The translations under genes and the position numbers were made by a program. Shown here piece after piece: positions 1-64,000 of a stretch of 64,000 bases of DNA. The stretch lies in contig NZ_FNTG01000005.1 in NCBI RefSeq assembly GCF_900104795.1, positions 124,001 to 188,000 of the forward strand, given 5' to 3'. Under the pieces are notes generated by a model. That model saw only the letters and a list, made by a program, of their open reading frames with translations, did not search any database and was not told where the DNA came from. How positions within the stretch are numbered: position 1 is the first letter of the stretch; each line of letters opens with the position of its first letter. The DNA comes from Burkholderia sp. WP9 (GTDB lineage Bacteria > Pseudomonadota > Gammaproteobacteria > Burkholderiales > Burkholderiaceae).

Positions 1-2
1 CC

Positions 3-83
3 GTGGTGCTGATGGTGGCCGTGCTTTTGGTCTCCATCGGAGTCGGACGTTACGTCGAAAATCGATACAAACAGGTGTTCTGA
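3..83 (+). CDS. ABC transporter permease, C-terminal end only (partial)
   Basis: The last 26 codons of a gene that begins before the window. They encode a hydrophobic stretch (VVLMVAVLLVSIGVG) and then a short charged tail ending RYKQVF. Its TGA overlaps the ATG of the next permease by one base, so the two are translationally coupled. In polyamine-type transporters the PotB-like permease lies directly before the PotC-like one, and this is the likely identity. Only the tail is visible. Confidence 0.7.
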   Translation: MVLMVAVLLVSIGVGRYVENRYKQVF

Positions 84-877
84 TGCGTCGAACTCCCGCG
101 TTCCTTCTTGTGTTTCACGTGCTTTTCGCGATTTTTATGGTCGCGCCTATCGCCACAGTGATTCTTGTTGCATTTACCGACAAGGGCTACGTATCCATGC
201 CTTTCGATGGAGCGTCGCTACGTTGGTTTCGGGCCATCTTGGACGCACAGGACTTTATCGACGCGTTCGAACGCAGCTTGGGCTTGGCAGCAAGCGCTGC
301 AACATTTGCGACGTTATTGGCCATCCCGGCTGGTCTGGCAATAGCGTGGTTTCGCTTCTGGGGACGGGAACTCGTGATGAGCTTGCTACTTTCCCCACTA
401 ATGATTCCAAACGTGGTTCTAGGCATCGCTTTGCTGCGATTCTTCACGCAGATGAACGTGTCCGGGTCTATGTCGACGCTGGTGTTAGCTCACACCCTCA
501 TCGTCTTACCGTACGCATTGCGCCTGGTGGTCGCGTCGGCGGCAGGGTTTGATCGCTCGGTGACTTACGCTGCGCAAACACTTGGTGCTTCAGGCTGGAC
601 AGCCTTTCGCCGAATCGAACTTCCGCTCATTGTGTCGGGCGTCGCGGGTGGTTGGTTGATCGCTTTCATCAGCAGTTTCGATGAGCTAACAATGTCCATC
701 TTCGTGTCATCGGCCTCAACAGTTACCCTTCCAGTGCGAATGTATAACTACATCTCGAACACAATTGACCCGCTGCTGGCATCTGTGTCGACGGTACTTA
801 TCGTGATCACCCTTTTGTTGATGCTCTTGCTCGACAGATTCTTCGGTCTAGACCGCGTACTTTCTGGAAAAGTATGA
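83..877 (+). CDS. ABC transporter permease, PotC-like (polyamine/opine type)
   Basis: 264 aa, the usual length for the second permease of spermidine/putrescine-type (PotABCD) importers. About six hydrophobic segments are visible, starting with an N-terminal one (FLLVFHVLFAIFMVAPIATV). The cytoplasmic EAA-type loop that contacts the ATPase is at residues ~160-185, with AAQTLGAS followed by ELPLIVSG. It is an inner-membrane protein that would pair with the upstream permease. The TGATG overlap upstream and ATGA overlap downstream place it in the operon of flavoprotein oxidases that follows. This suggests the transporter imports their substrate, an amine or opine-like compound. The substrate itself is inferred. 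Confidence 0.85.
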   Translation: MRRTPAFLLVFHVLFAIFMVAPIATVILVAFTDKGYVSMPFDGASLRWFRAILDAQDFIDAFERSLGLAASAATFATLLAIPAGLAIAWFRFWGRELVMSLLLSPLMIPNVVLGIALLRFFTQMNVSGSMSTLVLAHTLIVLPYALRLVVASAAGFDRSVTYAAQTLGASGWTAFRRIELPLIVSGVAGGWLIAFISSFDELTMSIFVSSASTVTLPVRMYNYISNTIDPLLASVSTVLIVITLLLMLLLDRFFGLDRVLSGKV

Positions 878-1023
878 AAACGGACAACTTCACTGACTTT
901 CTTGTAACAAGCAGCGGAGTCGCTTCCGTCTCGGCATCGCCGACGATCGGCACGGCTCTGCGGATCGTCCTGCGTGAGCGCATGGCCGGACTGAACCACA
1001 TTATGATCGGAGAAGCCCCATGA
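874..1023 (+). CDS. Small ORF (49 aa), ATGA-coupled on both sides
   Basis: This frame starts with ATG inside the stop region of the permease (ATGA, 874-877). It runs without interruption to a TGA that overlaps the next gene's ATG (ATGA, 1020-1023). It encodes 49 residues beginning MKTDNFTDFLVTSSG and ending NHIMIGEAP. Overlap at both ends is a strong sign of translation in a coupled operon. I do not recognise the product and see no membrane segment or cysteine motif. It could be a small subunit or a remnant of a larger gene. The overlap is seen directly; translation is inferred. Confidence 0.5.
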   Translation: MKTDNFTDFLVTSSGVASVSASPTIGTALRIVLRERMAGLNHIMIGEAP

Positions 1024-2168
1024 CAGTCTCACGCATCGCCAGCCCCGGCGTACTCGCGGATGTGATCGTTGTAGGCGGCGGCATCGTCGGATCTGCAGTC
1101 GCCTACGGGCTTGCCCGCGAAGGCGCGCGGGTGACCGTGCTTGACGACGATGACGGCAGCTTTCGCGCCTCACGCGGTAACTTCGGCCTGGTATGGATTC
1201 AGGGCAAGGGATACGGCCTGTCGCCTTACGCGCGTTGGTCGCGCAATTCGGCGATGTGCTGGCCGGAATTGGCCCAGGCGCTGCTAAGCGAAGCAAATGT
1301 TGACGTTGCCCTGAAGCAGCCAGGCGGCTTTCACTTCTGCTTCAATGACGATGAACTCGCTGAACGCGAGAAGCGCATGTCGACGCTCAGGGTCGAACTC
1401 GGCGATTACGCCTATGAGATGCTCGACGCTGCCGAAGTGCGTCAGCGCATTCCGCAAATAGGGCCCGCCGTGATCGGCGCGAGCTACACGCCGATGGATG
1501 GCCATGTCAATCCGTTGAAGCTGCTGCGCGGCCTACACACCGCGATGGAGAAGCGCGGTGTCCGGCTTGTACCGGGGGAGCGTGCGGAGCGCATTGTGCC
1601 GGAGGCGGGCAGCTTCACGGTGCACGGGAGGCGCGATGTGCATCGCGCAGCGCGCGTTGTGCTTGCCGCTGGGCTCGGCAATCGGGAGCTCGCGCCTTTC
1701 GTCGGACTGCATGCGCCCGTCACGCCGAATCGCGGGCAGGTGCTGGTAAGCGAGCGGGTCGCTCCGTTTCTCCACTACCCTACGCTTAACGTGCGCCAGA
1801 CCGATGAAGGCACCGTGCAGTTCGGCGATTCAATGGAAGAAGTCGGCTTTGACGATTTCACGACGACACACGTCCTCGCCGACATCGCCCGGCGAGGCGT
1901 CCGCGCCTTTCCGATGCTGAGCCAGGTGCGGCTCGTGCGCATGTGGGCGGCGCTGCGCGTTCTGAGCCCCGACGGCTTCCCGATATACGACGAATCCGAG
2001 GCGCATCCCGGCGCGTTCGTCGTTACGTGTCATAGCGGCATAACGCTGGCCGCCGCGCATGCGACGCGAATAGCTCCGTGGATTCTCGGCTCACCGATGC
2101 CGGAGGAATTGAAGACCTTCTCCGTCCGTCGCTTTGAGCATGCCAAAGATCTGACTCCCGCACACTGA
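1020..2168 (+). CDS. FAD-dependent amine/imino-acid oxidoreductase (DAO family), beta-subunit type
   Basis: 382 aa with an N-terminal Rossmann dinucleotide-binding motif (VVGGGIVGSAVAYGLAREG, residues ~16-34) and the C-terminal DAO-family segment (VVTCHSGITLAAAHA). The length and layout match the beta subunit of heteromeric hydroxyproline dehydrogenases, opine oxidases and HcnC. These enzymes oxidise a secondary amine to an imine and pass electrons on. The next two genes encode the matching small [2Fe-2S] and FAD/[2Fe-2S] subunits, so a heterotrimer is likely. A second DAO-type protein lies downstream of them. The start ATG overlaps the 49-aa ORF stop. The substrate is not determined by the sequence. 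Confidence 0.8.
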   Translation: MTVSRIASPGVLADVIVVGGGIVGSAVAYGLAREGARVTVLDDDDGSFRASRGNFGLVWIQGKGYGLSPYARWSRNSAMCWPELAQALLSEANVDVALKQPGGFHFCFNDDELAEREKRMSTLRVELGDYAYEMLDAAEVRQRIPQIGPAVIGASYTPMDGHVNPLKLLRGLHTAMEKRGVRLVPGERAERIVPEAGSFTVHGRRDVHRAARVVLAAGLGNRELAPFVGLHAPVTPNRGQVLVSERVAPFLHYPTLNVRQTDEGTVQFGDSMEEVGFDDFTTTHVLADIARRGVRAFPMLSQVRLVRMWAALRVLSPDGFPIYDESEAHPGAFVVTCHSGITLAAAHATRIAPWILGSPMPEELKTFSVRRFEHAKDLTPAH

Positions 2169-2175
2169 GTTCGAC

Positions 2176-2538
2176 ATGACATCGCAATTGACCCATACGC
2201 TTTTCCAGCCGTTGCTGGACTCCGAAAGCGCCAATATCGACATCTGGTTCAATGACAAGCGGCTTGTCGTGCCCAGCAATCGCTCGGTCGCAGCCGCGTT
2301 GCTAGCCGCGGGCGTGTCGCGCTTTCGCGCGACACCGGTCTCGGGTGCCTCGCGCGCGCCGTTCTGCATGATGGGTGCGTGCTTCGAATGCCTCGTTGAA
2401 ATCGACGGCGTTCCGAGCCGCCAGAGTTGTTTGGTCGAAGTAAAGGCAGGTATGCACATCCGATCGCAGGAAGGCGCTCGCGACGTGCCACCTATGAATG
2501 TGTCCGATGCCTCTGGGGAGAACGTCCATGGCCGCTGA
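2176..2538 (+). CDS. Small [2Fe-2S] ferredoxin-like oxidase subunit (HcnA/gamma type)
   Basis: 120 aa. The motif CMMGACFECLVEIDG, followed by a further Cys in SRQSCL, is the CxxxxCxxC...C ligand pattern of plant-type [2Fe-2S] folds (residues ~64-90). This matches the small subunit of HcnABC-like and D-hydroxyproline dehydrogenase-like complexes, where it carries electrons between flavin subunits. It begins 7 nt after the upstream oxidase and overlaps the next gene by 11 nt, so the three are probably made in fixed ratio. The family assignment is firm; the substrate is open. Confidence 0.82.
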   Translation: MTSQLTHTLFQPLLDSESANIDIWFNDKRLVVPSNRSVAAALLAAGVSRFRATPVSGASRAPFCMMGACFECLVEIDGVPSRQSCLVEVKAGMHIRSQEGARDVPPMNVSDASGENVHGR

Positions 2539-3934
2539 TTTTGCAACCGAAGCGGTAGACGTGGTTGTGGTCGGCGCCGGGCCGGCGGGTATGAGCGCGG
2601 CAACGCGTACCGCCCGCGCAGGCCTTAAGACGGTCCTTATTGATGAACAAGACGCCGCGGGTGGTCAGATCTATCGAGCGATTGGCCGTGCCAACGCACG
2701 TCGCAAGGAAATTCTAGGCCCAGATTACGCAGCGGGCGCCGCGATCTTCGATGCATTCGCTGCATCGGGCGCACGGCACGTGACGAACGCGAGCGTGTGG
2801 CAAGTCACGCGCGAACGTAGCATCCACTATCTGAAAGATGGCAAGGTCGGCAGCTTTGACGCGAAGCGCATAATTCTCGCCAGCGGCGCGTTGGAGCGTC
2901 CTTTTCCGATTCCGGGCTGGACGTTGCCCGGTGTACTGACGGCAGGCGCGGCGCAAATTCTCCTCAAGAGCGCGGGCGAAGTGCCCGCCGCACCTCCCGT
3001 GCTAGTCGGTTGCGGGCCGCTGCTATATCTGCTCGGCTGGCAATATGTGCGCGCCGGCGTGCCGATCAGGGCACTCGTCGATACGACCCGTCACGAAGAC
3101 CGCTGGCGCGCAAAGCGTCATATGCTGTCGGCGCTGCGCGCGTGGTCATTCATCAGCAAGGGCCTCCAACTGATTCGCACGCTGCGTGACGCGGGCGTAC
3201 CCATGTTCGAAGCCGCCGACGATCTTCGCATTGAATCGAGCACGGATGCAGACGGCCTCGAGCGCGCGGTGGCCCTACACTTTACGATGAAGGGCAACGC
3301 GCATCGCATCGGAGCAGACGTGATCCTTCTGCATCAGGGCGTGGTGCCGAATACGCAGTTCACGCAGGCGCTGCGCGCGTCGCATCGCTGGGACGATGCG
3401 CAACTTTGCTTTACGCCGAAAGTCGACGCTTGGGGCGAATTGGATGTACCAGGAATCTTCGTCGCGGGCGATGGGGCAGGCATTGGTGGCGCGCAGGCGG
3501 CAGCCTTGCAGGGGACTCTCGCGGGCCTTGCGGTCGCGGGTCAATTGGGTGCGATCGACACTGCAAAGCGCGATGCCGAAGCCGCCGTACATCGACGCGA
3601 GCTTACCAGTGTTATGCGCATCCGGCCGTTTCTTGACAGCCTCTATCGCCCACGCGACGTCAACCGCGTTCCTCACGACGAAACTATTGTGTGCCGTTGC
3701 GAAGAGGTCACTGCGGGCCAAGTTCGCAAGTTCGTCGAATTGGGCTGTGTCGGACCCAATCAGGCGAAGTCGTTCGGGCGGTGCGGCATGGGTCCGTGCC
3801 AAGGACGCATGTGCGGCCTGACGGTGACGGAAGTGATTGCCGATGCGCGCCACGTGTCGCCCGCTGAAGTCGGCTATTACCGCATTCGTCCACCAATCAA
3901 GCCCCTCACACTTGGAGAACTCGCTGGTGAGTGA
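2528..3934 (+). CDS. FAD/NAD(P)-binding oxidoreductase with BFD-like [2Fe-2S] domain, alpha subunit
   Basis: 468 aa from ATG 2528; an upstream in-frame start would overlap the previous gene far more. It has an N-terminal FAD site (VVVVGAGPAGMSAA), a second dinucleotide fold (VLVGCGPLLYLLG, ~160), and an FAD-closing motif (IFVAGDGAGIGGAQAA). The C-terminal BFD-like cluster contains CRCEEV and, 30 residues on, CGMGPCQGRMC. This is the alpha subunit layout of opine oxidase (OoxA), HcnB and hydroxyproline dehydrogenase. It probably forms one complex with the flanking DAO proteins and the small [2Fe-2S] protein. It overlaps the next gene by 8 nt. Confidence 0.83.
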   Translation: MAADFATEAVDVVVVGAGPAGMSAATRTARAGLKTVLIDEQDAAGGQIYRAIGRANARRKEILGPDYAAGAAIFDAFAASGARHVTNASVWQVTRERSIHYLKDGKVGSFDAKRIILASGALERPFPIPGWTLPGVLTAGAAQILLKSAGEVPAAPPVLVGCGPLLYLLGWQYVRAGVPIRALVDTTRHEDRWRAKRHMLSALRAWSFISKGLQLIRTLRDAGVPMFEAADDLRIESSTDADGLERAVALHFTMKGNAHRIGADVILLHQGVVPNTQFTQALRASHRWDDAQLCFTPKVDAWGELDVPGIFVAGDGAGIGGAQAAALQGTLAGLAVAGQLGAIDTAKRDAEAAVHRRELTSVMRIRPFLDSLYRPRDVNRVPHDETIVCRCEEVTAGQVRKFVELGCVGPNQAKSFGRCGMGPCQGRMCGLTVTEVIADARHVSPAEVGYYRIRPPIKPLTLGELAGE

Positions 3935-5099
3935 AGCGAGCTACATTCAGGAAGCCGACGCACTAGTGGTCGGCGGTGGGCTGCACGGTATGAGCAGCGC
4001 GTTCCATATGGCGCGCCGCCGCGCGAAGGTAATTCTGCTCGAGGCCGATTACGTCGCGCGTCACGCGTCGGGCGTGAATGCGGGGGGCGTGCGCACGCTG
4101 GGCCGCCCTCTTCCTGAGATTCCTATCGCGCTAATGTCGCGCGAAATCTGGCACAGCATGCCCGCTCTTTTGGGCGATGACGGCGGCTTTGTGCCCTCGG
4201 GGCAACTCAGGATCGCTGAAACCGACGACGAACTTGAACAGTGCCGCGCGCGCGTCGCACTGCTCGAATCGGATGGTTTTACGCACGAGAAGGTGATCGA
4301 CCGCACGACCTTGCTCGAATTGGAACCGGCGCTCGCAAGCCATGTCACGGGTGGCATCTGGGTCGAACGCGACGGCTATGCGCTGCCATATCGGACGACC
4401 ACTGCGTTCAGGCTTGCCGCGCAGCGTCTCGGTGCGCGTATTCTCGAAGACACGCCAGTGCGCCGCATTGAGCAGCGCGGCACTCGCTGGTTCGCCATGA
4501 CGCCCCACGGCGCGTTTAGCGCGGAAAAGCTGCTCGTCACTGCGGGCGCGTGGTCTGGTGAGCTGGCAAAGCAGGTCGGGGAGCCTGTGCCCATGCATCC
4601 CGACGGACTGGTGCTTATGGTCACGCATCGCGTTGCGCCATTCTGCCGCGCGACGCTCGGTGCCACCGGACGGCCGCTCTCGCTCAAGCAGTTCGACAAC
4701 GGCACAGTGGTAATCGGTGGCAAGCTGATCGCAATCGCAGATCTTGCGAATCGTCACGCCGAAGTGGATTTCATTCGCTTGGGGAAAAGCGCGCAGACCG
4801 TCACCGACCTGTTTCCGCATCTGCGCAATGTCGGCGTCAACCGTGCATGGGCCGGCATCGAAGCCTTCACCGACGACGAATTGCCGGTGATTTCCGCGAG
4901 CCGCAAAGCCTCGAACCTCTGTTACTCGTTCGGCTATTCCGCAAGCGGCTTTCAGCTTGGCCCGGGCTGCGGCAAGCTCGTGTCCGAACTGATGCTCGAC
5001 GGCACTCCATCAATTTCGCTTGATCCATTCGCCATCGATCGCTTCGAGCGCAATGCGGCGTGTTCAGTCACGAACGCTTCCCATCCCATGACTCACTAA
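3927..5099 (+). CDS. FAD-dependent oxidoreductase (DAO family), second beta-type subunit
   Basis: 390 aa from a GTG start at 3927, which overlaps the alpha-subunit stop. This start places the Rossmann motif (ALVVGGGLHGMSSAFHMARR) near the N terminus, as expected. The C-terminal region (GYSASGFQLGPGCGKLVSELML) closes a DAO fold. It is a paralogue of the flavoprotein at 1020, so the operon holds two catalytic-type subunits around one alpha/gamma pair. They may use different substrates or stereoisomers, or one may be a partner enzyme. Location is probably cytoplasmic or inner-membrane associated; no signal peptide is seen. Confidence 0.8.
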   Translation: MSEASYIQEADALVVGGGLHGMSSAFHMARRRAKVILLEADYVARHASGVNAGGVRTLGRPLPEIPIALMSREIWHSMPALLGDDGGFVPSGQLRIAETDDELEQCRARVALLESDGFTHEKVIDRTTLLELEPALASHVTGGIWVERDGYALPYRTTTAFRLAAQRLGARILEDTPVRRIEQRGTRWFAMTPHGAFSAEKLLVTAGAWSGELAKQVGEPVPMHPDGLVLMVTHRVAPFCRATLGATGRPLSLKQFDNGTVVIGGKLIAIADLANRHAEVDFIRLGKSAQTVTDLFPHLRNVGVNRAWAGIEAFTDDELPVISASRKASNLCYSFGYSASGFQLGPGCGKLVSELMLDGTPSISLDPFAIDRFERNAACSVTNASHPMTH

Positions 5100-5165
5100 C
5101 CGCTCGTATTTTCGCCATGCGCCTAATGGCCACGGCCTTGTTTGTTATCAACCGGAGAAAACTCA

Positions 5166-5525
5166 ATGAGCAATATCGTTCGCATCGACACAAATCAACG
5201 CATGAGCCGCGTCGTCAAAGCCGGCGGTCTTGTATTCGTCGGCGGTCAGATCTCTGACGATCACACGTCCGATGTGAAAGCGCAGACAACGAAGGTGCTG
5301 GAGAAGATCGACGGCTTTCTGGAGAGGGCCGGCATTGACAAGACACGCCTCGTCTCTGCGCAGGTATGGCTCGACGATATCGCTCGCGATTTTGCAGGTA
5401 TGAACGAGGTGTGGGATGCATGGGTTCCACAAGGCTGTGCGCCCGCGCGGGCAACAGTCCAGGCCAAGCTTGGGGCACCTGGAGTGCTTGTTGAGATCGC
5501 AGTGGTGGCAGCGCAAGACAGCTAA
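5166..5525 (+). CDS. RidA/YjgF family enamine-imine deaminase
   Basis: 119 aa from ATG 5166, with a good ribosome site (GGAGAA) 8 nt upstream. The RidA signature is clear. GGQIS lies near residue 26. The C-terminal PARATVQAKLG segment carries the conserved Arg that binds the imine carboxylate, and EIAVVAA closes the fold. RidA proteins hydrolyse reactive imines and enamines to carbonyl compounds and ammonia. Placed directly after amine-oxidising flavoproteins, it probably processes or detoxifies their imine product. Confidence 0.85.
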   Translation: MSNIVRIDTNQRMSRVVKAGGLVFVGGQISDDHTSDVKAQTTKVLEKIDGFLERAGIDKTRLVSAQVWLDDIARDFAGMNEVWDAWVPQGCAPARATVQAKLGAPGVLVEIAVVAAQDS

Positions 5526-5594
5526 CGCCAATGCATCAGGCCAATAGCTCATGCGGCCCGGTGGCCGACTCGTTCAGTGACTCCGTTTTTGAGT

Positions 5595-5746
5595 GACGAG
5601 GTGCGCTCGAGGTCGATCGGCCGGGCGCGATCGTGACGACGAACGTTGGCTGCCTGAAGCACCCGGACAGCACCGGCCGCACGCCCGTGACACACTGGAT
5701 CCAAATTGTCGATACCTTACTGCCCCCCGATCAGGAGAAACTCTGA
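5595..5746 (+). pseudogene. glcF: Remnant of glycolate oxidase iron-sulfur subunit GlcF (C-terminal end)
   Basis: A frame without a start codon reads GAIVTTNVGCLKHP, then TPVTHWIQIVDTLL, and stops at 5744-5746. This matches the end of GlcF, where NxGC lies in the last cysteine-rich region and is followed by TPVxHWI(E/Q). Upstream of ~5595 the frame is lost. The fragment sits 1 nt before glcG, which matches the usual glcDEF-glcG gene order. Nothing else of glcDEF remains, so most of the operon was deleted. Confidence 0.7.
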
Positions 5747-5747
5747 G

Positions 5748-6152
5748 ATGCAGATGAAACCCGCACTCGGCCTCGCCGACGCGAGCCGAATCCTCGAAGC
5801 CGCACGCGCCGAAGCCGAGCGTAACGGCTGGGCCGTCGCGATTGCAGTCGTCGACGACGGCGGCCACCCGCTCGCGCTCGCACGCCTGGACGGCACTGCG
5901 CCGGTGAGCTCATGCATTGCGATGGAAAAGGCGCGCACGTCGGCGCTTGGCCGCCGCGAGTCGCGGCTTTATGAGGAGATGATCAACGGTGGGCGCACCG
6001 CGTTCCTGAGCGCGCCGCTCGTGGCCGCGCTCGAAGGCGGGGTGCCGGTCATGGTTGATGGCCAGGTCGCCGGTGCCGTTGGCGTGTCGGGCGTCAAGTC
6101 CGATCAGGATGCACAGATCGCCAAAGCGGGCATCCAGAGCATCGCCGCCTGA
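5748..6152 (+). CDS. glcG: GlcG/HbpS-like (DUF336) heme-binding-family protein
   Basis: 134 aa from ATG 5748 with GGAGAA upstream. GlcG/HbpS features are VVDDGGHPLALARLDG, the helix CIAMEKARTSA, and the glycine-rich LEGGVPVMVDGQVAGAVGVSG. The role of GlcG is not established; relatives include the extracellular heme-binding sensor HbpS. Preservation of glcG directly after a deleted glcF shows it once belonged to a glycolate-oxidation operon. It may now be read through from the amine-oxidase operon. Confidence 0.8.
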   Translation: MQMKPALGLADASRILEAARAEAERNGWAVAIAVVDDGGHPLALARLDGTAPVSSCIAMEKARTSALGRRESRLYEEMINGGRTAFLSAPLVAALEGGVPVMVDGQVAGAVGVSGVKSDQDAQIAKAGIQSIAA

Positions 6153-7235
6153 GCCGCAGTAGGTCCAGTTGAGACAGTAACTCGATGTGCGCGTTTCTGC
6201 GTAGCGTTTCGCTCTGACGCCTCTCGGGTCGCTTCCTTGAGAAGACAGCAGGCCCTTGGCAAGTTCGACCGGGCGACTGGCTGAGGTCGCTTCGAAAGCG
6301 GTCTTCGCGAGTCGCCAGCCCAATTGGCCGCTCCGGGTCGGTCCATGCCTTTCGCATATCTGCTGCGATCAGCGATCTGCGGGGCTCGCGTTGGCCCGGG
6401 TTCGGCCATCTGCGGCCGTTCGACATCGTGTTCACTTGGTCATTTAGGCGACCGCTCCGCTCACACAGCGGACCTTCATGGTCGGGTCGGGTAGGACGTC
6501 ATGTGCCGGGTGACCAAGATCGCTTCAGATGCCCTGTGGCCGGTGCTTCGGCTCTCCGCAAAACCTGAAAAGCGACAAAGCGCACAGGTTTCATCTTCGC
6601 GCAGCAGCACGCCGAGGGCGCACAGCGTATGTCTGAAGGAACGTAGATCGAGCAAGGCCTCCAGGCCAATGTGATCAATGAAGTAGTTGACGAGGAGTAA
6701 CGGTCCCCGGCACTCGCTGTGCAGGGAGAAGCGAGCCTTGGGCGAAGAAGGTTCTTACGGGCAGAACATTCTTCCACTATGTCAGCATAGGACTACTAGT
6801 TTTCAATGCTAGATTCGATGCCATTACACCCCATAAGCGTATTTTCAGCGTTAGTTGCTCATGCTACGCGGCGGCCCGGAGGCGCATTTCGCCCGCCGAA
6901 CTGAGAACAAAAGTCACGCCAAATTGTGTTCGCGACCTGCGGAACGTGAGTCTTGCTACTTCATAGGTATCCGTGCGCGTCGGCCATCGGCCGCATATTC
7001 GGTCCCTCCTATGAGCGCGGCCGCGTGACACCTCGGAATCCTCGACCGCCTTGTCATCATGCTTTGCTTAACACGCTTTTGCGTCCTCCAGGAACCCATT
7101 GCGAGCTTTCGCTTGGTATCGCATTGCCGCGCCAGCACCTACTTGATCGGCGACGGCAATGGTACGACTCGTCCGAATTCGACATAGTAGTACGCCAATT
7201 CCCGACCTCGGGAGTCGCCACGCTCGCGTCTTTCT
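6153..7235. other. 1.1-kb stretch without an intact gene
   Basis: No frame here has a start, a plausible length and recognisable motifs together. One short IS-like remnant lies at ~6497-6722 and is listed separately. The stretch after 6777 is slightly less GC-rich. I see no tRNA, riboswitch or clear terminator. Together with the glcF remnant and the start-less frame at 7236-7664, it looks like a deletion scar. Confidence 0.5.
6497..6722 (-). pseudogene. Possible remnant of an IS1634-type (DUF4277) transposase N terminus
   Basis: On the minus strand one continuous frame reads GPLLLVNYFIDHIGLEALLD and, ~10 residues on, LCALGVLLRED. DUF4277 transposases begin with a similar layout: a GPLP-like start, a helix with GL..LLD, then RCALP..LGVLLR. 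There is no start codon or catalytic region. The match is by eye and weak, so another origin is possible. Confidence 0.3.
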
Positions 7236-7664
7236 TTACAACATCGCCAAAAGCTCCGAACCACCGACTGTCAGGCTGCGCGAGTCGAACAAGGAGATAA
7301 TCGCCGAATCGCGTTGGCGCGAGATCAGGCGATTGAGCACGTGCAGCGTCGAGACAGCCATCATTTTCGCAGCTATCGCCGCGACAGATGGGCTGGCCGG
7401 CTTGCGAAAAGTCGCTGTCTTCGTAAGGTCGGCGTTGATGAGGCTCACTGGCGCAAACGGCGTGAGATGCTGCGTGAAATAGGTGCGGTCCGACAGCGGC
7501 AAATCCTTGATGATTGTTACGCTCTGATCGGCGGGCTTTAGTGTCTCGGGACCGAAAGCGGCGAAGTACTTGCTAAGATAATCATTCTCCGTCGCGGACG
7601 CGATGGCCGCGCCGGGGTCGAGCCGCTTAGCCGTCGATTGTGCTACAAGTCCTTCAGAAATCGC
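7236..7664 (-). pseudogene. Unrecognised open frame without a start codon (gene remnant?)
   Basis: A 143-codon frame lies between in-frame stops. Its third-codon GC bias matches the neighbouring real genes, which suggests coding ancestry. There is no ATG before residue ~55 of the open stretch. Visible segments are DYLSKYFAAFGPETLKPA, LPLSDRTYFTQHLTPFAPVS and SPSVAAIAAKMMAVSTLHVL. I do not recognise the family. The missing 5' end and the lack of a partner gene suggest a truncated remnant. Confidence 0.35.
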
Positions 7665-7734
7665 TCAGCGCGATACAACTTTCCTTGACGTGCCAGCCAA
7701 CGAAGCGAATGCCGCCGCTCTCCGGAACAGACGT

Positions 7735-8805
7735 CTAAGAAGGAATGATCCGCTCCTGCTTCAATTTATCGAAGAGCGCGAAAAACGCATCCGGTGTGCT
7801 CTGGTAATCGAGGAACCCGGCTTTGCGACTTTTGCTCATGTCGGTCAGAACCTCCATCGGACGTCCGAGGTCGGCATCCGTATGCCACCAGGACACGAGC
7901 CTGTCGATGCTGCTTTCCTTCAACCGATAACGGCCCGCGATTTCCGACCATTGTCTGCTCGCTTCCTGCATGCGATGCTCGAGCGGACGTGTCTCACCGT
8001 CGAAAGGCGCAGGCTCGATGCCGAAATACTGCGCCAGCTGCGACCACATCCATTTCCACCGGAACACGTCGCCATTGACGACGTTGAAGTCCTCGTTGCG
8101 CGCGTTGGGCGACGTGGATGCCCATTCGAGATGCCGCGCGAGCAGGCGCGCGTCGGTCATATCCGTGAGGCTGTTCCATTGCGCGGCCGAACCGGGAAAC
8201 ACGAACGGCTGCCCCGTCTCCTTGCACAGCGTCGCATACACGGCGAGCGTGACGCCCATGTTCATCGCATTGCCGAGCGCGAAGCCGATGATCGTATGCG
8301 GCCGATGCACGCTCCAGCTGAAGTCATATCGACGCGCTGCTTCGAACAGCCGGTCTTCCTGCTCGTAGTAGAAATTGTCGACAGGCTGGCGGCCCTGTTC
8401 CTCGCGAAACGGTGTGAGCGGGACACTGCCTTGTGCATACGCTTCGAAAGGCCCGAGGTAGTGCTTGAGCCCTGTGACCAGCGCTGCGTGTTCGAGCGTG
8501 CCGGAAGGGCCGAGCGCGTCCAGCACGTGACGGACCATTGCGCCGTTCACTTCGATATTCTCGCGTTCGGTTGCCTGTCGCGACCATGCGGTAAAGAACA
8601 CGTGGCTGAAATGGTGCCCTTGCAGTGCGTCGGCAACCGATTTCGCGGAAGTCAGATCGGCGGTGACGGCTTCGATTCCATCGGGCGCTGCCGTGCGGCC
8701 GCGCGAGAGACCCGTGACGTTCCAGCCTCCGGATGCGAGTAAATGTTGCACGAGATTGCCGCCGACGATGCCCGTCGCGCCAATGATGAGTGTCCGTTTG
8801 TCCAT
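7735..8805 (-). CDS. PRISE-like SDR reductase (progesterone 5-beta-reductase/iridoid synthase family)
   Basis: 356 aa from ATG at 8805; a longer frame upstream lacks family features. It has an N-terminal NAD(P) site (TLIIGATGIVGGNLVQHLL), FFTAWSRQ, LVTGLKHYLG, and the catalytic-region motif NFYYEQEDRLFEAA, followed by SVHRPHTIIG. PRISE enzymes reduce activated C=C bonds of enones. It is the last gene in the operon of hydroxyquinol enzymes, 73 nt after maleylacetate reductase. A role on an unsaturated intermediate of that pathway is possible but inferred. Confidence 0.8.
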   Translation of the reverse strand: MDKRTLIIGATGIVGGNLVQHLLASGGWNVTGLSRGRTAAPDGIEAVTADLTSAKSVADALQGHHFSHVFFTAWSRQATERENIEVNGAMVRHVLDALGPSGTLEHAALVTGLKHYLGPFEAYAQGSVPLTPFREEQGRQPVDNFYYEQEDRLFEAARRYDFSWSVHRPHTIIGFALGNAMNMGVTLAVYATLCKETGQPFVFPGSAAQWNSLTDMTDARLLARHLEWASTSPNARNEDFNVVNGDVFRWKWMWSQLAQYFGIEPAPFDGETRPLEHRMQEASRQWSEIAGRYRLKESSIDRLVSWWHTDADLGRPMEVLTDMSKSRKAGFLDYQSTPDAFFALFDKLKQERIIPS

Positions 8806-8878
8806 GTAAGGTAAATATCGAAAGTAGCAGTGTTGGCAGGAAGAATCTGCGGATGCGCGCTTGGCCGCGGGAAGCGGA

Positions 8879-9958
8879 CTATACGCTCTCGAAAGTCCGG
8901 CCGTCGGGCCGTATGCCGTCGAAAGCACACGTCAGCAAGCGATGTACCGCTTCATACGAGAGCGGCCTCGGGTTGTAATAGGGAGCCTGCATCGCTGCCG
9001 TGGCGGCAGCGTGAATGTCGGTTGCGCGAAAGCCTAGCGCTTCGAGCGAGCCTGGCGCGTGCAACGCGTGGACGAGGTCGTGAAGCGCGGCAGCGGGCTC
9101 CCGCGTATCGAGTGCCTTGCACAGCCGTTCATGCGCCGCCGGGGCGGACGGCAGATTGAACGCCATCGAGTAAGGCAGGATCACCGCATGCGTTTCCGCG
9201 TGCGGCAGATTGAACATGCCGCCAAGCGTATGGCATAGCTTGTGATGCAATGCCATACCGACGGTGCCGAGCACCGTTCCGCACAGCCAGGCACCGTACT
9301 GAGCGGCTTCGCGTGCGGCGATATCGTCCGGCTGCTCGACGATGCGGGGCAACGCGTTCGCGAGACTGCGAATGCCTTCTTCCGCAAATAGCGACATCAC
9401 GGGATTGGCGTCTTGCGCATAAAGTCCTTCGGCGGCATGCGCGATGGCGTTGAGTCCGCTCGTTGCCGACAGCGCTGCCGGCAAGGTCAGCGTGAGGCAC
9501 GCGTCGTAGATCACGGTGCGCGGCAGCACGCGATAGCTCTTGCCTGTCTTTTTCTCACTGGCTGACGTCATGCCATAGATAGGTGTGACTTCGGAGCCGG
9601 CGTACGTAGTCGGAATCGCGAGGATCGGCAACGAGGTTTCGAGCGCGATGGCTTTCGCGAGCCCGAGTGTCGATCCACCGCCCGCTGCGATCAGTCCATC
9701 TGCGCCCGCTGCGAGTGCCGCCGCGACCCCTTTCTGCACGGTTTCGACGGGCACGTGCATCACGGCCCGATCGAACACGTCCGCGCAGTGCGGGCCCGCG
9801 AGCTTGCGCACACGGTCGGCGAGAAAGCGCTGCTCCGGCGTGCAGAGCACGAGCGCGCGGCGGATGCACAGTTCGTCCAGTTCATCCGCGAGGCGCTCGA
9901 TCGCTCCCGTGCCAAAGACGATGCGGCCGGGCCGGCTGGTGTAGGTGAAGGCAATCAT
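8879..9958 (-). CDS. Maleylacetate reductase (iron-type alcohol dehydrogenase family)
   Basis: 359 aa, the normal length. It has GGGSTLGLAKAIAL (nucleotide-binding region, ~95-108), PTTYAGSEVTPIYGMT (~118-133), and the metal-region HKLCHTLGG (~237-245). Maleylacetate reductase converts maleylacetate to 3-oxoadipate, the step after ring cleavage of hydroxyquinol. Its start overlaps the stop of the hydroxyquinol dioxygenase gene by ATGA, so the two steps are coupled. Family and reaction are well supported by motif and neighbour. Confidence 0.9.
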   Translation of the reverse strand: MIAFTYTSRPGRIVFGTGAIERLADELDELCIRRALVLCTPEQRFLADRVRKLAGPHCADVFDRAVMHVPVETVQKGVAAALAAGADGLIAAGGGSTLGLAKAIALETSLPILAIPTTYAGSEVTPIYGMTSASEKKTGKSYRVLPRTVIYDACLTLTLPAALSATSGLNAIAHAAEGLYAQDANPVMSLFAEEGIRSLANALPRIVEQPDDIAAREAAQYGAWLCGTVLGTVGMALHHKLCHTLGGMFNLPHAETHAVILPYSMAFNLPSAPAAHERLCKALDTREPAAALHDLVHALHAPGSLEALGFRATDIHAAATAAMQAPYYNPRPLSYEAVHRLLTCAFDGIRPDGRTFESV

Positions 9959-10818
9959 GAGGATGGGCTCAGGACGAAGTCGAATGAGAGCGTGCTGAAT
10001 GGCGTCGCCATCACCGTACCGTCGGGCGCCGTGCCACGCTCGTAGCGAGTCCAGGGCGCAATCAGTGACGAACGTACGCCGAATACGGCGTCCGAGTCGA
10101 GGTAACGATCGCCCTCGCGGAAAACGTGCGTGACGAGCCGTTCATAGCCGGGCGCCGTAATCATGAAATGCAGATGCGCCGGGCGCCACGGATGACGCCC
10201 CAGCGCTTCGAGCATGCGTCCCACGGGACCATCGTGCGGAATCGGATAGGACTCCGCCACGATCGAGCGAAAGTGATAGCGTCCATCGGCAAGGCTGTGC
10301 AGCACGCCTCTTGCGCGATGCGTGTCGGCGTCGCTGGTCTGGACATCGTAGAAGCCGTCGGCGTCCGCCTGCCAGACTTCGATGCGCGCGCCGCTCACCG
10401 GCTCGCCGTCCTGGCCGCGCACGACACCCGACACGAAGCAGGGTTCGCCGCGCGCGCCGTTGGCGACGTCGTCGCCGTTGCGGTATTCGGGCGCATTGTC
10501 GACGAAGAACGGGCCGAAGACGGTCGCTTCCGTGCAGCCGTTGGGCTTGCGATGCGCCATTGTCGTCACGAGCATCGACAGGCCCAGCGTATCCGACAGC
10601 AGAATGAATTCCTGGCGGCGGTCGTCGGTGATATGACCGACATCGGTCAGAAAGCGGATGCCGGCTTCCCATTCGCGCTCGGTCAGGCCCAATTCGCGGG
10701 CGAAGGCGTGCAAATGGCGCACGAGGCTCGTGACGATCGTCTTGAGCCGCTCATCGCGCGCGTGTTCGTGGCGTGCAAGAACGGCATCCGTGATGGTGGT
10801 CTCGTCGAGGTTTCGCAT
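9955..10818 (-). CDS. Hydroxyquinol 1,2-dioxygenase (intradiol ring-cleavage)
   Basis: 287 aa. It has an N-terminal helical dimerisation domain (to ~95) and then the beta-sandwich with the Fe(III) ligands of intradiol dioxygenases: Tyr in GFYDVQ, Tyr in AESYPIP, and the two His of RPAHLHF. KPNGCTEATVFGPFF is typical of the catechol/hydroxyquinol branch. It cleaves 1,2,4-trihydroxybenzene to 3-hydroxy-cis,cis-muconate (maleylacetate). The maleylacetate reductase gene directly after it supports hydroxyquinol over catechol. No hydroxylase that would make hydroxyquinol lies nearby. Confidence 0.88.
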   Translation of the reverse strand: MRNLDETTITDAVLARHEHARDERLKTIVTSLVRHLHAFARELGLTEREWEAGIRFLTDVGHITDDRRQEFILLSDTLGLSMLVTTMAHRKPNGCTEATVFGPFFVDNAPEYRNGDDVANGARGEPCFVSGVVRGQDGEPVSGARIEVWQADADGFYDVQTSDADTHRARGVLHSLADGRYHFRSIVAESYPIPHDGPVGRMLEALGRHPWRPAHLHFMITAPGYERLVTHVFREGDRYLDSDAVFGVRSSLIAPWTRYERGTAPDGTVMATPFSTLSFDFVLSPSS

Positions 10819-10839
10819 TGATCGAATCCGTTGATATGA

Positions 10840-11124
10840 CTAGCGGTTGTCGACGCGCTTGAGGAACGGTCGGATATCGACGGTGCGCCAGATTCCCGCC
10901 TTGTTGAACGGGTCGTTGCTGTTGAAGCGCATCACGTCGCCGAGCTCATCCGCTTCGTAGAGAAAGAAACTGCCGATCATCGTTTGCTGATCGCCTGCCA
11001 GCAGCGGGCCCGACATGACCATCCTGACGGGCGAGGTGGCCAGATAAGCCTTGTGCTCTTCGTAATGGGCAAGACGGCGTTCGACCATGTTGTCATGGTC
11101 GAGGCAGTAGACGGTGTAGTGCAT
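10840..11124 (-). CDS. YciI-like family protein
   Basis: 94 aa, a ferredoxin-like fold of the YciI/dimeric alpha-beta barrel type. It has the short N-terminal strand MHYTVYCLDHD, RLAHYEEHKAYLA (His/Glu region) and GSFFLYEADELGDVMRF. Members act as small lyases, isomerases or dehalogenases; the chemistry varies. Here it lies between a 3-hydroxyisobutyrate-dehydrogenase-like gene and the dioxygenase. It may catalyse a lactone or tautomer step in the same pathway. Confidence 0.75.
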   Translation of the reverse strand: MHYTVYCLDHDNMVERRLAHYEEHKAYLATSPVRMVMSGPLLAGDQQTMIGSFFLYEADELGDVMRFNSNDPFNKAGIWRTVDIRPFLKRVDNR

Positions 11125-11154
11125 CGCAACTCCTGAATGAAGTGAGAAAAGAAT

Positions 11155-12063
11155 TCAGCGGCAAATCCCGGCTTGCGCTTCGACAGCGCGCACGATGGAG
11201 AAGAAGTCCAGATCCGCGCCGTCGCCCTCTGCGTAGCGCGCGAACTGCTCGCGCACGAGCGCCGCGGCTGTCATCGGTACGCCGGCCTGCGCGCCCGCGT
11301 CGACCACGAGCGACATGTCCTTGAGCATTTGCCGCGATGAAAAGGCCGGGGAAAAGTCGCGCTTCTTCAGCGGATCGAGTTTGTATTTGACGAGCGGGGA
11401 GGCCGCGACGCTATCGCCGATCACTTCCAGCATCTCGGCCCAGTCGAGGCCGCCCTTTGTGCCGAGCGTCAGCGCTTCAGCCAGCAGCACAGCCGTCGAG
11501 CCGACCAGATGGTTGATGGCGAGCTTCAGATAACGTGCCTGCTGATCCTCGCCGACGTAGTACTGGCGCGCGGATATCGCCTGGAAGACGGGCAACGCGC
11601 GGCCGTACGCGCCTTGCGGGCCGGATGCGAACACAGTGAGCTGCGCCTTGTCGGCAAGGACGGTGCTGCCCGACACGGGCGCGCAGATATAGCCCATTCC
11701 GCGCTTGCGCGCCGCGTCGCGAACTTCGCCCGACGCCCTGGGCGAGACCGTGCTCATGTCGACATAGACGGCGCCGTCGTGTGCGTTTTCGATTACGCCG
11801 TGTGCGCCGAGCGCGATCTTACGCAAGACGGCATCGTCGGGGATGATCGAGAACACGAGCGGGGCCGAACGCGCGATGCTGGCGAGATCCTCGGCGCGGC
11901 GCGCGCCGAGTCGAACGGCTTCTTCGACGCGCGCTGCGTCGACGTCATACACGGTCACGTCGAATCCTGCGGCGAGCAGATTGCGCACGATCGGCGTGCC
12001 CATCTTGCCGAGGCCGATCCAGCCGATCGGTTGTGCGTAGTGTTTCTCTTGCGTTTGCGGCAT
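11155..12063 (-). CDS. NAD(P)-dependent oxidoreductase, 3-hydroxyisobutyrate dehydrogenase family
   Basis: 302 aa. The N-terminal Rossmann motif is IGWIGLGKMGTPIVRNLL (~13-30), followed by VDMSTVSP and the substrate-binding CAPVSGSTVLADKAQL. The conserved catalytic Lys is in YLKLAINHLVG. Beta-hydroxyacid dehydrogenases oxidise a hydroxyl beside a carboxylate. It lies 4 nt from the zinc dehydrogenase gene upstream and 30 nt from yciI downstream, so it is co-transcribed with them. The exact substrate is unknown. Confidence 0.85.
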   Translation of the reverse strand: MPQTQEKHYAQPIGWIGLGKMGTPIVRNLLAAGFDVTVYDVDAARVEEAVRLGARRAEDLASIARSAPLVFSIIPDDAVLRKIALGAHGVIENAHDGAVYVDMSTVSPRASGEVRDAARKRGMGYICAPVSGSTVLADKAQLTVFASGPQGAYGRALPVFQAISARQYYVGEDQQARYLKLAINHLVGSTAVLLAEALTLGTKGGLDWAEMLEVIGDSVAASPLVKYKLDPLKKRDFSPAFSSRQMLKDMSLVVDAGAQAGVPMTAAALVREQFARYAEGDGADLDFFSIVRAVEAQAGICR

Positions 12064-12067
12064 GTCG

Positions 12068-13138
12068 TCACCGTACTTGGGGATTGATGAGAATCTTCAT
12101 CTTGTCGCTGCCTTTGTCGCTCAGCACGTCGAAGCCTTTTTCGACGACATCGTCGGCATCGATCAGATCGTGGATGAGCTTTTCAACCGGAAACTTGCCG
12201 TTCGCGATCATGCCGATGATGCGCGGCCAGATCGTAACGGGGTAACACCACGTTCCTTCGATTCGAATGTCCTTCAGCGACCATTTCATCGGATCGACGC
12301 TTGCAGTGCCGACGTGCAGACCTGCCTGGACCACGGCGCCCGCCGAACGCACGGCATCGACGCAGGCGTTCAGCGCATGCTGGTTGCCCGCGCATTCGAT
12401 CGCGACATCGACGCCCACGCCTTCCGTCAAATCGCGAATCTTTTGCGGCAGGTCGCCGTCGGATGGATCGAAGATTTCAGTCGTGACGCCGAAGCCGGCC
12501 ATCTTCGCGGCGCGCGCCGCATTGGGTTCGCTGACGAAGATCTTCGTGGCGCCCGCTGCGTGACAGGCAAGGGCAGCAAGCACGCCAATCGGGCCCGCCC
12601 CTGTAATCAGCACCGTCGAGCCCACCGTGACGCCGCCACGGTCCACGGCATACAGTGCGACGGCAGCTGGCTCGATCAGCGCACCCTGCTTGTCGCTGAC
12701 GGTGTCGGGCAGGCGGTTCGCGTGATAGTCGTTGAGCACTGTGTATTCGGCCATACCGCCGCCGTCCCAACTGAGCCCGACGCAACCCATCTTCGTGCAG
12801 AGATGGCGCATGCCGCGCGCGCAGTAATAGCACTGGCCACACGACGCGAGCGGCATCACCGAGATACGGTCGCCGCGCTGCACGTTCTTCACGTCCTTGC
12901 CGACTTCGATGACCTCCGCACTGAACTCATGACCCAGAACCTGAGGCGCTTTTGCTCCCGTCAATGCATGCGGCTCGGTCGGCACGACGATGGGACCCGC
13001 CTGATACTCGTGCAGATCGGTGCCGCAGATGCCGCACCACAGCGGTTTGACGATCATTTGGCTCGCGCCCATGCTCGTCGGGTCGGGTACGTTCTCGACC
13101 CGGATATCGTGCGCACAGTGAAAACGCACTGCTCTCAT
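12068..13138 (-). CDS. Zinc-dependent dehydrogenase, (R,R)-butanediol dehydrogenase-like
   Basis: 356 aa from ATG 13138. The catalytic zinc site is CGICGTDLHEYQAG and PQVLGHEFSAEV. The structural zinc cysteines are in SCGQCYYCARGMRHLC. The NAD-binding motif is ITGAGPIGVLAALACHAAGA. HEYxAGP and the GHEF context resemble 2,3-butanediol and sorbitol dehydrogenases, which oxidise secondary alcohols of polyols. With the sugar-type transporter genes upstream, it suggests an imported polyol or cyclitol is oxidised first. Confidence 0.86.
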   Translation of the reverse strand: MRAVRFHCAHDIRVENVPDPTSMGASQMIVKPLWCGICGTDLHEYQAGPIVVPTEPHALTGAKAPQVLGHEFSAEVIEVGKDVKNVQRGDRISVMPLASCGQCYYCARGMRHLCTKMGCVGLSWDGGGMAEYTVLNDYHANRLPDTVSDKQGALIEPAAVALYAVDRGGVTVGSTVLITGAGPIGVLAALACHAAGATKIFVSEPNAARAAKMAGFGVTTEIFDPSDGDLPQKIRDLTEGVGVDVAIECAGNQHALNACVDAVRSAGAVVQAGLHVGTASVDPMKWSLKDIRIEGTWCYPVTIWPRIIGMIANGKFPVEKLIHDLIDADDVVEKGFDVLSDKGSDKMKILINPQVR

Positions 13139-13195
13139 ATTCGACTCCTTGGTTGGACGGGCCATTTCGAATGGCCTCGTATGGATCTGGAAGAT

Positions 13196-14167
13196 TCAGC
13201 GTTGCCGGCGGCTCACGTAGCACGCGGATGCGCCGATGATGATGACGCCCTTGACAATGATCTGCGCCTGTACGGGCATGCCGATCAGCAGCACGATGTT
13301 GAAGACGATGACGAGAATGGCTGCACCCGCGAGGCCGCCCAGCAGCGAGCCGCGGCCGCCGGAAAGCGCGAGCCCGCCCATCACGGCGGCGACGATCGAA
13401 TCGAGTTCGAAGCCGCGCCCCACCCAGTTGTCGACGATGCCGACATAGCCCGACAGGATCAGTCCTGCCAGCCCCGCAAGCAGCGCACTGATCACGTAAC
13501 ACGCGATACGCACCGTGTCGGGACTCACGCCGACCAGCCTCGCGGCCACGGCGTTACCGCCCACCATATACACGCGCCGTCCGAACGTGGACAGATGCAG
13601 CAGCGTGCCGAATACGATCGTGCACACGAGCAGCAACAGCACGTTGACGGGCACCGCCGCGATCGAGCCTGTTCCCATCACGTGAAAGAGCGGTGGTACG
13701 TTGCCGGAAGGCGCGCCCTGCGTGTAGGCGAAGCGCAGCCCGTCGAGCACGACGGCGGTGGCGAACGTCGCGAGAAACGGCGACACCTGACGCTTCGTGA
13801 CAAGCAGGCCGTTGAGCAACCCGGCACCGATGCACAGCACGAGCGTGACGCCAAAGACGGCTGGGGCTGAATGGTTCGTGTCGTCGAACGCAGTGGCGAT
13901 CACGGCCGCCGTCGCCATCACGGAGGCAACGGACAGATCGAGTCCGCCCACGAGAATCACGAAAACCTGGCCAATCACGACGATGCCGAGCGGCGCGAAC
14001 TGCACCAGCATGTTGACGACGTTATCGGCGCGAAGGAAAGTGGGCGACCACGCGCCCGAAAGCGCAATCAGCGCCACGAGAAACAGATAGATGCCGTAGC
14101 GCTGTACGACACGCAGCGACAGCGTGCGCACCGGTGCGGCGTCGCTGCGCGGAGCAACCGAGTTCAT
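13196..14167 (-). CDS. Sugar ABC transporter permease, RbsC-like (second copy)
   Basis: 323 aa from ATG 14167; the longer frame upstream is an overlap with the first permease. It is strongly hydrophobic with about ten segments. Family features are GLDLSVASVMA, VGGNAVAARLVGVSPDTVRI and GGLALSGGRGS. Two RbsC-type permeases in tandem suggest a heterodimeric channel, as in some CUT2 systems. Start overlaps the preceding permease stop by ATGA. Confidence 0.88.
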   Translation of the reverse strand: MNSVAPRSDAAPVRTLSLRVVQRYGIYLFLVALIALSGAWSPTFLRADNVVNMLVQFAPLGIVVIGQVFVILVGGLDLSVASVMATAAVIATAFDDTNHSAPAVFGVTLVLCIGAGLLNGLLVTKRQVSPFLATFATAVVLDGLRFAYTQGAPSGNVPPLFHVMGTGSIAAVPVNVLLLLVCTIVFGTLLHLSTFGRRVYMVGGNAVAARLVGVSPDTVRIACYVISALLAGLAGLILSGYVGIVDNWVGRGFELDSIVAAVMGGLALSGGRGSLLGGLAGAAILVIVFNIVLLIGMPVQAQIIVKGVIIIGASACYVSRRQR

Positions 14168-15117
14168 GCGAGCCTCCGTTTTTGCTGGACGTTGACACAG
14201 ACGGCCGCGATGATCGCGATGCCCTGCACGATGAGCTGATACTGGGACGGCACGCCGGCAAAGTTGATCAGATTGTTGAGCATGCTGAGCAGATACACGC
14301 CGAGCAACGTGCCGACGACACCGCCGCGCCCCCCGCTCAGAATCGTGCCGCCGACGACCACGGGCGTTATCGATGCAAGCGTGTAGTTGGCGCCAAGATA
14401 CGGTTGACCTGAGCCGAACTGGGCGGCGAGATAAACGCCCGTGAGGCCGGCGCAGAGCGACGAGAACGTGTAGACGGGTAGGATCACCCGTTCGCGTGGA
14501 ATGCCCGAGAGCGTTGCCGCGTTTTCGTCGTCGCCGACGAGATAGACGTACCGGCCGAGGCGCGTATTGCGCATGAAGTACGACACGCCGGCATAAAGAA
14601 GCAGCACGACGGTGGCGGTGACGGGCACGTTGGCGTAGCGGCCGTAAGCCAACGCGTCGAAGCCGTCCGGCACACTGCCTGCGGGGCCGTTCGCGTAGTA
14701 CAGGATGCCGCCCTGCAGTATGGCGCCCATACCCAGCGTGATGATCAGCGGATGCACGCGCAGCCAGAGCACGAGCAGGCCGTTGGCCAGTCCCACCGCC
14801 ACGGACAACGCAATCGCGACCGAAATCGCCATGCCCCATCCGCCTTGTGTCGCATCGGAGATGCCGGATGTGAGCGTGGCTGTCACGCTGATCAGCGAAC
14901 CCACGGACAGATCGATGCCGCCTGTCAGAACGGCGAGCGTCTGTCCGAGCGCGACGAGCGCAAGGCCCGTCGCCTGCTGGTGGACGTTCAGCAGATTGGA
15001 CAGCGTCGAAAAACGGTCGTTGACGTGTGTGCCCGTGACAAACAGCACCGCGATCAGCACTGCGACGATGAATGGCGCTGCGTTCGGCGACACATGGCGT
15101 CTAATGAGCGTACGCAT
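14164..15117 (-). CDS. Sugar ABC transporter permease, RbsC-like (first copy)
   Basis: 317 aa from ATG 15117, 17 nt inside the end of the ATPase gene. It has GGIDLSVGSLISV (~80), LGMGAILQGG, the EAA-like cytoplasmic loop VGDDENAATLSGIPRERV, and VGGTILSGGRGGV. It is an integral inner-membrane CUT2 permease. Its overlaps with the genes on both sides show tight operon organisation. Confidence 0.88.
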   Translation of the reverse strand: MRTLIRRHVSPNAAPFIVAVLIAVLFVTGTHVNDRFSTLSNLLNVHQQATGLALVALGQTLAVLTGGIDLSVGSLISVTATLTSGISDATQGGWGMAISVAIALSVAVGLANGLLVLWLRVHPLIITLGMGAILQGGILYYANGPAGSVPDGFDALAYGRYANVPVTATVVLLLYAGVSYFMRNTRLGRYVYLVGDDENAATLSGIPRERVILPVYTFSSLCAGLTGVYLAAQFGSGQPYLGANYTLASITPVVVGGTILSGGRGGVVGTLLGVYLLSMLNNLINFAGVPSQYQLIVQGIAIIAAVCVNVQQKRRLA

Positions 15118-16675
15118 GAGCGCCTCCCGTCTGCGTGAGCTGCGTGCCACCCGTTGCGAGCACCATGATGTCGTGCTCGGTCATCTGCTGGCCGCTGACT
15201 TCGCCCGCGATACGCCCTTCGCGCATCACCAGCACGCGGTCGGACATACCGATTACTTCCTGCAACTCGGAACTGATCATCAGGATGCCGAGGCCGCGAT
15301 TCGTCAGCTCGCGCATCAGGCGATAGATTTCTGCCTTCGCGCCGATGTCGACACCGCGGGTCGGTTCGTCGAGAATCAGAACGCTGGTGCACACGCGTAC
15401 CCATCGGCTGATGAGTACCTTCTGCTGGTTGCCCCCCGACAGCGTCGCGACGCTGCCCGCAGGCCGCGCGCCTGCGATGCCGTATTCGCGGATTGCATCC
15501 GCACCTGCCGCGTGCTCTTCTTTTGCTCTCAGCAATCCAAAACGGGACACGCGCCGCAGGGTAGTCGCCGTGACGTTCTGCGCGACGTTCAGGTACATCA
15601 GCAAGCCTTCGGATTTACGGTCTTCCGTGACAAAGCCGAGACCGAGGCGGATCGCCGTTGCCGGCGTCATACGCGTATGGCGCGCGCCACGCACTTCGAC
15701 CGTGCCGCGCGCGGGCAGCGCGCCGAACACGCCGGACGCGAGTTCGGTGCGGCCCGAGCCGACCATACCGGCGAGCCCAACGATTTCGCCCGCGCGCACG
15801 CAGAGCGAAGCATCGACTACCCGATTGCCGACCTGCAGACCTTCGACGTTCATCAGCACCGTGCCGCCCGGGGCCAGCGTGGACTTTGGCGGATAGATGT
15901 CTTTCATTTCGCGGCCGACCATCATGCGCACGAGCTCGGCGCGTGTCGTTTCCGACACGGCTTGAGTGCCGATCTTGCGGCCGTCCTTCATGACGGTCAC
16001 GCGGTCGCACAGTTCGAAGATTTCATCCAGCCGGTGCGAGATGTAGATAATCGCGACGCCGCGCGCGCGCAGCACGCGCAGCCTTTCGAACAGCAGCTGC
16101 ACCTCCTTGCCGGCGATAACCGCCGTCGGTTCGTCGAGGATGAGGACGCGTATTTCGCTCGCCATCGCCTTTGCGATCTCGACCATCTGCTGGCTCGCGA
16201 CAGAGAGCGCGCCGACCCGCTCGCGCGGATCGAGTTGTACGCCGAGTTCTTGTAGCAACGTGGCGGCGCGTTCGTTCATCGTGCGGTGGTCGATCGTGCC
16301 GAGCCGTGTGCGAGGCTCGATCCCCGCGAAGATGTTCTGCGCGACGCTCGACTGCGGAAACAGCACGAGTTCCTGATAGATGATGTGAACGCCGTGCGCC
16401 TTTGCGTCTGCGGGGGACTTCCACGCGACGGGCTGACCGTCGAAGCACAATGTGCCCTCGTCCGGCAGATACGCGCCAGCGAGCACTTTCATCAGTGTCG
16501 ATTTGCCGGCGCCATTTTCGCCGACCAGTGCGTGAATTTCGCCGCCGCGCACGCCGAAGCTCACGTCATCGAGGCTCTTGACGCCAGGGAACTGCTTGAC
16601 GATGCCGCTGACCTGGATGACGTCGGGCGGTGGCGCGACGCCATCACCTGAAATACCGGATATGTGCGCGTTCAT
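15101..16675 (-). CDS. Sugar ABC transporter ATP-binding protein, RbsA/MglA-like (double ATPase)
   Basis: 524 aa, two nucleotide-binding domains in one chain. Domain 1 has Walker A GENGAGKST (~52-60), a weak signature segment (LSVASQQMVEIAKAM) and Walker B VLILDEPTA. Domain 2 has a degenerate P-loop (GMVGSGRTEL, ~293), signature LSGGNQQKV and Walker B VLILDEPTRGVD. A degenerate P-loop in one half is normal for CUT2 transporters. It energises the two permeases downstream. Confidence 0.92.
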   Translation of the reverse strand: MNAHISGISGDGVAPPPDVIQVSGIVKQFPGVKSLDDVSFGVRGGEIHALVGENGAGKSTLMKVLAGAYLPDEGTLCFDGQPVAWKSPADAKAHGVHIIYQELVLFPQSSVAQNIFAGIEPRTRLGTIDHRTMNERAATLLQELGVQLDPRERVGALSVASQQMVEIAKAMASEIRVLILDEPTAVIAGKEVQLLFERLRVLRARGVAIIYISHRLDEIFELCDRVTVMKDGRKIGTQAVSETTRAELVRMMVGREMKDIYPPKSTLAPGGTVLMNVEGLQVGNRVVDASLCVRAGEIVGLAGMVGSGRTELASGVFGALPARGTVEVRGARHTRMTPATAIRLGLGFVTEDRKSEGLLMYLNVAQNVTATTLRRVSRFGLLRAKEEHAAGADAIREYGIAGARPAGSVATLSGGNQQKVLISRWVRVCTSVLILDEPTRGVDIGAKAEIYRLMRELTNRGLGILMISSELQEVIGMSDRVLVMREGRIAGEVSGQQMTEHDIMVLATGGTQLTQTGGAHAYAH

Positions 16676-17826
16676 TTCTCACCCGGCAGCTTAATCTTGA
16701 ACGTCGACGGGTTGTAATCCGCTCCCATGCCGCCGTCGATGATCTTGTCAGGCGGGCCCTTCGCATCGACCACCTGATCGATGTACTGGTCGGGATGCGG
16801 CACCGATGCCGTCTCGTCGCCGCGCGTCAGCGCGATCTGCGGGCTGATCTCATAGATCTTCGGCAACGGTTGACCCTGCAGCACCTTGAGCGCGACATCG
16901 AGCGACGTGCCGCCCATCGAAGGCGGATAGCCGATTTCGAGCATCGGAATCTTGTACTTCAACGCCAATTGCAGCGGACCGTTGAGGTCGGCTGTCGTGT
17001 GCGGCGGAATTTCACCGGGCTTGAAGCCTGCCGCAAGGAACGCCTCGATCGAGCCCGCGACGGGCAAGCCATGCGCGCACCATACGGCGTTGATGGTGTG
17101 CCCGTACTTTGCGATCATCGCCTGCATCTGCTGCTTGGCCTTCACGGGGCTCCAGTCGGAGTAGACCGTGTCGAGCACCTTGATGCCGGGGTATTGCGAG
17201 AACACTTCGTGCGCGGCAGCTTCACGGTCGGCGCTGACGCTGGAGCCCGCCTGGCCCGCCAGCATGATGACGTTGCCCTTGCCGTGCAGCTTCTCGACGA
17301 TCCATTGCGCCCACACGCGGCCCATCATCGCATCGGAACCCGTCACGAACGATACGAAGTTATCCGATGAAATGCGCCGGTCGACCATCACGACGGGAAT
17401 GCCCTGTTTCATCGCACGCGTGACGACGGGGTCGAGCGCCTTTTGCGTGTTCGCACTGACGATCAGCAGGTCCACGCCTCGCGAGATCAGGTCCTGAATG
17501 TCGGCGGCCTGTTTGGCGTCGTCCATGTTCCCGTTGGTGATCAGCAATTGCTTGATCTGGTCGGGATGCTCGGCCGCGGCTTTCATCAGCGAGTGCTGCA
17601 TCACGACGCGCCAGCTGTCGCCGAGTCCCGCATTCGAAAAGCCGATCACGTAAGGCGGTTTCTTCTTGAACTTCGCGGTATCGGAGAACGGAATCTGCAC
17701 CGCGGGATTGAACAGGAAGGTGCGCGCCGCGCCGGTGTAGTCTGCGCGCGCGGCACACGAAGCCGTCAGGATGAATGCCGCAGCGGCGAATACGCTTGCA
17801 CGGTGAAAGCGAGTCGAACGACGCAT
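16672..17826 (-). CDS. Sugar ABC transporter substrate-binding protein
   Basis: 384 aa from ATG 17826. It has a cleavable signal peptide: basic MRRSTRFHR, hydrophobic core, cleavage near SCAARA/DYTG. The mature part is a periplasmic-binding fold with VIGFSNAGLGDSWR, DLISRGVDLLIVSANTQKAL, GIPVVMVDRRIS and INAVWCAHGLPVAGSIEAFLAAG. These match ribose/inositol-type type I binding proteins. It heads the operon and overlaps the ATPase start. The ligand is unknown; downstream enzymes suggest a cyclic polyol or aromatic precursor rather than a common sugar. Confidence 0.85.
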   Translation of the reverse strand: MRRSTRFHRASVFAAAAFILTASCAARADYTGAARTFLFNPAVQIPFSDTAKFKKKPPYVIGFSNAGLGDSWRVVMQHSLMKAAAEHPDQIKQLLITNGNMDDAKQAADIQDLISRGVDLLIVSANTQKALDPVVTRAMKQGIPVVMVDRRISSDNFVSFVTGSDAMMGRVWAQWIVEKLHGKGNVIMLAGQAGSSVSADREAAAHEVFSQYPGIKVLDTVYSDWSPVKAKQQMQAMIAKYGHTINAVWCAHGLPVAGSIEAFLAAGFKPGEIPPHTTADLNGPLQLALKYKIPMLEIGYPPSMGGTSLDVALKVLQGQPLPKIYEISPQIALTRGDETASVPHPDQYIDQVVDAKGPPDKIIDGGMGADYNPSTFKIKLPGEK

Positions 17827-18013
17827 GAATGTCTCCGTAAATGTTTTGATATCCGTCGGAAGACGCGCGCGTCGCCGTCCCTGCTTTTCAACGCGCCTAG
17901 CCGTCACATGCACCGGTAGTGGTTCTATAATCTGGCGTTACCGATGCTGGACACAGCGTGCTTCCCGACGGCGCCAATGTGGCATGGTTGACGGAGCGCA
18001 TCAAGCAATTGCT

Positions 18014-18025
18014 ATTACTAGTAAT
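18014..18025. promoter_or_regulatory. Palindrome ATTACTAGTAAT between transporter operon and regulator
   Basis: A perfect 12-bp palindrome, 34 nt before the start of the XRE-family regulator and ~190 nt upstream of the divergent transporter operon. It is the most symmetric AT-rich site in this 232-bp gap. It may be the regulator's operator (inference). Confidence 0.4.
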
Positions 18026-18058
18026 GGCAGTAACAGGGAAAGCAGAAGGAGGCTGGAC

Positions 18059-18979
18059 ATGGAGAAACAGCAGCGCCTGAACGAACTGGCCGATTTTCTG
18101 AGGACGCGCCGCGCACGTCTTCGACCTGAGGACATCGACTTTCCGAGTGGCACCCGCCGCAAGACACCGGGCCTGCGCCGTGAAGAAGTGGCCGAACGCG
18201 CCGGTATCAGCGTGACCTGGTATGCGTGGCTCGAGCAGGGCAGGGAAGTGAATGTGTCGTTCAAGACGATCGAAAGCCTCGCCAATGCGCTGAAGCTTTC
18301 GCCGCACGAGCGCACGCATCTGTTTGAGCTGGCCAATCACTACACGCCGGCTGGCCCCTATCCGATTGCACAGAACGTGACGGATACGGTTCGGCGCATG
18401 CTCGATCAGCTTGGCAACATGCCGGCGTATGTCGTCGACGGCAACTGGAACTATGTGACCTGGAACGAAGCAGCTGTACGCGTGTTCACCGACTTTCGCA
18501 AGATGCCTGCGGGCCGCTGCAATCTGCTGTGGTTCACGTTTCAGCAAGACGGCGCGCGTGCGCTCTTTCAGGGCTGGGACGCCTACGCGAAATGCGTGTT
18601 GGCGCAGTTTCGCGGCGACTACATTCTTCGGCCTTCCGGTGAGGTTTTTTTGCGCGATCTCGTCGAAGAACTGAGCGATACGGATGCTGACTTCTGCCGC
18701 TGGTGGGCGGAACACGAAGTGCTCAAGCGCAGCGACTGGCGCAAGGTGATCGAGCATCCGGTAGCAGGGCTGCTCGAGTTGGATGCGCTATCGCTGGAAG
18801 TGCCCGATGCGCCGGGGATGCGCATCATGGTCTACACGCCCGCGCCGTCGACGGATACTGCCCAGCGTATCGAGGCGCTGATGAAAGCCAGCAATGCGGC
18901 TGCAATTCCCGTTCAAGCCGCTACGGTACTCGATACATTTCGAAAGTCGCGGGTTTCGAAAACAGGGCGCGGCGGATGA
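18059..18979 (+). CDS. XRE-family regulator with MmyB-like ligand-binding domain
   Basis: 306 aa from ATG 18059. The HTH domain is at residues ~5-80, with RTPGLRREEVAERAGIS-type sequence (here KTPGLRREEVAERAG) and WYAWLEQGREVNVS. The MmyB-type PAS-like domain follows (PAYVVDGNWNYVTWNEAA, NLLWFTF, DFCRWWAEHEV). Regulators of this class usually act locally on a divergent catabolic operon and bind a hydrophobic ligand. Here it is divergent from the transporter/hydroxyquinol operon and probably controls it. Confidence 0.85.
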   Translation: MEKQQRLNELADFLRTRRARLRPEDIDFPSGTRRKTPGLRREEVAERAGISVTWYAWLEQGREVNVSFKTIESLANALKLSPHERTHLFELANHYTPAGPYPIAQNVTDTVRRMLDQLGNMPAYVVDGNWNYVTWNEAAVRVFTDFRKMPAGRCNLLWFTFQQDGARALFQGWDAYAKCVLAQFRGDYILRPSGEVFLRDLVEELSDTDADFCRWWAEHEVLKRSDWRKVIEHPVAGLLELDALSLEVPDAPGMRIMVYTPAPSTDTAQRIEALMKASNAAAIPVQAATVLDTFRKSRVSKTGRGG

Positions 18980-19142
18980 TCTTCGAAACCAATCTTTATT
19001 GCCCTTTTTTTCGCATTCGCTAGCGCCACGCAGCGATCGCTCGAACGGCTTTAAAACGCCCGCACCCGTCGATGCCCGACGCGCGGATGTCGCTCCCAGA
19101 GGGCTCCATCGACGAGCCCCCGTCCTTTACGAAGTGGCCGGC

Positions 19143-19589
19143 TCAGGGCTGCTTGCTCCACAGATCGTCAATCGCGCGGATCGCCAGCAGATATCCGTTT
19201 GCTCCTGCCCCGCAGATTACCGCCGTGGCCGCGACCGAGATGGTGGAGTGACGATATTCTTCCGAGCGCGCGTGGATGTTGGTGATATGCAATTCCACGA
19301 CCGGCCGCCTGACGAGCTTGACTGCATCGAGCACGGGAATTCGACCGAACGAAAAGCCGGCCGGATTGATGATCAGTGCGGCATCCTGAAGAAACGCTTC
19401 CTGAATCCAGTCAATCAGGTCGCTTTCGCTGTTGGTCTGACGGAATACGCAGTCGAACCTGAGCGCATCGGCGAGTGTCAGGCAGCTCTGTTCGATGTCC
19501 GCAAGCGTGGTGGTGCCATAGATGTGTGGCTCCCTGACGCCGAGCATGTTCAGGTTCGAACCATTGAGGATATAAAGTTTGCGAGTCAT
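19143..19589 (-). CDS. Type II 3-dehydroquinate dehydratase, divergent
   Basis: 148 aa from ATG 19589, normal length. Retained active-site elements are NGSNLNMLG, REPHIYG (loop Arg and Tyr), INPAG (Asn) and VELHITNIHAR (Glu and His). Two usually conserved segments differ: SNHEGELID is TNSESDLID, and NPGAYTHTS is NPAGFSFGR. It interconverts 3-dehydroquinate and 3-dehydroshikimate. It lies 4 nt from a shikimate-type transporter gene, so it probably serves quinate/shikimate catabolism rather than biosynthesis. The changed loops may alter substrate range. Confidence 0.8.
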   Translation of the reverse strand: MTRKLYILNGSNLNMLGVREPHIYGTTTLADIEQSCLTLADALRFDCVFRQTNSESDLIDWIQEAFLQDAALIINPAGFSFGRIPVLDAVKLVRRPVVELHITNIHARSEEYRHSTISVAATAVICGAGANGYLLAIRAIDDLWSKQP

Positions 19590-19593
19590 GGCT

Positions 19594-20937
19594 TCAATGT
19601 GTGGGGGAGCGTTCGAGGGCAGTGCCTTTGGTTTCCCGCGATACCGCAATCATGAGAAACGAGAGCAGATTCAATGAGCCACACACGGCGACGATGGCCC
19701 AGGGAGAACCGTGAAAGGCATTCAGCAGCGCGACGGCGACGATGGGCATGGGGCCGCCAGTGAGCAGGTTCGCTCCTGAGTAGGACAGCGCGGAGCCCGT
19801 GTAGCGTGCCTCGGTCGGAAAGGAATCGGCGAACCAGACCGGCTGGATGCCGCTCTGGAACTGCGTAAAGCCGAGGAACGCGCCCATCACGGCCATGGTC
19901 ATGGCGATCGAGTTCTGGTTGAGAATCGGAAAGTAGACCAGGCAGCAGACCAGCGTGCAAAACGAACCGAGCATCAGCGCGCGCTTGCGTCCAATCCTGT
20001 CACTCAGATAGCCGCCCGCCAGTGCGCCCACGATGGCGCAGACATTGGCGATCATCAACAGCATGAAGCCCGTCTGCTTTGGCACGCCGAGGTGTTTCGT
20101 CAGATAACTGAGCGAAAACACCACGATCAGATAAAACAGTGCAGCGGGCCCGCAAAAGAACAGCGTCAGGCGAAGTGCAGTGCGCCAGTGGTACTTCAGC
20201 ACGATGCCGAGCGGATTCGCGGCGCGTGCCCGTACGCCGCTTTTGTTGAGCGCCTCGAAGGCCGGTGTCTCGGATACACGACTGCGGATGTAGATGCCCA
20301 GCAGCACAAGAACAAAGCTTGCGAGAAACGGGATTCGCCATCCCCAGGAATCAAAATCGTCGGATGAAAGCACGGCCGCCAGCGTGAACAGCGTGAAATT
20401 GGCGAGAATCTGGCTAAGTGGCGAACAGATGCCGAGCAAGCCTGAATACCAGCCGCGTCGTGCTGCCGATGCGTGCTCTACTGCCATCAGTTGAGCGCCC
20501 GTCGATTCACCCCCGAGCGCGAAACCCTGGATGATCCGCAGTGAAACCAGCAACGTCGGCGCGAGGATGCCGACCTGCTGATAGGTGGGCAGCAAGCCCA
20601 TCAGGAACGACGACACGCCCATCACGGAGACGGTGACCAGCATCAGTTTGCGGCGACCCCAGCGGTCGCCGAGCATTCCGCACACGATTGCACCTAGAGG
20701 TCGCGCGGCGAGCCCGGCCCAGAAACTGGCGAGCGACGCGAGCAGCGAGGCGGTCGGGTCGAGGGACGGGAAAAAGAGCTTCGGAAAGACCGTGGCCGCG
20801 ACCACGCCGTACAACGCGAAATCGAACCATTCGAGCGCGGTGCCTACGGTTGCCCCGGCCACCGCTCGGCGCGCCATCTGGTGGGCCTGCGCGGACTGGC
20901 TCGCTTCGGCGAGATCCGGGTCAGCAAAAGATGACAT
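19594..20937 (-). CDS. MFS transporter, metabolite:H+ symporter (MHS/shikimate-type) family
   Basis: 447 aa with about twelve hydrophobic segments. MHS-family features are GTALEWFDFALYG in the first segment, the loop motif GDRWGRRKLM, RIIQGFALGGE, and in the second half SDRIGRKRAL. MHS members take up shikimate, quinate, citrate, proline or aromatic acids. Pairing with a dehydroquinase favours quinate or shikimate. It is divergent from the IclR gene across a gap with two palindromes. Confidence 0.85.
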   Translation of the reverse strand: MSSFADPDLAEASQSAQAHQMARRAVAGATVGTALEWFDFALYGVVAATVFPKLFFPSLDPTASLLASLASFWAGLAARPLGAIVCGMLGDRWGRRKLMLVTVSVMGVSSFLMGLLPTYQQVGILAPTLLVSLRIIQGFALGGESTGAQLMAVEHASAARRGWYSGLLGICSPLSQILANFTLFTLAAVLSSDDFDSWGWRIPFLASFVLVLLGIYIRSRVSETPAFEALNKSGVRARAANPLGIVLKYHWRTALRLTLFFCGPAALFYLIVVFSLSYLTKHLGVPKQTGFMLLMIANVCAIVGALAGGYLSDRIGRKRALMLGSFCTLVCCLVYFPILNQNSIAMTMAVMGAFLGFTQFQSGIQPVWFADSFPTEARYTGSALSYSGANLLTGGPMPIVAVALLNAFHGSPWAIVAVCGSLNLLSFLMIAVSRETKGTALERSPTH

Positions 20938-20982
20938 GTTGTCTCCTCATTTCTGTGTGGTGAAACGTTCGTTGTTGGTGCC

Positions 20983-21000
20983 GAACAAGTGCTATTGTTC
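20983..21000. promoter_or_regulatory. Palindrome GAACAA-N6-TTGTTC
   Basis: Perfect 6-bp arms with a 6-nt spacer in the gap between the MHS transporter and the IclR-family gene. It is a candidate operator for divergent control. Confidence 0.4.
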
Positions 21001-21018
21001 GCGCTGCACAGAGGAACC

Positions 21019-21033
21019 GTTCCGCGGCGGAAC
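21019..21033. promoter_or_regulatory. IclR-type operator GTTCCGCGGCGGAAC
   Basis: Perfect 6-bp arms GTTCCG/CGGAAC around a 3-nt centre, 30 nt before the IclR start codon. GTTCC-type inverted repeats are typical of IclR-family binding sites. The site faces both the regulator and the divergent transporter/dehydroquinase operon. Confidence 0.5.
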
Positions 21034-21062
21034 TCCATTTCGTGTTGTGAAAACCACAAGAG

Positions 21063-21846
21063 ATGTCGCTCAAACAAGGCCTACGCATTCTCGATTTTCT
21101 GGCGTCGCAAGGCGAAGGCGCGGGCCTCGTGGCTATTGCCGACGCCTTGTCCCTGCCGCGCAGTTCGTGCCATCGCCTGCTCACCGAACTCGTTGCGGGC
21201 GGGTACGTCAGGCAACTGGTCGATCACAGTCGCTACATTCTGACGATGCGGATGACGTCGAACCGGCTCGAATTCCTGAGTCTCACGGGCATCGCCGATA
21301 TTGCGCAGCCGATCATCGAACGTTGCCGCGCGAACCGGCGAGTTGGCGCGGCTGTCTCTGGTCGACGGGGAAGCGATTATCTGGGTGGGCAAGGCGGATG
21401 GGCAGCGCGTCGGCTTTCGCTACGATCCCGACATGGGCCAGGCAGCACGACTTTCGTGCACATCGACCGGACATGCGTGGCTCATGACGATGACCGACGA
21501 ACAGGCGCTCGCGCTCGTTCTAAAGCAGGGCTTCGGACAGCCGAACGAGTTCGGACCCAATGCACCGACGACGGTCAAAGCGCTGCTGGGGTTCCTGCAC
21601 GCCGCGCGTGTGCGTGGTTACGCGATGATCGACGAGGTGTTTGCGCCGCGAATGTCAGCGGTGGCAGCGCCCGTCATCAGTGGCTCGCGCTGCGTCGGAG
21701 TGACCAGTCTGGCCGGGCCACGGGTGCGGTTGACCGTCGAGAAGATCCACGAGTACTCGGTCCTGCTGCGCGAGGCTGCGAATGAACTGGCCCAGTTGAG
21801 CAACATGGCGGGGTTCCCCAGCCGACCGCCGCTGGGCAAAGGATGA
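21063..21846 (+). pseudogene. IclR-family regulator, disrupted by a frameshift
   Basis: The first frame (from ATG 21063) gives a complete winged HTH (LRILDFLASQ, LPRSSCHRLLTELVAGGYV) up to IADIAQPIIER. At ~21315-21325 the sense moves to the +1 frame, which continues ARTGELARLSLVDGEAIIWVG, then STGHAWLMTM and VAAPVISGSRCVGVTSLAG, to a stop at 21846. Together they make a full IclR protein of ~260 aa. As read, the product loses its ligand-binding domain. A one-base insertion (or two-base loss) explains it; a sequencing error cannot be excluded. Confidence 0.75.
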
Positions 21847-22361
21847 TAGAAACTGAACCAACGCCGTGCGGCCGGCGAGGTAGGCGCACTTCGATCGTAC
21901 CGCGGTTTCCGATACTTCGGCGTGGATGACCGAACGTCTCTGTTAGCGGCCCCTTGTTTGCCGGCCCGACGAACGGCCGGTTCGGGTCGCGTGCTGTCGA
22001 TTGCCGTCAGGCAGTGACCGGCCACCAAGAGACGTTCAACCGGACCTTCACGCGGACGTTTGAAAGTCCGCTCCACCCCGAACAACCGACTTACGCTCGC
22101 GATCATGTCGATCGACGCCCCCCTTTCCCGGGCCGCCATGATCATATGGTGACGTCGGTGGCCGCCAACATCACCGGCACCGGCGCCCTCCGAATCGCGA
22201 TAGGTCGGGAAGTGACCAATCGTCAGCCGGAGGGCGCGGAAATTAAAGGACCGAAAACCTGCGCCCAAGGTCAGGCTCAGCGTCACTCATGACAAGCGCC
22301 TTAGCAAGCGTGAGTCCATCCAGGACTCGACTAACGGAAGCCGTAGACCACGACCTTTTTC
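21847..22361. other. 515-bp intergenic stretch
   Basis: Open frames on both strands lack recognisable motifs and start sites. The text around 21930-22080 (tctctgttagcggcc and similar) looks like the low-information spacer common between IS-rich regions in Burkholderia. It ends at the left inverted repeat of an IS6-type element. Confidence 0.4.
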
Positions 22362-23188
22362 GGCTCTGTCAAGTTGGGGTAGATGGTTTGAGCTAGCACG
22401 ATAAGATATGGTGTCCTTATGAATTTGCCTGAGAAGCTTTCACTCCCGTCCATTCCTGCCATGTAAGCAGACGCGCCTTCAGTTCGGCGCGATGGCATGC
22501 GGCATTCATCCGGTGCCGTGGCAAGGCGAAGTGCTGGCGGATCGGGCCGAAGCTGGCGAGAAAACGCTGTGTGCGTCGCGGGTCACGAAAGCCTTGCATC
22601 TGGCGCTCGCGCCGACGTGTGGGCTGATGACTATTCTCAGCGCGGTTGTTCAGACGGGCGGCCGCCCTGAAAAACACATGCTTCACGCTGGCTAGCTCGG
22701 GAATATCGGCCTTGGCCGCCGCGTAGCTGCGCAATTGATCAGTGACGATCTTGCGTGGCACGGGATGCAGGCGGAGCACACGCTTGAAGAAACGTTCGGC
22801 CGCGGCTTTGTCACGGCGCTTTTGCAGCAGAATATCGAGTTCTACACCGTGTTCGTCCACTGCACGCCACAACAGGTAGGGATCGCCGCGCAGTATCACG
22901 AACATTTCATCGAGGTGCCATGTCGAGCCCGGCCTGGCACGCGCAGCCTTCGCGCGACGCGCAAACTGCGCGCCGAACCGATCGCACCAGTTGCGTACTG
23001 ACTCGTAGCTCACGCTCACGCCACGCTCGAGCAACAACTCTTCGATGTCACGCAGGCTCAGGTTGAAACGATAGTACCAGCGGACCGCGCAACCAATGAC
23101 GGCCGCGGGAAATCGGAAACCATAGTAAGGTGACTTGCTCTTTTTCATGCCCCATCTTACCAGGCACCCAGCTCAACTTGACATTGCC
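22362..23188 (-). mobile_element. IS6-family insertion sequence (copy 1)
   Basis: About 827 bp with imperfect terminal repeats: left GGCTCTGTCAAGTTGGGGT, right (inverted) GGCAATGTCAAGTTGAGCT. One transposase gene fills it. No 8-bp target duplication is visible in the flanks, so it arose by, or later took part in, a rearrangement. Its right end cuts into the 5' part of the papain-like gene. Confidence 0.8.
22417..23148 (-). CDS. IS6-family transposase
   Basis: 243 aa, intact. It has the IS6 start FPAAVIGCAVRWYYRFNLSLRDIEELL and the DDE core: Asp in STWHLDEMFVILRG, Asp in KIVTDQLRSY, Glu in NNRAENSHQPTR. It is closely similar to the transposase at 52937 and more distant from the one at 46148, so at least two IS6 types are present. 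Confidence 0.92.
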   Translation of the reverse strand: MKKSKSPYYGFRFPAAVIGCAVRWYYRFNLSLRDIEELLLERGVSVSYESVRNWCDRFGAQFARRAKAARARPGSTWHLDEMFVILRGDPYLLWRAVDEHGVELDILLQKRRDKAAAERFFKRVLRLHPVPRKIVTDQLRSYAAAKADIPELASVKHVFFRAAARLNNRAENSHQPTRRRERQMQGFRDPRRTQRFLASFGPIRQHFALPRHRMNAACHRAELKARLLTWQEWTGVKASQANS

Positions 23189-24899
23189 GAGCTCAGTTGT
23201 ACTTGAGTTCGAGTACGTCGACAAAGACTATCTTGAGGATTACTCCAGATTTTACGTGAAGCGATTCAGCAGTATTGGCCCGAAATGCGCGCGGCTACAC
23301 TTTTTCTCGTGCGAGCTCGACCATCGGCGGATCGATGAACTACTCACTAACGGAACCAGTGAATCCGTCAAAGGAATTCAAGATTGTTACCTTGGGTTCA
23401 TGGTAGTCAAACCCTTACCGAAGACGTTCATCGGCAAGACATGCCTCAAACACTATGAGGAAATCAACCAAACACCGTTCAAGAGGGCGCTAACGCGCCG
23501 CTACGAAGTCAGCCTCTTCGGTGTTCAACTTTACGTTGATTCCATCGCGTTCCAAGAACAAGATAAGGTGGTTTCGGCATGTGCGACGACATCGATCTGG
23601 TCGGCACTCAATGCGATTAAGTGGCGACCAGTCAGAACGATCCCTTCATGCAGTGAGATCACGACAAGTGCAATCAATTTCATTGAGGGTTCAAGCAACA
23701 GTTTTCCCAATAAGGAGCTGTCTAATAAGCAGATTCTCCGTGCATTCGATGTTGAAGGTTTGCGCCATCACACGGAGTCGCTTGAAAAGGTCAGTCGGGA
23801 TGAGCTTGTTGAGACAGTGAAATGCTACATCGACAGTGGACTGCCATTGATCCTCGGATCCGATGTCTACGACCTTGACGGGGCGGGGAGCCTGGCTATC
23901 AAAGCCGGGCATGCCGTTTCGATCGTAGGCTACAAGTTCTCGGTATCGGCCGACGCTCGGTCCACGTCAAACACGATCCTCTCGGTTTCCGACGACCCTC
24001 TTTACATTCACGATGATCGCCTTGGACCTTTTGCGCGTGCACGTTTTGCGCAGTTTTGCGATTCGGCGCCCTTGGAACTAGCGGGAAGGTGGTGTCTCGT
24101 CGTTCAAGAGAAGGACGACACAGGTGGATGGAGTCACCCGCACGAAGTGTTCGTTCCAAACGTCCTGATCGCCGCAACGCATAAGAAGGTCCGCTTAGGT
24201 CCATCGTTCGCCATCAATACATGTAAAACAATAGTGAAGGCTTACGAAAACGAGGTGACGTGGCTCGGACAACAGAATGGAGCATCCGATATCTCGACCC
24301 TTCTGAATCAATTGACATACGAGGTGCGGCTAGAAGAAATATCGGATCTGAAAAGGTCTCTGGTCGAATCGAAACCTGAGAGCGTGTTCGTCGACACTGA
24401 TGGCGCGGAAGTGCTGTGCTCTGATGAAGATCTCGCCGAACAGCAGCGGAACAAAGTGCGCTTCCTTACGGGGAGCTATGCTCGATTCCAATGGGTGGCC
24501 GACTTTAAGTATCAAAATCGCCCGGCCTTTACCATGCTAATTGACGCGACCGATATTCCACAGGGACATGCGGTCTCTGCGGTCCTCGTGAAGAACAGGA
24601 CGGGTGCCGACGCGACGCTCGAGGTACTGAAATACGGGTCTTCGCCAAAGGCATTGCTAGCAATTGAAGAGGAGGATACTCAAACGTTCTTCACGTCATT
24701 CCTGCGACGCCTTCGACCTGCGGAAGACGGAATTGCTGATCATCTCAACAAAACCTACGGCGAACCGCGAGCTCCACGCAAACTCAAAGAGTCAGAATTC
24801 CGCGATGGGGAGATTCTTGTGAACGATACGTTGCAGCGCTTTTACGAACGTATGCGGTCCATCAGCGACGCCCCTCAATTCAGGTGGCGGAGCGCGTGA
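23189..24899 (+). pseudogene. Papain/C39-peptidase-like protein, 5' end removed by IS6
   Basis: About 569 codons are open from the IS end to TGA 24899, with no suitable start after the IS boundary. The first residues (EFEYVDKDYLEDYSRFYVKRF) already look internal. YLGFMVVKPLP is followed by a likely cysteine-protease site, FQEQDKVVSACATTSIWSAL (Gln and Cys, ~125-145). A later AGHAVSIVGYK supplies a His in papain/C39-like context. I recognise a family of bacterial proteins of unknown function with this layout. GC content and third-base bias are lower than in neighbours, which suggests transfer. Perhaps only 20-40 N-terminal residues are lost. Confidence 0.6.
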
Positions 24900-24918
24900 C
24901 GTGTGGTAGGAACGCGGA

Positions 24919-25117
24919 TCAGCGTAGGTTGGCCGGCAGCTTCCAGGGAAGCAGCGCGTCGTAGTCGTCGACCGTCTTTGCCAGAGGCAACCGCTGGAAC
25001 AGCCAGGTGAGGTAGCGATACGGATCGATGCCGTTGGCTTTTGCTGACTCGACCAGCGAATAAAGATTCGCACTCGCATGTGCGCCAGCAACTGTATCGG
25101 CAAACAGGAAGCTTTTG
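24919..25117 (-). pseudogene. tnpC: IS66 transposase (tnpC), 3' fragment
   Basis: Minus-strand frame: RKSFLFADTVAGAHASANLY, then SLVESAKANGIDPYRYLTWL and ending ALLPWKLPANLR before a stop at 24919-24921. This is the C-terminal end of IS66 transposases. It continues, codon for codon, the tnpC part that ends at 27716 in ...PFVMGR. The two halves are separated by the serine-recombinase element. Confidence 0.85.
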
Positions 25118-25130
25118 CGTGCGACGACAC

Positions 25131-25616
25131 ATGCCCGTTCATTCTGCCCATATCGGGCAGGACGTGGAAGTCCATTATCGTTGGCACCCGCTGTATGGCC
25201 GCCGAGTCAAGGTTCGAGACATTGAACAACGCGGTGGCGACCGCGTTGTCCATGTTGAAGCGAGTGCTGGCGTAGTCAGGATAGTAGCGGGCTGGATGCT
25301 CGATTCTGTCATGTGTGCAGGGATGGAACTCGGTGACCCGAGAGTGACCGTAGCAGCGTTGGGCGAACTGCATCAGCTACTCGTTGAGCGAGGTTTGCGT
25401 GGAAACTCACCGGACGATTCCAACACCGTCCGGGAGAAACGCAATGGATACAAAGGTCGTTCCATCAAATCTGTCGCCAGAGACTCCTCACCAGATGAAC
25501 CTGGCGTTCGACACCGCCGAGCTTCGGGGGATGAGCGCTCCCCAGCGTACAAAGGCGACGAACTGCCTTGCCAGCCTGTTGTTGCAGGCCGCCGGCATCG
25601 TAGCAAGGGGGCATGA
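25131..25616 (+). CDS. DUF5372-like protein, recombinase-associated
   Basis: Up to 161 aa from ATG 25131, just inside the left end of the element. The conserved part is VEVHYRWHPLYGRRVKV, then VVHVEASAGVVRIVAGWMLD and LGDPRVTVAALGELHQLLVERG (first ~95 residues). This family is found beside large serine recombinases; its function is unknown. Its stop overlaps the recombinase ATG (ATGA, 25613-25616). The last ~60 residues overlap another gene in a different frame and look low in information. Confidence 0.6.
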   Translation: MPVHSAHIGQDVEVHYRWHPLYGRRVKVRDIEQRGGDRVVHVEASAGVVRIVAGWMLDSVMCAGMELGDPRVTVAALGELHQLLVERGLRGNSPDDSNTVREKRNGYKGRSIKSVARDSSPDEPGVRHRRASGDERSPAYKGDELPCQPVVAGRRHRSKGA

Positions 25617-25632
25617 CGATGACGAACACTGA
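25444..25632 (+). CDS. Small recombinase-associated protein
   Basis: 62 aa from ATG 25444. MNLAFDTAELRGMSAPQRTK and LASLLLQAAGIVARG form a short two-helix protein with an acidic tail (HDDDEH). Similar small ORFs commonly precede recombinases of this type. It overlaps both the DUF5372-like frame and the recombinase start, so three frames are used within ~20 nt at 25613-25632. Role unknown. Confidence 0.55.
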   Translation: MDTKVVPSNLSPETPHQMNLAFDTAELRGMSAPQRTKATNCLASLLLQAAGIVARGHDDDEH

Positions 25633-27712
25633 TCGTTTGCCCGCCGCGCTACTCAAACGCAAAGCGGTTGTCTATGTCCGCCAGTCGACCCAGGCGCAGG
25701 TCCAGATGAACCTTGAGAGCAAGCGTCGTCAATACGAGCTTGTTGAGGAAGCGAAGCGCCGGGGATTTCGCAACGTCGAGGTCATCGACGACGACTTGGG
25801 CCGTTCGGCGAGCGGAACGGTGGCCAGGCCGGGTTTCGAGCGACTCGTCGGGTGGCTTTGTGCCGGAGAGGTCGGAGCGGTGCTGTGTCTGGATGCTTCG
25901 CGTTTGGCGCGCAACGGTCGAGACTGGCATCATCTGCTTGAACTATGCGGTCTCGTCGAGGCGAGGGTCATCGATCTGGACGGCGTATACGACCCGGGCC
26001 ACCCGAATGACCGCCTCCTGCTTGGAATGAAAGGCAGCATCAGCGAATTCGAACTCAACGTGCTGCGTACACGTATGCACGACGCGCGCCACGCCAAGGC
26101 CCGCCGTGGTGAACTGCGCATCAGCGTACCCATTGGTTACGTGTGGCATCGTGAGGCGGGTCTGGGATTCGATCCAGATCTTCGGCTACAGGAAGTGATA
26201 CGGACGATCTTTGCACGGTTTCGCGAACTGGGCAGCGCGCGGCAGGTTCTGTTGGCCATGCGGGCCGAACAGATCCACTTCCCGCGGCCCTCTGACGGTC
26301 GATCACTGATTACTTTCGACTGGACGCTGATTCGTTACCGCAACGTGATCGCGGTTCTCAAGAATCCGTTCTATGCCGGGGTCTACGCCTATGGTAAAAA
26401 TGAGGTGCGGACGTCTGTCGTGGAAGGCCGCGCGCGCAAGAGCTATAAACACCCGAAGCCGTGTGGGGAGTGGAAAGTTATGCTCCAGGAACACCACGAC
26501 GGCTACATCGGCTGGGACGAGTTCGAGCGAAACCAGAAGCAGCTCGCTGCCAACGCTTATGGCAAGGCTGGTGACGTCAAGACTGGGCGCGGTGGACGAG
26601 CTTTGCTGGCCGGCCTGCTCGCATGCGGGCGGTGCGGCAAACGTATGTCGACAGGCTATTCGGGGCGCGCGCCAGGTCATCCAGTCTATCGGTGCATGCG
26701 CCTTGAGTTACCCGCCGGAACGCCTCAATGCATTATCTTCGGCGGTTCGCGTGTAGATGCTGCACTCGCCAGAGAACTCGTCCGCGTTGTCGAGCCGTTG
26801 GCGATTGAGGCCGCTCAGCAAGCTGAACGGATGCATATGGAAACCCTCGAAGAACAGCGCCGGATCGTAGAACTGGAATTGCAGCAGGCACAATACGAAG
26901 CCACGCTCGCGGAACGGCGCTATGCTGCCTGCGACCCCGAGAACCGTCTGATTGCAGCGCAACTGGAGAAAGTCTGGGAAACTGCCCTGCGTCGCGTGCA
27001 AACCTGCCAGATGCGTCTGGACACAATCGGCACGACGACACCGGATCCCACTGTCGTCCCTGACTTTACCGGACTTGCCGGAGATCTGAATACCGCATGG
27101 AATGCGCCTGACGTCACGATGCGCGTACGTCAACAACTCGTTCGTGCATTGATCGCCGACATCATCGCCGATGTGGATGAGGTGACGCACGAAATCATCC
27201 TGACGATTCATTGGCAAGGTGGCCAGCACTCACAGTTGCGGATCCGCAAGCCCCGGCCGGGGGAACACGAGTGCCGCACGCCTGATGAAGCGCTCGCGGT
27301 CATGCGAAGCATGGCAGCCCGGTGGTCCGATCAGGACATCGCCGCGTCGCTAAACCGGATGGGAATACGCACCGGACAGGGTAAGACATGGACAGCACAC
27401 CGTGTCAGCTCCATGCGGCGCGTGCGCGACATTCATGCCTACCGGTCGGCGGAGAAAGACGGCGAATGGTTGACGATGTCGGAGGCTGCCAGCCTGCTCG
27501 GCGTGAGCAGCCACGTGATTCGACGCCTGATCAGGGATAAGGTTCTGCCTGCCGGCCAGGTGGTACCCGACGCCCCTTGGCAGATCCGTGCAAGTGACCT
27601 GCACACCGAAGCGGTCACAGCTGCGTTGGCCCGCAAACATCGCCCGTGTCGCGACAATACCGAAGGTCAAATCCCAATGTTTATCGAGGTTTCGGAAGGA
27701 GGTGCACAATGA
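25613..27712 (+). CDS. Large serine recombinase
   Basis: 699 aa. The resolvase domain starts at ~15, with the nucleophile Ser in VVYVRQSTQAQ; GRSASG and DASRLARNGRDWHHLLELC follow. The recombinase domain includes NPFYAGVYAYGK (~255). The zinc ribbon has CGRCGKRM and YRCMRLE (~345-370), followed by a coiled coil rich in Glu/Gln. Unusually, the C terminus adds an excisionase/MerR-like HTH (EWLTMSEAASLLGVSSHVIRRLI, ~620-645). It would catalyse integration and excision of the element that carries it. Confidence 0.9.
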   Translation: MTMTNTDRLPAALLKRKAVVYVRQSTQAQVQMNLESKRRQYELVEEAKRRGFRNVEVIDDDLGRSASGTVARPGFERLVGWLCAGEVGAVLCLDASRLARNGRDWHHLLELCGLVEARVIDLDGVYDPGHPNDRLLLGMKGSISEFELNVLRTRMHDARHAKARRGELRISVPIGYVWHREAGLGFDPDLRLQEVIRTIFARFRELGSARQVLLAMRAEQIHFPRPSDGRSLITFDWTLIRYRNVIAVLKNPFYAGVYAYGKNEVRTSVVEGRARKSYKHPKPCGEWKVMLQEHHDGYIGWDEFERNQKQLAANAYGKAGDVKTGRGGRALLAGLLACGRCGKRMSTGYSGRAPGHPVYRCMRLELPAGTPQCIIFGGSRVDAALARELVRVVEPLAIEAAQQAERMHMETLEEQRRIVELELQQAQYEATLAERRYAACDPENRLIAAQLEKVWETALRRVQTCQMRLDTIGTTTPDPTVVPDFTGLAGDLNTAWNAPDVTMRVRQQLVRALIADIIADVDEVTHEIILTIHWQGGQHSQLRIRKPRPGEHECRTPDEALAVMRSMAARWSDQDIAASLNRMGIRTGQGKTWTAHRVSSMRRVRDIHAYRSAEKDGEWLTMSEAASLLGVSSHVIRRLIRDKVLPAGQVVPDAPWQIRASDLHTEAVTAALARKHRPCRDNTEGQIPMFIEVSEGGAQ

Positions 27713-27715
27713 ACG

Positions 27716-29095
27716 CCCCATTACAAACGGGCGAATGGAATTTTCGCAAGGGTTGTTCGATATGGGCCAGTTGCCGTTCTCGATGTATCGGATCAGCTTG
27801 GGCCACTGCCCATGCAGATAGGTCAGGGCCTTGCCGAGTAAACTTTGCGGCACGACGCCGGGCAACTGTTCAAGCATCAGCGTTTCGATGGCATCGAGCA
27901 CGCGTGCACTGTATCGTCGTCGCAATCGCTGTCGTCGTTCAGCCGGCCACGTTTCACTGCGCGCCTCCGCCGCAAACAGCTTGCCGATCAGTTTGATGAA
28001 GCGTGTGGCGAGCAGATCGGGGGAGCGTGCCGCCTTGGGCACGTTATCTTCGGCCTTGACCAGATACCGTCTCGCATGAGCCCAGCATCCGAGGTGCACG
28101 AGTTGATACTGTTGCGCAATGCCGTTGTAGGGCTCGTATCCGTCGGTCATCAGAACCGCGCCCCTGCGGATGCCGGCGAACAGTTTGTCGGCCAGCTTCG
28201 CGCCGCGACCAGCCGTATAGGCGAAACAGCGGATGGGCGTTCCCGATCCGGTCATTTGCGACCAGAGATAGCTTTTCGTTTGCGGCTTGCGCCCTTCTTC
28301 TTTCAGGACCTGGAACGTCGTCTCGTCGCAGTAGATCACGTCAGCATCGAGCAACGCGTCGCGCATCAGGTTGATAACGGGCTGCGTCGCGAGACCGACG
28401 CGGACCATGCTCGCGGCGAGCGTGTTCGACGAGATGTCGCCACCGAAGCGTCGCAGCAGGCCCGCCTGGCGATAGATCGGCATGCCAAACTGATACTTGC
28501 CGGAGGCGACCCACGCGAGTGCCGATTCCGTCAGCAGTCCACGCGGGATGATGCGCAGCGGCGCTGGCGTGACCTTGATGCCAAGATCGCAGCACGGGCA
28601 GGCATACTTGACGCGCTGGTGCTGGATGACGCGAAGCTGTTCGGGGATCACGTCGAGCTGCTCGCTCGTTTCGACGCCGATCTCGACGAGTGCATGTCCG
28701 TCGTGGTTGCAGAAACGTTCGGCTTCGGGAAGTTCGTGCCGAACGACTTCGCGCGGCAGATTGGGATCGAGCGGTTTGCGATGACCGCGTTTCTTGCGCG
28801 TATGCGCGGCGATCGTGGTTTCGGGAGTATCTTCCTGCGCGGGTGTCGCGTTCGCGCCGAGCACTTCGGCTTCGTTGAACAGACCGGGTTGCTCAGCGGA
28901 TCGCGCTTCGCTCTTCGCGCCGAATAGCTCGCGACGGTAAGCACGCAGTCGTTCCTCGGCGAGATCGCGCTCCGCCGTCATGAGGCGCAGTGCACTGCGT
29001 AACTCGTCGCGCTCTTTCTGAACGGCACCATGTTCCTCACGCATCGCGAGGAGCATCCTGAGTTCGTCGGCGTCAATGGTCACGTTGATCGGCAT
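27716..29095 (-). pseudogene. tnpC: IS66 transposase (tnpC), 5' part
   Basis: 460 codons from MPINVTIDADEL to CENSIRPFVMGR, where the serine-recombinase element begins. It has the N-terminal leucine-zipper region, zinc-binding CPCCD, and the DDE residues in YCDETTFQVL, MTDGYEPY and NPCENSIRPF. The frame runs on into the inserted element by chance, so a hybrid of 581 aa could be made. The real continuation is at 24919-25117. Confidence 0.88.
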
Positions 29096-29125
29096 GTCAC
29101 TTAGACCGGCACGCCGATAACGTGT

Positions 29126-29482
29126 TCAACTCACGCGAGCATAATGGCGTTTCGGATGCCGCTGAAGAGCAGCAATGTCAGCACCTTCGAGAAGCCAGTG
29201 CAGCAGATTGACGGTCAACGTCACGACTTCGGTTTTGCTGTCAGGCCAGACGAAGCGATCATTGGCCTCGAGTCTCTTGAGCATGAGCCAGAAACCGTTG
29301 TCCTGCCAGCCCAGGATCTTGACGCGATCGCATCGCCGGTTGGTAAAAACGTAGAGCGAGGAATCCATCGGATTCAGGCGCATCGCCTGTTCGACGAGAA
29401 TCGACAGACTGTTCATTCCGTACCGGAAATCAACGGGATCGCGGTGCAGGTACACCTTCAGATTTTCGTCGAACCGGAACAC
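29126..29482 (-). CDS. tnpB: IS66 accessory protein TnpB
   Basis: 118 aa, normal length. It has VYLHRDPVDFRYGMNSLSILVEQ, YVFTNRRCDRVKILGWQDNGFW and FVWPDSKTEV. TnpB is needed for IS66 transposition; its molecular role is not settled. It overlaps tnpA by 25 nt and lies 30 nt before tnpC. Confidence 0.92.
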   Translation of the reverse strand: MFRFDENLKVYLHRDPVDFRYGMNSLSILVEQAMRLNPMDSSLYVFTNRRCDRVKILGWQDNGFWLMLKRLEANDRFVWPDSKTEVVTLTVNLLHWLLEGADIAALQRHPKRHYARVS

Positions 29483-30021
29483 GGCATCCTCCCGAACATC
29501 TGGACCACGGTGCTCAGTTCCTCGATGCTCGCTGCACTGAGATCAAGCTCCACGCCATTCGACAGTCGCACATGCAGCGAAAGCGTGATCGGCGCAGTTG
29601 CAGTCAACACGAGTGGCAACGGCGGCACCGATGGTGTTGAGACGACCGGCACAAATGCAGAGGTAGACGGTGCGGACAGGAGGTGCTTACTTGAGCCCGC
29701 AACGTCGATCGATGCGTCATCCACGCCACGACGGAAGTCCTCGTGGGCAATTACGTCGACGGCAGATGACGGTAGATCGCGCTCGTCGGCGCGCGTTTCC
29801 TGCGATGCCAATGCGATGCCTTTCTCGCGCTCCATCAGATACTTCGTGATCCATTTGCGCAGCAGGTTAGCGTTGATCCCGTGCTCCTGTGCCAAACGGG
29901 CGACTGACGCGCCTGGTCGCAAGGCGGCCTCAATCAGTACGCGCTTGCCTCCCTCGTCATAGCGACGGCGCCCGTCGCGGCTTTGACGAACTACTTTCAA
30001 CTCTGAGTCTTTGCCAGTCAT
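29458..30021 (-). CDS. tnpA: IS66 protein TnpA (HTH)
   Basis: 187 aa. The HTH of IS66 TnpA is at residues ~18-58 (RRYDEGGKRVLIEAAL, VARLAQEHGINANLLRKWI). The linker is Pro/Ser/Thr/Val-rich, and a conserved end follows (VRLSNGVELDLSAASIEELS). It has the usual position as first gene of the element. A long palindrome covers its start codon. Confidence 0.88.
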   Translation of the reverse strand: MTGKDSELKVVRQSRDGRRRYDEGGKRVLIEAALRPGASVARLAQEHGINANLLRKWITKYLMEREKGIALASQETRADERDLPSSAVDVIAHEDFRRGVDDASIDVAGSSKHLLSAPSTSAFVPVVSTPSVPPLPLVLTATAPITLSLHVRLSNGVELDLSAASIEELSTVVQMFGRMPCSGSTKI

Positions 30022-30055
30022 AGGTGTCCACCTCCAAAATAGGTGGACACCTATG
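30019..30055. repeat. Inverted repeat with 15-bp arms over the tnpA start
   Basis: Arms CATAGGTGTCCACCT (30019-30033) and AGGTGGACACCTATG (30041-30055) are perfectly complementary around a 7-nt loop. The left arm contains the tnpA start codon. It could be an operator, an RNA hairpin that hides the start, or part of the element end. Confidence 0.7.
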
Positions 30056-30456
30056 CTCCTCGCTCAGAGCGTCGTTGTGTAGGCGCCGAATATGGATCGC
30101 TTACTTACGAACCGGTGGGCGATACTCTCGACGTCAGGTTTTCTGAACTTAACGCTAACGATACAGGGTCCTATTTGATTTGGGCCATCGCTCAAGATGG
30201 CGCTTTGCTCGTTGGGAAAGAAATCAACAGAATGGGCCATCCGTGTCTTACGGGCTTCAAGCCGGCGCGTATCGCCGGCGAATTGAAGCGCACGCCGGAA
30301 GGTTGGGTCATTAATTCAAAGTCCGGCCGTTATAGCGGCGATTACACGAACGCGCCGGAGCTGCTCGGAAATGCTTTGCGCCGGTTCCAGTCCATTTTTC
30401 ACGCGTCCAGAGATCGGTTGTCGATCGAGCCGTGGGCGCCATTGGACGCTAGCTGA
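30043..30456 (+). CDS. Unrecognised protein beside the IS66 end, 5' end uncertain
   Basis: 137 aa from GTG 30043, which lies inside the palindrome. A genuine start before the IS66 insertion cannot be excluded. Distinct parts are SLTYEPVGDTLDVRFSEL, LLVGKEINRMGHPCLTGF and ARIAGELKRTPEGWVINSKS, followed by GRYSGDYTNAPELLGNALRRFQ. I have seen similar small proteins in Burkholderia but know of no function. If IS66 were removed it would follow the papain-like gene, so the two may once have been a pair. Confidence 0.55.
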   Translation: MDTYAPRSERRCVGAEYGSLTYEPVGDTLDVRFSELNANDTGSYLIWAIAQDGALLVGKEINRMGHPCLTGFKPARIAGELKRTPEGWVINSKSGRYSGDYTNAPELLGNALRRFQSIFHASRDRLSIEPWAPLDAS

Positions 30457-31000
30457 GTCAAGCAGTGCGGGCGTGAGACCGCTGCCTTCGTCGCCCGGCG
30501 CGCTGCCGCGAGCCTATCAAACGCTAACCGCAGGTATTGAAGTCGAGCCGTCGGTTTGCATAATTCAGATCATTTCTCGGTTTGCCCCCGAGTTTTGGTC
30601 GAGGATCGGGAGCAAATTGCTTCGCGCGGCGATTCCGTACGAATGAGTCGTTGCAATTGTATGCAAACAATCAGCGAACTGCCGTGATAAACCATTAGGA
30701 TTGGTAAATTTGACATAAATTAAATGATCAATATTTTATTAAGATTCCTAAAAATTACGAATTCACGAGACGCGCTTTCAGGAGAAGCGAACGCGTAAGA
30801 TCGTGCGGAGGCGGTTGGACAATGATGCTGAGGATACCGTCCGCCAGCAGTGCTGTCGCATCACAGGTAGCAAGGGCATTGCGCTGAGGGCCCCCCCCCC
30901 AGCTGCCCGGAGGTGTATCGCGGAATGTACTGGTGCGGAGACGCGGGAGGCGGGGGATGATAATGTCGCTCAGCCGTCACTTTTTCGATGCGCAACGCGT
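30457..31000. other. Intergenic stretch, partly AT-rich
   Basis: No gene seen. 30660-30790 is strongly AT-rich for this genome and contains repeat site A (TTTGACATAA at ~30709). A run of ten C lies at ~30891. The ccdB1 end follows. Confidence 0.5.
30706..30723 (+). repeat. Repeat site A, AAATTTGACATAAATTAA
   Basis: Shares ATTTGACATAA with sites B (31796), C (32562) and, inverted, D (42666). Only the core is conserved here, so this is the weakest member. Confidence 0.35.
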
Positions 31001-31324
31001 TCAGTAAGCGCCGAATAGCCGATCAAGCGCGGCACTGATTCGGTCCTGTTCACCTTTGAGCGTACCGATCGCCGGGCCGAGTTCACTGGTCCGGACCGCG
31101 CCGAGAAATGGAGTTTCCAGCAAGAACGGCTCTCCGTCGATCTCGATGATGGGTGAGATATCCTGGGCAACCTTGCTCGTCGTGTAATTTCCTGCTACGC
31201 GCGTCAAGGGAACGACTACGCGTGATATGAGATCGCCGAGATGATCGCTTTGCACGTCCAACAAGAAGGGTGACTTGATTCTGGATCTTGCCGAAGGGTT
31301 GTTGTAAAGGTCAAACCGCGCCAT
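31001..31324 (-). CDS. ccdB: CcdB-type toxin (copy 1)
   Basis: 107 aa from ATG 31324, which shares one base with the ccdA stop. It has FDLYNNPSARSR, FLLDVQSDHL, RVVVPL and the C-terminal helix DRISAALDRLFGAY. In the F-plasmid protein the last residues (WGI) are needed to poison DNA gyrase; here the end is GAY, so potency may differ. About 80% identical by eye to copy 2 at 43356. Confidence 0.88.
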   Translation of the reverse strand: MARFDLYNNPSARSRIKSPFLLDVQSDHLGDLISRVVVPLTRVAGNYTTSKVAQDISPIIEIDGEPFLLETPFLGAVRTSELGPAIGTLKGEQDRISAALDRLFGAY

Positions 31325-31611
31325 CAAAACGTCCGATATTCTTCCAAGGGCAAGCCGTCACGCTCGATACGTGCGTTCATTTCGGCGATGAAGTCCGCGT
31401 TCATTTCCGCCCAAGCACGAGCCTCGGCCGCCTGGACCTCCTCGCGCAAGCCACGCTCGCTTGCTCGCGACACGTTGACATCTAGGGCCTTTGCGCGCTC
31501 GAGCAGATCCGTGGGTAGCGAGACGTTGGTGGGTTTGCGCGTAACCTTCAATGGCGCCGGCGCTTTTGCGACCCGCGCCCGGTCAGATTGCGCGATACGT
31601 GCATTTGTCAT
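31324..31611 (-). CDS. ccdA: CcdA-type antitoxin (copy 1)
   Basis: 95 aa from ATG 31611. The DNA-binding/dimer region KPTNVSLPTDLLERAKALDVNVSRASE is typical of CcdA. The C terminus (MNARIERDGLPLEEYRTF) is the toxin-binding tail. It precedes and overlaps ccdB, the standard order. An imperfect inverted repeat upstream resembles that of copy 2. Confidence 0.88.
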   Translation of the reverse strand: MTNARIAQSDRARVAKAPAPLKVTRKPTNVSLPTDLLERAKALDVNVSRASERGLREEVQAAEARAWAEMNADFIAEMNARIERDGLPLEEYRTF

Positions 31612-31623
31612 GTGCAACTCCGG

Positions 31624-31642
31624 TGTGCATGAAACATGCGCA
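31624..31642. promoter_or_regulatory. Probable ccdAB1 operator
   Basis: Arms TGTGCAT and ATGCGCA around GAAAC, 13 nt before the ccdA start. The half-site ATGCGCA is the same as in the perfect palindrome before ccdAB2, so the two systems may bind each other's regulator. Confidence 0.45.
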
Positions 31643-31795
31643 TATTCTGCCACAACTTTCGACGCGAGGTAGGCCGGTTCGGACCGGCTTTTCATCCATT
31701 AAGCCTACCGAAACTTCGGCTGCTAGGCCATCGGTATGCCATGGGGCGCGTGGCTCCCAGTAGAGGCCGTCGAAAGCCGCGTCATGCACCATAGC

Positions 31796-31826
31796 ATTTG
31801 ACATAACATAATTTGCCCCTAATTTT
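31796..31826 (+). repeat. Repeat site B (left 19-bp inverted repeat)
   Basis: ATTTGACATAACATAATTT at 31796-31814 is identical, inverted, to site D at 42666-42684. TTGCCCCTA after it is shared with site C. It also contains TTGACA with an AT-rich hexamer 16-17 nt on, so it may act as the parD promoter. Confidence 0.6.
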
Positions 31827-31870
31827 TATTTATCCGCCACTCAAACAGTTGTCCGCCATCGTCGATGGGA

Positions 31871-31887
31871 GTAGGATTAAATCCTAC
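31871..31887. promoter_or_regulatory. parD operator palindrome GTAGGATTAAATCCTAC
   Basis: Perfect 8-bp arms around one base, ending 14 nt before the parD GTG. Such a site is the expected autoregulation target of a ParD antitoxin. Confidence 0.65.
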
Positions 31888-31901
31888 TGAAGGAGATCGT
31901 C

Positions 31902-32171
31902 GTGCGAACCACACAGCAGTTAAGTATCACGTTGCCCAATGAAATGGCGGAGTTCGTCCGGGAGAAAGTTGCTCGTGGCGACTATGCATCCGACAGCGAA
32001 GTGCTGCGCGATGCGCTTCGCGCGCTGCGCGAGCGCGACCGTGCAATTGAAGCGTGGCTGCAAGATGAAGTTGTCCCCGCCGCGAAGGCACTTCGCGAAA
32101 ATCCCGACCGGGCGCTGTCTGCTGAAGACGTCCGGACAGAACTTGCCAAAGCACGTGCGGGCCGCGGATAA
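31902..32171 (+). CDS. parD: ParD-type antitoxin
   Basis: 89 aa from GTG 31902, with ribosome site AAGGAG 6 nt upstream. The ribbon-helix-helix part is QLSITLPNEMAEFVREKVARGDYASDSEVLRDALRALRERD without breaks. The C-terminal toxin-binding arm ends TELAKARAGRG. It is followed at once by the parE frame, which lacks a start codon. Confidence 0.88.
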   Translation: MRTTQQLSITLPNEMAEFVREKVARGDYASDSEVLRDALRALRERDRAIEAWLQDEVVPAAKALRENPDRALSAEDVRTELAKARAGRG

Positions 32172-32176
32172 CTTAG

Positions 32177-32506
32177 AGCATCCAGTTTGCTCCCGAAGCA
32201 CTGACGCAACTGCAGGTCCTGGAACAACGCATAGCTGACGCCGGCGCGCCGGTTGCCGGAGCACGATATGTTGATGCAATCGTCGACTACTGTCTGAAGC
32301 TGCAGATATTTCCAGAACGCGGAGTCTCCCGCGAAGATCTGATTCCGGGTTTGCGAATCACGCATTTTCGCAAACGAGCAATCATTGCGTACATCGTGGA
32401 CAGCGCCCACGTATCCATCGTCGGCGTGTTTTACGGTGGGCAAGACTACGAGTCCGCGCTCAATCCGGACGACGATAGACGGTTGCCACCTCAAACGGCT
32501 GACTGA
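32177..32506 (+). pseudogene. parE: ParE-type toxin that has lost its start codon
   Basis: An open frame of 109 codons reads SIQFAPEALTQLQVLEQRI, then AGARYVDAIVDYCLKLQIFP, RITHFRKRAIIAYIVD and IVGVFYGGQDYESAL. This is a complete ParE/RelE-fold toxin. The codon where ATG is expected, before AGC ATC, is TAG (32174-32176). The first in-frame TTG is near residue 67, so no useful toxin should be made. The body shows no other damage, which points to a recent silencing event. Confidence 0.75.
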
Positions 32507-32561
32507 AGGCGAAGCTGGGTTGCCGCGATCCAGATCCAGATTCGTCAAACGAGACTCCAAT

Positions 32562-32596
32562 ATTTGACATAATGTTAATTGCCCCTATTTTAGGGT
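32562..32596 (+). repeat. Repeat site C
   Basis: ATTTGACATAATGTTAATTG, followed by CCCCTATTTTAGGG. It is a direct, imperfect copy of site B on the other side of parDE. CCCCT and TTTTAGGGT are also found, more widely spaced, next to site D. It may double as a vapBC promoter (TTGACA, then TATTTT 16 nt on). Confidence 0.5.
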
Positions 32597-32704
32597 CGAA
32601 TCGCGTTGACGCTCCCGGACGGATTCTGGCTTGCGCGCCAAGCTTGCAATCCCAAGGCGGGATCTCGGAACCGTGGATTTCCACCCAAGGTCTGCAGATG
32701 CTAT

Positions 32705-32728
32705 ATTTGATGCAGTTTAGCATCAAAT
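32705..32728. promoter_or_regulatory. vapBC operator, ATTTGATGC-N6-GCATCAAAT
   Basis: Perfect 9-bp arms with a 6-nt spacer, ending 10 nt before the vapB ATG. It is the likely site of VapB autorepression. Confidence 0.65.
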
Positions 32729-32738
32729 GGGAGTCACC

Positions 32739-32942
32739 ATGCGGACCACTGTTACGATCGACGATACTCTTTACGAGCGCGCGCTTGAGCTTGCTGATCC
32801 CGAGATGGATAAATCTGATCTGTTTCGGGTGGCGATGCAAACCTTTATTCGGGTTCAGGCGGGAAAACGTCTCGCAGCCCTTGGGGGTACCGTGCCCGAT
32901 ATGCCTGACATCCCGCGGCGCCGCTCGGAGCTATCGTCTTAA
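32739..32942 (+). CDS. vapB: VapB-type antitoxin
   Basis: 67 aa from ATG 32739. [20 protein letters not shown] is the start typical of VapB ribbon-helix-helix antitoxins of type II TA systems. The tail [12 protein letters not shown] would bind VapC. Its TAA shares a base with the vapC ATG. Confidence 0.85.
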
Positions 32943-33322
32943 TGAGCGTCCTCATCGATACATCGGTATGGGTTGATCACTTCCGTCAGGTTAATCGGAG
33001 ACTTGTTCAACTGGTCACCAGTGATGAGGCACTTACACATCCAGTCGTGATTCTTGAACTCGCTTGCGGCACACCGCCTGCACCCCGGGCACGAACGCTT
33101 CACGACATCGGACTGCTGCAGCATACGAAGCACGCAACATGGACCGAGGTGATGGAGCTTATCGAGGCGAAGCAGTTCTACGGTCGAGGCTGCGGTAGCA
33201 GCGACTTGACGTTGCTCGCGTCGACTTTAATGACTCCTGGCGCGTTGCTGTGGACGCTGGACAAAAGACTGAGCCAGCTCGCTCGCCAACTCGACGTCGC
33301 GTATATGTACGACGTTCACTAA
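32942..33322 (+). CDS. vapC: VapC-type PIN-domain ribonuclease toxin
   Basis: 126 aa. PIN acidic residues are visible: Asp in VLIDTSVWVDHFR (~6), Glu in VVILELACG (~40), Asp in SSDLTLLAST (~91), and Asp in LWTLDKRL (~109). VapC toxins cleave RNA. The pair has normal order, operator and overlap, so it appears functional. Confidence 0.87.
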   Translation: MSVLIDTSVWVDHFRQVNRRLVQLVTSDEALTHPVVILELACGTPPAPRARTLHDIGLLQHTKHATWTEVMELIEAKQFYGRGCGSSDLTLLASTLMTPGALLWTLDKRLSQLARQLDVAYMYDVH

Positions 33323-33679
33323 GCATCCGGTTGGCGAGAGAAACACATGTCCATCTTCGCCGGATCAGCCTATCGCTGCGCAAAGCCATGAGGCCCTGGC
33401 GGGTCAAGCCGGCGCCGCATCCACTTTCGCTCGGGGCGGAAGGCGCGCCAGTCGCGAATTCTGCTCCGGAAGGGAGTGGAAGATGCCTCGCATGAAGCAA
33501 GCTAAACGGCACTGCCAACATGGCGACCGACGAAGATTGCCAAACTGCAGCGTATGTTGTGAATGGGCAGCTCGAGCCCCGATGGCCGATCACATTCGGC
33601 CGCTGCCTGATCCAGAACTTTCCATAAAACTGATTAGTCTATTTTCGGTCTGAATCATGCGCCCAACGGAGAATCAGAA
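33323..33679. other. 357-bp gap between vapBC and the phd/relE-type pair
   Basis: No intact gene. Short frames on both strands show no motifs. TCTATTTTCGGTCTGAATCATGCG just before phd may hold its promoter, but no palindrome stands out. Confidence 0.4.
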
Positions 33680-33943
33680 ATGCGCCTGGCGGATCACGTA
33701 AAGCCAATCAGCTACCTGAAAAGCGATGCAGGGCAGATCGTCAAGGATTTGACGGCTTCTGGTGAGCCGCTGCTCATTACGCAGAATGGCGAGGCGAAGC
33801 ACGTTGTGCAGGACGTGCAGAGCTACGAAGACACCCAGCAAACGCTGGCGCTGCTCACGATACTGGCCTTAGGCCAGAAGGACATCGAGCAGGGAAAATT
33901 CAAGGATGCTGATGATTTTCTTGCAGAGCTCTGCCGACCTTGA
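33680..33943 (+). CDS. Phd/YefM-type antitoxin
   Basis: 87 aa. The N-terminal DNA-binding fold (VKPISYLKSDAGQIVKDLTAS) and EPLLITQNGEAKHVVQDVQSYED are typical of the Phd/YefM family. The C-terminal tail DADDFLAELCRP would neutralise the toxin encoded 21 nt downstream. Confidence 0.85.
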   Translation: MRLADHVKPISYLKSDAGQIVKDLTASGEPLLITQNGEAKHVVQDVQSYEDTQQTLALLTILALGQKDIEQGKFKDADDFLAELCRP

Positions 33944-33964
33944 TCAGCAGGAGAAAATCCGCTG

Positions 33965-34306
33965 ATGGAGCAGGCGAAGCTGATGCTCCTGATTCTCGAC
34001 GAGGCGGAGGAGGATACGAAGGACTTGCGCCGCTATATCCTCAAAAGCTTCGGTGTCGAGACGTGGAAGCACGCGTACGCGGAATTGACCATAACATTTG
34101 GCAATATCCGGCAGTTCCTTCAGAACGGTTATGTCCCGACGGAGCTTGCAGATTTCGGCGGTCTGAATTTCCGGGAAGCCTTGAGCAGACAGAACCGGAC
34201 TATCTATGAGGTGTGCGACGACACGATTTACATCCACGTCGTCGCCGATACCCGCCGCGATCTGCGAACACTTCTTCAGAAACGACTATTGCGTTCTCGC
34301 TGGTAA
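33965..34306 (+). CDS. RelE/ParE-superfamily toxin
   Basis: 113 aa. It has DEAEEDTKDLRRYILKSFG, FREALSRQNRTIYEV and DTIYIHVVADTRRDLRTLL, the strand-helix pattern of the RelE/ParE fold (residues 8-100). Pairing with Phd/YefM is common. Whether it is an mRNA interferase or a gyrase inhibitor cannot be told from sequence alone. Confidence 0.82.
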   Translation: MEQAKLMLLILDEAEEDTKDLRRYILKSFGVETWKHAYAELTITFGNIRQFLQNGYVPTELADFGGLNFREALSRQNRTIYEVCDDTIYIHVVADTRRDLRTLLQKRLLRSRW

Positions 34307-34657
34307 ATTCGGCTTTATAGATAGGTGTCTGGACGCTGCCATGCCGGGTCAGTCGCCAGACGGTGGTACACACGTATTCCCGAAAAGGCTCACCACAACG
34401 GGGAATGGTGATTTCAAATACGCAACTAACTGTCTGTGCCGATTGTTTACACACCAAAACAAAAAACCGCCTGCAACAGGTTAGCCGTCTGAAAAATAAC
34501 GGGCACGTACGTCGCCGGCGGTTATCGATAACCGATACTTGGTGAAGCTGGACCGTTTCGTCATTGACGATTGCGCTGATTCCAACTTCTGGTAGATTTA
34601 TTGCTGAGCGGCGCAGTACAACTACCAAGACCGCGAGTGATATCGTCGAGGTATGTC
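34307..34657. other. 351-bp intergenic stretch
   Basis: No gene seen on either strand. It separates the TA genes from the DUF1488-like gene. Confidence 0.4.
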
Positions 34658-34927
34658 ATGGAAGTTCTTGATGGCGCGGCCGCCGTCTCGCCGGACGGAA
34701 GCGCTGTGGTTTTCATGTTGTCGATCCGCGGCCGCGAGGTTGAAGGCGCAATTGCGCGCGGCGCACTCGAAGATCATTTCTGGTTAGCGCGAAGCGCTGA
34801 CCCGGCGCGTACGCTCAAAGCATTTGAAAACGGTCGCAACCGCATCGTCGCGGTCGCACAAAGAAAATTGCTAGCGCGACCTGATGAGCCGCTGAGGCTG
34901 ACTGCGAACGACTTTGTGGTCAGGTAA
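34658..34927 (+). CDS. DUF1488-family small protein
   Basis: 89 aa from ATG 34658; an upstream TTG start would add residues unlike the family. VSPDGSAVVFMLSIRGREVEG and the Phe-Asn/Arg-rich segment KAFENGRNRIVAVAQRKL are characteristic of DUF1488 proteins, which are common in Burkholderia and of unknown function. It stands alone between TA genes and a convergent nuclease gene. Confidence 0.7.
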   Translation: MEVLDGAAAVSPDGSAVVFMLSIRGREVEGAIARGALEDHFWLARSADPARTLKAFENGRNRIVAVAQRKLLARPDEPLRLTANDFVVR

Positions 34928-34978
34928 CCGACGGTTGCCTGACGTTTGGTTGAGAGGAGAGTGGGGCGCTGACAAATC

Positions 34979-36028
34979 CTACGTGCCTGGGTCAGGAAGA
35001 TCGGGCCGCAATTCCGCCTCAATCTGGTCAATGGTGGGCAAATCCGTCTCCAGTGATTCCGGTACCTCGCGCATGAACTGGTATTCGGCGACACCCATTG
35101 GCTTGACTACGCCGCGCAACGCATATTCCGCCACGAGCCGGTTCTTTTCCTTGCACAGCAGCAGACCGATGGTCGGCTGGTCTTGCTCTGCCTTGACCTG
35201 CGCGTCAATAGCCGAAAGGTAGAAGTTCAACTGGCCTGCGTACTCGGGTTTGAACGGCGTCGTTTTCAGCTCGACAACGACATAGCAACGCAGTTTGAGA
35301 TGGTAGAAAAGTAGATCGATGAGAAACTCATCGCCGCCTACCTCCAGCCGGTACTGACGCCCTACGAAAGCGAACCCGGCGCCCAGCTCGAGCAGGAAAC
35401 GCGTGATGTGCTGGGTGAGCGCGCGCTCGATGTCGCGCTCCTGCGCGCTTTCTGTGAGGCCAAGGAAGTCGAAGATATAAGGATCCTTGAGCACGTCGCG
35501 TGCGAGATCCGACTGCGCTGGAGGCAGCCGCTCGGCAAAATTGGTCACGGCCTTGCCGGTACGGTTGTGGGCGGCGGTCTCGATCTGCATGGTCAGTACA
35601 CTGCGTGACCAGCCGTGCTCAAGCGATTTTCCAGCGTACCAGAGCCGTTGGGCGGAGTCGTCCAGCTTGTCGAGCAGCGTCACCACGTGCGACCACGGTA
35701 ATTGTGCAACGGGTTGTTGCACAAATTCCGGCTGTGGAAAGGCTTGCGCGAGCGCGCGCATGTACTTGAGGTTGCGTGGCGAGAAGCCGCGCATGTCGGG
35801 AAACGCCGCCTTGAGATCCCGCGCGAGCCGGTCGACAACACCCGCGCCCCAGCCCTGTTTCTGCTGCCTGTCGAGAATGTCGCGGCCGATCTGCCAATAC
35901 AGTGCGACCAGTTCGCGATTGACGCTGGCTACCGCGCGCTGCCGTGCGCGCTCGACGCGCTGCTTGAGTTCGGCGAGCCAGTGGCGATAGTCCTCTCCCC
36001 ACACGGGAGTATCTGGATCTTTGGTCAT
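34979..36028 (-). CDS. YhcG-type (DUF1016) PDDEXK nuclease
   Basis: 349 aa, full length. The N-terminal DUF1016_N domain has YWQIGRDILDRQQ and DMRGFSPRNLKYMRALAQAFP, then LPWSHVVTLLDKL (~115-127). The C-terminal nuclease domain has FLGLTESAQERDIERAL, GAGFAFVGRQYRLEVGGDEFLIDL (Asp) and RCYVVVELKTTPFKP (E-x-K). Members are structure-selective nucleases linked to recombination repair or phage defence. A palindrome in the coding sequence (35702-35724) lies just before the LPWSH motif. Confidence 0.88.
   Translation of the reverse strand: MTKDPDTPVWGEDYRHWLAELKQRVERARQRAVASVNRELVALYWQIGRDILDRQQKQGWGAGVVDRLARDLKAAFPDMRGFSPRNLKYMRALAQAFPQPEFVQQPVAQLPWSHVVTLLDKLDDSAQRLWYAGKSLEHGWSRSVLTMQIETAAHNRTGKAVTNFAERLPPAQSDLARDVLKDPYIFDFLGLTESAQERDIERALTQHITRFLLELGAGFAFVGRQYRLEVGGDEFLIDLLFYHLKLRCYVVVELKTTPFKPEYAGQLNFYLSAIDAQVKAEQDQPTIGLLLCKEKNRLVAEYALRGVVKPMGVAEYQFMREVPESLETDLPTIDQIEAELRPDLPDPGT
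35702..35724. repeat. Palindrome inside the first YhcG-type gene
   Basis: Arms TTGTGCAAC and GTTGCACAA with 5 nt between; it encodes residues of FVQQPVAQ. The second YhcG-type gene carries different palindromes at the equivalent point. Confidence 0.65.
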
Positions 36029-36359
36029 TCGTTTGGTCGGTGGGCGCCGTGATTGCGCTCTAAAAAGAAATTATCTTGGGAGGATTGGCAATCGGCAAGG
36101 CGGAACGGGCGAAGTAAATTCGGATTATAGCGTCGAACCCTGTTAAAATTGTTGAATCTTGGCACCTATGGTGTGGTGTTGCGTTGGTTTGGTTTTTCAG
36201 GTTTTGTTATATTTCAACGGGTAAGGCGGCCGACTTATCCACAGGATATCCACATTTTCAGGCATTTCCTGTTGCGTGCCGGTAGCACGAACATTTGTTG
36301 CGTCGATACTTCTCTGAAGGCGCAACGGGATAGATCCCGGCATCAGGATATTCCCAGCC
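36029..36359. other. 331-bp gap with AT-rich stretch and DnaA-box-like sites
   Basis: 36060-36230 is AT-rich. TTATCCACA at 36235-36243 is a perfect consensus DnaA box, and ATATCCACA at 36246-36254 differs by one base, in the same orientation. No rep gene lies next to it. It may be chance or a replication remnant. Confidence 0.4.
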
Positions 36360-36881
36360 TCAGTGTTGCGCTCCTGTCGGCGCCGAGTACATCTTTGATT
36401 TCACACCCAATTCCCACAGCATGTCGATGGTCCTGAGATACGTCGCAACGTTCTCGGCCGAACTGTGGATGATCGAATGATCATGGCCGTCAGCGCTGTC
36501 GACTTTCGCCGACCATGGGTCTTCCAGGCACTGGCAGATGTCGTTGATGTCGTCGCTATACTGCGTCAGGGTTTCGGGAGCCCAATTGCGCACAACATCG
36601 GGGGCCAGGAGCACCGAGAGCGTGCCTTTCCGCTCGCCGATATACCGTACCGGCGCGAGCAGGCCACTGATGTAGAGCACCATAATCGCGTCGATCACGC
36701 GATCGTCATGATCCTCATCCCAGATGATGGCGAAGTCGAGGAACGCGCAACGATCGAGCCGGTTCATAAACTCGTCGTGCCAGACCGGTGCCCGCAGAAC
36801 AGAGTAGTGAGTTCCCTTGCCTAGATTGCCCACGGGGCGTGTTTCATCGTGCAGGGTCTGGAAGAAGGGGCAATAGGACAC
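36360..36881 (-). CDS. Hypothetical protein of the recombinase operon
   Basis: 173 aa, unrecognised. It is acidic with many aromatic residues. FLDFAIIWDEDHDDRVIDAIM, GLLAPVRYIGERKGTLSVLL and DDINDICQCLEDPW are distinct segments. It is the last minus-strand gene, 97 nt after the DUF6262-like gene. It may be cargo or an accessory factor of the recombinase operon. Confidence 0.6.
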   Translation of the reverse strand: MSYCPFFQTLHDETRPVGNLGKGTHYSVLRAPVWHDEFMNRLDRCAFLDFAIIWDEDHDDRVIDAIMVLYISGLLAPVRYIGERKGTLSVLLAPDVVRNWAPETLTQYSDDINDICQCLEDPWSAKVDSADGHDHSIIHSSAENVATYLRTIDMLWELGVKSKMYSAPTGAQH

Positions 36882-36978
36882 GTGATATTCCTTTCGGGAG
36901 AGAGGCGGTTTCCACCGCAGAACGCAGCCATTTCGTGGCGGCAGGGATCATGCAAACATTGTCACGCCAACCAGACAG

Positions 36979-37479
36979 TCATCCACGCTTTGTTTCTCCC
37001 CGGCGCTTGGGACTCTCCGCCGGCATTGGAGATACTGTCGCTTCAGGTATCGCGCCAAGCTCCACAAGTTTGTCCCGTGCGTCGCGATACTGTTCATAGA
37101 ACCTGGCCCACTTGCTGAAGCCGCCGAGTTCGCCGACGGCGCGCAACATTGCAAGGTGGGAAGCGGTCAGTAGTTGCACCGTTGCTTCGAGTTCTGCAAT
37201 CCTGATGTCCTTGTCGGCGAGCGATGCCGCGGTGTCGGCGCTGGACCGCTTCGCGACGCGGCCACGCCAGCGCCGGTACTCGGACTGCCGCTGCTGATAT
37301 TCGGCGAGGAGCTTGCTTCGGGACTCGCTACGGGTGATCGACGACGCCGCGTTGATGGACGGGTGCAGCCGCGCGACAGCGCGAGCCGTGATGTCTTCAT
37401 TCTCGGCCAGCAGCGTTTCGAGAATCTCGCGCATCTGGTTGTCGTCGCTGGACGGCGTGGTCTCGTTAGGTTCAGTCAT
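36979..37479 (-). CDS. DUF6262/TnpC-like accessory protein of recombinase trio
   Basis: 166 aa from ATG 37479, overlapping the end of the large recombinase gene by 8 nt. It is helical and charged (ILETLLAENEDITARAVARL; DKDIRIAELEATVQLLTASH), with a basic tail (SPKRRGETKRG). Similar small helical proteins follow the paired tyrosine recombinases of Tn554-type elements (TnpC), where they aid transposition. The family call is by position and composition. Confidence 0.6.
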   Translation of the reverse strand: MTEPNETTPSSDDNQMREILETLLAENEDITARAVARLHPSINAASSITRSESRSKLLAEYQQRQSEYRRWRGRVAKRSSADTAASLADKDIRIAELEATVQLLTASHLAMLRAVGELGGFSKWARFYEQYRDARDKLVELGAIPEATVSPMPAESPKRRGETKRG

Positions 37480-39796
37480 CAAGTACTCCACGTTCCGGGG
37501 GCAGTGACAGGTCAACGCCGTCAGGGAAGGGGCGTTCACCCGCTGGTGTTGCAAGAAGCTTCTGTACGCCGGCCAGCCGCTTCTCTGCGTGATCAAGCTG
37601 GTTCTTCCAGCCGACGCTGGTCGATGGTCTGGCCTTGATCGACTCGAGGGCGAACTTGAATTTGCCCTCAAGCCGGATCAGGTTCTGCCGGTTCTCCGGC
37701 AGATCGGTGGCTGACAGATGGCGGCAGTCCGCGAAGCACTCGAGATGTTTGGGGCAGGGATCGACCGTAAATGAATTCAGGCAATGCCCATACGGTGTGG
37801 CATGGAAACCGTCCGCTTCGGCACGAAGGTACTCGTACGCGGCGGTGTCGCCCTCTGTTGCCTGGATGCGCCGGAATGCGTCCACGATCGGGCCATTGGC
37901 CTTGCCGCCCTTGATGAGCCTCGCAACCGTGCTGGCTTTTTCACCGAGCATGATCTCGATGTCCTGCGGGATTTCGATCTGGTCGAGGTCCTCAGCCAGG
38001 CTGCGATGGTCATACTCGTAGCTTTGTGCCACGCTGCGCCTGTTGAAACGCTTCGAGATGATCGTATCGGCGACGCCTAGCCGGAACAGTTCGGTGTTTT
38101 GCAGGTGACGCAGCATGTGTGATTCCATCTTCATGGCCCGATCTTCGTCGGTCTGCCCATATTTTTCGAACAATGAGGGTATTCGCTTATCGTCACCCAA
38201 CGCGAGACCTATAAAGCGAGGTGTAGGGCGACTGATCGACATGAAACGAGCGATGTCACACAAGCCATCGTTGCGCTCCTCCGCAAGCGATCGCTTCGGT
38301 TGGACGAACAGGAATTCCCACGGCTGCACGACGCCATTCGCAAGTGCCAGCGGCGTTGTATCAGAGACCTTGGTCGGTGTCGTTGCGCGGATATGGTCTT
38401 CAAGTTCACCCACGTGCAGGTAGGTATTGTGCCAGCCCATACGCTCCCGAACCCCCAGCACCTTTCCGTTCGCTCGTCGGAAGCGCAACGCAATCTCCTC
38501 GCTGCGCATCTTGTCGAGCAGGCGTTTTCCGAACTGATATACCGCCATATCCAGCGTGATCGGACCATTTCCGGGCCTTCCCGCCTGATACTGATGCAGT
38601 TCAATCAGCACCTCAGGATCGAAACTTTTTCGATAGCGTTCGATGAACGGCTCTCTCTCAATGTTCAGCCAGAACGGATTGCCCATAAGCCGCACATACG
38701 CTTCCGTGAACGGAACGATATCATTGACCCCGTACCACGGCAGCAAGCGCCCCGTTTCGCATTGCCGCTTCAGTGTCGTACGCAATGGCTCCGTAAGACG
38801 TGCAACATGATCAAGCGTGTCCGTCAACAGCGTACGGAACATGTCCGGTACGGGTTGGGTGTTTTCACGCAAGATACGACTGTCCGACTCGTCGTCCTGC
38901 TGCTTTTCTGCAAAGTGCCGGACCATCAGCGACGTTGAGATTCCACCGGCTTCTCCGGCAAGCCTGCCTTTCGAGTCCCGATACGTTCGTTCGCGCTTCC
39001 AGTCGACCGGCAACAGGGCCGCTTCGCCTGCCCGCATGCCAGTCACGGTCATTGTGCGCACTGCGGCGAAACGCAGATCGTCCATGAAGGTGCGCGGCCG
39101 CTCGGTCATCGCAATCCGTATCAGTTCCCAGAATGCCTTGCGTTCGGGTAGTCGTTCGTCGCGCTTGCGTGCCTCCAGGTCTGCGCGTAACTCGTCCTGC
39201 GACCATGTGTGTTTCGCCTTGATCGCGGTTTTCATTTTCATGCGGGGAACCGCGAGGGAAGAGTACAGCTGACCGGCTTCGCAGATGTGCTGAGCATCCA
39301 ACACCGTCTTTATGATTCCGACTACCAGGTCGCCGAGCTTTCCTGTGGTCTGGATCGCTTTTCCGACACGAATCGCCAGACGCAGATCGTCGACGGTCAG
39401 TTCCCAAGGGTCCTTTTCCACGCACGTTGCGACCACCCGTAGCGGCCGCGCGATGTGTTGCAGTACGTGTCCGGTGGAGTTCCGCTTGAACAGTAACTGT
39501 TCGGCAACTGCCGCCTTGATCAGATCCTGCCATGTTGGCGATAGCGGCTGCCTGGGCAGTGGCGCCAGGCCGAACTCGGCACGTTCCGCATTGATGATCG
39601 CCAAAGCCTTCACATCAGGCCCGAGGTCTCGCAGGTAATAGTTCGGCGGCGGTACGTCGCCGGCAATGACAGTAAGATTCCAGCCAACACCGTCGCAAGC
39701 GGCGCCTGTTTCGTCGAGAGGCATGTCCCATGGCAAGCCTTTCTCATGGGCCAGCGTTTTGCCCAGATCGATGAACGCGGAGTAGTGTGGATTCAT
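37472..39796 (-). CDS. Large tyrosine-recombinase-like protein (third of trio)
   Basis: 774 aa. The central part has the core-fold layout (VRTMTVTGMRAGEAALLPVDW, ~270-290, Arg-containing box I). The C-terminal MLRHLQNTELFRLGVADTIIS and RRSVAQSYEYDHRS stand where the box II His-x-x-Arg/Tyr region lies. A cysteine cluster (DPCPKHLECFADCRHL, ~690-705) is like that of Tn554-type TnpB proteins. ATGA overlap with the second recombinase. It probably acts jointly with the other two on one DNA site. Confidence 0.72.
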   Translation of the reverse strand: MNPHYSAFIDLGKTLAHEKGLPWDMPLDETGAACDGVGWNLTVIAGDVPPPNYYLRDLGPDVKALAIINAERAEFGLAPLPRQPLSPTWQDLIKAAVAEQLLFKRNSTGHVLQHIARPLRVVATCVEKDPWELTVDDLRLAIRVGKAIQTTGKLGDLVVGIIKTVLDAQHICEAGQLYSSLAVPRMKMKTAIKAKHTWSQDELRADLEARKRDERLPERKAFWELIRIAMTERPRTFMDDLRFAAVRTMTVTGMRAGEAALLPVDWKRERTYRDSKGRLAGEAGGISTSLMVRHFAEKQQDDESDSRILRENTQPVPDMFRTLLTDTLDHVARLTEPLRTTLKRQCETGRLLPWYGVNDIVPFTEAYVRLMGNPFWLNIEREPFIERYRKSFDPEVLIELHQYQAGRPGNGPITLDMAVYQFGKRLLDKMRSEEIALRFRRANGKVLGVRERMGWHNTYLHVGELEDHIRATTPTKVSDTTPLALANGVVQPWEFLFVQPKRSLAEERNDGLCDIARFMSISRPTPRFIGLALGDDKRIPSLFEKYGQTDEDRAMKMESHMLRHLQNTELFRLGVADTIISKRFNRRSVAQSYEYDHRSLAEDLDQIEIPQDIEIMLGEKASTVARLIKGGKANGPIVDAFRRIQATEGDTAAYEYLRAEADGFHATPYGHCLNSFTVDPCPKHLECFADCRHLSATDLPENRQNLIRLEGKFKFALESIKARPSTSVGWKNQLDHAEKRLAGVQKLLATPAGERPFPDGVDLSLPPERGVLDD

Positions 39797-41325
39797 CGAC
39801 TCTCGCCTTCCAGTTCCTCGATGACCGCCTGTATCTCAGCGATCGTGCGCTGCAATTGCAGATAGGCCGGCGACCTGGTGTCGCCGCGGGAACTCTGGTC
39901 GAAGAAGATCACCACTTCGCGCATCTCGGCCAGCACGCGCTCATGCATCGTCTTGTCGTGCAGGGGCATGAACTTCCTGCATCCGTAGCACGACGTGACC
40001 GGGTTGTAGGGGCAAGCGGGCTGACCAGATTTGCAGCCGCCAATACCGGCGATCGGAATGCCGTGAGGCACGCCGGCAATCTGTTGCTCACCTTTGAGTT
40101 GGGTGAGCTCTTCCGGGGAGATGAACCGGTCGTGCGCAATCTTCGCCACACGCCGGTATATGTCCGACGCACCGAGCGCCCGGTTCACCCGCTCCGCGTG
40201 GGTCGCCGATGTCGCGTAGTAAACCAGTCCGGTCTGAACATGCGAATGGCCCATGAATTCAGCGAGCTCCTCATGACTGGCACCGGCGTCAACGAGTCGC
40301 TGCGCCGCGGTATGACGAAGGTCCATAGCGCAGGCATCGTCGCCGATCAGGCTTTCCACGCGGCGGGCGATGCGAGATCCGGCTTCATGATTGGATCTGA
40401 CGCCGAAGACGCGATCATTGCCATCGCGCCCCTGAGAGTCTGCATATGCAACCAGCGCGATGAACAAGATCCCCCATTCCTGTTTCACACGACGGATCAT
40501 CGGTCTCTTTCGAAGCTTCCCCTGTTGCTTGACCATGAGAAACTTGAGATGTACGGTCGGCTCGCCACTGTGTTCCGGATCCCATATCCGCACGTCACGC
40601 ATCGTCAGCATCGCGACCTGGATCGGGCGCATGGCAAACTGGTAGGAACAGAGCACCATCGCGGCATCGCAAAGTGCCTCGTATGGAAGACCTGACCAGC
40701 CGCTTGTCCTGATGAGGTCCGACGTTTCATCCAGGTAGCGCACAATCGCGGCTTCCTCGTCAACGGACAGAAACACATCACCTGATCGCACACGGGCATA
40801 CTTGTCTGTTGCGGGGCCGGGCAGGGAAGTGCTGACATAGGCCAGATATGACTCGGACCAGCCATACAGGCGATGCCGGCATAGTAAACGCAGCACGGCC
40901 TTGACGAAACGATAGGCGTGAACGGCTAACTGACGGCCGCGCAGCGTCATCCATATCGTTGATATGCGGGTTGGCCCGGCTTCGACGATGCGTTCGACAT
41001 CGTGAACATCAAGATGCATTGCTGCGTTCAGAACATTGAAGCAGGTCGAGATATGCAGGTCTTCACCCAGCAGGAAGACCAGCAGATGCTTCTGCAGGGT
41101 GCCGTACGAAGAAGGGTACCGACTAAGGTCAAGCCGGAACAGTCGACCATTGATGTGAAGCCCGAGGATATCGGCCTGGCGGACTTCGGGCACGGAGCGC
41201 AGCTTGTCGTCGAAATCGTCGTAGTAGCGCACGACCGGCGGCAGTTCTGGCAACGACGCCACCATGCTTTCAAGCGTCGATGGCTCGACTCCGAGGCGGG
41301 TCTCGGACGATGGAGCTTCCTGCAT
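39793..41325 (-). CDS. Tyrosine recombinase (second of trio)
   Basis: 510 aa from ATG 41325, chosen because it follows the first recombinase stop by 2 nt; an upstream start would overlap it by 60 nt. Catalytic boxes: Arg in QFAMRPIQVAMLTM, DLRHTAAQRL (His-Leu/Arg), GHSHVQTGLVYY (His and the Tyr nucleophile). The C-terminal tail has a cysteine cluster, GGCKSGQPACPYNPVTSCYGCRK in part (five Cys). Confidence 0.85.
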   Translation of the reverse strand: MQEAPSSETRLGVEPSTLESMVASLPELPPVVRYYDDFDDKLRSVPEVRQADILGLHINGRLFRLDLSRYPSSYGTLQKHLLVFLLGEDLHISTCFNVLNAAMHLDVHDVERIVEAGPTRISTIWMTLRGRQLAVHAYRFVKAVLRLLCRHRLYGWSESYLAYVSTSLPGPATDKYARVRSGDVFLSVDEEAAIVRYLDETSDLIRTSGWSGLPYEALCDAAMVLCSYQFAMRPIQVAMLTMRDVRIWDPEHSGEPTVHLKFLMVKQQGKLRKRPMIRRVKQEWGILFIALVAYADSQGRDGNDRVFGVRSNHEAGSRIARRVESLIGDDACAMDLRHTAAQRLVDAGASHEELAEFMGHSHVQTGLVYYATSATHAERVNRALGASDIYRRVAKIAHDRFISPEELTQLKGEQQIAGVPHGIPIAGIGGCKSGQPACPYNPVTSCYGCRKFMPLHDKTMHERVLAEMREVVIFFDQSSRGDTRSPAYLQLQRTIAEIQAVIEELEGESR

Positions 41326-41327
41326 GT

Positions 41328-42545
41328 TCAACGGCCCTGTGGAAGCGCGCGCAACACAGCCACACGACCATCGAATTCGTCGTTCCATACGCTCGCGAGC
41401 CGATTTTCAAAGACGGCCCTGGCATAGCGCGAGGGCATGTCTGATTCTTTTGACCAGCCGAAGAACGTGCGCATCTTCTGTAGTGCTTCGTCCATCGCGT
41501 CGCCTCGCTCCAGTAACTGGTGAAGTCGCAGCACAGCGCAGGTGTGCCGGAGGTCGTGGCAGGTCACCGACTTTTTCCCGGTGCGATCGTGCAGTTCCTG
41601 CAGCACCTCGGCTGGCAATGCCTTCGATATCAACGTAAAGATCTTGGTCAATGACTCTGTGGACAGAGGACCGCCAGTCTGGGCATTAAGCATGAACGAA
41701 TGGGAAGGTCGGCCCCGGTAATTTTCGCAATAGATCTGCACGAGGCGCGCCGTCGCATCGCTTACCGGTATCTGCCTGATCGAATGGAGCGTCTTGATGC
41801 TCGGTCTCGAGTAGCGGCTATCTCCGTCTGCTTCTTCATACCCATTTTGTCGGACGTTCAGCCAGTACCGCGTCCGATCGACCTTGCGGTCGTGGCTGCT
41901 CTTGATGGCATCCGCCGTTAGCAGCAACAGTTCGCCCCGGCGCAGTCCTTGATGGAGCATCAGTACGAATGCAATGAAGACCCGCCAGCGCGTCTGGGAA
42001 CGCCGGAACGGATTGGCGTCCGACTCTGGATCCAGTATCTGATAGAGACTTTCGACCACGCAGGCAGGCAGCGATCGGACTGTCTCGCTTCGGCCGCCTT
42101 GCCGTATGTGCAGCTGGCTGTAAAGCGTCGACAGCCGATGGATCCGCGCTTCGATCTGCCGCATTTTCGCGTCGGTGGATTTCGAAAGCCATGTGACCAC
42201 CGATGTTACGAAGGTCAGTCCGGTCTGCCACCGATCCTCGTTGCTGCTGGTCGCCGCAGACTGGTTGCGCAGGCTGACAAACCACGATTCGAGAATGTCC
42301 GCGAGTTGGGCGTCGTCGAGACTGGACAGCGCGTCATCGAGCGCATTCGCCCGGAACGACCGATCAGCGTGTTCATACAGGTTCTCGATGTACCGTAGCC
42401 GCATCGTCTGCGTAGACGTCGCCCATTGTGACGCAGCGACGACCAGCCAGACTGAGGCCCAGTATCGAGGAACGTGATTGCTGTCGGCCAGCAGGACGCC
42501 TCGAAGCGAACGCGGCACGGCCTCGGCGCTGATCTGAACGAACAT
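41328..42545 (-). CDS. Tyrosine recombinase (first of trio)
   Basis: 405 aa if started at ATG 42545; ATG 42584 would add 13 hydrophobic residues. Box I Arg is in LHQGLRRGELLLLTAD (~200). Box II is CHDLRHTCAVLRLHQLL. The final GWSKESDMPSRYARAVFE carries the likely Tyr. It heads the minus-strand operon, ~120 nt inside repeat site D. Three such genes in a row, then a DUF6262-like one, resemble Tn554-like or recombinase-in-trio elements. Confidence 0.82.
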   Translation of the reverse strand: MFVQISAEAVPRSLRGVLLADSNHVPRYWASVWLVVAASQWATSTQTMRLRYIENLYEHADRSFRANALDDALSSLDDAQLADILESWFVSLRNQSAATSSNEDRWQTGLTFVTSVVTWLSKSTDAKMRQIEARIHRLSTLYSQLHIRQGGRSETVRSLPACVVESLYQILDPESDANPFRRSQTRWRVFIAFVLMLHQGLRRGELLLLTADAIKSSHDRKVDRTRYWLNVRQNGYEEADGDSRYSRPSIKTLHSIRQIPVSDATARLVQIYCENYRGRPSHSFMLNAQTGGPLSTESLTKIFTLISKALPAEVLQELHDRTGKKSVTCHDLRHTCAVLRLHQLLERGDAMDEALQKMRTFFGWSKESDMPSRYARAVFENRLASVWNDEFDGRVAVLRALPQGR

Positions 42546-42665
42546 AAAAATCCCGCAACAGAACGCAACGCCCAAACTTACCATAACTACATGTAGCTGT
42601 TGCGGTATCTAGGGTCACAAAGCAGTCCAGCATGCAACACCCTAAAACATACCAACAGGGGTGAT

Positions 42666-42684
42666 AAATTATGTTATGTCAAAT
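42666..42684 (-). repeat. Repeat site D (right 19-bp inverted repeat)
   Basis: The reverse complement of AAATTATGTTATGTCAAAT equals the 19 bases of site B exactly. It lies just upstream of the recombinase trio, where an element end would be expected. Confidence 0.65.
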
Positions 42685-43041
42685 TAAACCCGCCAAAGAT
42701 GCCTCCGGCGACCTCCCGTCGAACTGCATAAACTATTCCCGCTTCTTGCGAAAATTTGTTTCTGGCTCTAGACATGAAACAAACTGCCCCGTGATACCGC
42801 GAGCGCTGCCTCCCCGTCACTGCCTGGGGACACCCTGAGTCGGCATCAGGTCCACCACGTGCGGAAGCGATCGGGAAACTTAAACAATTGTTTCAAGCGT
42901 CCGCCGGAGGAGCAATTTTCTGAAACGCTTCTTGAGCGAACCTGTTCCCGATGCCGCTGCGAACCCCGATTCGCCCGGTCGCGCGCCGGAACAAACAAAC
43001 TAACCTCAACCGATGCTTTGCTTGCTGACGAATGTGCGTTA
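42685..43041. other. 357-bp gap between site D and ccdAB2
   Basis: No gene supported. Short frames on both strands have no recognisable motif. Confidence 0.4.
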
Positions 43042-43065
43042 CTATGCGCATGTTTATGCGCATAG
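43042..43065. promoter_or_regulatory. ccdAB2 operator palindrome
   Basis: Arms CTATGCGCAT and ATGCGCATAG around GTTT, perfect 10-bp arms, 9 nt before the ccdA start. It overlaps the probable promoter and is the expected site of CcdA/CcdAB repression. Confidence 0.7.
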
Positions 43066-43074
43066 GAGTTGCAC

Positions 43075-43356
43075 ATGATTTCCGCACAAATTCTTCAAGC
43101 TGGCGAGCCGCCCCTGTCTCAACCCGCTCGGAAAACTACGCGTAAGCCTACCAACGTGTCGTTGCCAACCGACCTGCTCGATCGCGCGAAACACTTGGAT
43201 GTCAACATCTCCCGTGCAAGCGAACGCGGCCTGCGTGAGGAAGTTCACGAGGCCGAGGCGCGCGCGTGGGCGACCCAGCACGCGGACTTCATTTCCGAGT
43301 TGAACGCTCGCATCGAACACGACGCCCTGCCCCTCGAAGAACACCGGATGTTCTGA
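43075..43356 (+). CDS. ccdA: CcdA-type antitoxin (copy 2)
   Basis: 93 aa from ATG 43075. It has KPTNVSLPTDLLDRAKHLDVNISRASERGLREEV in the DNA-binding and core region, and the tail LNARIEHDALPLEEHRMF. Highly similar to copy 1 after residue ~20 but with a different N terminus. Its TGA overlaps the ccdB ATG. Confidence 0.9.
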   Translation: MISAQILQAGEPPLSQPARKTTRKPTNVSLPTDLLDRAKHLDVNISRASERGLREEVHEAEARAWATQHADFISELNARIEHDALPLEEHRMF

Positions 43357-43679
43357 TGGCCCGTTTTGATCTGTACAACAACCCTTCATCCAGGTCCAGA
43401 GCCCAATCGCCTTATCTCCTCGATGTGCAGAGCGATCATCTAGGCAGTCTGATGTCGCGAGTCGTTATTCCGCTCACACGCGTGGCCGGCAATTACACAT
43501 CGCGTAAGGTCGCACAGGATCTGGCGCCGATCATCAAAATCGGTGGTGAAAAATTCATACTGGAAACGCCATTCCTCGGAGCGATCAGAACCAGTGAGCT
43601 GGGGCCTGCGACCGGAACGCTCAAACCCGAACAGAGTCGAATTTTGGCGGCGCTCGATCGTCTGTTCGGCGCTTACTGA
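43356..43679 (+). CDS. ccdB: CcdB-type toxin (copy 2)
   Basis: 107 aa. Same length and ending (LDRLFGAY) as copy 1, with about 80% identity by eye; differences are spread (for example SSRSRAQSPYL against SARSRIKSPFL). The divergence shows the two copies are old paralogues or separate acquisitions rather than a recent duplication. Confidence 0.9.
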   Translation: MARFDLYNNPSSRSRAQSPYLLDVQSDHLGSLMSRVVIPLTRVAGNYTSRKVAQDLAPIIKIGGEKFILETPFLGAIRTSELGPATGTLKPEQSRILAALDRLFGAY

Positions 43680-44104
43680 TCAACTCCGGCCGGGAAATTA
43701 CGCCGGTCATGTCGACCGCGTATATCAACCGCCGGAATCGAATTGACGATCACGTGTCGCGTTCGGCCGTAGTCGAGCCTGAACTACCCGTTCGGACGTT
43801 TGCGACGACGCAACGACTGCTTCCGCGAAATACAACCGCCGTTCCTTCTTCCGTTTCGTGTGGCGGGTCATCGGCCGGAGCCGCCGTTCAGGCGACGATG
43901 TCTGTGAGGCAGCTGTAAGTCGGTCTCCTGCCGTTCGCACATCAATGACCGCCAATGTCAGGTGTGAATGTCAGCGAACCCGTGCTGTCGTTTAGGGTTG
44001 TTCGACGCTTGCCGGCACGCGCGGTGGCGCACTCACATTCCTGCGGACGATGGCAGGCATCGAACAACCCTAAACGACGGCCGTCTGCGACCAGGATTAA
44101 CTGA
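43680..44104. other. 425-bp gap containing a 19-bp inverted repeat
   Basis: No gene. GTCGTTTAGGGTTGTTCGA (43987-44005) is perfectly inverted at 44060-44078. The right arm and the bases after it are shared in part with sequence near 48510, next to the decayed HTH copy. Confidence 0.5.
43987..44078. repeat. 19-bp perfect inverted repeat around a 54-nt centre
   Basis: Arms GTCGTTTAGGGTTGTTCGA and its complement, just downstream of the HTH-repeat gene. It could form a long RNA hairpin (terminator-like, but without a T run) or be a protein or recombination site. Confidence 0.65.
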
Positions 44105-45199
44105 TCAGCTTCGGCGTCGTGTAAGCAGGTCTGCCACCCCGGCGCGGATTGCGATTTTCAGGATGTATCCGCGCGTGTAATCGACACCGACCTGTTGATA
44201 AATGACGGTGCGCAAGTGCGCGTTTGTCCAATAATCAGCGGCTATACCGTGCACCCGCGGCGATTCCTTAAGCGTAGCGGCGACCCACGCCAGTACTTCG
44301 TCGTTGATGGTTAGCCGCTTCTTCTCCGTGCGCCCCTTCGGCGGCCGGATTCTATGCGCAAGACCCAGTTTTCCGACGACCGTTCTGACGTAGCCATGTG
44401 AGTGGTAAATGCCGAACCTTTCCCTGATCAGCTTCTGTACGTCCCCCGTCCTCCACAGCTCCGTCTCGTAACCGTGCGCCGTTGGTTTGTCCTCCAGTCG
44501 GGCGCGTAACCAGTCAAGCTCCCGGGTCGAAAGAGCTGGCTTATGTCCGGATGGTTTCAGCTGTTCGATGGCATCGGGTTGACCGGCCTTCACCAGGGAT
44601 CTGTATTTTCGAATTGTTGGCACGCCGATGTTGAGCGTTTTCGCCACAAGTTCAACACTATCTCCGTTCATCAACATCTTCACAGCGAGCGTTCGGCGAG
44701 AAGCCCAGACGCCGATCTGCGGCTTCTGCGAAGTGTTGCGGGGCGATTTGCTTGTTGGCGAGTAGCCGAGCCGGTACGCGAGCCCATAACTTCGAACAAG
44801 ATGACCAACATGAACCACCGAAAACCGGACGCCGAGGCGCTGAAGGATCACTTCGCGTAGCTGGCTTATGGTCCAGCTCGGGCCCGGATAGCCGTGAAGA
44901 CCGGGTGAGTGTTTTATAGCGCTGACGAGCCAGCTCTGCGCAGCCTCATCCAGTCGCGGCACGCCGCCGTTGACGTGAAGGCGAGTCAGGGCCTCGGGAC
45001 CGCCTGTCTCGATCAGATTTTTGTATTTCCTCACGGTTGGAAGGCTCAACCGAGCCTTCCTTGATACTTCACTAATCCCTTCGCCGCTCAGCAGGAGTTC
45101 GCGTGCAAGAGCCCTTCGTTCCGGAAGAGAAAGATTGTCTGACTGTTCGCCCATCGTCATGCGCAAATCAAAGATTGTTATGACATCGCGGTCTTTCAA
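44105..45199 (-). CDS. Protein of repeated HTH/winged-helix units, transposase-like but without DDE domain
   Basis: 364 aa; starts at M14 (45160) or M16 (45154) are also possible. Unit 1: HTH RRALARELLLSGEGISEVSR and winged part KHSPGLHGYPGPSWTISQLR (~93-147). Unit 2: HTH RRTLAVKMLMNGDSVELVAK (~167-198) and winged part KPTAHGYETELWRTGDVQKL. Unit 3 is only a winged part: ESPRVHGIAADYWTNAHLRT (~307-355). Each resembles the DNA-binding N terminus of IS630-type transposases, yet no DDE catalytic region follows. It may be a domesticated DNA-binding protein. A decayed copy lies at 47532-48346. Confidence 0.65.
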   Translation of the reverse strand: MKDRDVITIFDLRMTMGEQSDNLSLPERRALARELLLSGEGISEVSRKARLSLPTVRKYKNLIETGGPEALTRLHVNGGVPRLDEAAQSWLVSAIKHSPGLHGYPGPSWTISQLREVILQRLGVRFSVVHVGHLVRSYGLAYRLGYSPTSKSPRNTSQKPQIGVWASRRTLAVKMLMNGDSVELVAKTLNIGVPTIRKYRSLVKAGQPDAIEQLKPSGHKPALSTRELDWLRARLEDKPTAHGYETELWRTGDVQKLIRERFGIYHSHGYVRTVVGKLGLAHRIRPPKGRTEKKRLTINDEVLAWVAATLKESPRVHGIAADYWTNAHLRTVIYQQVGVDYTRGYILKIAIRAGVADLLTRRRS

Positions 45200-45422
45200 C
45201 GCCCCGCCTTCGACTCGTTTTTACAAGCTCTATAGATCGTAAGAACGCGCGGCAACCGGTAATCCATCCGCCAACCATCCGTGGATAGTTGCGCAAGTGA
45301 TCGGAATCCGCAAACCCCGGCAACCCGGCAAAACCCGTTGCTACCTTTTCCGATTGCGCGCCAATATGCAACCGGTCCAGCCAGTCGACCCGCGCCCCAT
45401 TGCTGTTTGCCCAGATGTTCAT
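45168..45422 (-). other. Short unrecognised frame upstream of the HTH gene
   Basis: 84 codons from ATG 45422 with local codon bias. RVDWLDRLHIGAQSEKVATG and LPGFADSDHLRNYPRMVGGW look protein-like. It may be the 3' part of the truncated gene at 45468-46093 after a break, or unrelated. Its end overlaps the HTH gene start. Confidence 0.3.
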
Positions 45423-45467
45423 TAACTCAACGGCATGATCGGCTCGGCCCTAACTGCCCCTAACGGA

Positions 45468-46093
45468 TTATGGCAGCACCGAGTTGACCGCCAGCAAGTC
45501 GGCTGTGGTACGAAAGTCGCGTGAAGCCCGAGCCCACCACTTCGAGAAGGAAGGATGCAGCTTATCGATCGCAGGAAACAGTAGTGGCGCGGGAGCGCAT
45601 TCCGACCACTGCTCCAGGTAGGGCGCCAGATGGGGATTGGCCACGCTGCGGATCCGACGGGCGCTCGCTAAAACCTCGCCGATGGAAACCGAATCACCGT
45701 ACCAACAAATGTCCGTGATCTCGCGCAAGCGCGAGCCTACGAAGCGCCAGCGCCTTTCGCTCCAGGGCCATACCCGATGGAAGTCTGACAGCAACAAGCC
45801 AATCACCACGGTATCAGCCGGCAGATCGGCCGGCAACTCGCCCAGGCTCCAGGGATGGACCAGCCAGACGTCGCGTCCGGCGACGGTTATCGGCTCCGGC
45901 GCCGTCGCTCCCCACTCATCGGGAGGCGGGCTCAGCAGCACCGGTTCTTCGACAATCTGAAGTCGATCAACGACATCTCGCTCGTTCAATGCCGGAGCGT
46001 CGACCGCACGAGCCATACGGTCCAGGGATTCGTACGAGGTGTCGATCACACTGCCTGAACTGTGCCACGCGGGCGGCGCATAGCGGGCAACAT
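45468..46093 (-). pseudogene. Gene fragment cut by IS6 (possible photolyase-associated protein)
   Basis: About 208 codons remain inside the IS border, starting near VARYAPPAWHSSG. Others: VAGRDVWLVHPWSLGELPAD, VIGLLLSDFHRVWPWSERRW and RFVGSRLREITDICWYGDS. I associate this pattern with a Burkholderia protein encoded near DNA photolyase genes, but the link is from memory and weak. The N terminus is lost to the IS6 element, and the present start codon lies within that IS. Confidence 0.4.
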
Positions 46094-46916
46094 GGTTATG
46101 TCGCAGTAAGAGATGGACGGTAGAATTCCGGCGATACAAAGTCGCTGATGAGAGAATCGGTGAAGACGCTAAACCCGGCGCTGGCCACGGTATTGAAACG
46201 CTTGCACTATCCGTTGGAGGTGATTCTGACGTGCGTGCGCTGGTACGTCGCCTATCCGCTGAGTCTGCGTTATCTTGAAGAAATGATGGCCGAACGTGGG
46301 ACGTCGGTCGATCATTCGACCGTCCATCGCTAGGCGCTCAAGCTATTGCCGGTACTGGAGAAAGCGTTTCGCCGTCGCAAGCTGCCAGTTGGAAAGAGCT
46401 GGCGAATGGATGAGACATACATCCGCGTCAAGGGCGACTGGAAATATCTCTACCGGGCCGTCGACAAGGACGGCAACACCATCGACTTCCTGCTGCGCGC
46501 CCATCGGGACCAGACTGCAGCCCGGCGTTACTTTGAGAAATCGATCGCTCAGAACGGCGTCCCCGAGACGGTGACCATCGACAAAAGCGGTGCCAATCTC
46601 GCCGCGCTCGAAGCCATCAATGCTGATCGTGAGACGCCTATCAAGATCCGCCAGTCCAAATATCTCAACAACCGCGTCGAGCAGGACCATCGGGCAATCA
46701 AGCGGCGCACCCGACCCATGCTGGGGTTCAAGACTTTTCGCTGCGCCCGGATTCTTCTTGGCGGCATCGAAGTCATGCATATGATCGCCAAAGGACAGAT
46801 GAAGTGCGCTCGCGGAATCCATTCGTCCGCCGCCGATCAATTCTACGGACTGGCAACGTAAGCAGTACTTCTCATATCGATCATCTTGCGTCCGCGAGCC
46901 TTACTGCGACAAAACC
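46094..46916 (+). mobile_element. IS6-family insertion sequence (copy 2)
   Basis: 823 bp with terminal repeats GGTTATGTCGCAGTAAG (left) and GGTTTTGTCGCAGTAAG (right, inverted), 16 of 17 matching. No 8-bp target duplication is visible. The transposase has an internal stop, so the copy cannot move by itself. Confidence 0.8.
46148..46861 (+). pseudogene. IS6-family transposase with an in-frame amber stop
   Basis: One frame of 238 codons, with TAG at 46331-46333 in DHSTVHR-stop-ALKLLPVL. Relatives have Trp (TGG) there. The rest is intact, with DDE residues in WRMDETYIRVKG, TIDKSGANLAAL and NNRVEQDHRAIKRR. A single G-to-A change inactivates it unless the stop is suppressed or the second part restarts. 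Confidence 0.85.
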
Positions 46917-47057
46917 GTCATGCGTATGTTTCGAGTCGGTATTTGTCTATTGAAAAACCGACGACGGAGGAGTGCCAAAAGTAATCGGCGGTCCGTGTGC
47001 GCATTCGAATGGCCGCAAAAATCTAGTGTAGGGCAGTGATTTGCTTAAAAGGCCAGT

Positions 47058-47531
47058 TCAAAAAGGCCGCTTTGTTCGGCTGAAGATGTTCCAGCAGACG
47101 AGTGAGCAGGCTAGTTTGAGGAATGCTTCGTGAATGTCAGATCGGCGTTCGAAGCGAATGCGAAGACGACGGAAACCATGGAGCCACGAATGAGTCCGTT
47201 CGACAACCCAACGGAATTTGCCGAGGCCGCTGCCGTGTTCGGTGCGGCGCCTGGCAATGACCGGTCTAATGCCACGCTCGCGAAGTCGGCGGCGATGCGA
47301 GTCGGAGTCGTAGCCGCGGTCGGCGTAGATGACCTTGGGCTTGCGAAGCGGTCGGCCGCGCACGCCTCGAATCGGCGGGATGGCGTCGACCAGCGGCAGC
47401 AGTTGCGTGACATCGTTGCGATTCGCGCCGGTCAGGATGACGCTGACAGGAACGCCGTTCGCGTCTACGAGGACGTGGTGTTTAGATCCTGGTCGTGCGC
47501 GATCGGTGGGGTTTGGCCCAGTTTTTGGCCC
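47058..47531 (-). pseudogene. IS5-family transposase, 3' part only
   Basis: The C-terminal half of an IS427-type IS5 transposase: KTGPNPTDRARPGSKHHVLV, VIYADRGYDSDSHRRRLRER and the final DDE Glu in RWVVERTHSWLHGFRRLRIR. The upstream part is missing and the sequence joins directly to the decayed HTH-repeat copy at ~47532. Confidence 0.8.
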
Positions 47532-48346
47532 GCTATCAAACACTCCCCCGGCCTTCACGGCTATCCGGGCCCGACCTGGACCATAAGCCAGCTACGCGAG
47601 ATGATCTTTCAGCGCCTCGGCGTCCGGTTTTCGGCGGTGCATGTTGGTCATCTTGTCCGAAGTTATGGCCTCGCGTACCGGCTCGGCTACTCGCCGACAA
47701 GCAAATCGTCCCGCAACACTTCGCAGAGGTCGCAGACCGGTGTCTGGGCTTCCCGCTGGGCGCTCGCTGCGAAGATGCTGATGAACGGAGATAGTGTTGA
47801 ACTCGTAGCGAAAACGCTCAACATCGGCGTCCCAACAATTCGAAAATACAGATCCCTGGTGAGGGCCGGTCAGCTCGACGCCATCGAACAGTGAAGCCAT
47901 CCGGGTGTAAGCCAGCTCTTTCGGCCCGGGAGCCGGACTGGTTACGCGGCCGACTGGGAGACAATCCAACCGCACACGGTTACGAGACGGAAGTGTGGAG
48001 GACGGGGGACGTGTAGAAGCTGATCAGGCAAAGGTTCGGCATTTACCACTCACATGGCGACGTCAGAACGGTCGTCGGAAAACTCGGTCTGGAGCATAGG
48101 ATCCGGCCGCCGAAGGGGCGCACGGAGAAGAAGCGGCTGACTATCAACGACGAAGTAGTGGCATGGGTCGCCGCTACACTAAAGGAATCGCCGCGGGCAC
48201 ACGGCATAGCCGCCGATTATTGGACAAACGCGCACTTGCGCTCCGTAATTCATCAGCGGGTCGGCGTCGACTACACTCGCGGATACATCCTGAAGATCGC
48301 AAATCGCGCCGTGGCGGCAGACCTGCCTACACGGCGCCGAGGCTGA
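47532..48346 (+). pseudogene. Decayed second copy of the HTH-repeat gene
   Basis: Plus-strand reading begins in unit 1's winged part (KHSPGLHGYPGPTWTISQLR). It continues through unit 2's HTH to a stop after LVRAGQLDAIEQ, then breaks up by frameshifts and a stop. It recovers unit 3 (MAWVAATLKESPRAHGIAAD) to 48346. The 5' third is missing where the IS5 fragment joins. It is inverted relative to the intact gene and clearly diverged. Confidence 0.75.
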
Positions 48347-48755
48347 TCGGTTAATCCTGGTCGCGACTGTGCTCTCATTTTTGGCCATGGTGGAAGCGTG
48401 GATGCCTTGTAACATCTTGCCAGACGTCTGCTTTGCGGTTAAGGTCCGGGCTGGTGAGCGCTGGTCGTCAGGCCGCGGGAGTGGGTCGAGTTATGCCGAT
48501 CGCATCAGACGGCTATCGTTAAGCGTTGTTCGATGGCGCCGGAGGTCGGACATTGACGCGTCCGGTCCCCTGCTGGAAGTGGCCATACCCAGAACGGCAC
48601 ACGTGACCTGACCGTGCCGATCAGCTACCACGGGGCGCCAGTGCAGAAAAGCTTTCGGTTCCCAAAAATGCCAATTTCCTCCTACGATACGCACTATTAG
48701 CGATCAAAGACATTTCGGGACTGGTGCACCGGTCGATCAAGAAACGGGCAAGGAC
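48347..48755. other. 409-bp gap after the decayed HTH copy
   Basis: No gene. Near 48510, GACGGCTATCGTTAAGCGTT resembles the bases that follow the intact HTH gene. The duplicated unit therefore extended past the gene, with ~140 bp of unrelated sequence now between. Confidence 0.4.
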
Positions 48756-50433
48756 GTGGAAAGTTTCCAAATACTCGATCACATCACGGACGGCGTCCTG
48801 GCGCTCGACCGCGAGTGGAAGTTTCGGAACATCAACCGGACCGCTGCGCGACTGCTGAAGCGTCGGCCCGAGGACCTGCTGGGTCGCGAGATCTGGGCCG
48901 AATACCCGGATCTCATCGGGTCGAGCTACGAAGCAGCCTATCGGCAGGCGGTCGAGACCGGTATGCCCAGCACCGCAACCGACTTCTACGCGCCGCTGGG
49001 TAGCTGGTTTGAAGTGCGGGCGTTCCCATGCGACGACGGTATCGTCGTGCTGGTTCGCGATGTCACCGAAGCGCGCGCGATCTCCGAACGTTTGTCGCGC
49101 CAGGCCACGCATGATGAACTGACCGGCCTCATCAACCGCCGGGAACTGCTGCTGCGCCTGAACAGTCTCGTCGACGAAGGCGCGGCCGCTTCCGTCGATC
49201 TGCTCTTCATCGACCTTGACCGCTTCAAGGATATCAACGACTCGTTTGGCCACGCGGCGGGCAATGAAGTGCTGCATGCCATCGGCGAGCGTCTTTCCGA
49301 CATGTTTACCGAAGGCGCCCATGTTTCGCGCATCGGCGGTGACGAATTCGTAATTTCCCTCGTCGACGCCCCCGAGGGCGAGGCCGCGCGCGTCGCGCGC
49401 GACGTCACAATACGCATGCGCGAACCAATTCAGACGCCGTGCGTGCGGGCCTCGGTGGGCGCGAGCATCGGCGTGGCGCGCTACCCCATCTCGGCATCGA
49501 ATGCGGGCGAGCTGCTGCGTAATGCGGACATCGCGATGTATCACGCGAAGCGCGCGGGCGGTTCGCAGGTGTGGTCGTTTGGCAAGGAGGATGGGCAGCG
49601 CCTCTCGCATCGCCGGCGGCTACGCGCGGATCTGGAGAGTGCGAGCGCCGCGCGCCAGTTCGAACTGCACTACCAGCCACAACTGGACCTGCATACTGGC
49701 CGCGTCTACGGAGCCGAGGCGCTTCTGCGATGGAACCATCCGCAACTGGGGCTGCTCACGCCGGCCGACTTCCTCGACGTGCTGCTTGAATCGCCGGCCT
49801 ACGAGGCGACGGGCGACTGGCTGATTCGCCTTGCGTTCCGCCAGGCGGCGAAATGGCAGGCGGCGAGCCGCATGCCGTTCAAGGTCGCCGTCAATCTCTC
49901 GGCCACGACGATCCAGAACTGCGATCTCGCCGCACTGGTTTCGGAGGCAGCCGAGGCGGCCGGCGTATGCGCTTCCGCACTCGACATCGAGGTGACGGAG
50001 ACTGTCGTCATGAGCGACTTCGCCGCTGCGTCGCGCGCGCTTTCAGCTGTACGAAGGCTCGGCGTGACCGTCTCGCTCGACGATTTCGGCACCGGCTACT
50101 CCAGCCTCGCTTACCTCACACGGCTGCCTGTCGATCGCATCAAGATCGACAAGTCGTTCGTGCAGGAGCTCACAGTTAAGGAGACCTGTCACCGGCCACG
50201 CGCGATGGTCGAAGCGATGGTGGCGCTCGCGCGCGCTGGGCATGAGAACGATCGCGGAAGGCATCGAGACCGAAACGCAATTCGTCCTCGTCAAAGAACT
50301 CGGTTGCGATGCCGTGCAGGGATATTTCATTGGCAAGCCGGTATCGGCAGCGCGCATCGAACCTTACGCCGAGACACGGTTCGGGGCGGCTGGAGCTTCG
50401 TCGTTTCACGACGCAGGAAGCGGATCGCGCTAG
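48756..50433 (+). pseudogene. PAS-GGDEF-EAL cyclic-di-GMP protein, frameshifted in EAL
   Basis: PAS at ~5-105 (LDHITDGVLALDREWKFRNI). GGDEF at ~125-290 with an intact RIGGDEFV site. EAL at ~305-550 with GAEALLRW, DDFGTGYSSLAYL and IDKSFVQEL. At ~50230, in a GCGCGCGC run, the frame shifts. The missing end (LGMRTIAEGIETETQF, LGCDAVQGYFIGKP) continues in the +1 frame to 50433. The Glu of AEGIE, part of the EAL catalytic site, is lost in the read frame, which instead runs to 50504. Diguanylate cyclase activity may remain. No membrane segment, so cytosolic. Confidence 0.8.
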
Positions 50434-50683
50434 CGGTCAACACGCAGCCCCTCGGCGGCTGCGTTAGCGATGTCATCAGTGCGGTCGTGAATGACCGTTT
50501 GTGAACTTGGACGCGACCTCCCGAGCAATATAGGACGGTCGGCCGCTGTGGGTCGATACTACGCGTTCGCCGAACGGACAGCGGCCATCTTGAAGCCATC
50601 ACCGCGGGCGGCCTCAGGAAAATCGGAGTTTCCAGATGCTGAAATAACGTCGGAGCCTAGCGCGCCTGTGTCTGCGAGTAGGG

Positions 50684-51115
50684 TCAGGGCCGCGCTGGCA
50701 GCGAGGATGGCGATTCTCGAAGCATTGAGAGGCGAGGCTTGAATCGGTGTAGCTCCTTTTCCAACCCCTGCCATTTGTTGCGAGCCAGACTCCTGCTCGA
50801 CAAACGCCAGAAATTGTCGCCAAGAATACAACGCAGCGACGCATTCCTGCGCGCCAGCATGTCGCCCACGAGCTCGCTGACCTCATCGGGAGTCAATTGA
50901 ATCCATAGAGGGAACGCGGGAATCATTGCTGCGGCACTAACAGCAGGCACGACCTCGTCGAATAGTGACTGTTTGAACGAGACGATCGTCATATTCGGGC
51001 AGTGTTGGGTAAGCCGTTGCGCGACCTCATTGTAGTCGACCTCCCTGTTCGCAAACAGGACAGACATGATACGCCAGCAATTGCGCCGTTCTTCAGCACT
51101 GATCGGGTCAGCCAT
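50684..51115 (-). CDS. Small cytosolic protein, DUF7079-like
   Basis: 143 aa from ATG 51115. SAEERRNCWRIMSVLFANREVD begins a helical N-terminal part like that of DUF7079 proteins. SLFDEVVPAVSAAAMIPAFPLW and LTPDEVSELVGDMLARRN follow. Function unknown; it stands alone. The C-terminal ~30 residues are basic and may be altered. Confidence 0.5.
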   Translation of the reverse strand: MADPISAEERRNCWRIMSVLFANREVDYNEVAQRLTQHCPNMTIVSFKQSLFDEVVPAVSAAAMIPAFPLWIQLTPDEVSELVGDMLARRNASLRCILGDNFWRLSSRSLARNKWQGLEKELHRFKPRLSMLRESPSSLPARP

Positions 51116-51303
51116 GGCACGGACTCCTGAAACGATAGGTTCCAAAATTGCGAAATCCACTCGCGACGCGTCTGTCTGGATAGACTAGGCTGCTACGCAC
51201 CGCACCTTCTTCCAAAACCCGCGTTGCATGTCGCAGTATGGACTTTGATCAATACGCAACAGGTGCAGGCCGCTGCGCCATATCACCTTGGAGATAGATC
51301 TAT

Positions 51304-51435
51304 ATGCGTTTGGCATGGCAAGACCCGTCTCATAAGTCGAAAATAATAGCCGAGGAAATCGCTCAGGTCATCGAATTTGAGCATCCCACTCAATCTATAT
51401 GCCGATTACATAGTTCATCGTTTTCGAGCCCCTAG
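51304..51435 (+). CDS. Possible short ORF (43 aa), maybe a truncated gene
   Basis: Starts MRLAWQDPSHKSKIIAEEIA after a TTGGAGAT ribosome-site-like stretch and ends LHSSSFSSP before the IS110 remnant. The first ~28 residues look like a protein start, while the end looks like junk. It may be a gene cut by IS110. Weak evidence. Confidence 0.25.
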   Translation: MRLAWQDPSHKSKIIAEEIAQVIEFEHPTQSICRLHSSSFSSP

Positions 51436-51519
51436 ATGCTATGTGGGAGGGCAGCGACAGAAAGCCCGACTGGAGTAAAACGGGAGTTGCACACTCGTGT
51501 TCTCCAAAGGAGCACGCAA

Positions 51520-52675
51520 ATGGTTAAGCCTGACACAGCCCTCCGTGGGCAGAATACGACGGCAGGTGGGTACCTGTACATGGCTTTTGAACTGGGCGAG
51601 AAGAACTGGAAGCTCTCACTAGGTAATGGCCGGCGCGCGCCCAGCCGCTGTACGGTCGGCGAGGGCGATGCCACGGCGGTTCTCACTGCCATCGCCAACA
51701 AACGCCAGGGCGCGTTGCCATCTCGGCGCCGACGCACTCGTCTACAGCTGTTATGAAGCAGGCCGCGACGGTTTCTGGCTGCACCGCTGGCTGGCTGAAC
51801 AGGGCATCGTCAATCTCGTGGTGGATTCGGCCAGCATCAAGGTGAACCGCCGTGCCCGTCGCGCCAAGACAGACCGGCTTGACAGCGACAAGCTGCTGTC
51901 GATGCTCATGCGCTATTACGCGGGCGAGCGGCGTGTGTGGGCGGTGGCACGCATTCCCACGCCCGAGCAGGAGGACGACCGGCGCCTGCACCGCGAGCTC
52001 GAGCGCCTGCGCAAAGAGCAGACCGCGCACACCAACCGGATCCGCTCCCTGCTGGTACTGCACAACCTTCGGGTCCGCTCTGTCGGCGGCCGCATCTGGA
52101 CGCACTGGTGGACCCGACAGCGCGAGTTGCTGGCGCCCGGTCTGCGCGCCGAGATTGACCGCGAATGTGAGCGGCTCGCGCTGGTGCGCCAGCAGATCCG
52201 GCTGCTCGAAGTGCCGCAGGAGCGGCAGGTGCGCAGCGGCGGACATCCCGGCATGGCGTTGCTCGCACAGCTTACCGGCATCGGTGCAGGCAGCGCGTAG
52301 ACGCTCGTCAGGGAACCGTTCGCCTGGCGGCAGTTTCGCAACCGCCGGGAAGTGGCCGGCTGTTTGGGGCTGACGCCCACGCCGTATGCCAGCGGCACCA
52401 GCGAGGTTGAACTCGGTATCAGCAAGGCGGGCAACGGCGATGTCGCTGGCTGATGGTCGAGCTCGCCTGGAGCTGGTTGCGCCTGCAGCCCGGCAGCCAG
52501 CTCAGCCACTGGTTCAACGAGCGCTTTGCCGGTACCGGCAAGCGGATGCGGCGCATCGGTATGCGTCGCGCTCGCACGCCGTCTGGCGATCGCCCTGTGT
52601 CGTTATCTCGAGCACGGCGAGATCCCCGCCGGTGCGTTACTCAAACCGCGCGACGTCAACACCTTGACGGCCTGA
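51520..52675 (+). pseudogene. IS110-family-type transposase, decayed
   Basis: Parts of one transposase lie in three frames. The N terminus is from ATG 51520 (GGYLYMAFELGEKNWKLSLG), with a frameshift near 51710. The middle has CYEAGRDGFWLHRWLAEQGI and AKTDRLDSDKLLSMLMRYYA (Asp-rich RuvC-like core). An amber stop lies at 52298-52300 where Trp is expected (GIGAGSA-stop-TLVREPF). A further shift lies near 52440. LGLTPTPYASGT, WLRLQPGSQLSHWFNERFAG and LKPRDVNTLTA close it. Confidence 0.75.
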
Positions 52676-52824
52676 ATCACTGAATGACATCGGATGCAGC
52701 AACAGCATGTAAAGATCAACGCGCACGGAACACGCTCGGGCTACCCATTGCGGGTGGCCGTTTCCCTAGATGAGGCGCGTCGGTAACAGGGTAGCTCCAG
52801 CGCTTCGCGCATGCGGCATGAGGT

Positions 52825-52845
52825 GGCCGGCCTGTCAGGCCGGCA
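52825..52845. other. Hairpin GCCGGCCTG-T-CAGGCCGGC
   Basis: Perfect 9-bp arms around one base (given to within a few bases), after the IS110 remnant and before IS6 copy 3. It is GC-rich with no T run, so probably an element-end structure rather than a terminator. Confidence 0.4.
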
Positions 52846-52894
52846 CGGATAGAAGGTCGACCCGGCACTGACCGGTCAACAGACACCCTGACCT

Positions 52895-53724
52895 GGGCTT
52901 TGTCACGTTGCCGAGGTGGTCGCGTAAAATTGGGAGATGAAAAAGACGAAATCTCTCTATCACGGGCATCGCTTCCCAGCGGTGGTGATCAGTTGTGCCG
53001 TTCGTTGGTACTTTCGATTTCAGTTGAGCTTGCGCGACATCGAAGAGTTGCTGTTCGAGCGTGGCGTCGTGGTGAGTTACGAATCCGTGCGCCGCTGGTG
53101 CGATAAATTCGGCACAGGGTTCGCGCATCGCGTCAAGGCAGCCCGGCGCAAACCGGGCAGTACCTGGCATCTCGACGAGTTGTTCGTGATGCTGCGCGGT
53201 GAACCTTCTGTGCTGTGGCGAGCCGTTGACGAGCACGGCGCCGAACTCGATATCCTGCTGCAGAAGCGGCGCGACACGTCCGCAGCCGAACGATTCTTCA
53301 GGCGCGTGCTTCGTTCGTGCCCGACGCCGCGCAAGATTGTCACCGACCAGCTGCGCAGTTATCCGGCCGCGAAGTCCCGTATCCCGGAGCTGGCAAATGT
53401 CAAACACGTGTTCGTCAAGGCTGCTGCCCGCGTGAACAATCGGGCCGAAAATAGCCATCAACCTACGCGTGAACGTGAGAGGCGCTTTCGCGGGTTTCGC
53501 GACCCCAAGCGCACCCAGGCGTTTCTCGCGAACTTCGGACCGATCCGGCAGCACTTTGCGCTCAAGCGACATTTGCTCCGCGCGTCTCTCTACCGCAAAC
53601 AACTCACTCGAAATTTTGACGCGTGGCGTCGTTTCACCGAGCTTACCCAAAATCCGTCCTGCCTCTAAGGAAAGCTCCATTCATCGCACTTCTGCGCCGC
53701 GATCACTTTAATGTGACAACGCCC
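52895..53724 (+). mobile_element. IS6-family insertion sequence (copy 3)
   Basis: About 830 bp with terminal repeats GGGCTTTGTCACGTT (left) and GGGCGTTGTCACATT (right, inverted). The right end lies in the 3' part of the second YhcG-type gene and replaces that protein's last residues. Confidence 0.8.
52937..53668 (+). CDS. IS6-family transposase
   Basis: 243 aa, intact; same length and layout as the transposase of IS6 copy 1, with clear sequence differences. DDE residues in STWHLDELFVMLRG, KIVTDQLRSYPAA and NNRAENSHQPTR. Confidence 0.92.
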   Translation: MKKTKSLYHGHRFPAVVISCAVRWYFRFQLSLRDIEELLFERGVVVSYESVRRWCDKFGTGFAHRVKAARRKPGSTWHLDELFVMLRGEPSVLWRAVDEHGAELDILLQKRRDTSAAERFFRRVLRSCPTPRKIVTDQLRSYPAAKSRIPELANVKHVFVKAAARVNNRAENSHQPTRERERRFRGFRDPKRTQAFLANFGPIRQHFALKRHLLRASLYRKQLTRNFDAWRRFTELTQNPSCL

Positions 53725-54747
53725 TTCCAATGCATAACGCGCCACCGCGGCGTTCGTCCGCGCACACAGGATCAGGCCAACGGGTGGGTTCTCTCCCGGC
53801 AGCGTCCAATGCTCACGTGCGTAGTAATTACAGTACATGTGCATCTGCCCCACATCGGCGTGATTGAGCTCGGTGAGCTTGAGATCGACGATAACAAGGC
53901 ATCGCAGACGCCGATGAAAAAACAGAAGATCTACACGAAACCAGCTTTCACCGATCCGAAGGCGGCGCTGGCGGCCGACGAACGTAAAATCGCCACCCAA
54001 CTCAAGAAGAAAGTCTTCGAGGCGATGGACCAATGCCTCCTCGAGTTGATTTTCTGAATATTCGTCCTTGAGATCCAGGAACTCAAGGACATAAGGATCC
54101 TTGATTGCCTCCTCTGCGGTCACAAGGTCGCCCGGTTGCGCCTTGCCTGACTTCTGCAGCATGGCAGGCCTGTTTTTCGACAGCATCGCACGCGTGTGAA
54201 ACTGGCTGCTGATCTGCCGATCCAGTTGTCGCACGCTCCATCCGCCACGAAGTGCTTCGGCTTCGTAAAACGCTCTTTCTTCAACTGACCGGGTTCGCCG
54301 CATGAGGTGGATGTAGTGCGTCCAGGACAGCTGAAATGTGTTCCCGAGCTGGTCAAAATCGAATTTCCGAATCGCCGGTTCGGAAATTCCTGGCTGGCCT
54401 GCGGGCGTAGATTTCCGAATCAGTGATTCGGAAATCGCGGCTGGCGGGTAGGTCTGGTAGTACATCCTCATCAACTCCAGATTGTCAACCCCAAACCCGC
54501 GCCCGAAGCGGGCAGTCAGGTCGGCCGACAACCGCTCTAAAAGGGTCTGACCGTAGACCGCACGTCCCTCCCCGCCCTGACTGAATTCGACAATACGACG
54601 ACCAATCTCCCAGTAGGTAGCCGTCATCAGCGCGTTGACACTTCGGGCCGCAGCACGACGACCGTGTTCCAGAAGCGCCACGATGTCGCCGTGTATGCCG
54701 CTGTATTCGGCGCTGCTTATTGCGATATCAGTCATTGGTACTGTCAT
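53665..54747 (-). CDS. YhcG-type (DUF1016) PDDEXK nuclease, 3' end replaced by IS6
   Basis: 360 aa; M5 (54735) may be the true start. N-terminal domain: TYWEIGRRIVEFSQGG, GFGVDNLELMRMYYQTYP, then LSWTHYIHLMRRTRS. Nuclease domain: FLDLKDEYSENQLEEAL, GGDFTFVGRQRRLRIGESWF, RVDLLFFHRRLRCLVIVDLK. The usual E-x-K is here D-L-K. After VARYALEG the last ~16 residues are IS6-derived. A tandem of two palindromes encoding ISESLIRK and ISEPAIRK lies before the LSWTHY motif. Confidence 0.82.
   Translation of the reverse strand: MTVPMTDIAISSAEYSGIHGDIVALLEHGRRAAARSVNALMTATYWEIGRRIVEFSQGGEGRAVYGQTLLERLSADLTARFGRGFGVDNLELMRMYYQTYPPAAISESLIRKSTPAGQPGISEPAIRKFDFDQLGNTFQLSWTHYIHLMRRTRSVEERAFYEAEALRGGWSVRQLDRQISSQFHTRAMLSKNRPAMLQKSGKAQPGDLVTAEEAIKDPYVLEFLDLKDEYSENQLEEALVHRLEDFLLELGGDFTFVGRQRRLRIGESWFRVDLLFFHRRLRCLVIVDLKLTELNHADVGQMHMYCNYYAREHWTLPGENPPVGLILCARTNAAVARYALEGRCHIKVIAAQKCDEWSFP
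54361..54436. repeat. Two palindromes inside the second YhcG-type gene
   Basis: First: GAATTTCCGAA and TTCGGAAATTC around 7 nt (54361-54389). Second: GATTTCCGAATCA and TGATTCGGAAATC around one base (54410-54436). They are related in sequence, kept in frame, and sit where the first YhcG-type gene has its own palindrome. Confidence 0.7.
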
Positions 54748-54870
54748 CAGGTAGTTTCAGCGTTAACGAGTTCAAATGGACATTGGCTATCATCGTGTTG
54801 CGCTGTCTGCACTCGGTCGATCGATGAAAATCCATGTTGGCACGCCATCGACCCGAAATCGTCCCGGGCC

Positions 54871-55092
54871 TTAGCCCGACATCGCCAACCTCCCGACCCT
54901 TTCCTGCGCAACTGCGACGACACGTTTCCGGTGTACGTCGCCAGCCATCGCCAGCAGCGAGGCGCAGAGCTCGCTCAGCCGCCGGACGACGGCCACGCAA
55001 CGGTCCGCCACCAGCAGGAACACCCTCCGATGCATATGTAGCAGGACCGGCGGTGCGACCAGCGCCCGGCTGCGGTCGACGGGCCGGCGCAT
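54871..55092 (-). CDS. Possible small basic protein after the SET gene
   Basis: 73 codons from ATG 55092, one nt after the SET-gene stop. Contains MHRRVFLLVADRCVAVVRRL and SELCASLLAMAGDVHRKRVV. Position suggests coupling to the SET gene; composition (Arg/Val-rich) could also be a shadow frame. Confidence 0.35.
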   Translation of the reverse strand: MRRPVDRSRALVAPPVLLHMHRRVFLLVADRCVAVVRRLSELCASLLAMAGDVHRKRVVAVAQERVGRLAMSG

Positions 55093-55093
55093 G

Positions 55094-55588
55094 TTAACCG
55101 CTTGCCGAGGCCAGCATCGAACCGGTGCACCGCCTCTTCCCACAGCGACAAGCAAAGTCGGCGGCCAATTCGGGAGTAATCGCCTCATCGATCGTGAGTC
55201 CATAGGCGATAAAAAGCTCGTCGCCCGGTATCACATCCCTGAGTGTCTCGATGAAAACCCGCCCCCGCCCGTCCTCGATCGCCTCGCAGTTCGGCTGGCA
55301 GGAGTGATTCAGCCAGCGCGCGCTGTTGCCGCCGACGCTGCCGTCGATCACGCGCCCGTCATGCAGCCCGAAAATGAACGTATGGCCGGGCATGCCGGAG
55401 CGGCGGAACCGGGCAGAGGCCCGTCGCCACGAGGTCACCTCGCCGCGATATTCGAGGATCCGCTGGCCGGCGGGAATCGCGCGCAGCGCGAAGACACCTC
55501 GTCCATGCACCGATGATTTCCTGACCGTCACGCGCCGCACTGCTGACTCCTGATCCGTTGAAGCCTGCGAGCATAGCGAGCAGCGCAC
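55094..55588 (-). CDS. SET-domain protein-lysine methyltransferase
   Basis: 164 aa. SET motifs are clear: KSSVHGRGVFALRAIPAGQRI (~23-43), then ARWLNHSCQPNCEAIED (~88-104) and GDELFIAYGL (~122-131). A post-SET cysteine motif CRCGKRRCTG closes the protein. The fold transfers methyl groups from SAM to lysine, usually on histones. Bacterial targets are mostly unknown; DNA-binding proteins are candidates. It follows a KfrA-like gene and a small gene on the same strand. Confidence 0.85.
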   Translation of the reverse strand: MRCSLCSQASTDQESAVRRVTVRKSSVHGRGVFALRAIPAGQRILEYRGEVTSWRRASARFRRSGMPGHTFIFGLHDGRVIDGSVGGNSARWLNHSCQPNCEAIEDGRGRVFIETLRDVIPGDELFIAYGLTIDEAITPELAADFACRCGKRRCTGSMLASASG

Positions 55589-55612
55589 TGCGCGGCAACC
55601 GGCACGGTCGCG

Positions 55613-55975
55613 TCAGAACAATCGGGTCTGCCGGGGATCGCGTGGCGGGGGCCGGGAAACATCATTCCGGCCGGTCTGCCGGCGTTTACCGCGCCTGCTT
55701 CCTACCCGCTGCAGCCGTGCCAGCATCAGGCATTCAACTGCCCCATCGTTAAAGCGCAATTCGAATACGCCGGTGTCGCCGGACCGACACCGTGCCGTTG
55801 CGCGGAACGACAGGCGTAGCCCCCGACGTTTCGCGCGGGCGATCATCTGCGTGCGACTCATGCCGTGCCAGCAATCCGACATGAAGCGCGTCACGGCCCC
55901 GGGCAGGGACTCATGCGCGACACCCTGCGGCAGCGTCAGTCCGGCGAGCAGGTAGAGATCAGCCATGCAGTCCAT
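55613..55975 (-). CDS. Hypothetical protein between KfrA-like and SET genes
   Basis: 117-120 aa (M4 at 55966 is a good alternative start). Contains DLYLLAGLTLPQGVAHESLP, MSRTQMIARAKRRGLRLSFR and GVFELRFNDGAVECLMLARL. Codon bias is genuine. Short gaps of 26 and 24 nt to its neighbours place it in their operon. I do not recognise it. Confidence 0.55.
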   Translation of the reverse strand: MDCMADLYLLAGLTLPQGVAHESLPGAVTRFMSDCWHGMSRTQMIARAKRRGLRLSFRATARCRSGDTGVFELRFNDGAVECLMLARLQRVGSRRGKRRQTGRNDVSRPPPRDPRQTRLF

Positions 55976-56001
55976 TTCCCTGGTGGCGAATTACCCTGTC
56001 T

Positions 56002-57036
56002 TTATACCGTTTTCTTGCGACGCGTTGCTGGTTTGGCAATCGGCAAGGCACGGGACGAACGGGTCGGCCGTGGTGCCGTCCGGACCCCAGCCGATGCCGA
56101 CGACGCCCGCGTTTCCCGTGCACGCGTTTCCGCTTCCCGCAGCGTCATCATCTCCGCCTGCAGCCGCACATTTTCCGCCTGAACGGCATCCAGCCGCCCC
56201 TGCAGCACGCCCGCCTGATGACGTGCATCGCCCAGCTGCATCTGCAGGGTTTCCAATGCACGACGGTGGTCGGCGTCCTTCCGGTCCGCGCGACGTGCGG
56301 CCTCGTCGAGCTCCTTCTGCAGCTTCGTTGCGGTACTGCGCTCGCGGTCGATCTCGAGCAACGCGCGCTTTTCAGAAGCGCGGAGCCGATTCTCCGCGCG
56401 CTCAGCAGTTTCCCGCTGTTTTTCCAGATCGCGCGAAAACCCTTCCCTGACCTCCGCCAGCTCGCGGTCGCGCGCGGCCAGCGCCGTCCTAATCCGCGCC
56501 AGCTCCGCCTCCAGCGCTTGCCGCTGCGCGTGGCCTTCCGCCTGCGCCTTGTCTAGTTCGCGGATCTCATCCTGCGCGGCCAGCAGCGCGGCGGTGCGCT
56601 GCTCGAGCGCGCTCTCGGTGCGTCCCAGCTCATCGCGGGCGGCAACGACCGACTGCTGCGCCTCGATCCGCTGCGCCTCGAGTTCGGCGCGCAGCGCGTC
56701 GAGCGCAGCTTCGGCGGATGCGGTGGCGCGCGACCAGAGGGTGGCAACCAGTTCCCCGGCGGCCGCACCGAGATCGGCCGGCAGATCGGGATGTTCGATG
56801 CGTACCCGGCTCTTCTCGCGCAGTTCCGTCCAGAACTCGCCCAGCACCTGCGTCGGTGTGCCCATGCTGCCGCGCTTCACCAGCTGGTAGAGCCGGTTCG
56901 CGGTCGGCGTGATGCCGAACCTGAAGAACATCAGCGCACAGACCTCGCGGTACAGCTCACGCGTCTTCGGAAACGCCACCTTGAGGCGCTCGATCTCGGT
57001 GGCCAGCGCTGCGTCGGGGGACAGGACATCGCTCAT
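56002..57036 (-). CDS. KfrA-like DNA-binding coiled-coil protein
   Basis: 344 aa from ATG 57036. The N-terminal KfrA-type DNA-binding region (~10-95) has LYREVCALMFFRFGITPTAN, QLVKRGSMGTPTQVLGEFW and LREKSRVRI. A coiled coil of ~200 residues follows (ALEAELARIRTALAARDREL and similar heptads), with a basic tail ending PATRRKKTV. KfrA proteins are plasmid-borne autorepressors thought to aid partition or nucleoid-like organisation. It is divergent from a tyrosine integrase, with an inverted repeat between. Confidence 0.82.
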   Translation of the reverse strand: MSDVLSPDAALATEIERLKVAFPKTRELYREVCALMFFRFGITPTANRLYQLVKRGSMGTPTQVLGEFWTELREKSRVRIEHPDLPADLGAAAGELVATLWSRATASAEAALDALRAELEAQRIEAQQSVVAARDELGRTESALEQRTAALLAAQDEIRELDKAQAEGHAQRQALEAELARIRTALAARDRELAEVREGFSRDLEKQRETAERAENRLRASEKRALLEIDRERSTATKLQKELDEAARRADRKDADHRRALETLQMQLGDARHQAGVLQGRLDAVQAENVRLQAEMMTLREAETRARETRASSASAGVRTAPRPTRSSRALPIAKPATRRKKTV

Positions 57037-57063
57037 GAGGATTTTCACCGTGAAATTTCCTCG

Positions 57064-57087
57064 TATATTACTACGTAAACCGTAATA
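57064..57087. promoter_or_regulatory. Inverted repeat ATATTAC-N10-GTAATAT upstream of the KfrA-like gene
   Basis: Arms ATATTAC and GTAATAT around TACGTAAACC, ~28 nt before the KfrA-like start. An AT-rich operator here fits KfrA autorepression and could also affect the divergent integrase. Confidence 0.5.
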
Positions 57088-57167
57088 TTCCTAATGCCCT
57101 CTTCCTTTAATTTTGACATTAATCCTATAATGTTGAGATTCATGCTCAGTGATGCGACAGCCACCGC

Positions 57168-58382
57168 GTGACACCCCGAACCCCACCTGCCATCGGTCCA
57201 CTGCCTGTGAAAACCGCACTCATCGCCCCCCGCCCGCTCGACGCGCTGGAACTGACCGCTGACCTCGACGGCCGCGACGGGACCAACCGCGCACGCGGTC
57301 ACGCGCAGATCACTGCCCGTGACGACCTCGCCGCAGTACGTGCGTGGCTTGCGCGGGTCGCCGACAAAAAGACCACGTTCGAGAACTACCGCAAGGAAGC
57401 CGAGCGGTTGCTGCTGTGGGCGATCGTGCAGCTGGGCAAACCGCTGTCGTCGCTCACGCACGAAGACCTGCAACAGTTCCGGCAATTCCTGCAGGACCCG
57501 CAGCCGCACGCTCGCTGGGTCGCCGACGGCGGGCGGAAATACCCGCGTCATGATCCGCGCTGGCGACCGTTCTACGGGACACTCGGGCCGAGCAGTCAAT
57601 ATCAGGCAATGGTCATCATCAACGCGCTGTTCGCGTGGCTCGTCGAAGCCGGCTATCTGGCCGGCAATCCCCTGTCGCTGTCGCGCCAGCGCGCCCGCCG
57701 TTCAAAGCCCCGGATCACGCGCTATCTCGACCGCGAGCTGTGGCAGGAAGTGAAGGCCCATATCGACAGCCTGCCGAAGGACACCTCGCGCGAGCGCGAG
57801 CGCTACCTGCGCGCACGGTGGCTGTTTACACTGTTCTATCTTGGCGGCCTCCGGATCTCGGAGGTCGGCGGCAACACGATGGGATGCTTCTTCTGCCGAC
57901 GCGATGCGGACGGTCACGAGCGCTGGTGGCTGGAAGTCCTGGGCAAGGGCGACAAGGAAGGGCTGGTGCCGGCCTCGGCCGAAATGATGGTGGAACTCGG
58001 GCGCTACCGGCGCGAGCGCGGCCTGTCCGCCCTGCCCTCGCGGCACGAGGACACGCCACTCGTGCTGCCTCTGGGCAAATCCGTGAAGCCGCTGACGCGC
58101 GCGGCGCTGCACACCATCGTCAAGGAGATTTTTGCCGGCGCGGCCGAAAGGCTCCGGCTGCGCGGCGACGGCCGGGCGGGACAGGCGGATCTGCTCGAAC
58201 AGGCCTCCGCCCACTGGCTGCGCCACACCGCGGGTTCGCACATGGCCGACGGTGGTGCCGATCTGCGTACCGTGCGCGACAACCTGCGTCACGCATCGCT
58301 AACGAGCACCAACCCCTATCTGCACACACCCGACGAACAGCGTCACCGCGAAACCGAGGAAAAGCATCGCATCGACTGGTAG
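57168..58382 (+). CDS. Tyrosine site-specific integrase
   Basis: 404 aa from GTG 57168 (a later GTG near 57207 is possible). SAM-like core-binding domain at ~50-150 (TTFENYRKEAERLLLWAIVQ). Catalytic boxes: Arg in LGGLRISEVGGN (~225), Lys region in VLGKGDKEGLVP, His/Arg in SAHWLRHTAGSHMADG, final Tyr in STNPYLHTPD. This integrase/KfrA pair recurs in Burkholderiaceae replicons. Confidence 0.88.
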   Translation: MTPRTPPAIGPLPVKTALIAPRPLDALELTADLDGRDGTNRARGHAQITARDDLAAVRAWLARVADKKTTFENYRKEAERLLLWAIVQLGKPLSSLTHEDLQQFRQFLQDPQPHARWVADGGRKYPRHDPRWRPFYGTLGPSSQYQAMVIINALFAWLVEAGYLAGNPLSLSRQRARRSKPRITRYLDRELWQEVKAHIDSLPKDTSRERERYLRARWLFTLFYLGGLRISEVGGNTMGCFFCRRDADGHERWWLEVLGKGDKEGLVPASAEMMVELGRYRRERGLSALPSRHEDTPLVLPLGKSVKPLTRAALHTIVKEIFAGAAERLRLRGDGRAGQADLLEQASAHWLRHTAGSHMADGGADLRTVRDNLRHASLTSTNPYLHTPDEQRHRETEEKHRIDW

Positions 58383-58777
58383 CCCTCCCCACTACTGTCC
58401 GTGAAGGTCGCCGCGACCGGAAACAGCAGCTTGCGCATGAACCGGACCAAGCCACAGGCGATTGTTAGCAGTGACGCTGATAGCAGGCCTTGCCGACGTC
58501 GTGCAGGGCGCGACGTGCCGTCTCAGACGACCGAAAAGGTCGGGCTCACTTCTCTCTCAGTGCACCTTTGCGGCTTTCAAGCGCAAGTTCCTTCGAAAGT
58601 CATAGAACGCGTTGAAGATGTCAACTGTCCGCCACTCGAACTGTCAACTCGCCGGGGACATAGGGCATTGAATGACAGACACGCCTGCTGGGCAAAGGAC
58701 TCGCGCATGCGCACTGACAAGTCAACTGCCACCGACGGCGTATTGGCAACAATCATTGCATGCGCCAGACGCACGCA
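58383..58777. other. 395-bp gap between integrase and LysR gene
   Basis: No gene. TGTCAACT occurs twice, near 58618 and 58637, in a stretch that looks like spacer. No clear terminator or att repeat was found. Confidence 0.35.
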
Positions 58778-59701
58778 TTAGTCCCGCCTCAGTCCCACTG
58801 CACTTGTCAAGAGCTCCACCCCAAACCTTTCGACTACGAAGTCTACGAACGCTCTCACCTTTGGGGTCATGCGCTTGCTGCTGGGCCACAGGATGTGAAA
58901 GATAACCGAACGGGTCATGTACGGGTCCAGCACCGATTTAAGGCGTCCCTTGGCCAAGGCATCCTTGACGGCGAAGTCAGGCACGCAAGCGATACCGCGG
59001 CCGTCCTGCACCAGGTGAAGCAATGCGATCAAGCTGCTGGCGACCATCGTCATGGGTAGCGCCACAGCGGTGCCCCCGGAGCGCGACTGCCGCATGGGCC
59101 ATTCCTCCAGCTTGCCAGATGTCGGGTACCGATAGTGGAGACAAGCGTGATTCACCAGGTCGCTCGGTTTAGCCGGAGTTCCCCGTGTGCCGAGATAGCC
59201 CGGTGTTGCCACGAGGCACACCCGGTAGGTCCCCAGCCGTTTCGACACCAGGCGTGAGTCGCTCAACTCGCCGCCCCGAATGACAACATCCAGACCCTCG
59301 TGGATGACGTCCGCGACGCGGTCGGTGAAGTCGAGGTCCAACTCGATCTCCGGATAGCGTTCCATGAAGTCCGAGATCACGGGCAGCGGAAGTCCGGCTG
59401 CGAGCGGGAGCCCAACTTTCAGGCGCCCCCGGGGCTGCTGGTTCATCGCTGATAGTTCGTTTTCGGCCGCCTCGACTTCTCCCATGATGCGGCGGCACCG
59501 CTCCAGGAAGACCCGACCCTCCGAGGTCAGCCGAACCGACCGCGTACTGCGCTGGAACAGCCGTACGGCCACACGATCCTCAAGGCGGGAAATGCTCTTG
59601 CTCACCGCGGACGCCGAGATCCCTAACGCGCGGCCTGCGGCCACGAAACTCTCCCTCTCAGCTGTTTGCACGAACACTTCCAGCCCACTCAACTTGTCCA
59701 T
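58778..59701 (-). CDS. LysR-family transcriptional regulator
   Basis: 307 aa. N-terminal HTH MDKLSGLEVFVQTAERESFV, LGISASAVSKSISRLEDRVA; effector domain starts ~90 (GRLKVGLPLAAGLPLPVISD). The pattern (FVQTAERESF, RSTRSVRLTSEG) is typical of the CrgA/AaeR-like branch. Its start is 203 nt from the divergent Gfo/Idh/MocA gene, which it probably regulates. Confidence 0.9.
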   Translation of the reverse strand: MDKLSGLEVFVQTAERESFVAAGRALGISASAVSKSISRLEDRVAVRLFQRSTRSVRLTSEGRVFLERCRRIMGEVEAAENELSAMNQQPRGRLKVGLPLAAGLPLPVISDFMERYPEIELDLDFTDRVADVIHEGLDVVIRGGELSDSRLVSKRLGTYRVCLVATPGYLGTRGTPAKPSDLVNHACLHYRYPTSGKLEEWPMRQSRSGGTAVALPMTMVASSLIALLHLVQDGRGIACVPDFAVKDALAKGRLKSVLDPYMTRSVIFHILWPSSKRMTPKVRAFVDFVVERFGVELLTSAVGLRRD

Positions 59702-59903
59702 TCGATCACCTCTATTCAGGACAAATTGTCACTGATGCCATGATCGTCGTCTATCTTAATCAGATGAGTCAATCGGTCTAGTATTGCCCGGATGGACGCC
59801 CATAGCGATTTGCTGGAGTGTTCCACTCGCTGGCGCACTTACTCGCTCATTGAGCGGTCGCGACGCATCCAATCCATTCACGAATTCAGCAAAAGGAATC
59901 ACC

Positions 59904-60986
59904 ATGGGAAGCAAAATTCGCGTCGGAATCATCGGCTCCGGCGGCTGGGCGAGGTACGGACATATTCCCGCACTCCAGGCACTGGACAGCTTCAAGGTCG
60001 TTGCGCTGGCAGGCCGCAACAAGGAAAAGGTGCAAAAGTATGCGGACGAATTCAACATCGAACATGCGTTCGATAACGCCGACGAGCTAGTGGCTCACCC
60101 GGGTGTCGACCTCGTCGTGGTCCTGGCTCCGAGCCCCGAGCACGGTCGCCTCACCGAAGCGGCGATCGCCGCCGGCAAGGATGTCTACACAGAGTGGCCA
60201 CTCTCCACCACCACAGCAGAGTCCGAGAAGATCCTTGCCATGGCCGAGGCGAAGGGCGTCAAGCACGTCGTCGGACTTCAGCGCAGGTTCTCGCCAAGCT
60301 CCAGGTACTGGCGTGATCTGGTCCAACAGGGGTATGTAGGGAAAATCAGAGCCGTCCGCATGTCGGTCGGCGTGGACGCCTTCGGTGAAGTCATGCCGGA
60401 ATTCGCAAAGTGGGCTCTCGACGCTGCCAACTTCACCGACGTGCTCTCGATTTACGGCGGTCATTTTCAGGACATGCTTTTCCACGGAGTCGGCTTTCCC
60501 GCAAAGCTGACGGCCGTCATGACAAACCAATTCCCGGTGACCACCATCGCAGAGACCGGCGAAAAGATCGCGTATACAAGTCCGAATGAAGTCATGGTGA
60601 TTGGGACGTTGTCAGGCGGGGGACTTTTTTCCGTTCAACTTGAAGGCGCCCAAGTGCATCGTACGGGGCTTCAGATCGACGTTACTGGTACCGCAGGTGC
60701 TCTGCGGATCACCAACGCACGTGGCTTCCAGAATACCGAGGACAACGCTATTGCGGGCATGAATAAGGGCACTGATACCTTTGTCGCTTTGCCTATCCCT
60801 GCCACATATGCGTCGCTGCCGGTTTCGCACCTCGATGCGAGCGCCCAGGACGTGGCGTACCTCTATGCCGCGTATGCCCGCGATAAGGAAACCGGCTCCG
60901 CCGACGCCACGAGCTTTAAGGACGCTGTTCGGCAGCATCGGCTCATTGACCAGATCGCTCAAACCTCCGGGAGTTTCTTCAAGTAA
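59904..60986 (+). CDS. Gfo/Idh/MocA-family NAD(P)-dependent oxidoreductase
   Basis: 360 aa from ATG 59904 with AAAGGAAT upstream. N-terminal Rossmann motif RVGIIGSGGWARYGHIPAL; VVVLAPSPEHGRLTEAAIAA; then VYTEWPLSTT where many members have EKP. The EWPL form occurs in the Gal80-like sub-branch. C-terminal substrate domain has SIYGGHFQDMLFHGVGFPAK. Substrate probably a sugar or derivative. Confidence 0.85.
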   Translation: MGSKIRVGIIGSGGWARYGHIPALQALDSFKVVALAGRNKEKVQKYADEFNIEHAFDNADELVAHPGVDLVVVLAPSPEHGRLTEAAIAAGKDVYTEWPLSTTTAESEKILAMAEAKGVKHVVGLQRRFSPSSRYWRDLVQQGYVGKIRAVRMSVGVDAFGEVMPEFAKWALDAANFTDVLSIYGGHFQDMLFHGVGFPAKLTAVMTNQFPVTTIAETGEKIAYTSPNEVMVIGTLSGGGLFSVQLEGAQVHRTGLQIDVTGTAGALRITNARGFQNTEDNAIAGMNKGTDTFVALPIPATYASLPVSHLDASAQDVAYLYAAYARDKETGSADATSFKDAVRQHRLIDQIAQTSGSFFK

Positions 60987-61082
60987 GAGATTTCCGGCTG
61001 CGGCATCGAAGCATCGCTCACGGAAACGTCCGGCCGGGGAATCCGTCAACGCAACTGGATCCATGGGGCATGACAAGGTGGC

Positions 61083-61440
61083 GTCCGCTACGTCCCGCTA
61101 CCGCCGGGAGGCAGAGTCGCCGATATTTGTTACAGCGCTCATCTCGCGGATGCGTTTTCGATCACACTGCCGCCGGACGCATCATTTGACATTGAATTGG
61201 TGGTGGCACGCGCGGCGCTCAGTGCCCCTTCGCCGTGGTTTCGCGTGTTGCAAACATGCCGGCATGCGTTGGTGACACCATTCGGGATCAAGTCGTCGAC
61301 CCGACTACCGAACGAGCTGCGTGCGAAGTCCGCAGCGCATGTCAGTTTTTTCCCGATCGTTTCTCTCGACACCGACGAACGGGTGATTGGCGACGATGAC
61401 AGTCATCTCGACTTTGTGAGTTGTCACCGCACCGGCGCCT
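61083..61440 (+). pseudogene. DUF2867-family protein fragment
   Basis: A frame without start or proper end reads DICYSAHLADAFSITLPPDA, ARAALSAPSPWFRVLQTCRH, ALVTPFGIKSSTRL, VSFFPIVSLDTDERVIGDDD, SHLDF. This is the middle of a DUF2867 protein; HLDF is its hallmark. The end is lost near the porin stop. A remnant of unknown function. Confidence 0.6.
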
Positions 61441-61464
61441 CCTCTTGGATCATCCCAGCGATGC

Positions 61465-62664
61465 CTAGAACTTGTGACGGATCCCGATACGAACGGCAGC
61501 CTGTCGGTCACTCGTTGAAGGCGTTAGCCCATTGATAGACGCGACAGCGGTTGCACCCGTCGAATCCGTACCTGAGGCCTTTTGGTACACGCCAATGACG
61601 TAGACGTCTGTGCGTTTCGACAAGAAGTAGTCGACCCCAAGTGAACCCTGGTAGTATTTAGCACCCCCGTTGACGCCTCCAGGGACGGTCACGTCGTTAC
61701 CCTTGGTGTAATTGACTCCAGTGTCCACAAGTAACGCTGGGGTAATTTGATACCTGAAGTTGAGCTCGGCATTGTTAAACGTCGCGTTCCCGGAGTACCC
61801 TCGCGGATTTGGCCCGGAGGTTCCGGCATCGCCAAGCCCTCTGAACTGCACGTTAGAGTAAGTAGCGCCAATGGTGGCTGAGCCGACAGTAAATGCACCG
61901 CCCGCCGCAATCACCTGGTATGTATGTGCCGAAGCGAACCCGCTTACCACTGGAGACGAAATAAAATTTGCGGCGGGCGTTACGGCAGTACTGGCACCGT
62001 TGTCTCCGAAGAAACTTACGTTAGCGTTCCTGACATTTAGATAACCGGCGCCGACCGAGACTGCACCGGCAGTGTAACCAGCACCTAGCGACCAGACCTG
62101 ATTGCGCGACACGTCGCCAGCAACGCCGCCCAGACTATAAACACCGCCGAACGAAATTCCGCCATACTTGACGCTGGTAAATTTGATCGCATTGTTCGTT
62201 CGGTAGGTGTTGTTGAAGTTGTCGAGATCGCCAGGGTGCGCTGCGATGTAACCTCCTCCCTGATCAGCCACTTCAAACTGACCTACATAGTCAACGACGG
62301 AATCGTATTGCCGACCGAAGGTCAACGTACCGAACTGGTTCGAAAGACCGACGTACGCCTGCCTCCCGAACAACAGGCCTTGCGTACTCCCGCGATTTTT
62401 CACACCCAACGAGCCAGTATTCACGTCAAATCCACTCTCTAACAGGAATATCGCCTTCATCGCTCCTCCAAGATCCTCGACCCCACGCAATCCCCATCGA
62501 GTACCCTGCATCACTCCGCTTGATAAATTGTAAAGATTGTGCCATCCTGCATTCGAAGTGTAATTCACTCCTTCGTCAACGATCCCGTACAGCGTGACAG
62601 CACTCTGAGCAAAAGTGCGGGTCGATATACTAAGTAGTGCTAATACAATGACAGATTTTTTCAT
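61465..62664 (-). CDS. Outer-membrane general porin (OmpC-like, Burkholderia type)
   Basis: 399 aa. Signal peptide MKKSVIVLALLSISTRTFAQ, then SAVTLYGIVDEGVNYTSNAG, the standard start of these trimeric 16-strand porins. MKAIFLLESGFDVNTGSLG, LTFGRQYDSVVDYV and the C-terminal AAVRIGIRHKF (final Phe needed for outer-membrane insertion) confirm it. GGAGAT lies 7 nt before the ATG. Monocistronic. Confidence 0.93.
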   Translation of the reverse strand: MKKSVIVLALLSISTRTFAQSAVTLYGIVDEGVNYTSNAGWHNLYNLSSGVMQGTRWGLRGVEDLGGAMKAIFLLESGFDVNTGSLGVKNRGSTQGLLFGRQAYVGLSNQFGTLTFGRQYDSVVDYVGQFEVADQGGGYIAAHPGDLDNFNNTYRTNNAIKFTSVKYGGISFGGVYSLGGVAGDVSRNQVWSLGAGYTAGAVSVGAGYLNVRNANVSFFGDNGASTAVTPAANFISSPVVSGFASAHTYQVIAAGGAFTVGSATIGATYSNVQFRGLGDAGTSGPNPRGYSGNATFNNAELNFRYQITPALLVDTGVNYTKGNDVTVPGGVNGGAKYYQGSLGVDYFLSKRTDVYVIGVYQKASGTDSTGATAVASINGLTPSTSDRQAAVRIGIRHKF

Positions 62665-63041
62665 GTTTTTTTATCTCCATGGTCATGGTTGTTATCTAAG
62701 CCAATCGGCTAGACCGTCTGCGGCAGATCTTCTCAGAGCTCGCGCTGGACATTCGCACCGCCATAGGCCCGTTCATCGACCTACAATCCAGGCGCACAAG
62801 TGGATCGATCCCAGATTGCCGCAGAGCCCCGCGACGGGGGGGCGTGGCTGATAGCCGCGGCCTTTTATCGACGGAAGCCAGGTTCGTCGCCGACCGACCA
62901 GCTGGATTAACGGGGCAGAGCAGTTGCGCACGTCGTTGCCAATGTCCACCCATCCGAGGATTCCGCGCGGCGCCGGTAACCGATCTCCCTGATCCGTGGG
63001 CCGGCGCCTCGCGGCGGCCATTCTCATCGCGCTCCATAAGG
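62665..63041. other. 377-bp gap between porin and FAH-family gene
   Basis: No gene supported; frames on both strands lack motifs. The first ~40 bases upstream of the porin are AT-rich and probably hold its promoter. Confidence 0.4.
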
Positions 63042-63887
63042 CTAGCCGCGCACTGCTTCCATTACGATCGGATTACGCAGCGGCATGAATCCCTCGACGG
63101 TTACTTCGCACACATCGCCCGGCTTCATGAGCAGCTTCGGCTCGCGCGCCCAACCAACGCCCGATGGCGTGCCCGTCACGATGATGTCGCCGGCTTCGAG
63201 TGTGATCGCCTCGCTGATGGTCGAGATCAGCGTCTCGATATCGAACACCATCGTGTCGATGGACGCCGATTGCACGACTTCACCATTCAGGAGGGTCTCC
63301 AGTTGCAAACCGCGCGCGCCGTGCGGGACTTCGTCCGGAGTCACGAGTTCGGGACCGAAAGCGCCTGTGCCGTCGAAGTTCTTGCCGATGGTCCACTGTG
63401 GCGTCTTGAACTGATAGTCGCGCACGGAGCCGTCATTGAAGAGCGCGTAGCCCCCCACATGCGAGAGCGCGTCGGCCTTCTCGATGTGCCGGCCACCGCT
63501 TTTCAGCACAACCGCCAGTTCACCTTCGAAGTCGAGCGCGCTCGACGCACGGGGGTGCACAATCGGTTCATTGTGCGCGACCAGACTGGTGTTCGCACGC
63601 ATGAACAACGTGGGATAGTCCGGCTGTTCTAACTTGCTTTCTTGCGTGTGGGCGTTGTAGTTCAGGCCGACGCAGATTATCTTGCCGGCGCGCGTAAGCG
63701 GCGGCAGGAACTTTAGCTCGTCCACAGCGCGCTCGCCGCTAAGGTCAGCGCCGGCTGCATACGATACGAGATCGACGTTTCTTGCGAGCAGGTCGTCGAG
63801 CGATGCTGGACCGAGCACCTTCACCTTGCCGTCTTTCACCAAACCCAGCGTGCGCTGGCCGCCTTCTTCAAACTGCACGAATCGCAT
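63042..63887 (-). CDS. Fumarylacetoacetate hydrolase-family protein
   Basis: 281 aa from ATG 63887. CVGLNYNAHTQESKL (~73-87), metal-binding DFEGELAVVL (~119-128) and GYALFNDGSVRDYQ (Asp, ~149), then IVTGTPSGVGWAREP. These are the Mg-dependent acylpyruvase/hydratase-type FAH enzymes that act in catabolism of aromatics and sugars (for example 2-keto-3-deoxy acids). Probable start of a minus-strand operon; whether it relates to the MocA-family oxidoreductase nearby is unknown. Confidence 0.87.
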   Translation of the reverse strand: MRFVQFEEGGQRTLGLVKDGKVKVLGPASLDDLLARNVDLVSYAAGADLSGERAVDELKFLPPLTRAGKIICVGLNYNAHTQESKLEQPDYPTLFMRANTSLVAHNEPIVHPRASSALDFEGELAVVLKSGGRHIEKADALSHVGGYALFNDGSVRDYQFKTPQWTIGKNFDGTGAFGPELVTPDEVPHGARGLQLETLLNGEVVQSASIDTMVFDIETLISTISEAITLEAGDIIVTGTPSGVGWAREPKLLMKPGDVCEVTVEGFMPLRNPIVMEAVRG

Positions 63888-64000
63888 GTCATCCTCCTCA
63901 AGTGTTGAGTTCAATATTGCCTGGCTCTAGGTTTGCGAGGTTCGCTGCACGCATTGCGGATCTAACTTGTGCAGGTCTCGCCTAAGAATTTTTCCGGTAC

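Follow-up and report, generated by a model that had tools for sequence, protein, structure and literature searches.

A compact serine-recombinase element inserted at a conserved motif of IS66 tnpC, with sister clades in core genes of other mobile elements

In Burkholderia sp. WP9, an IS66 transposase gene is interrupted by about 2.6 kb of DNA that carries three open reading frames (ORFs) on the strand opposite to IS66, which raises the question of what this insert is and how it came to lie there. The DNA analyzed here (the window) is a stretch of 64,000 nucleotides (contig NZ_FNTG01000005.1, positions 124,001 to 188,000); its relevant features are collected in Table 1. The first-pass annotation had described a tnpC gene split by three ORFs, one of them a large serine recombinase, and Pfam matches support this description. 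Of the two tnpC parts, the 3' one matches DDE_Tnp_IS66_C and the other DDE_Tnp_IS66; the recombinase matches Resolvase, Recombinase, and HTH_17. With high confidence, we interpret the insert as a compact insertion element that encodes the large serine recombinase responsible for its movement and belongs to a family whose clades are each aimed at a conserved motif in a core gene of another mobile element.

Table 1. Features of the IS66 copy and its insert in the window
Feature	Position	Strand	Basis
Left 8-bp direct repeat TTACGAAC of IS66 plus insert	24842..24849	.	Identity to second copy begins at 24849
Insert-bearing IS66, ends GTATGCG.../...CGCTTAC	24850..30104	-	Two near-identical own-genome copies
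IS66 tnpC, 3' part (VARKSFLFADT... to stop)	24919..25126	-	PF13817 DDE_Tnp_IS66_C; natural empty sites
Left 2-bp recombination core AC	25127..25128	.	Junction comparison, empty-site test
Serine-recombinase element, unique part, 2,594 bp (2,598 bp core to core, 25127-27724)	25129..27722	+	Junction comparison, empty-site test
ORF1 (HSAHIGQ..VHYRWHPLYGRR), ~160 aa, conserved, distantly DUF5372-like	25131..25616	+	Comparison with relatives
ORF2, small conserved protein, 62 aa	25444..25632	+	Similar open frame in relatives inspected
Large serine recombinase, 699 aa, C-terminal excisionase-like HTH	25613..27712	+	PF00239, PF07508, PF13408 (below cut-off), PF12728
Right element end, one attP arm (GTGCACAATGAACG...), right core AC at 27723-27724	27700..27724	.	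Junction comparison
IS66 tnpC, 5' part (...NPCENSIRPF)	27725..29095	-	PF03050, PF13005, PF13007
IS66 tnpB	29126..29482	-	PF05717
IS66 tnpA	29458..30021	-	PF01527
Right 8-bp direct repeat TTACGAAC	30105..30112	.	Sequence inspection

The domains of a large serine recombinase (Resolvase, Recombinase, and zinc ribbon) were found together in the window protein, in which the zinc ribbon scored 24.7 bits (cut-off, 25.3). The ten relatives scanned, all sister-clade proteins, have this architecture as well, with a zinc ribbon above the cut-off. The C-terminal helix-turn-helix (HTH) is above the Pfam cut-off in the window, L214, and L154, below it in six others, and absent from L159 and L161, while the NCBIfam excisionase model TIGR01764 scored just below its cut-off. 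Remote relatives in the PDB, detected by sequence, are YokA, the PhiC31 integrase, and TnpX (best E value, 6e-7). Large serine integrases recombine attP with attB at a 2-bp core. The element resembles these enzymes (PhiC31, Bxb1, YokA, TnpX/TndX) in its catalytic, recombinase, and zinc-ribbon domains and in its 2-bp core, but differs from them in being minimal, with three ORFs and no phage or conjugation genes, in its C-terminal HTH, and in that its family sits in core genes of other mobile elements. A phage origin was rejected, as none of the 29 phage records matched covered more than 80% of the query and all were below 60% identity.

The likeness of ORF1 to DUF5372 proposed in the first-pass annotation holds only distantly. 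ORF1 did not reach the Pfam gathering score for DUF5372 in the window, L012, or L049, but the cut-off was reached in the distant relative L157, which carries DUF5372 and DUF6788. The links that remain are weak and run through more distant relatives, with both queries matching one ORF of L158 (E values of 6e-3 and 7e-5). Element length varies little: of the 59 copies that could be delimited at both ends, the two in the WP9 genome among them, 57 measure between 2,474 and 2,625 bp; the outliers are L069 (2,851 bp) and L083 (5,053 bp).

The exact ends were placed by comparing junctions over 18 offsets in these 59 copies (the two in WP9 and those of 57 relatives). Left and right junction bases agreed in 56 of 59 copies at offset 0 and in 48 of 59 at offset 1. 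Of the remaining 16 offsets, 14 gave agreement in 10 to 28 of 59 copies, and +3 and +9 gave 40 and 48; for these two we assume that both sides are conserved for other reasons. Four uninterrupted natural IS66 copies (L120, L121, L149, and L150; 93 to 94% DNA identity) read RPFVVARK(S/N)FLF. Flanks joined at the AC core matched these empty sites at 116 to 117 of 120 positions, compared with 73 to 75 of 120 for flanks joined at the CG dinucleotides that had first been taken as boundaries. CG junctions were therefore rejected on all three counts (natural empty sites, junction agreement, and empty-site test); they lie 9 bp off, and neither the rebuilt empty site TTTTGCGCCCCAT nor the join reading RPFVMGRKSFLF corresponds to the natural copies. 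The CG boundaries and TTTTGCGCCCCAT are a coincidence, because the element end ATGGGGCG resembles the target. The AC dinucleotide is common to both junctions and lies at the center of a dyad formed by the element ends (AATGAACGC...core...GCGTTCATT), as expected of attP; arm identity was 56% in register and 21 to 27% when shifted by 1 to 3 positions (n = 61).

A precise empty site would also suit a regulated intervening sequence like the skin and fdxN elements, whose programmed excision would restore tnpC and control IS66. The recombinase has a partial match to NCBIfam XisF and an excisionase-like HTH, in keeping with such a role. However, the XisF score of 90.3 bits falls far below the equivalog cut-off of 375, and the fixed pairing of element and IS66 that a developmental element would show is missing from the loci described below, so that we consider this explanation unlikely. 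Another possibility is that the element supplies a replacement C-terminus that keeps a fused TnpC (581-aa ORF) active. In the window, the fused reading frame runs on for 124 codons without a stop, but the tail ranges from 5 to 739 codons among the copies, and many elements stop it within 16, which makes this proposal barely credible. For the same range of lengths, a conserved functional antisense TnpC tail was rejected as unlikely.

Relatives were retrieved from species genomes through recombinase peptides only, with context ignored, and the best 80 of 96 stretches, a few of which share a genome, were read. At least one junction was readable in all but one of them (L086), and in 71 of these 79 the IS66 TnpC motif is split at the codon after R-P/G-x. 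Both junctions were readable in 57 relatives, 50 of which show both tnpC halves in one orientation. The first-pass annotation had named two findings that would tell against it, relatives lying mostly outside IS66 and junctions at random points of tnpC; the counts above, with the break always in the same codon of recognized tnpC genes, point the other way. It had also placed the target right after the catalytic Glu motif; the position is correct, and we likewise take the preceding motif to contain the catalytic Glu. Its interpretation, a serine-recombinase element aimed at a tnpC motif of IS66, is thus supported. The eight relatives in which tnpC was not recognized are L017, L039, L068, L084, and L087 (one side only or decayed), L090, which adjoins an apparent transposase HTH gene, and L061 and L071. 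The latter two, from a Roseovarius MAG and Rhodobacter amnigenus, form a related lineage with a common target gene, without a Pfam match, that is entered between ALRDL and ARWLYRQ. In L058, each side of the element carries a 3' part of tnpC, as would result from recombination between two elements.

Matching cores at the 50 loci with both halves were GC in 35 (28 forward, 7 reverse), CC in 3, GT in 2, CA in 1, and AC in 1. At the remaining eight loci the two cores are unequal, which we can explain only by assuming later mutation. Over all recognized tnpC loci, 62 elements are forward and 9 reverse (the mixed L058 counted as forward). This bias speaks against the model, since a palindromic GC core should give near-random orientation, yet the ratio is 62:9 overall and 28:7 among matching GC cores. 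As for the palindromic core as the cause of orientation, the 7 reverse loci with matched cores are all GC and the 7 with non-GC cores (CC, GT, CA, and AC) are all forward, next to 28 forward GC loci; these numbers are small.

If the recombinase were instead a passenger gene, that is, a stable part of certain IS66s that is inherited and moved together with them, element and host should keep company. Indeed, the composite of IS66 and insert occurs at two different places in the WP9 genome (99.98% identity over 5,260 bp), with 8-bp flanks that differ (TTACGAAC for the window copy, CTTGAAGC for the second). IS66 target duplications are 8 bp long. Both exact copies of the window IS66 found in this genome bear the insert, and the next matches are 74 to 79% identical (40 of 96 candidates scored). 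It is therefore probable that IS66 and insert travelled together, using transposase provided in trans; conceivably, the element instead entered each of the two IS66 copies independently. That both own-genome copies sit in the same IS66 counts against an independently moving element, and L053 and L054 similarly have element and right flank in common. However, three loci of Rhizobium johnstonii 3841 (L049, L050, and L051) carry elements that are 100% identical over 2,583 bp in three different IS66s, whose 1.4-kb right-hand flanks have no DNA match to each other, so that joint inheritance does not hold and recent movement is indicated by the sequences. Furthermore, the N-terminal TnpC parts of the relatives' hosts are mostly only 24 to 37% identical to the window TnpC, and the tnpC insertion is therefore not simply inherited. 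Both orientations occur, and natural empty sites exist. The passenger reading is thus already largely refuted, and we regard it as very improbable. A 589-aa ORF (window positions 23130 to 24899) adjoins IS66 and runs into its end; the composite may have interrupted it.

The first-pass annotation had confined the habit to IS66, which fits the tnpC relatives but proved too narrow for the family as a whole, as its sister clades have their targets in other genes and in mobile elements other than IS66. A plasmid search returned 536 records with related recombinases, from which ten distant relatives (32 to 43% identity) were picked along the identity scale before their flanks had been seen. In each of the ten, at least one flank is a gene of another mobile element: IS66 tnpB (both halves in L152 and L161, one half in L153 and L156), IS21 istA (L158) and istB (L160), an IS3-type transposase (L155, one side), an IS5-type host (L159, one side), and group II intron reverse transcriptases (L154 and L157). 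In L158, from a Paraburkholderia hospita plasmid (positions 600 to 6622), the element lies inside an IS21 istA that itself lies inside an IS66 tnpB, forming a three-layer nest. The WP9 genome holds a second family member (L003, C3:75425-77320; 35% identity), located in an IS21 istA between KKPRD and KA. Within the genus of the window, 74 of 144 genomes, WP9 included, contain a recombinase match at an E value of ≤0.001, a count that includes remote large serine recombinases.

Clade-specific boundaries were taken from copies of one element at different places, and the host frames were then read. The targets are RPLGI or an ADI..D motif of the reverse transcriptase, the junction of RPRD and KAKVE in IstA, the position immediately before GVGKSHL in IstB, that immediately before the Glu motif in IS3 OrfB, the YN..RPH region of IS3/IS481, residues of approximately 50 to 58, 60 to 70, or 97 to 100 in IS66 TnpB, and ...NDRLLLGLKGT of another serine recombinase. 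We take these motifs to include the catalytic Glu and Walker A. Pfam assigned 25 of 30 host pieces to the expected mobile-element families; two matched only a general HTH (L192 and L198), and three had no match (the N piece of L209 and the C pieces of L199 and L222). L199 and L200 represent one family recombinase at two places, and in both the interrupted gene encodes a further serine recombinase.

Target labels, partly set by eye, were mapped onto a tree of 97 recombinases built by a quick method. The 14 known labels require 13 changes, which is the lowest number possible for them. Counting "unknown" as a further label (15 labels) raises this to 18 changes, whereas shuffled labels needed 56.5 on average. 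A single branch sets apart each of four groups: tnpC (support of 63), the first tnpB group (100), reverse transcriptase at PLGI (100), and IS3 at the Glu motif (100). Because labels were partly set by eye, they were audited with host queries from other loci, excluding self-derived queries. Among the 52 non-tnpC rows labeled as mobile-element genes, both host halves were recovered in 33, one half in 16, and none in 3, namely, L198, with HTH matches only and an uncertain label, and L222 and L159, in each of which Pfam recognizes a transposase. L173 (Tn5-type transposase, both halves) was added after the audit. The other non-tnpC rows are L061 and L071 in their common gene without a Pfam match, L203 in an NmrA-like host gene, and L092, L185, and L220, for which no host gene was called.

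A class-wide recombinase search yielded mostly remote large serine recombinases, which served as a rough control. The control is not clean, because 3 of its 26 loci (L095, L107, and L108) also have a reverse transcriptase gene nearby. These three recombinases (22 to 33% identity) lie beside pieces of group II intron reverse transcriptases, which in L095 and L107 are found on either side of the recombinase as a split gene; the three are possibly another lineage with the same habit. In the family set, which includes repeats of one place and loci that supplied queries, a mobile-element match lay within 1.7 kb in 69 of 79 loci. The ten loci without one comprise L159 and L173 (transposase Pfam matches), L181 and L187 (IS3 pieces), L196 and L197 (at contig ends), L198 (general HTH matches only), L203 (in a host gene), and L185 and L220 (no host gene called).

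These data also bear on whether the element is a serine transposon of relaxed specificity that hits many GC-rich sites, with insertion-sequence (IS) genes overrepresented merely as repeats. Insertion into ordinary host genes does occur, because L203, in the NmrA-like gene, carries the same element (100% over 3,380 bp) as L202, in an IS66 tnpB, and the target of L061 and L071 likewise departs from the rule. A survey that mapped targets of large serine recombinases and found competence genes enriched (Durrant 2022, PMC10083194) describes a clade with TndX-like recombinases as multitargeting. In contrast, the tnpC elements hit a single codon of a single motif in hosts that diverge widely, each clade keeps its own motif, and at every one of the ten distant plasmid loci at least one flank belongs to a mobile-element gene. 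We consider relaxed specificity improbable.

Under our preferred reading, a compact element with a targeted recombinase, a circular form would carry the attP dyad, and the recombinase would recognize as attB the DNA encoding the conserved TnpC motif E-N/R-x-I-R-P-x followed by A/V-x-G-R-K. In the codon that follows R-P-x, the strands would then be cut in a staggered fashion at the 2-bp core, which is usually GC but AC in the window; integration would leave a truncated TnpC, presumably at a cost to the host IS. More speculatively, excision and reintegration may be made possible by the small ORFs or by the excisionase-like HTH at the C-terminus. The integrated element could also be carried by its host IS66. 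On a wider scale, the match between clades and targets, as read from sequence, makes it likely that these elements form a guild living on other mobile elements, in which each clade exploits one conserved or catalytic motif of a transposase, IS helper protein, intron reverse transcriptase, or serine recombinase. Its members would move among unrelated hosts of one class, travel with them, and limit how far they spread.

The group II intron RmInt1 homes into an IS transposase gene in Sinorhizobium and is likewise specialized on such a gene, but it moves by RNA-based retrohoming, whereas serine recombination is proposed here. The nearest published concept is that of the helper-embedded PICI (HE-PICI; PMC10111431), in which an integrase clade repeatedly targets helper-element genes and subclades match site groups. 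Both systems involve integrase clades that target genes of another element, with subclades matching sites. However, HE-PICI are described there as phage satellites in prophage late genes, unlike the very small elements reported here, which occupy genes for transposases, intron reverse transcriptases, and recombinases. The IS607-family transposons are also small elements moved by a serine recombinase, but the published account (PMC4058570) gives them an inverted domain order and minimal target specificity, in contrast to the canonical order of large serine recombinases and the strict target of the present family. IS66 does not occur in the main text of the target survey (Durrant 2022, PMC10083194). 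Among the papers listed, titles and abstracts yielded no description of such elements; bioRxiv preprints and most subscription journals lay outside this coverage, and absence is therefore no proof.

The habit is broader than IS66 tnpC, extending to IS66 tnpB, IS21 istA and istB, IS3/IS481, an intron reverse transcriptase, and a serine recombinase. Parasitism of transposons would be a niche for serine integrases, one that offers sites the hosts can hardly mutate, because these encode conserved and often catalytic motifs. The numerous integrases of this family, in which target sites can be read and differ by clade, are a resource for work on specificity. Such elements would explain many "broken" transposases beside recombinase genes in rhizobia and Burkholderiales, and they are predicted to act as a natural check on the spread of insertion sequences.
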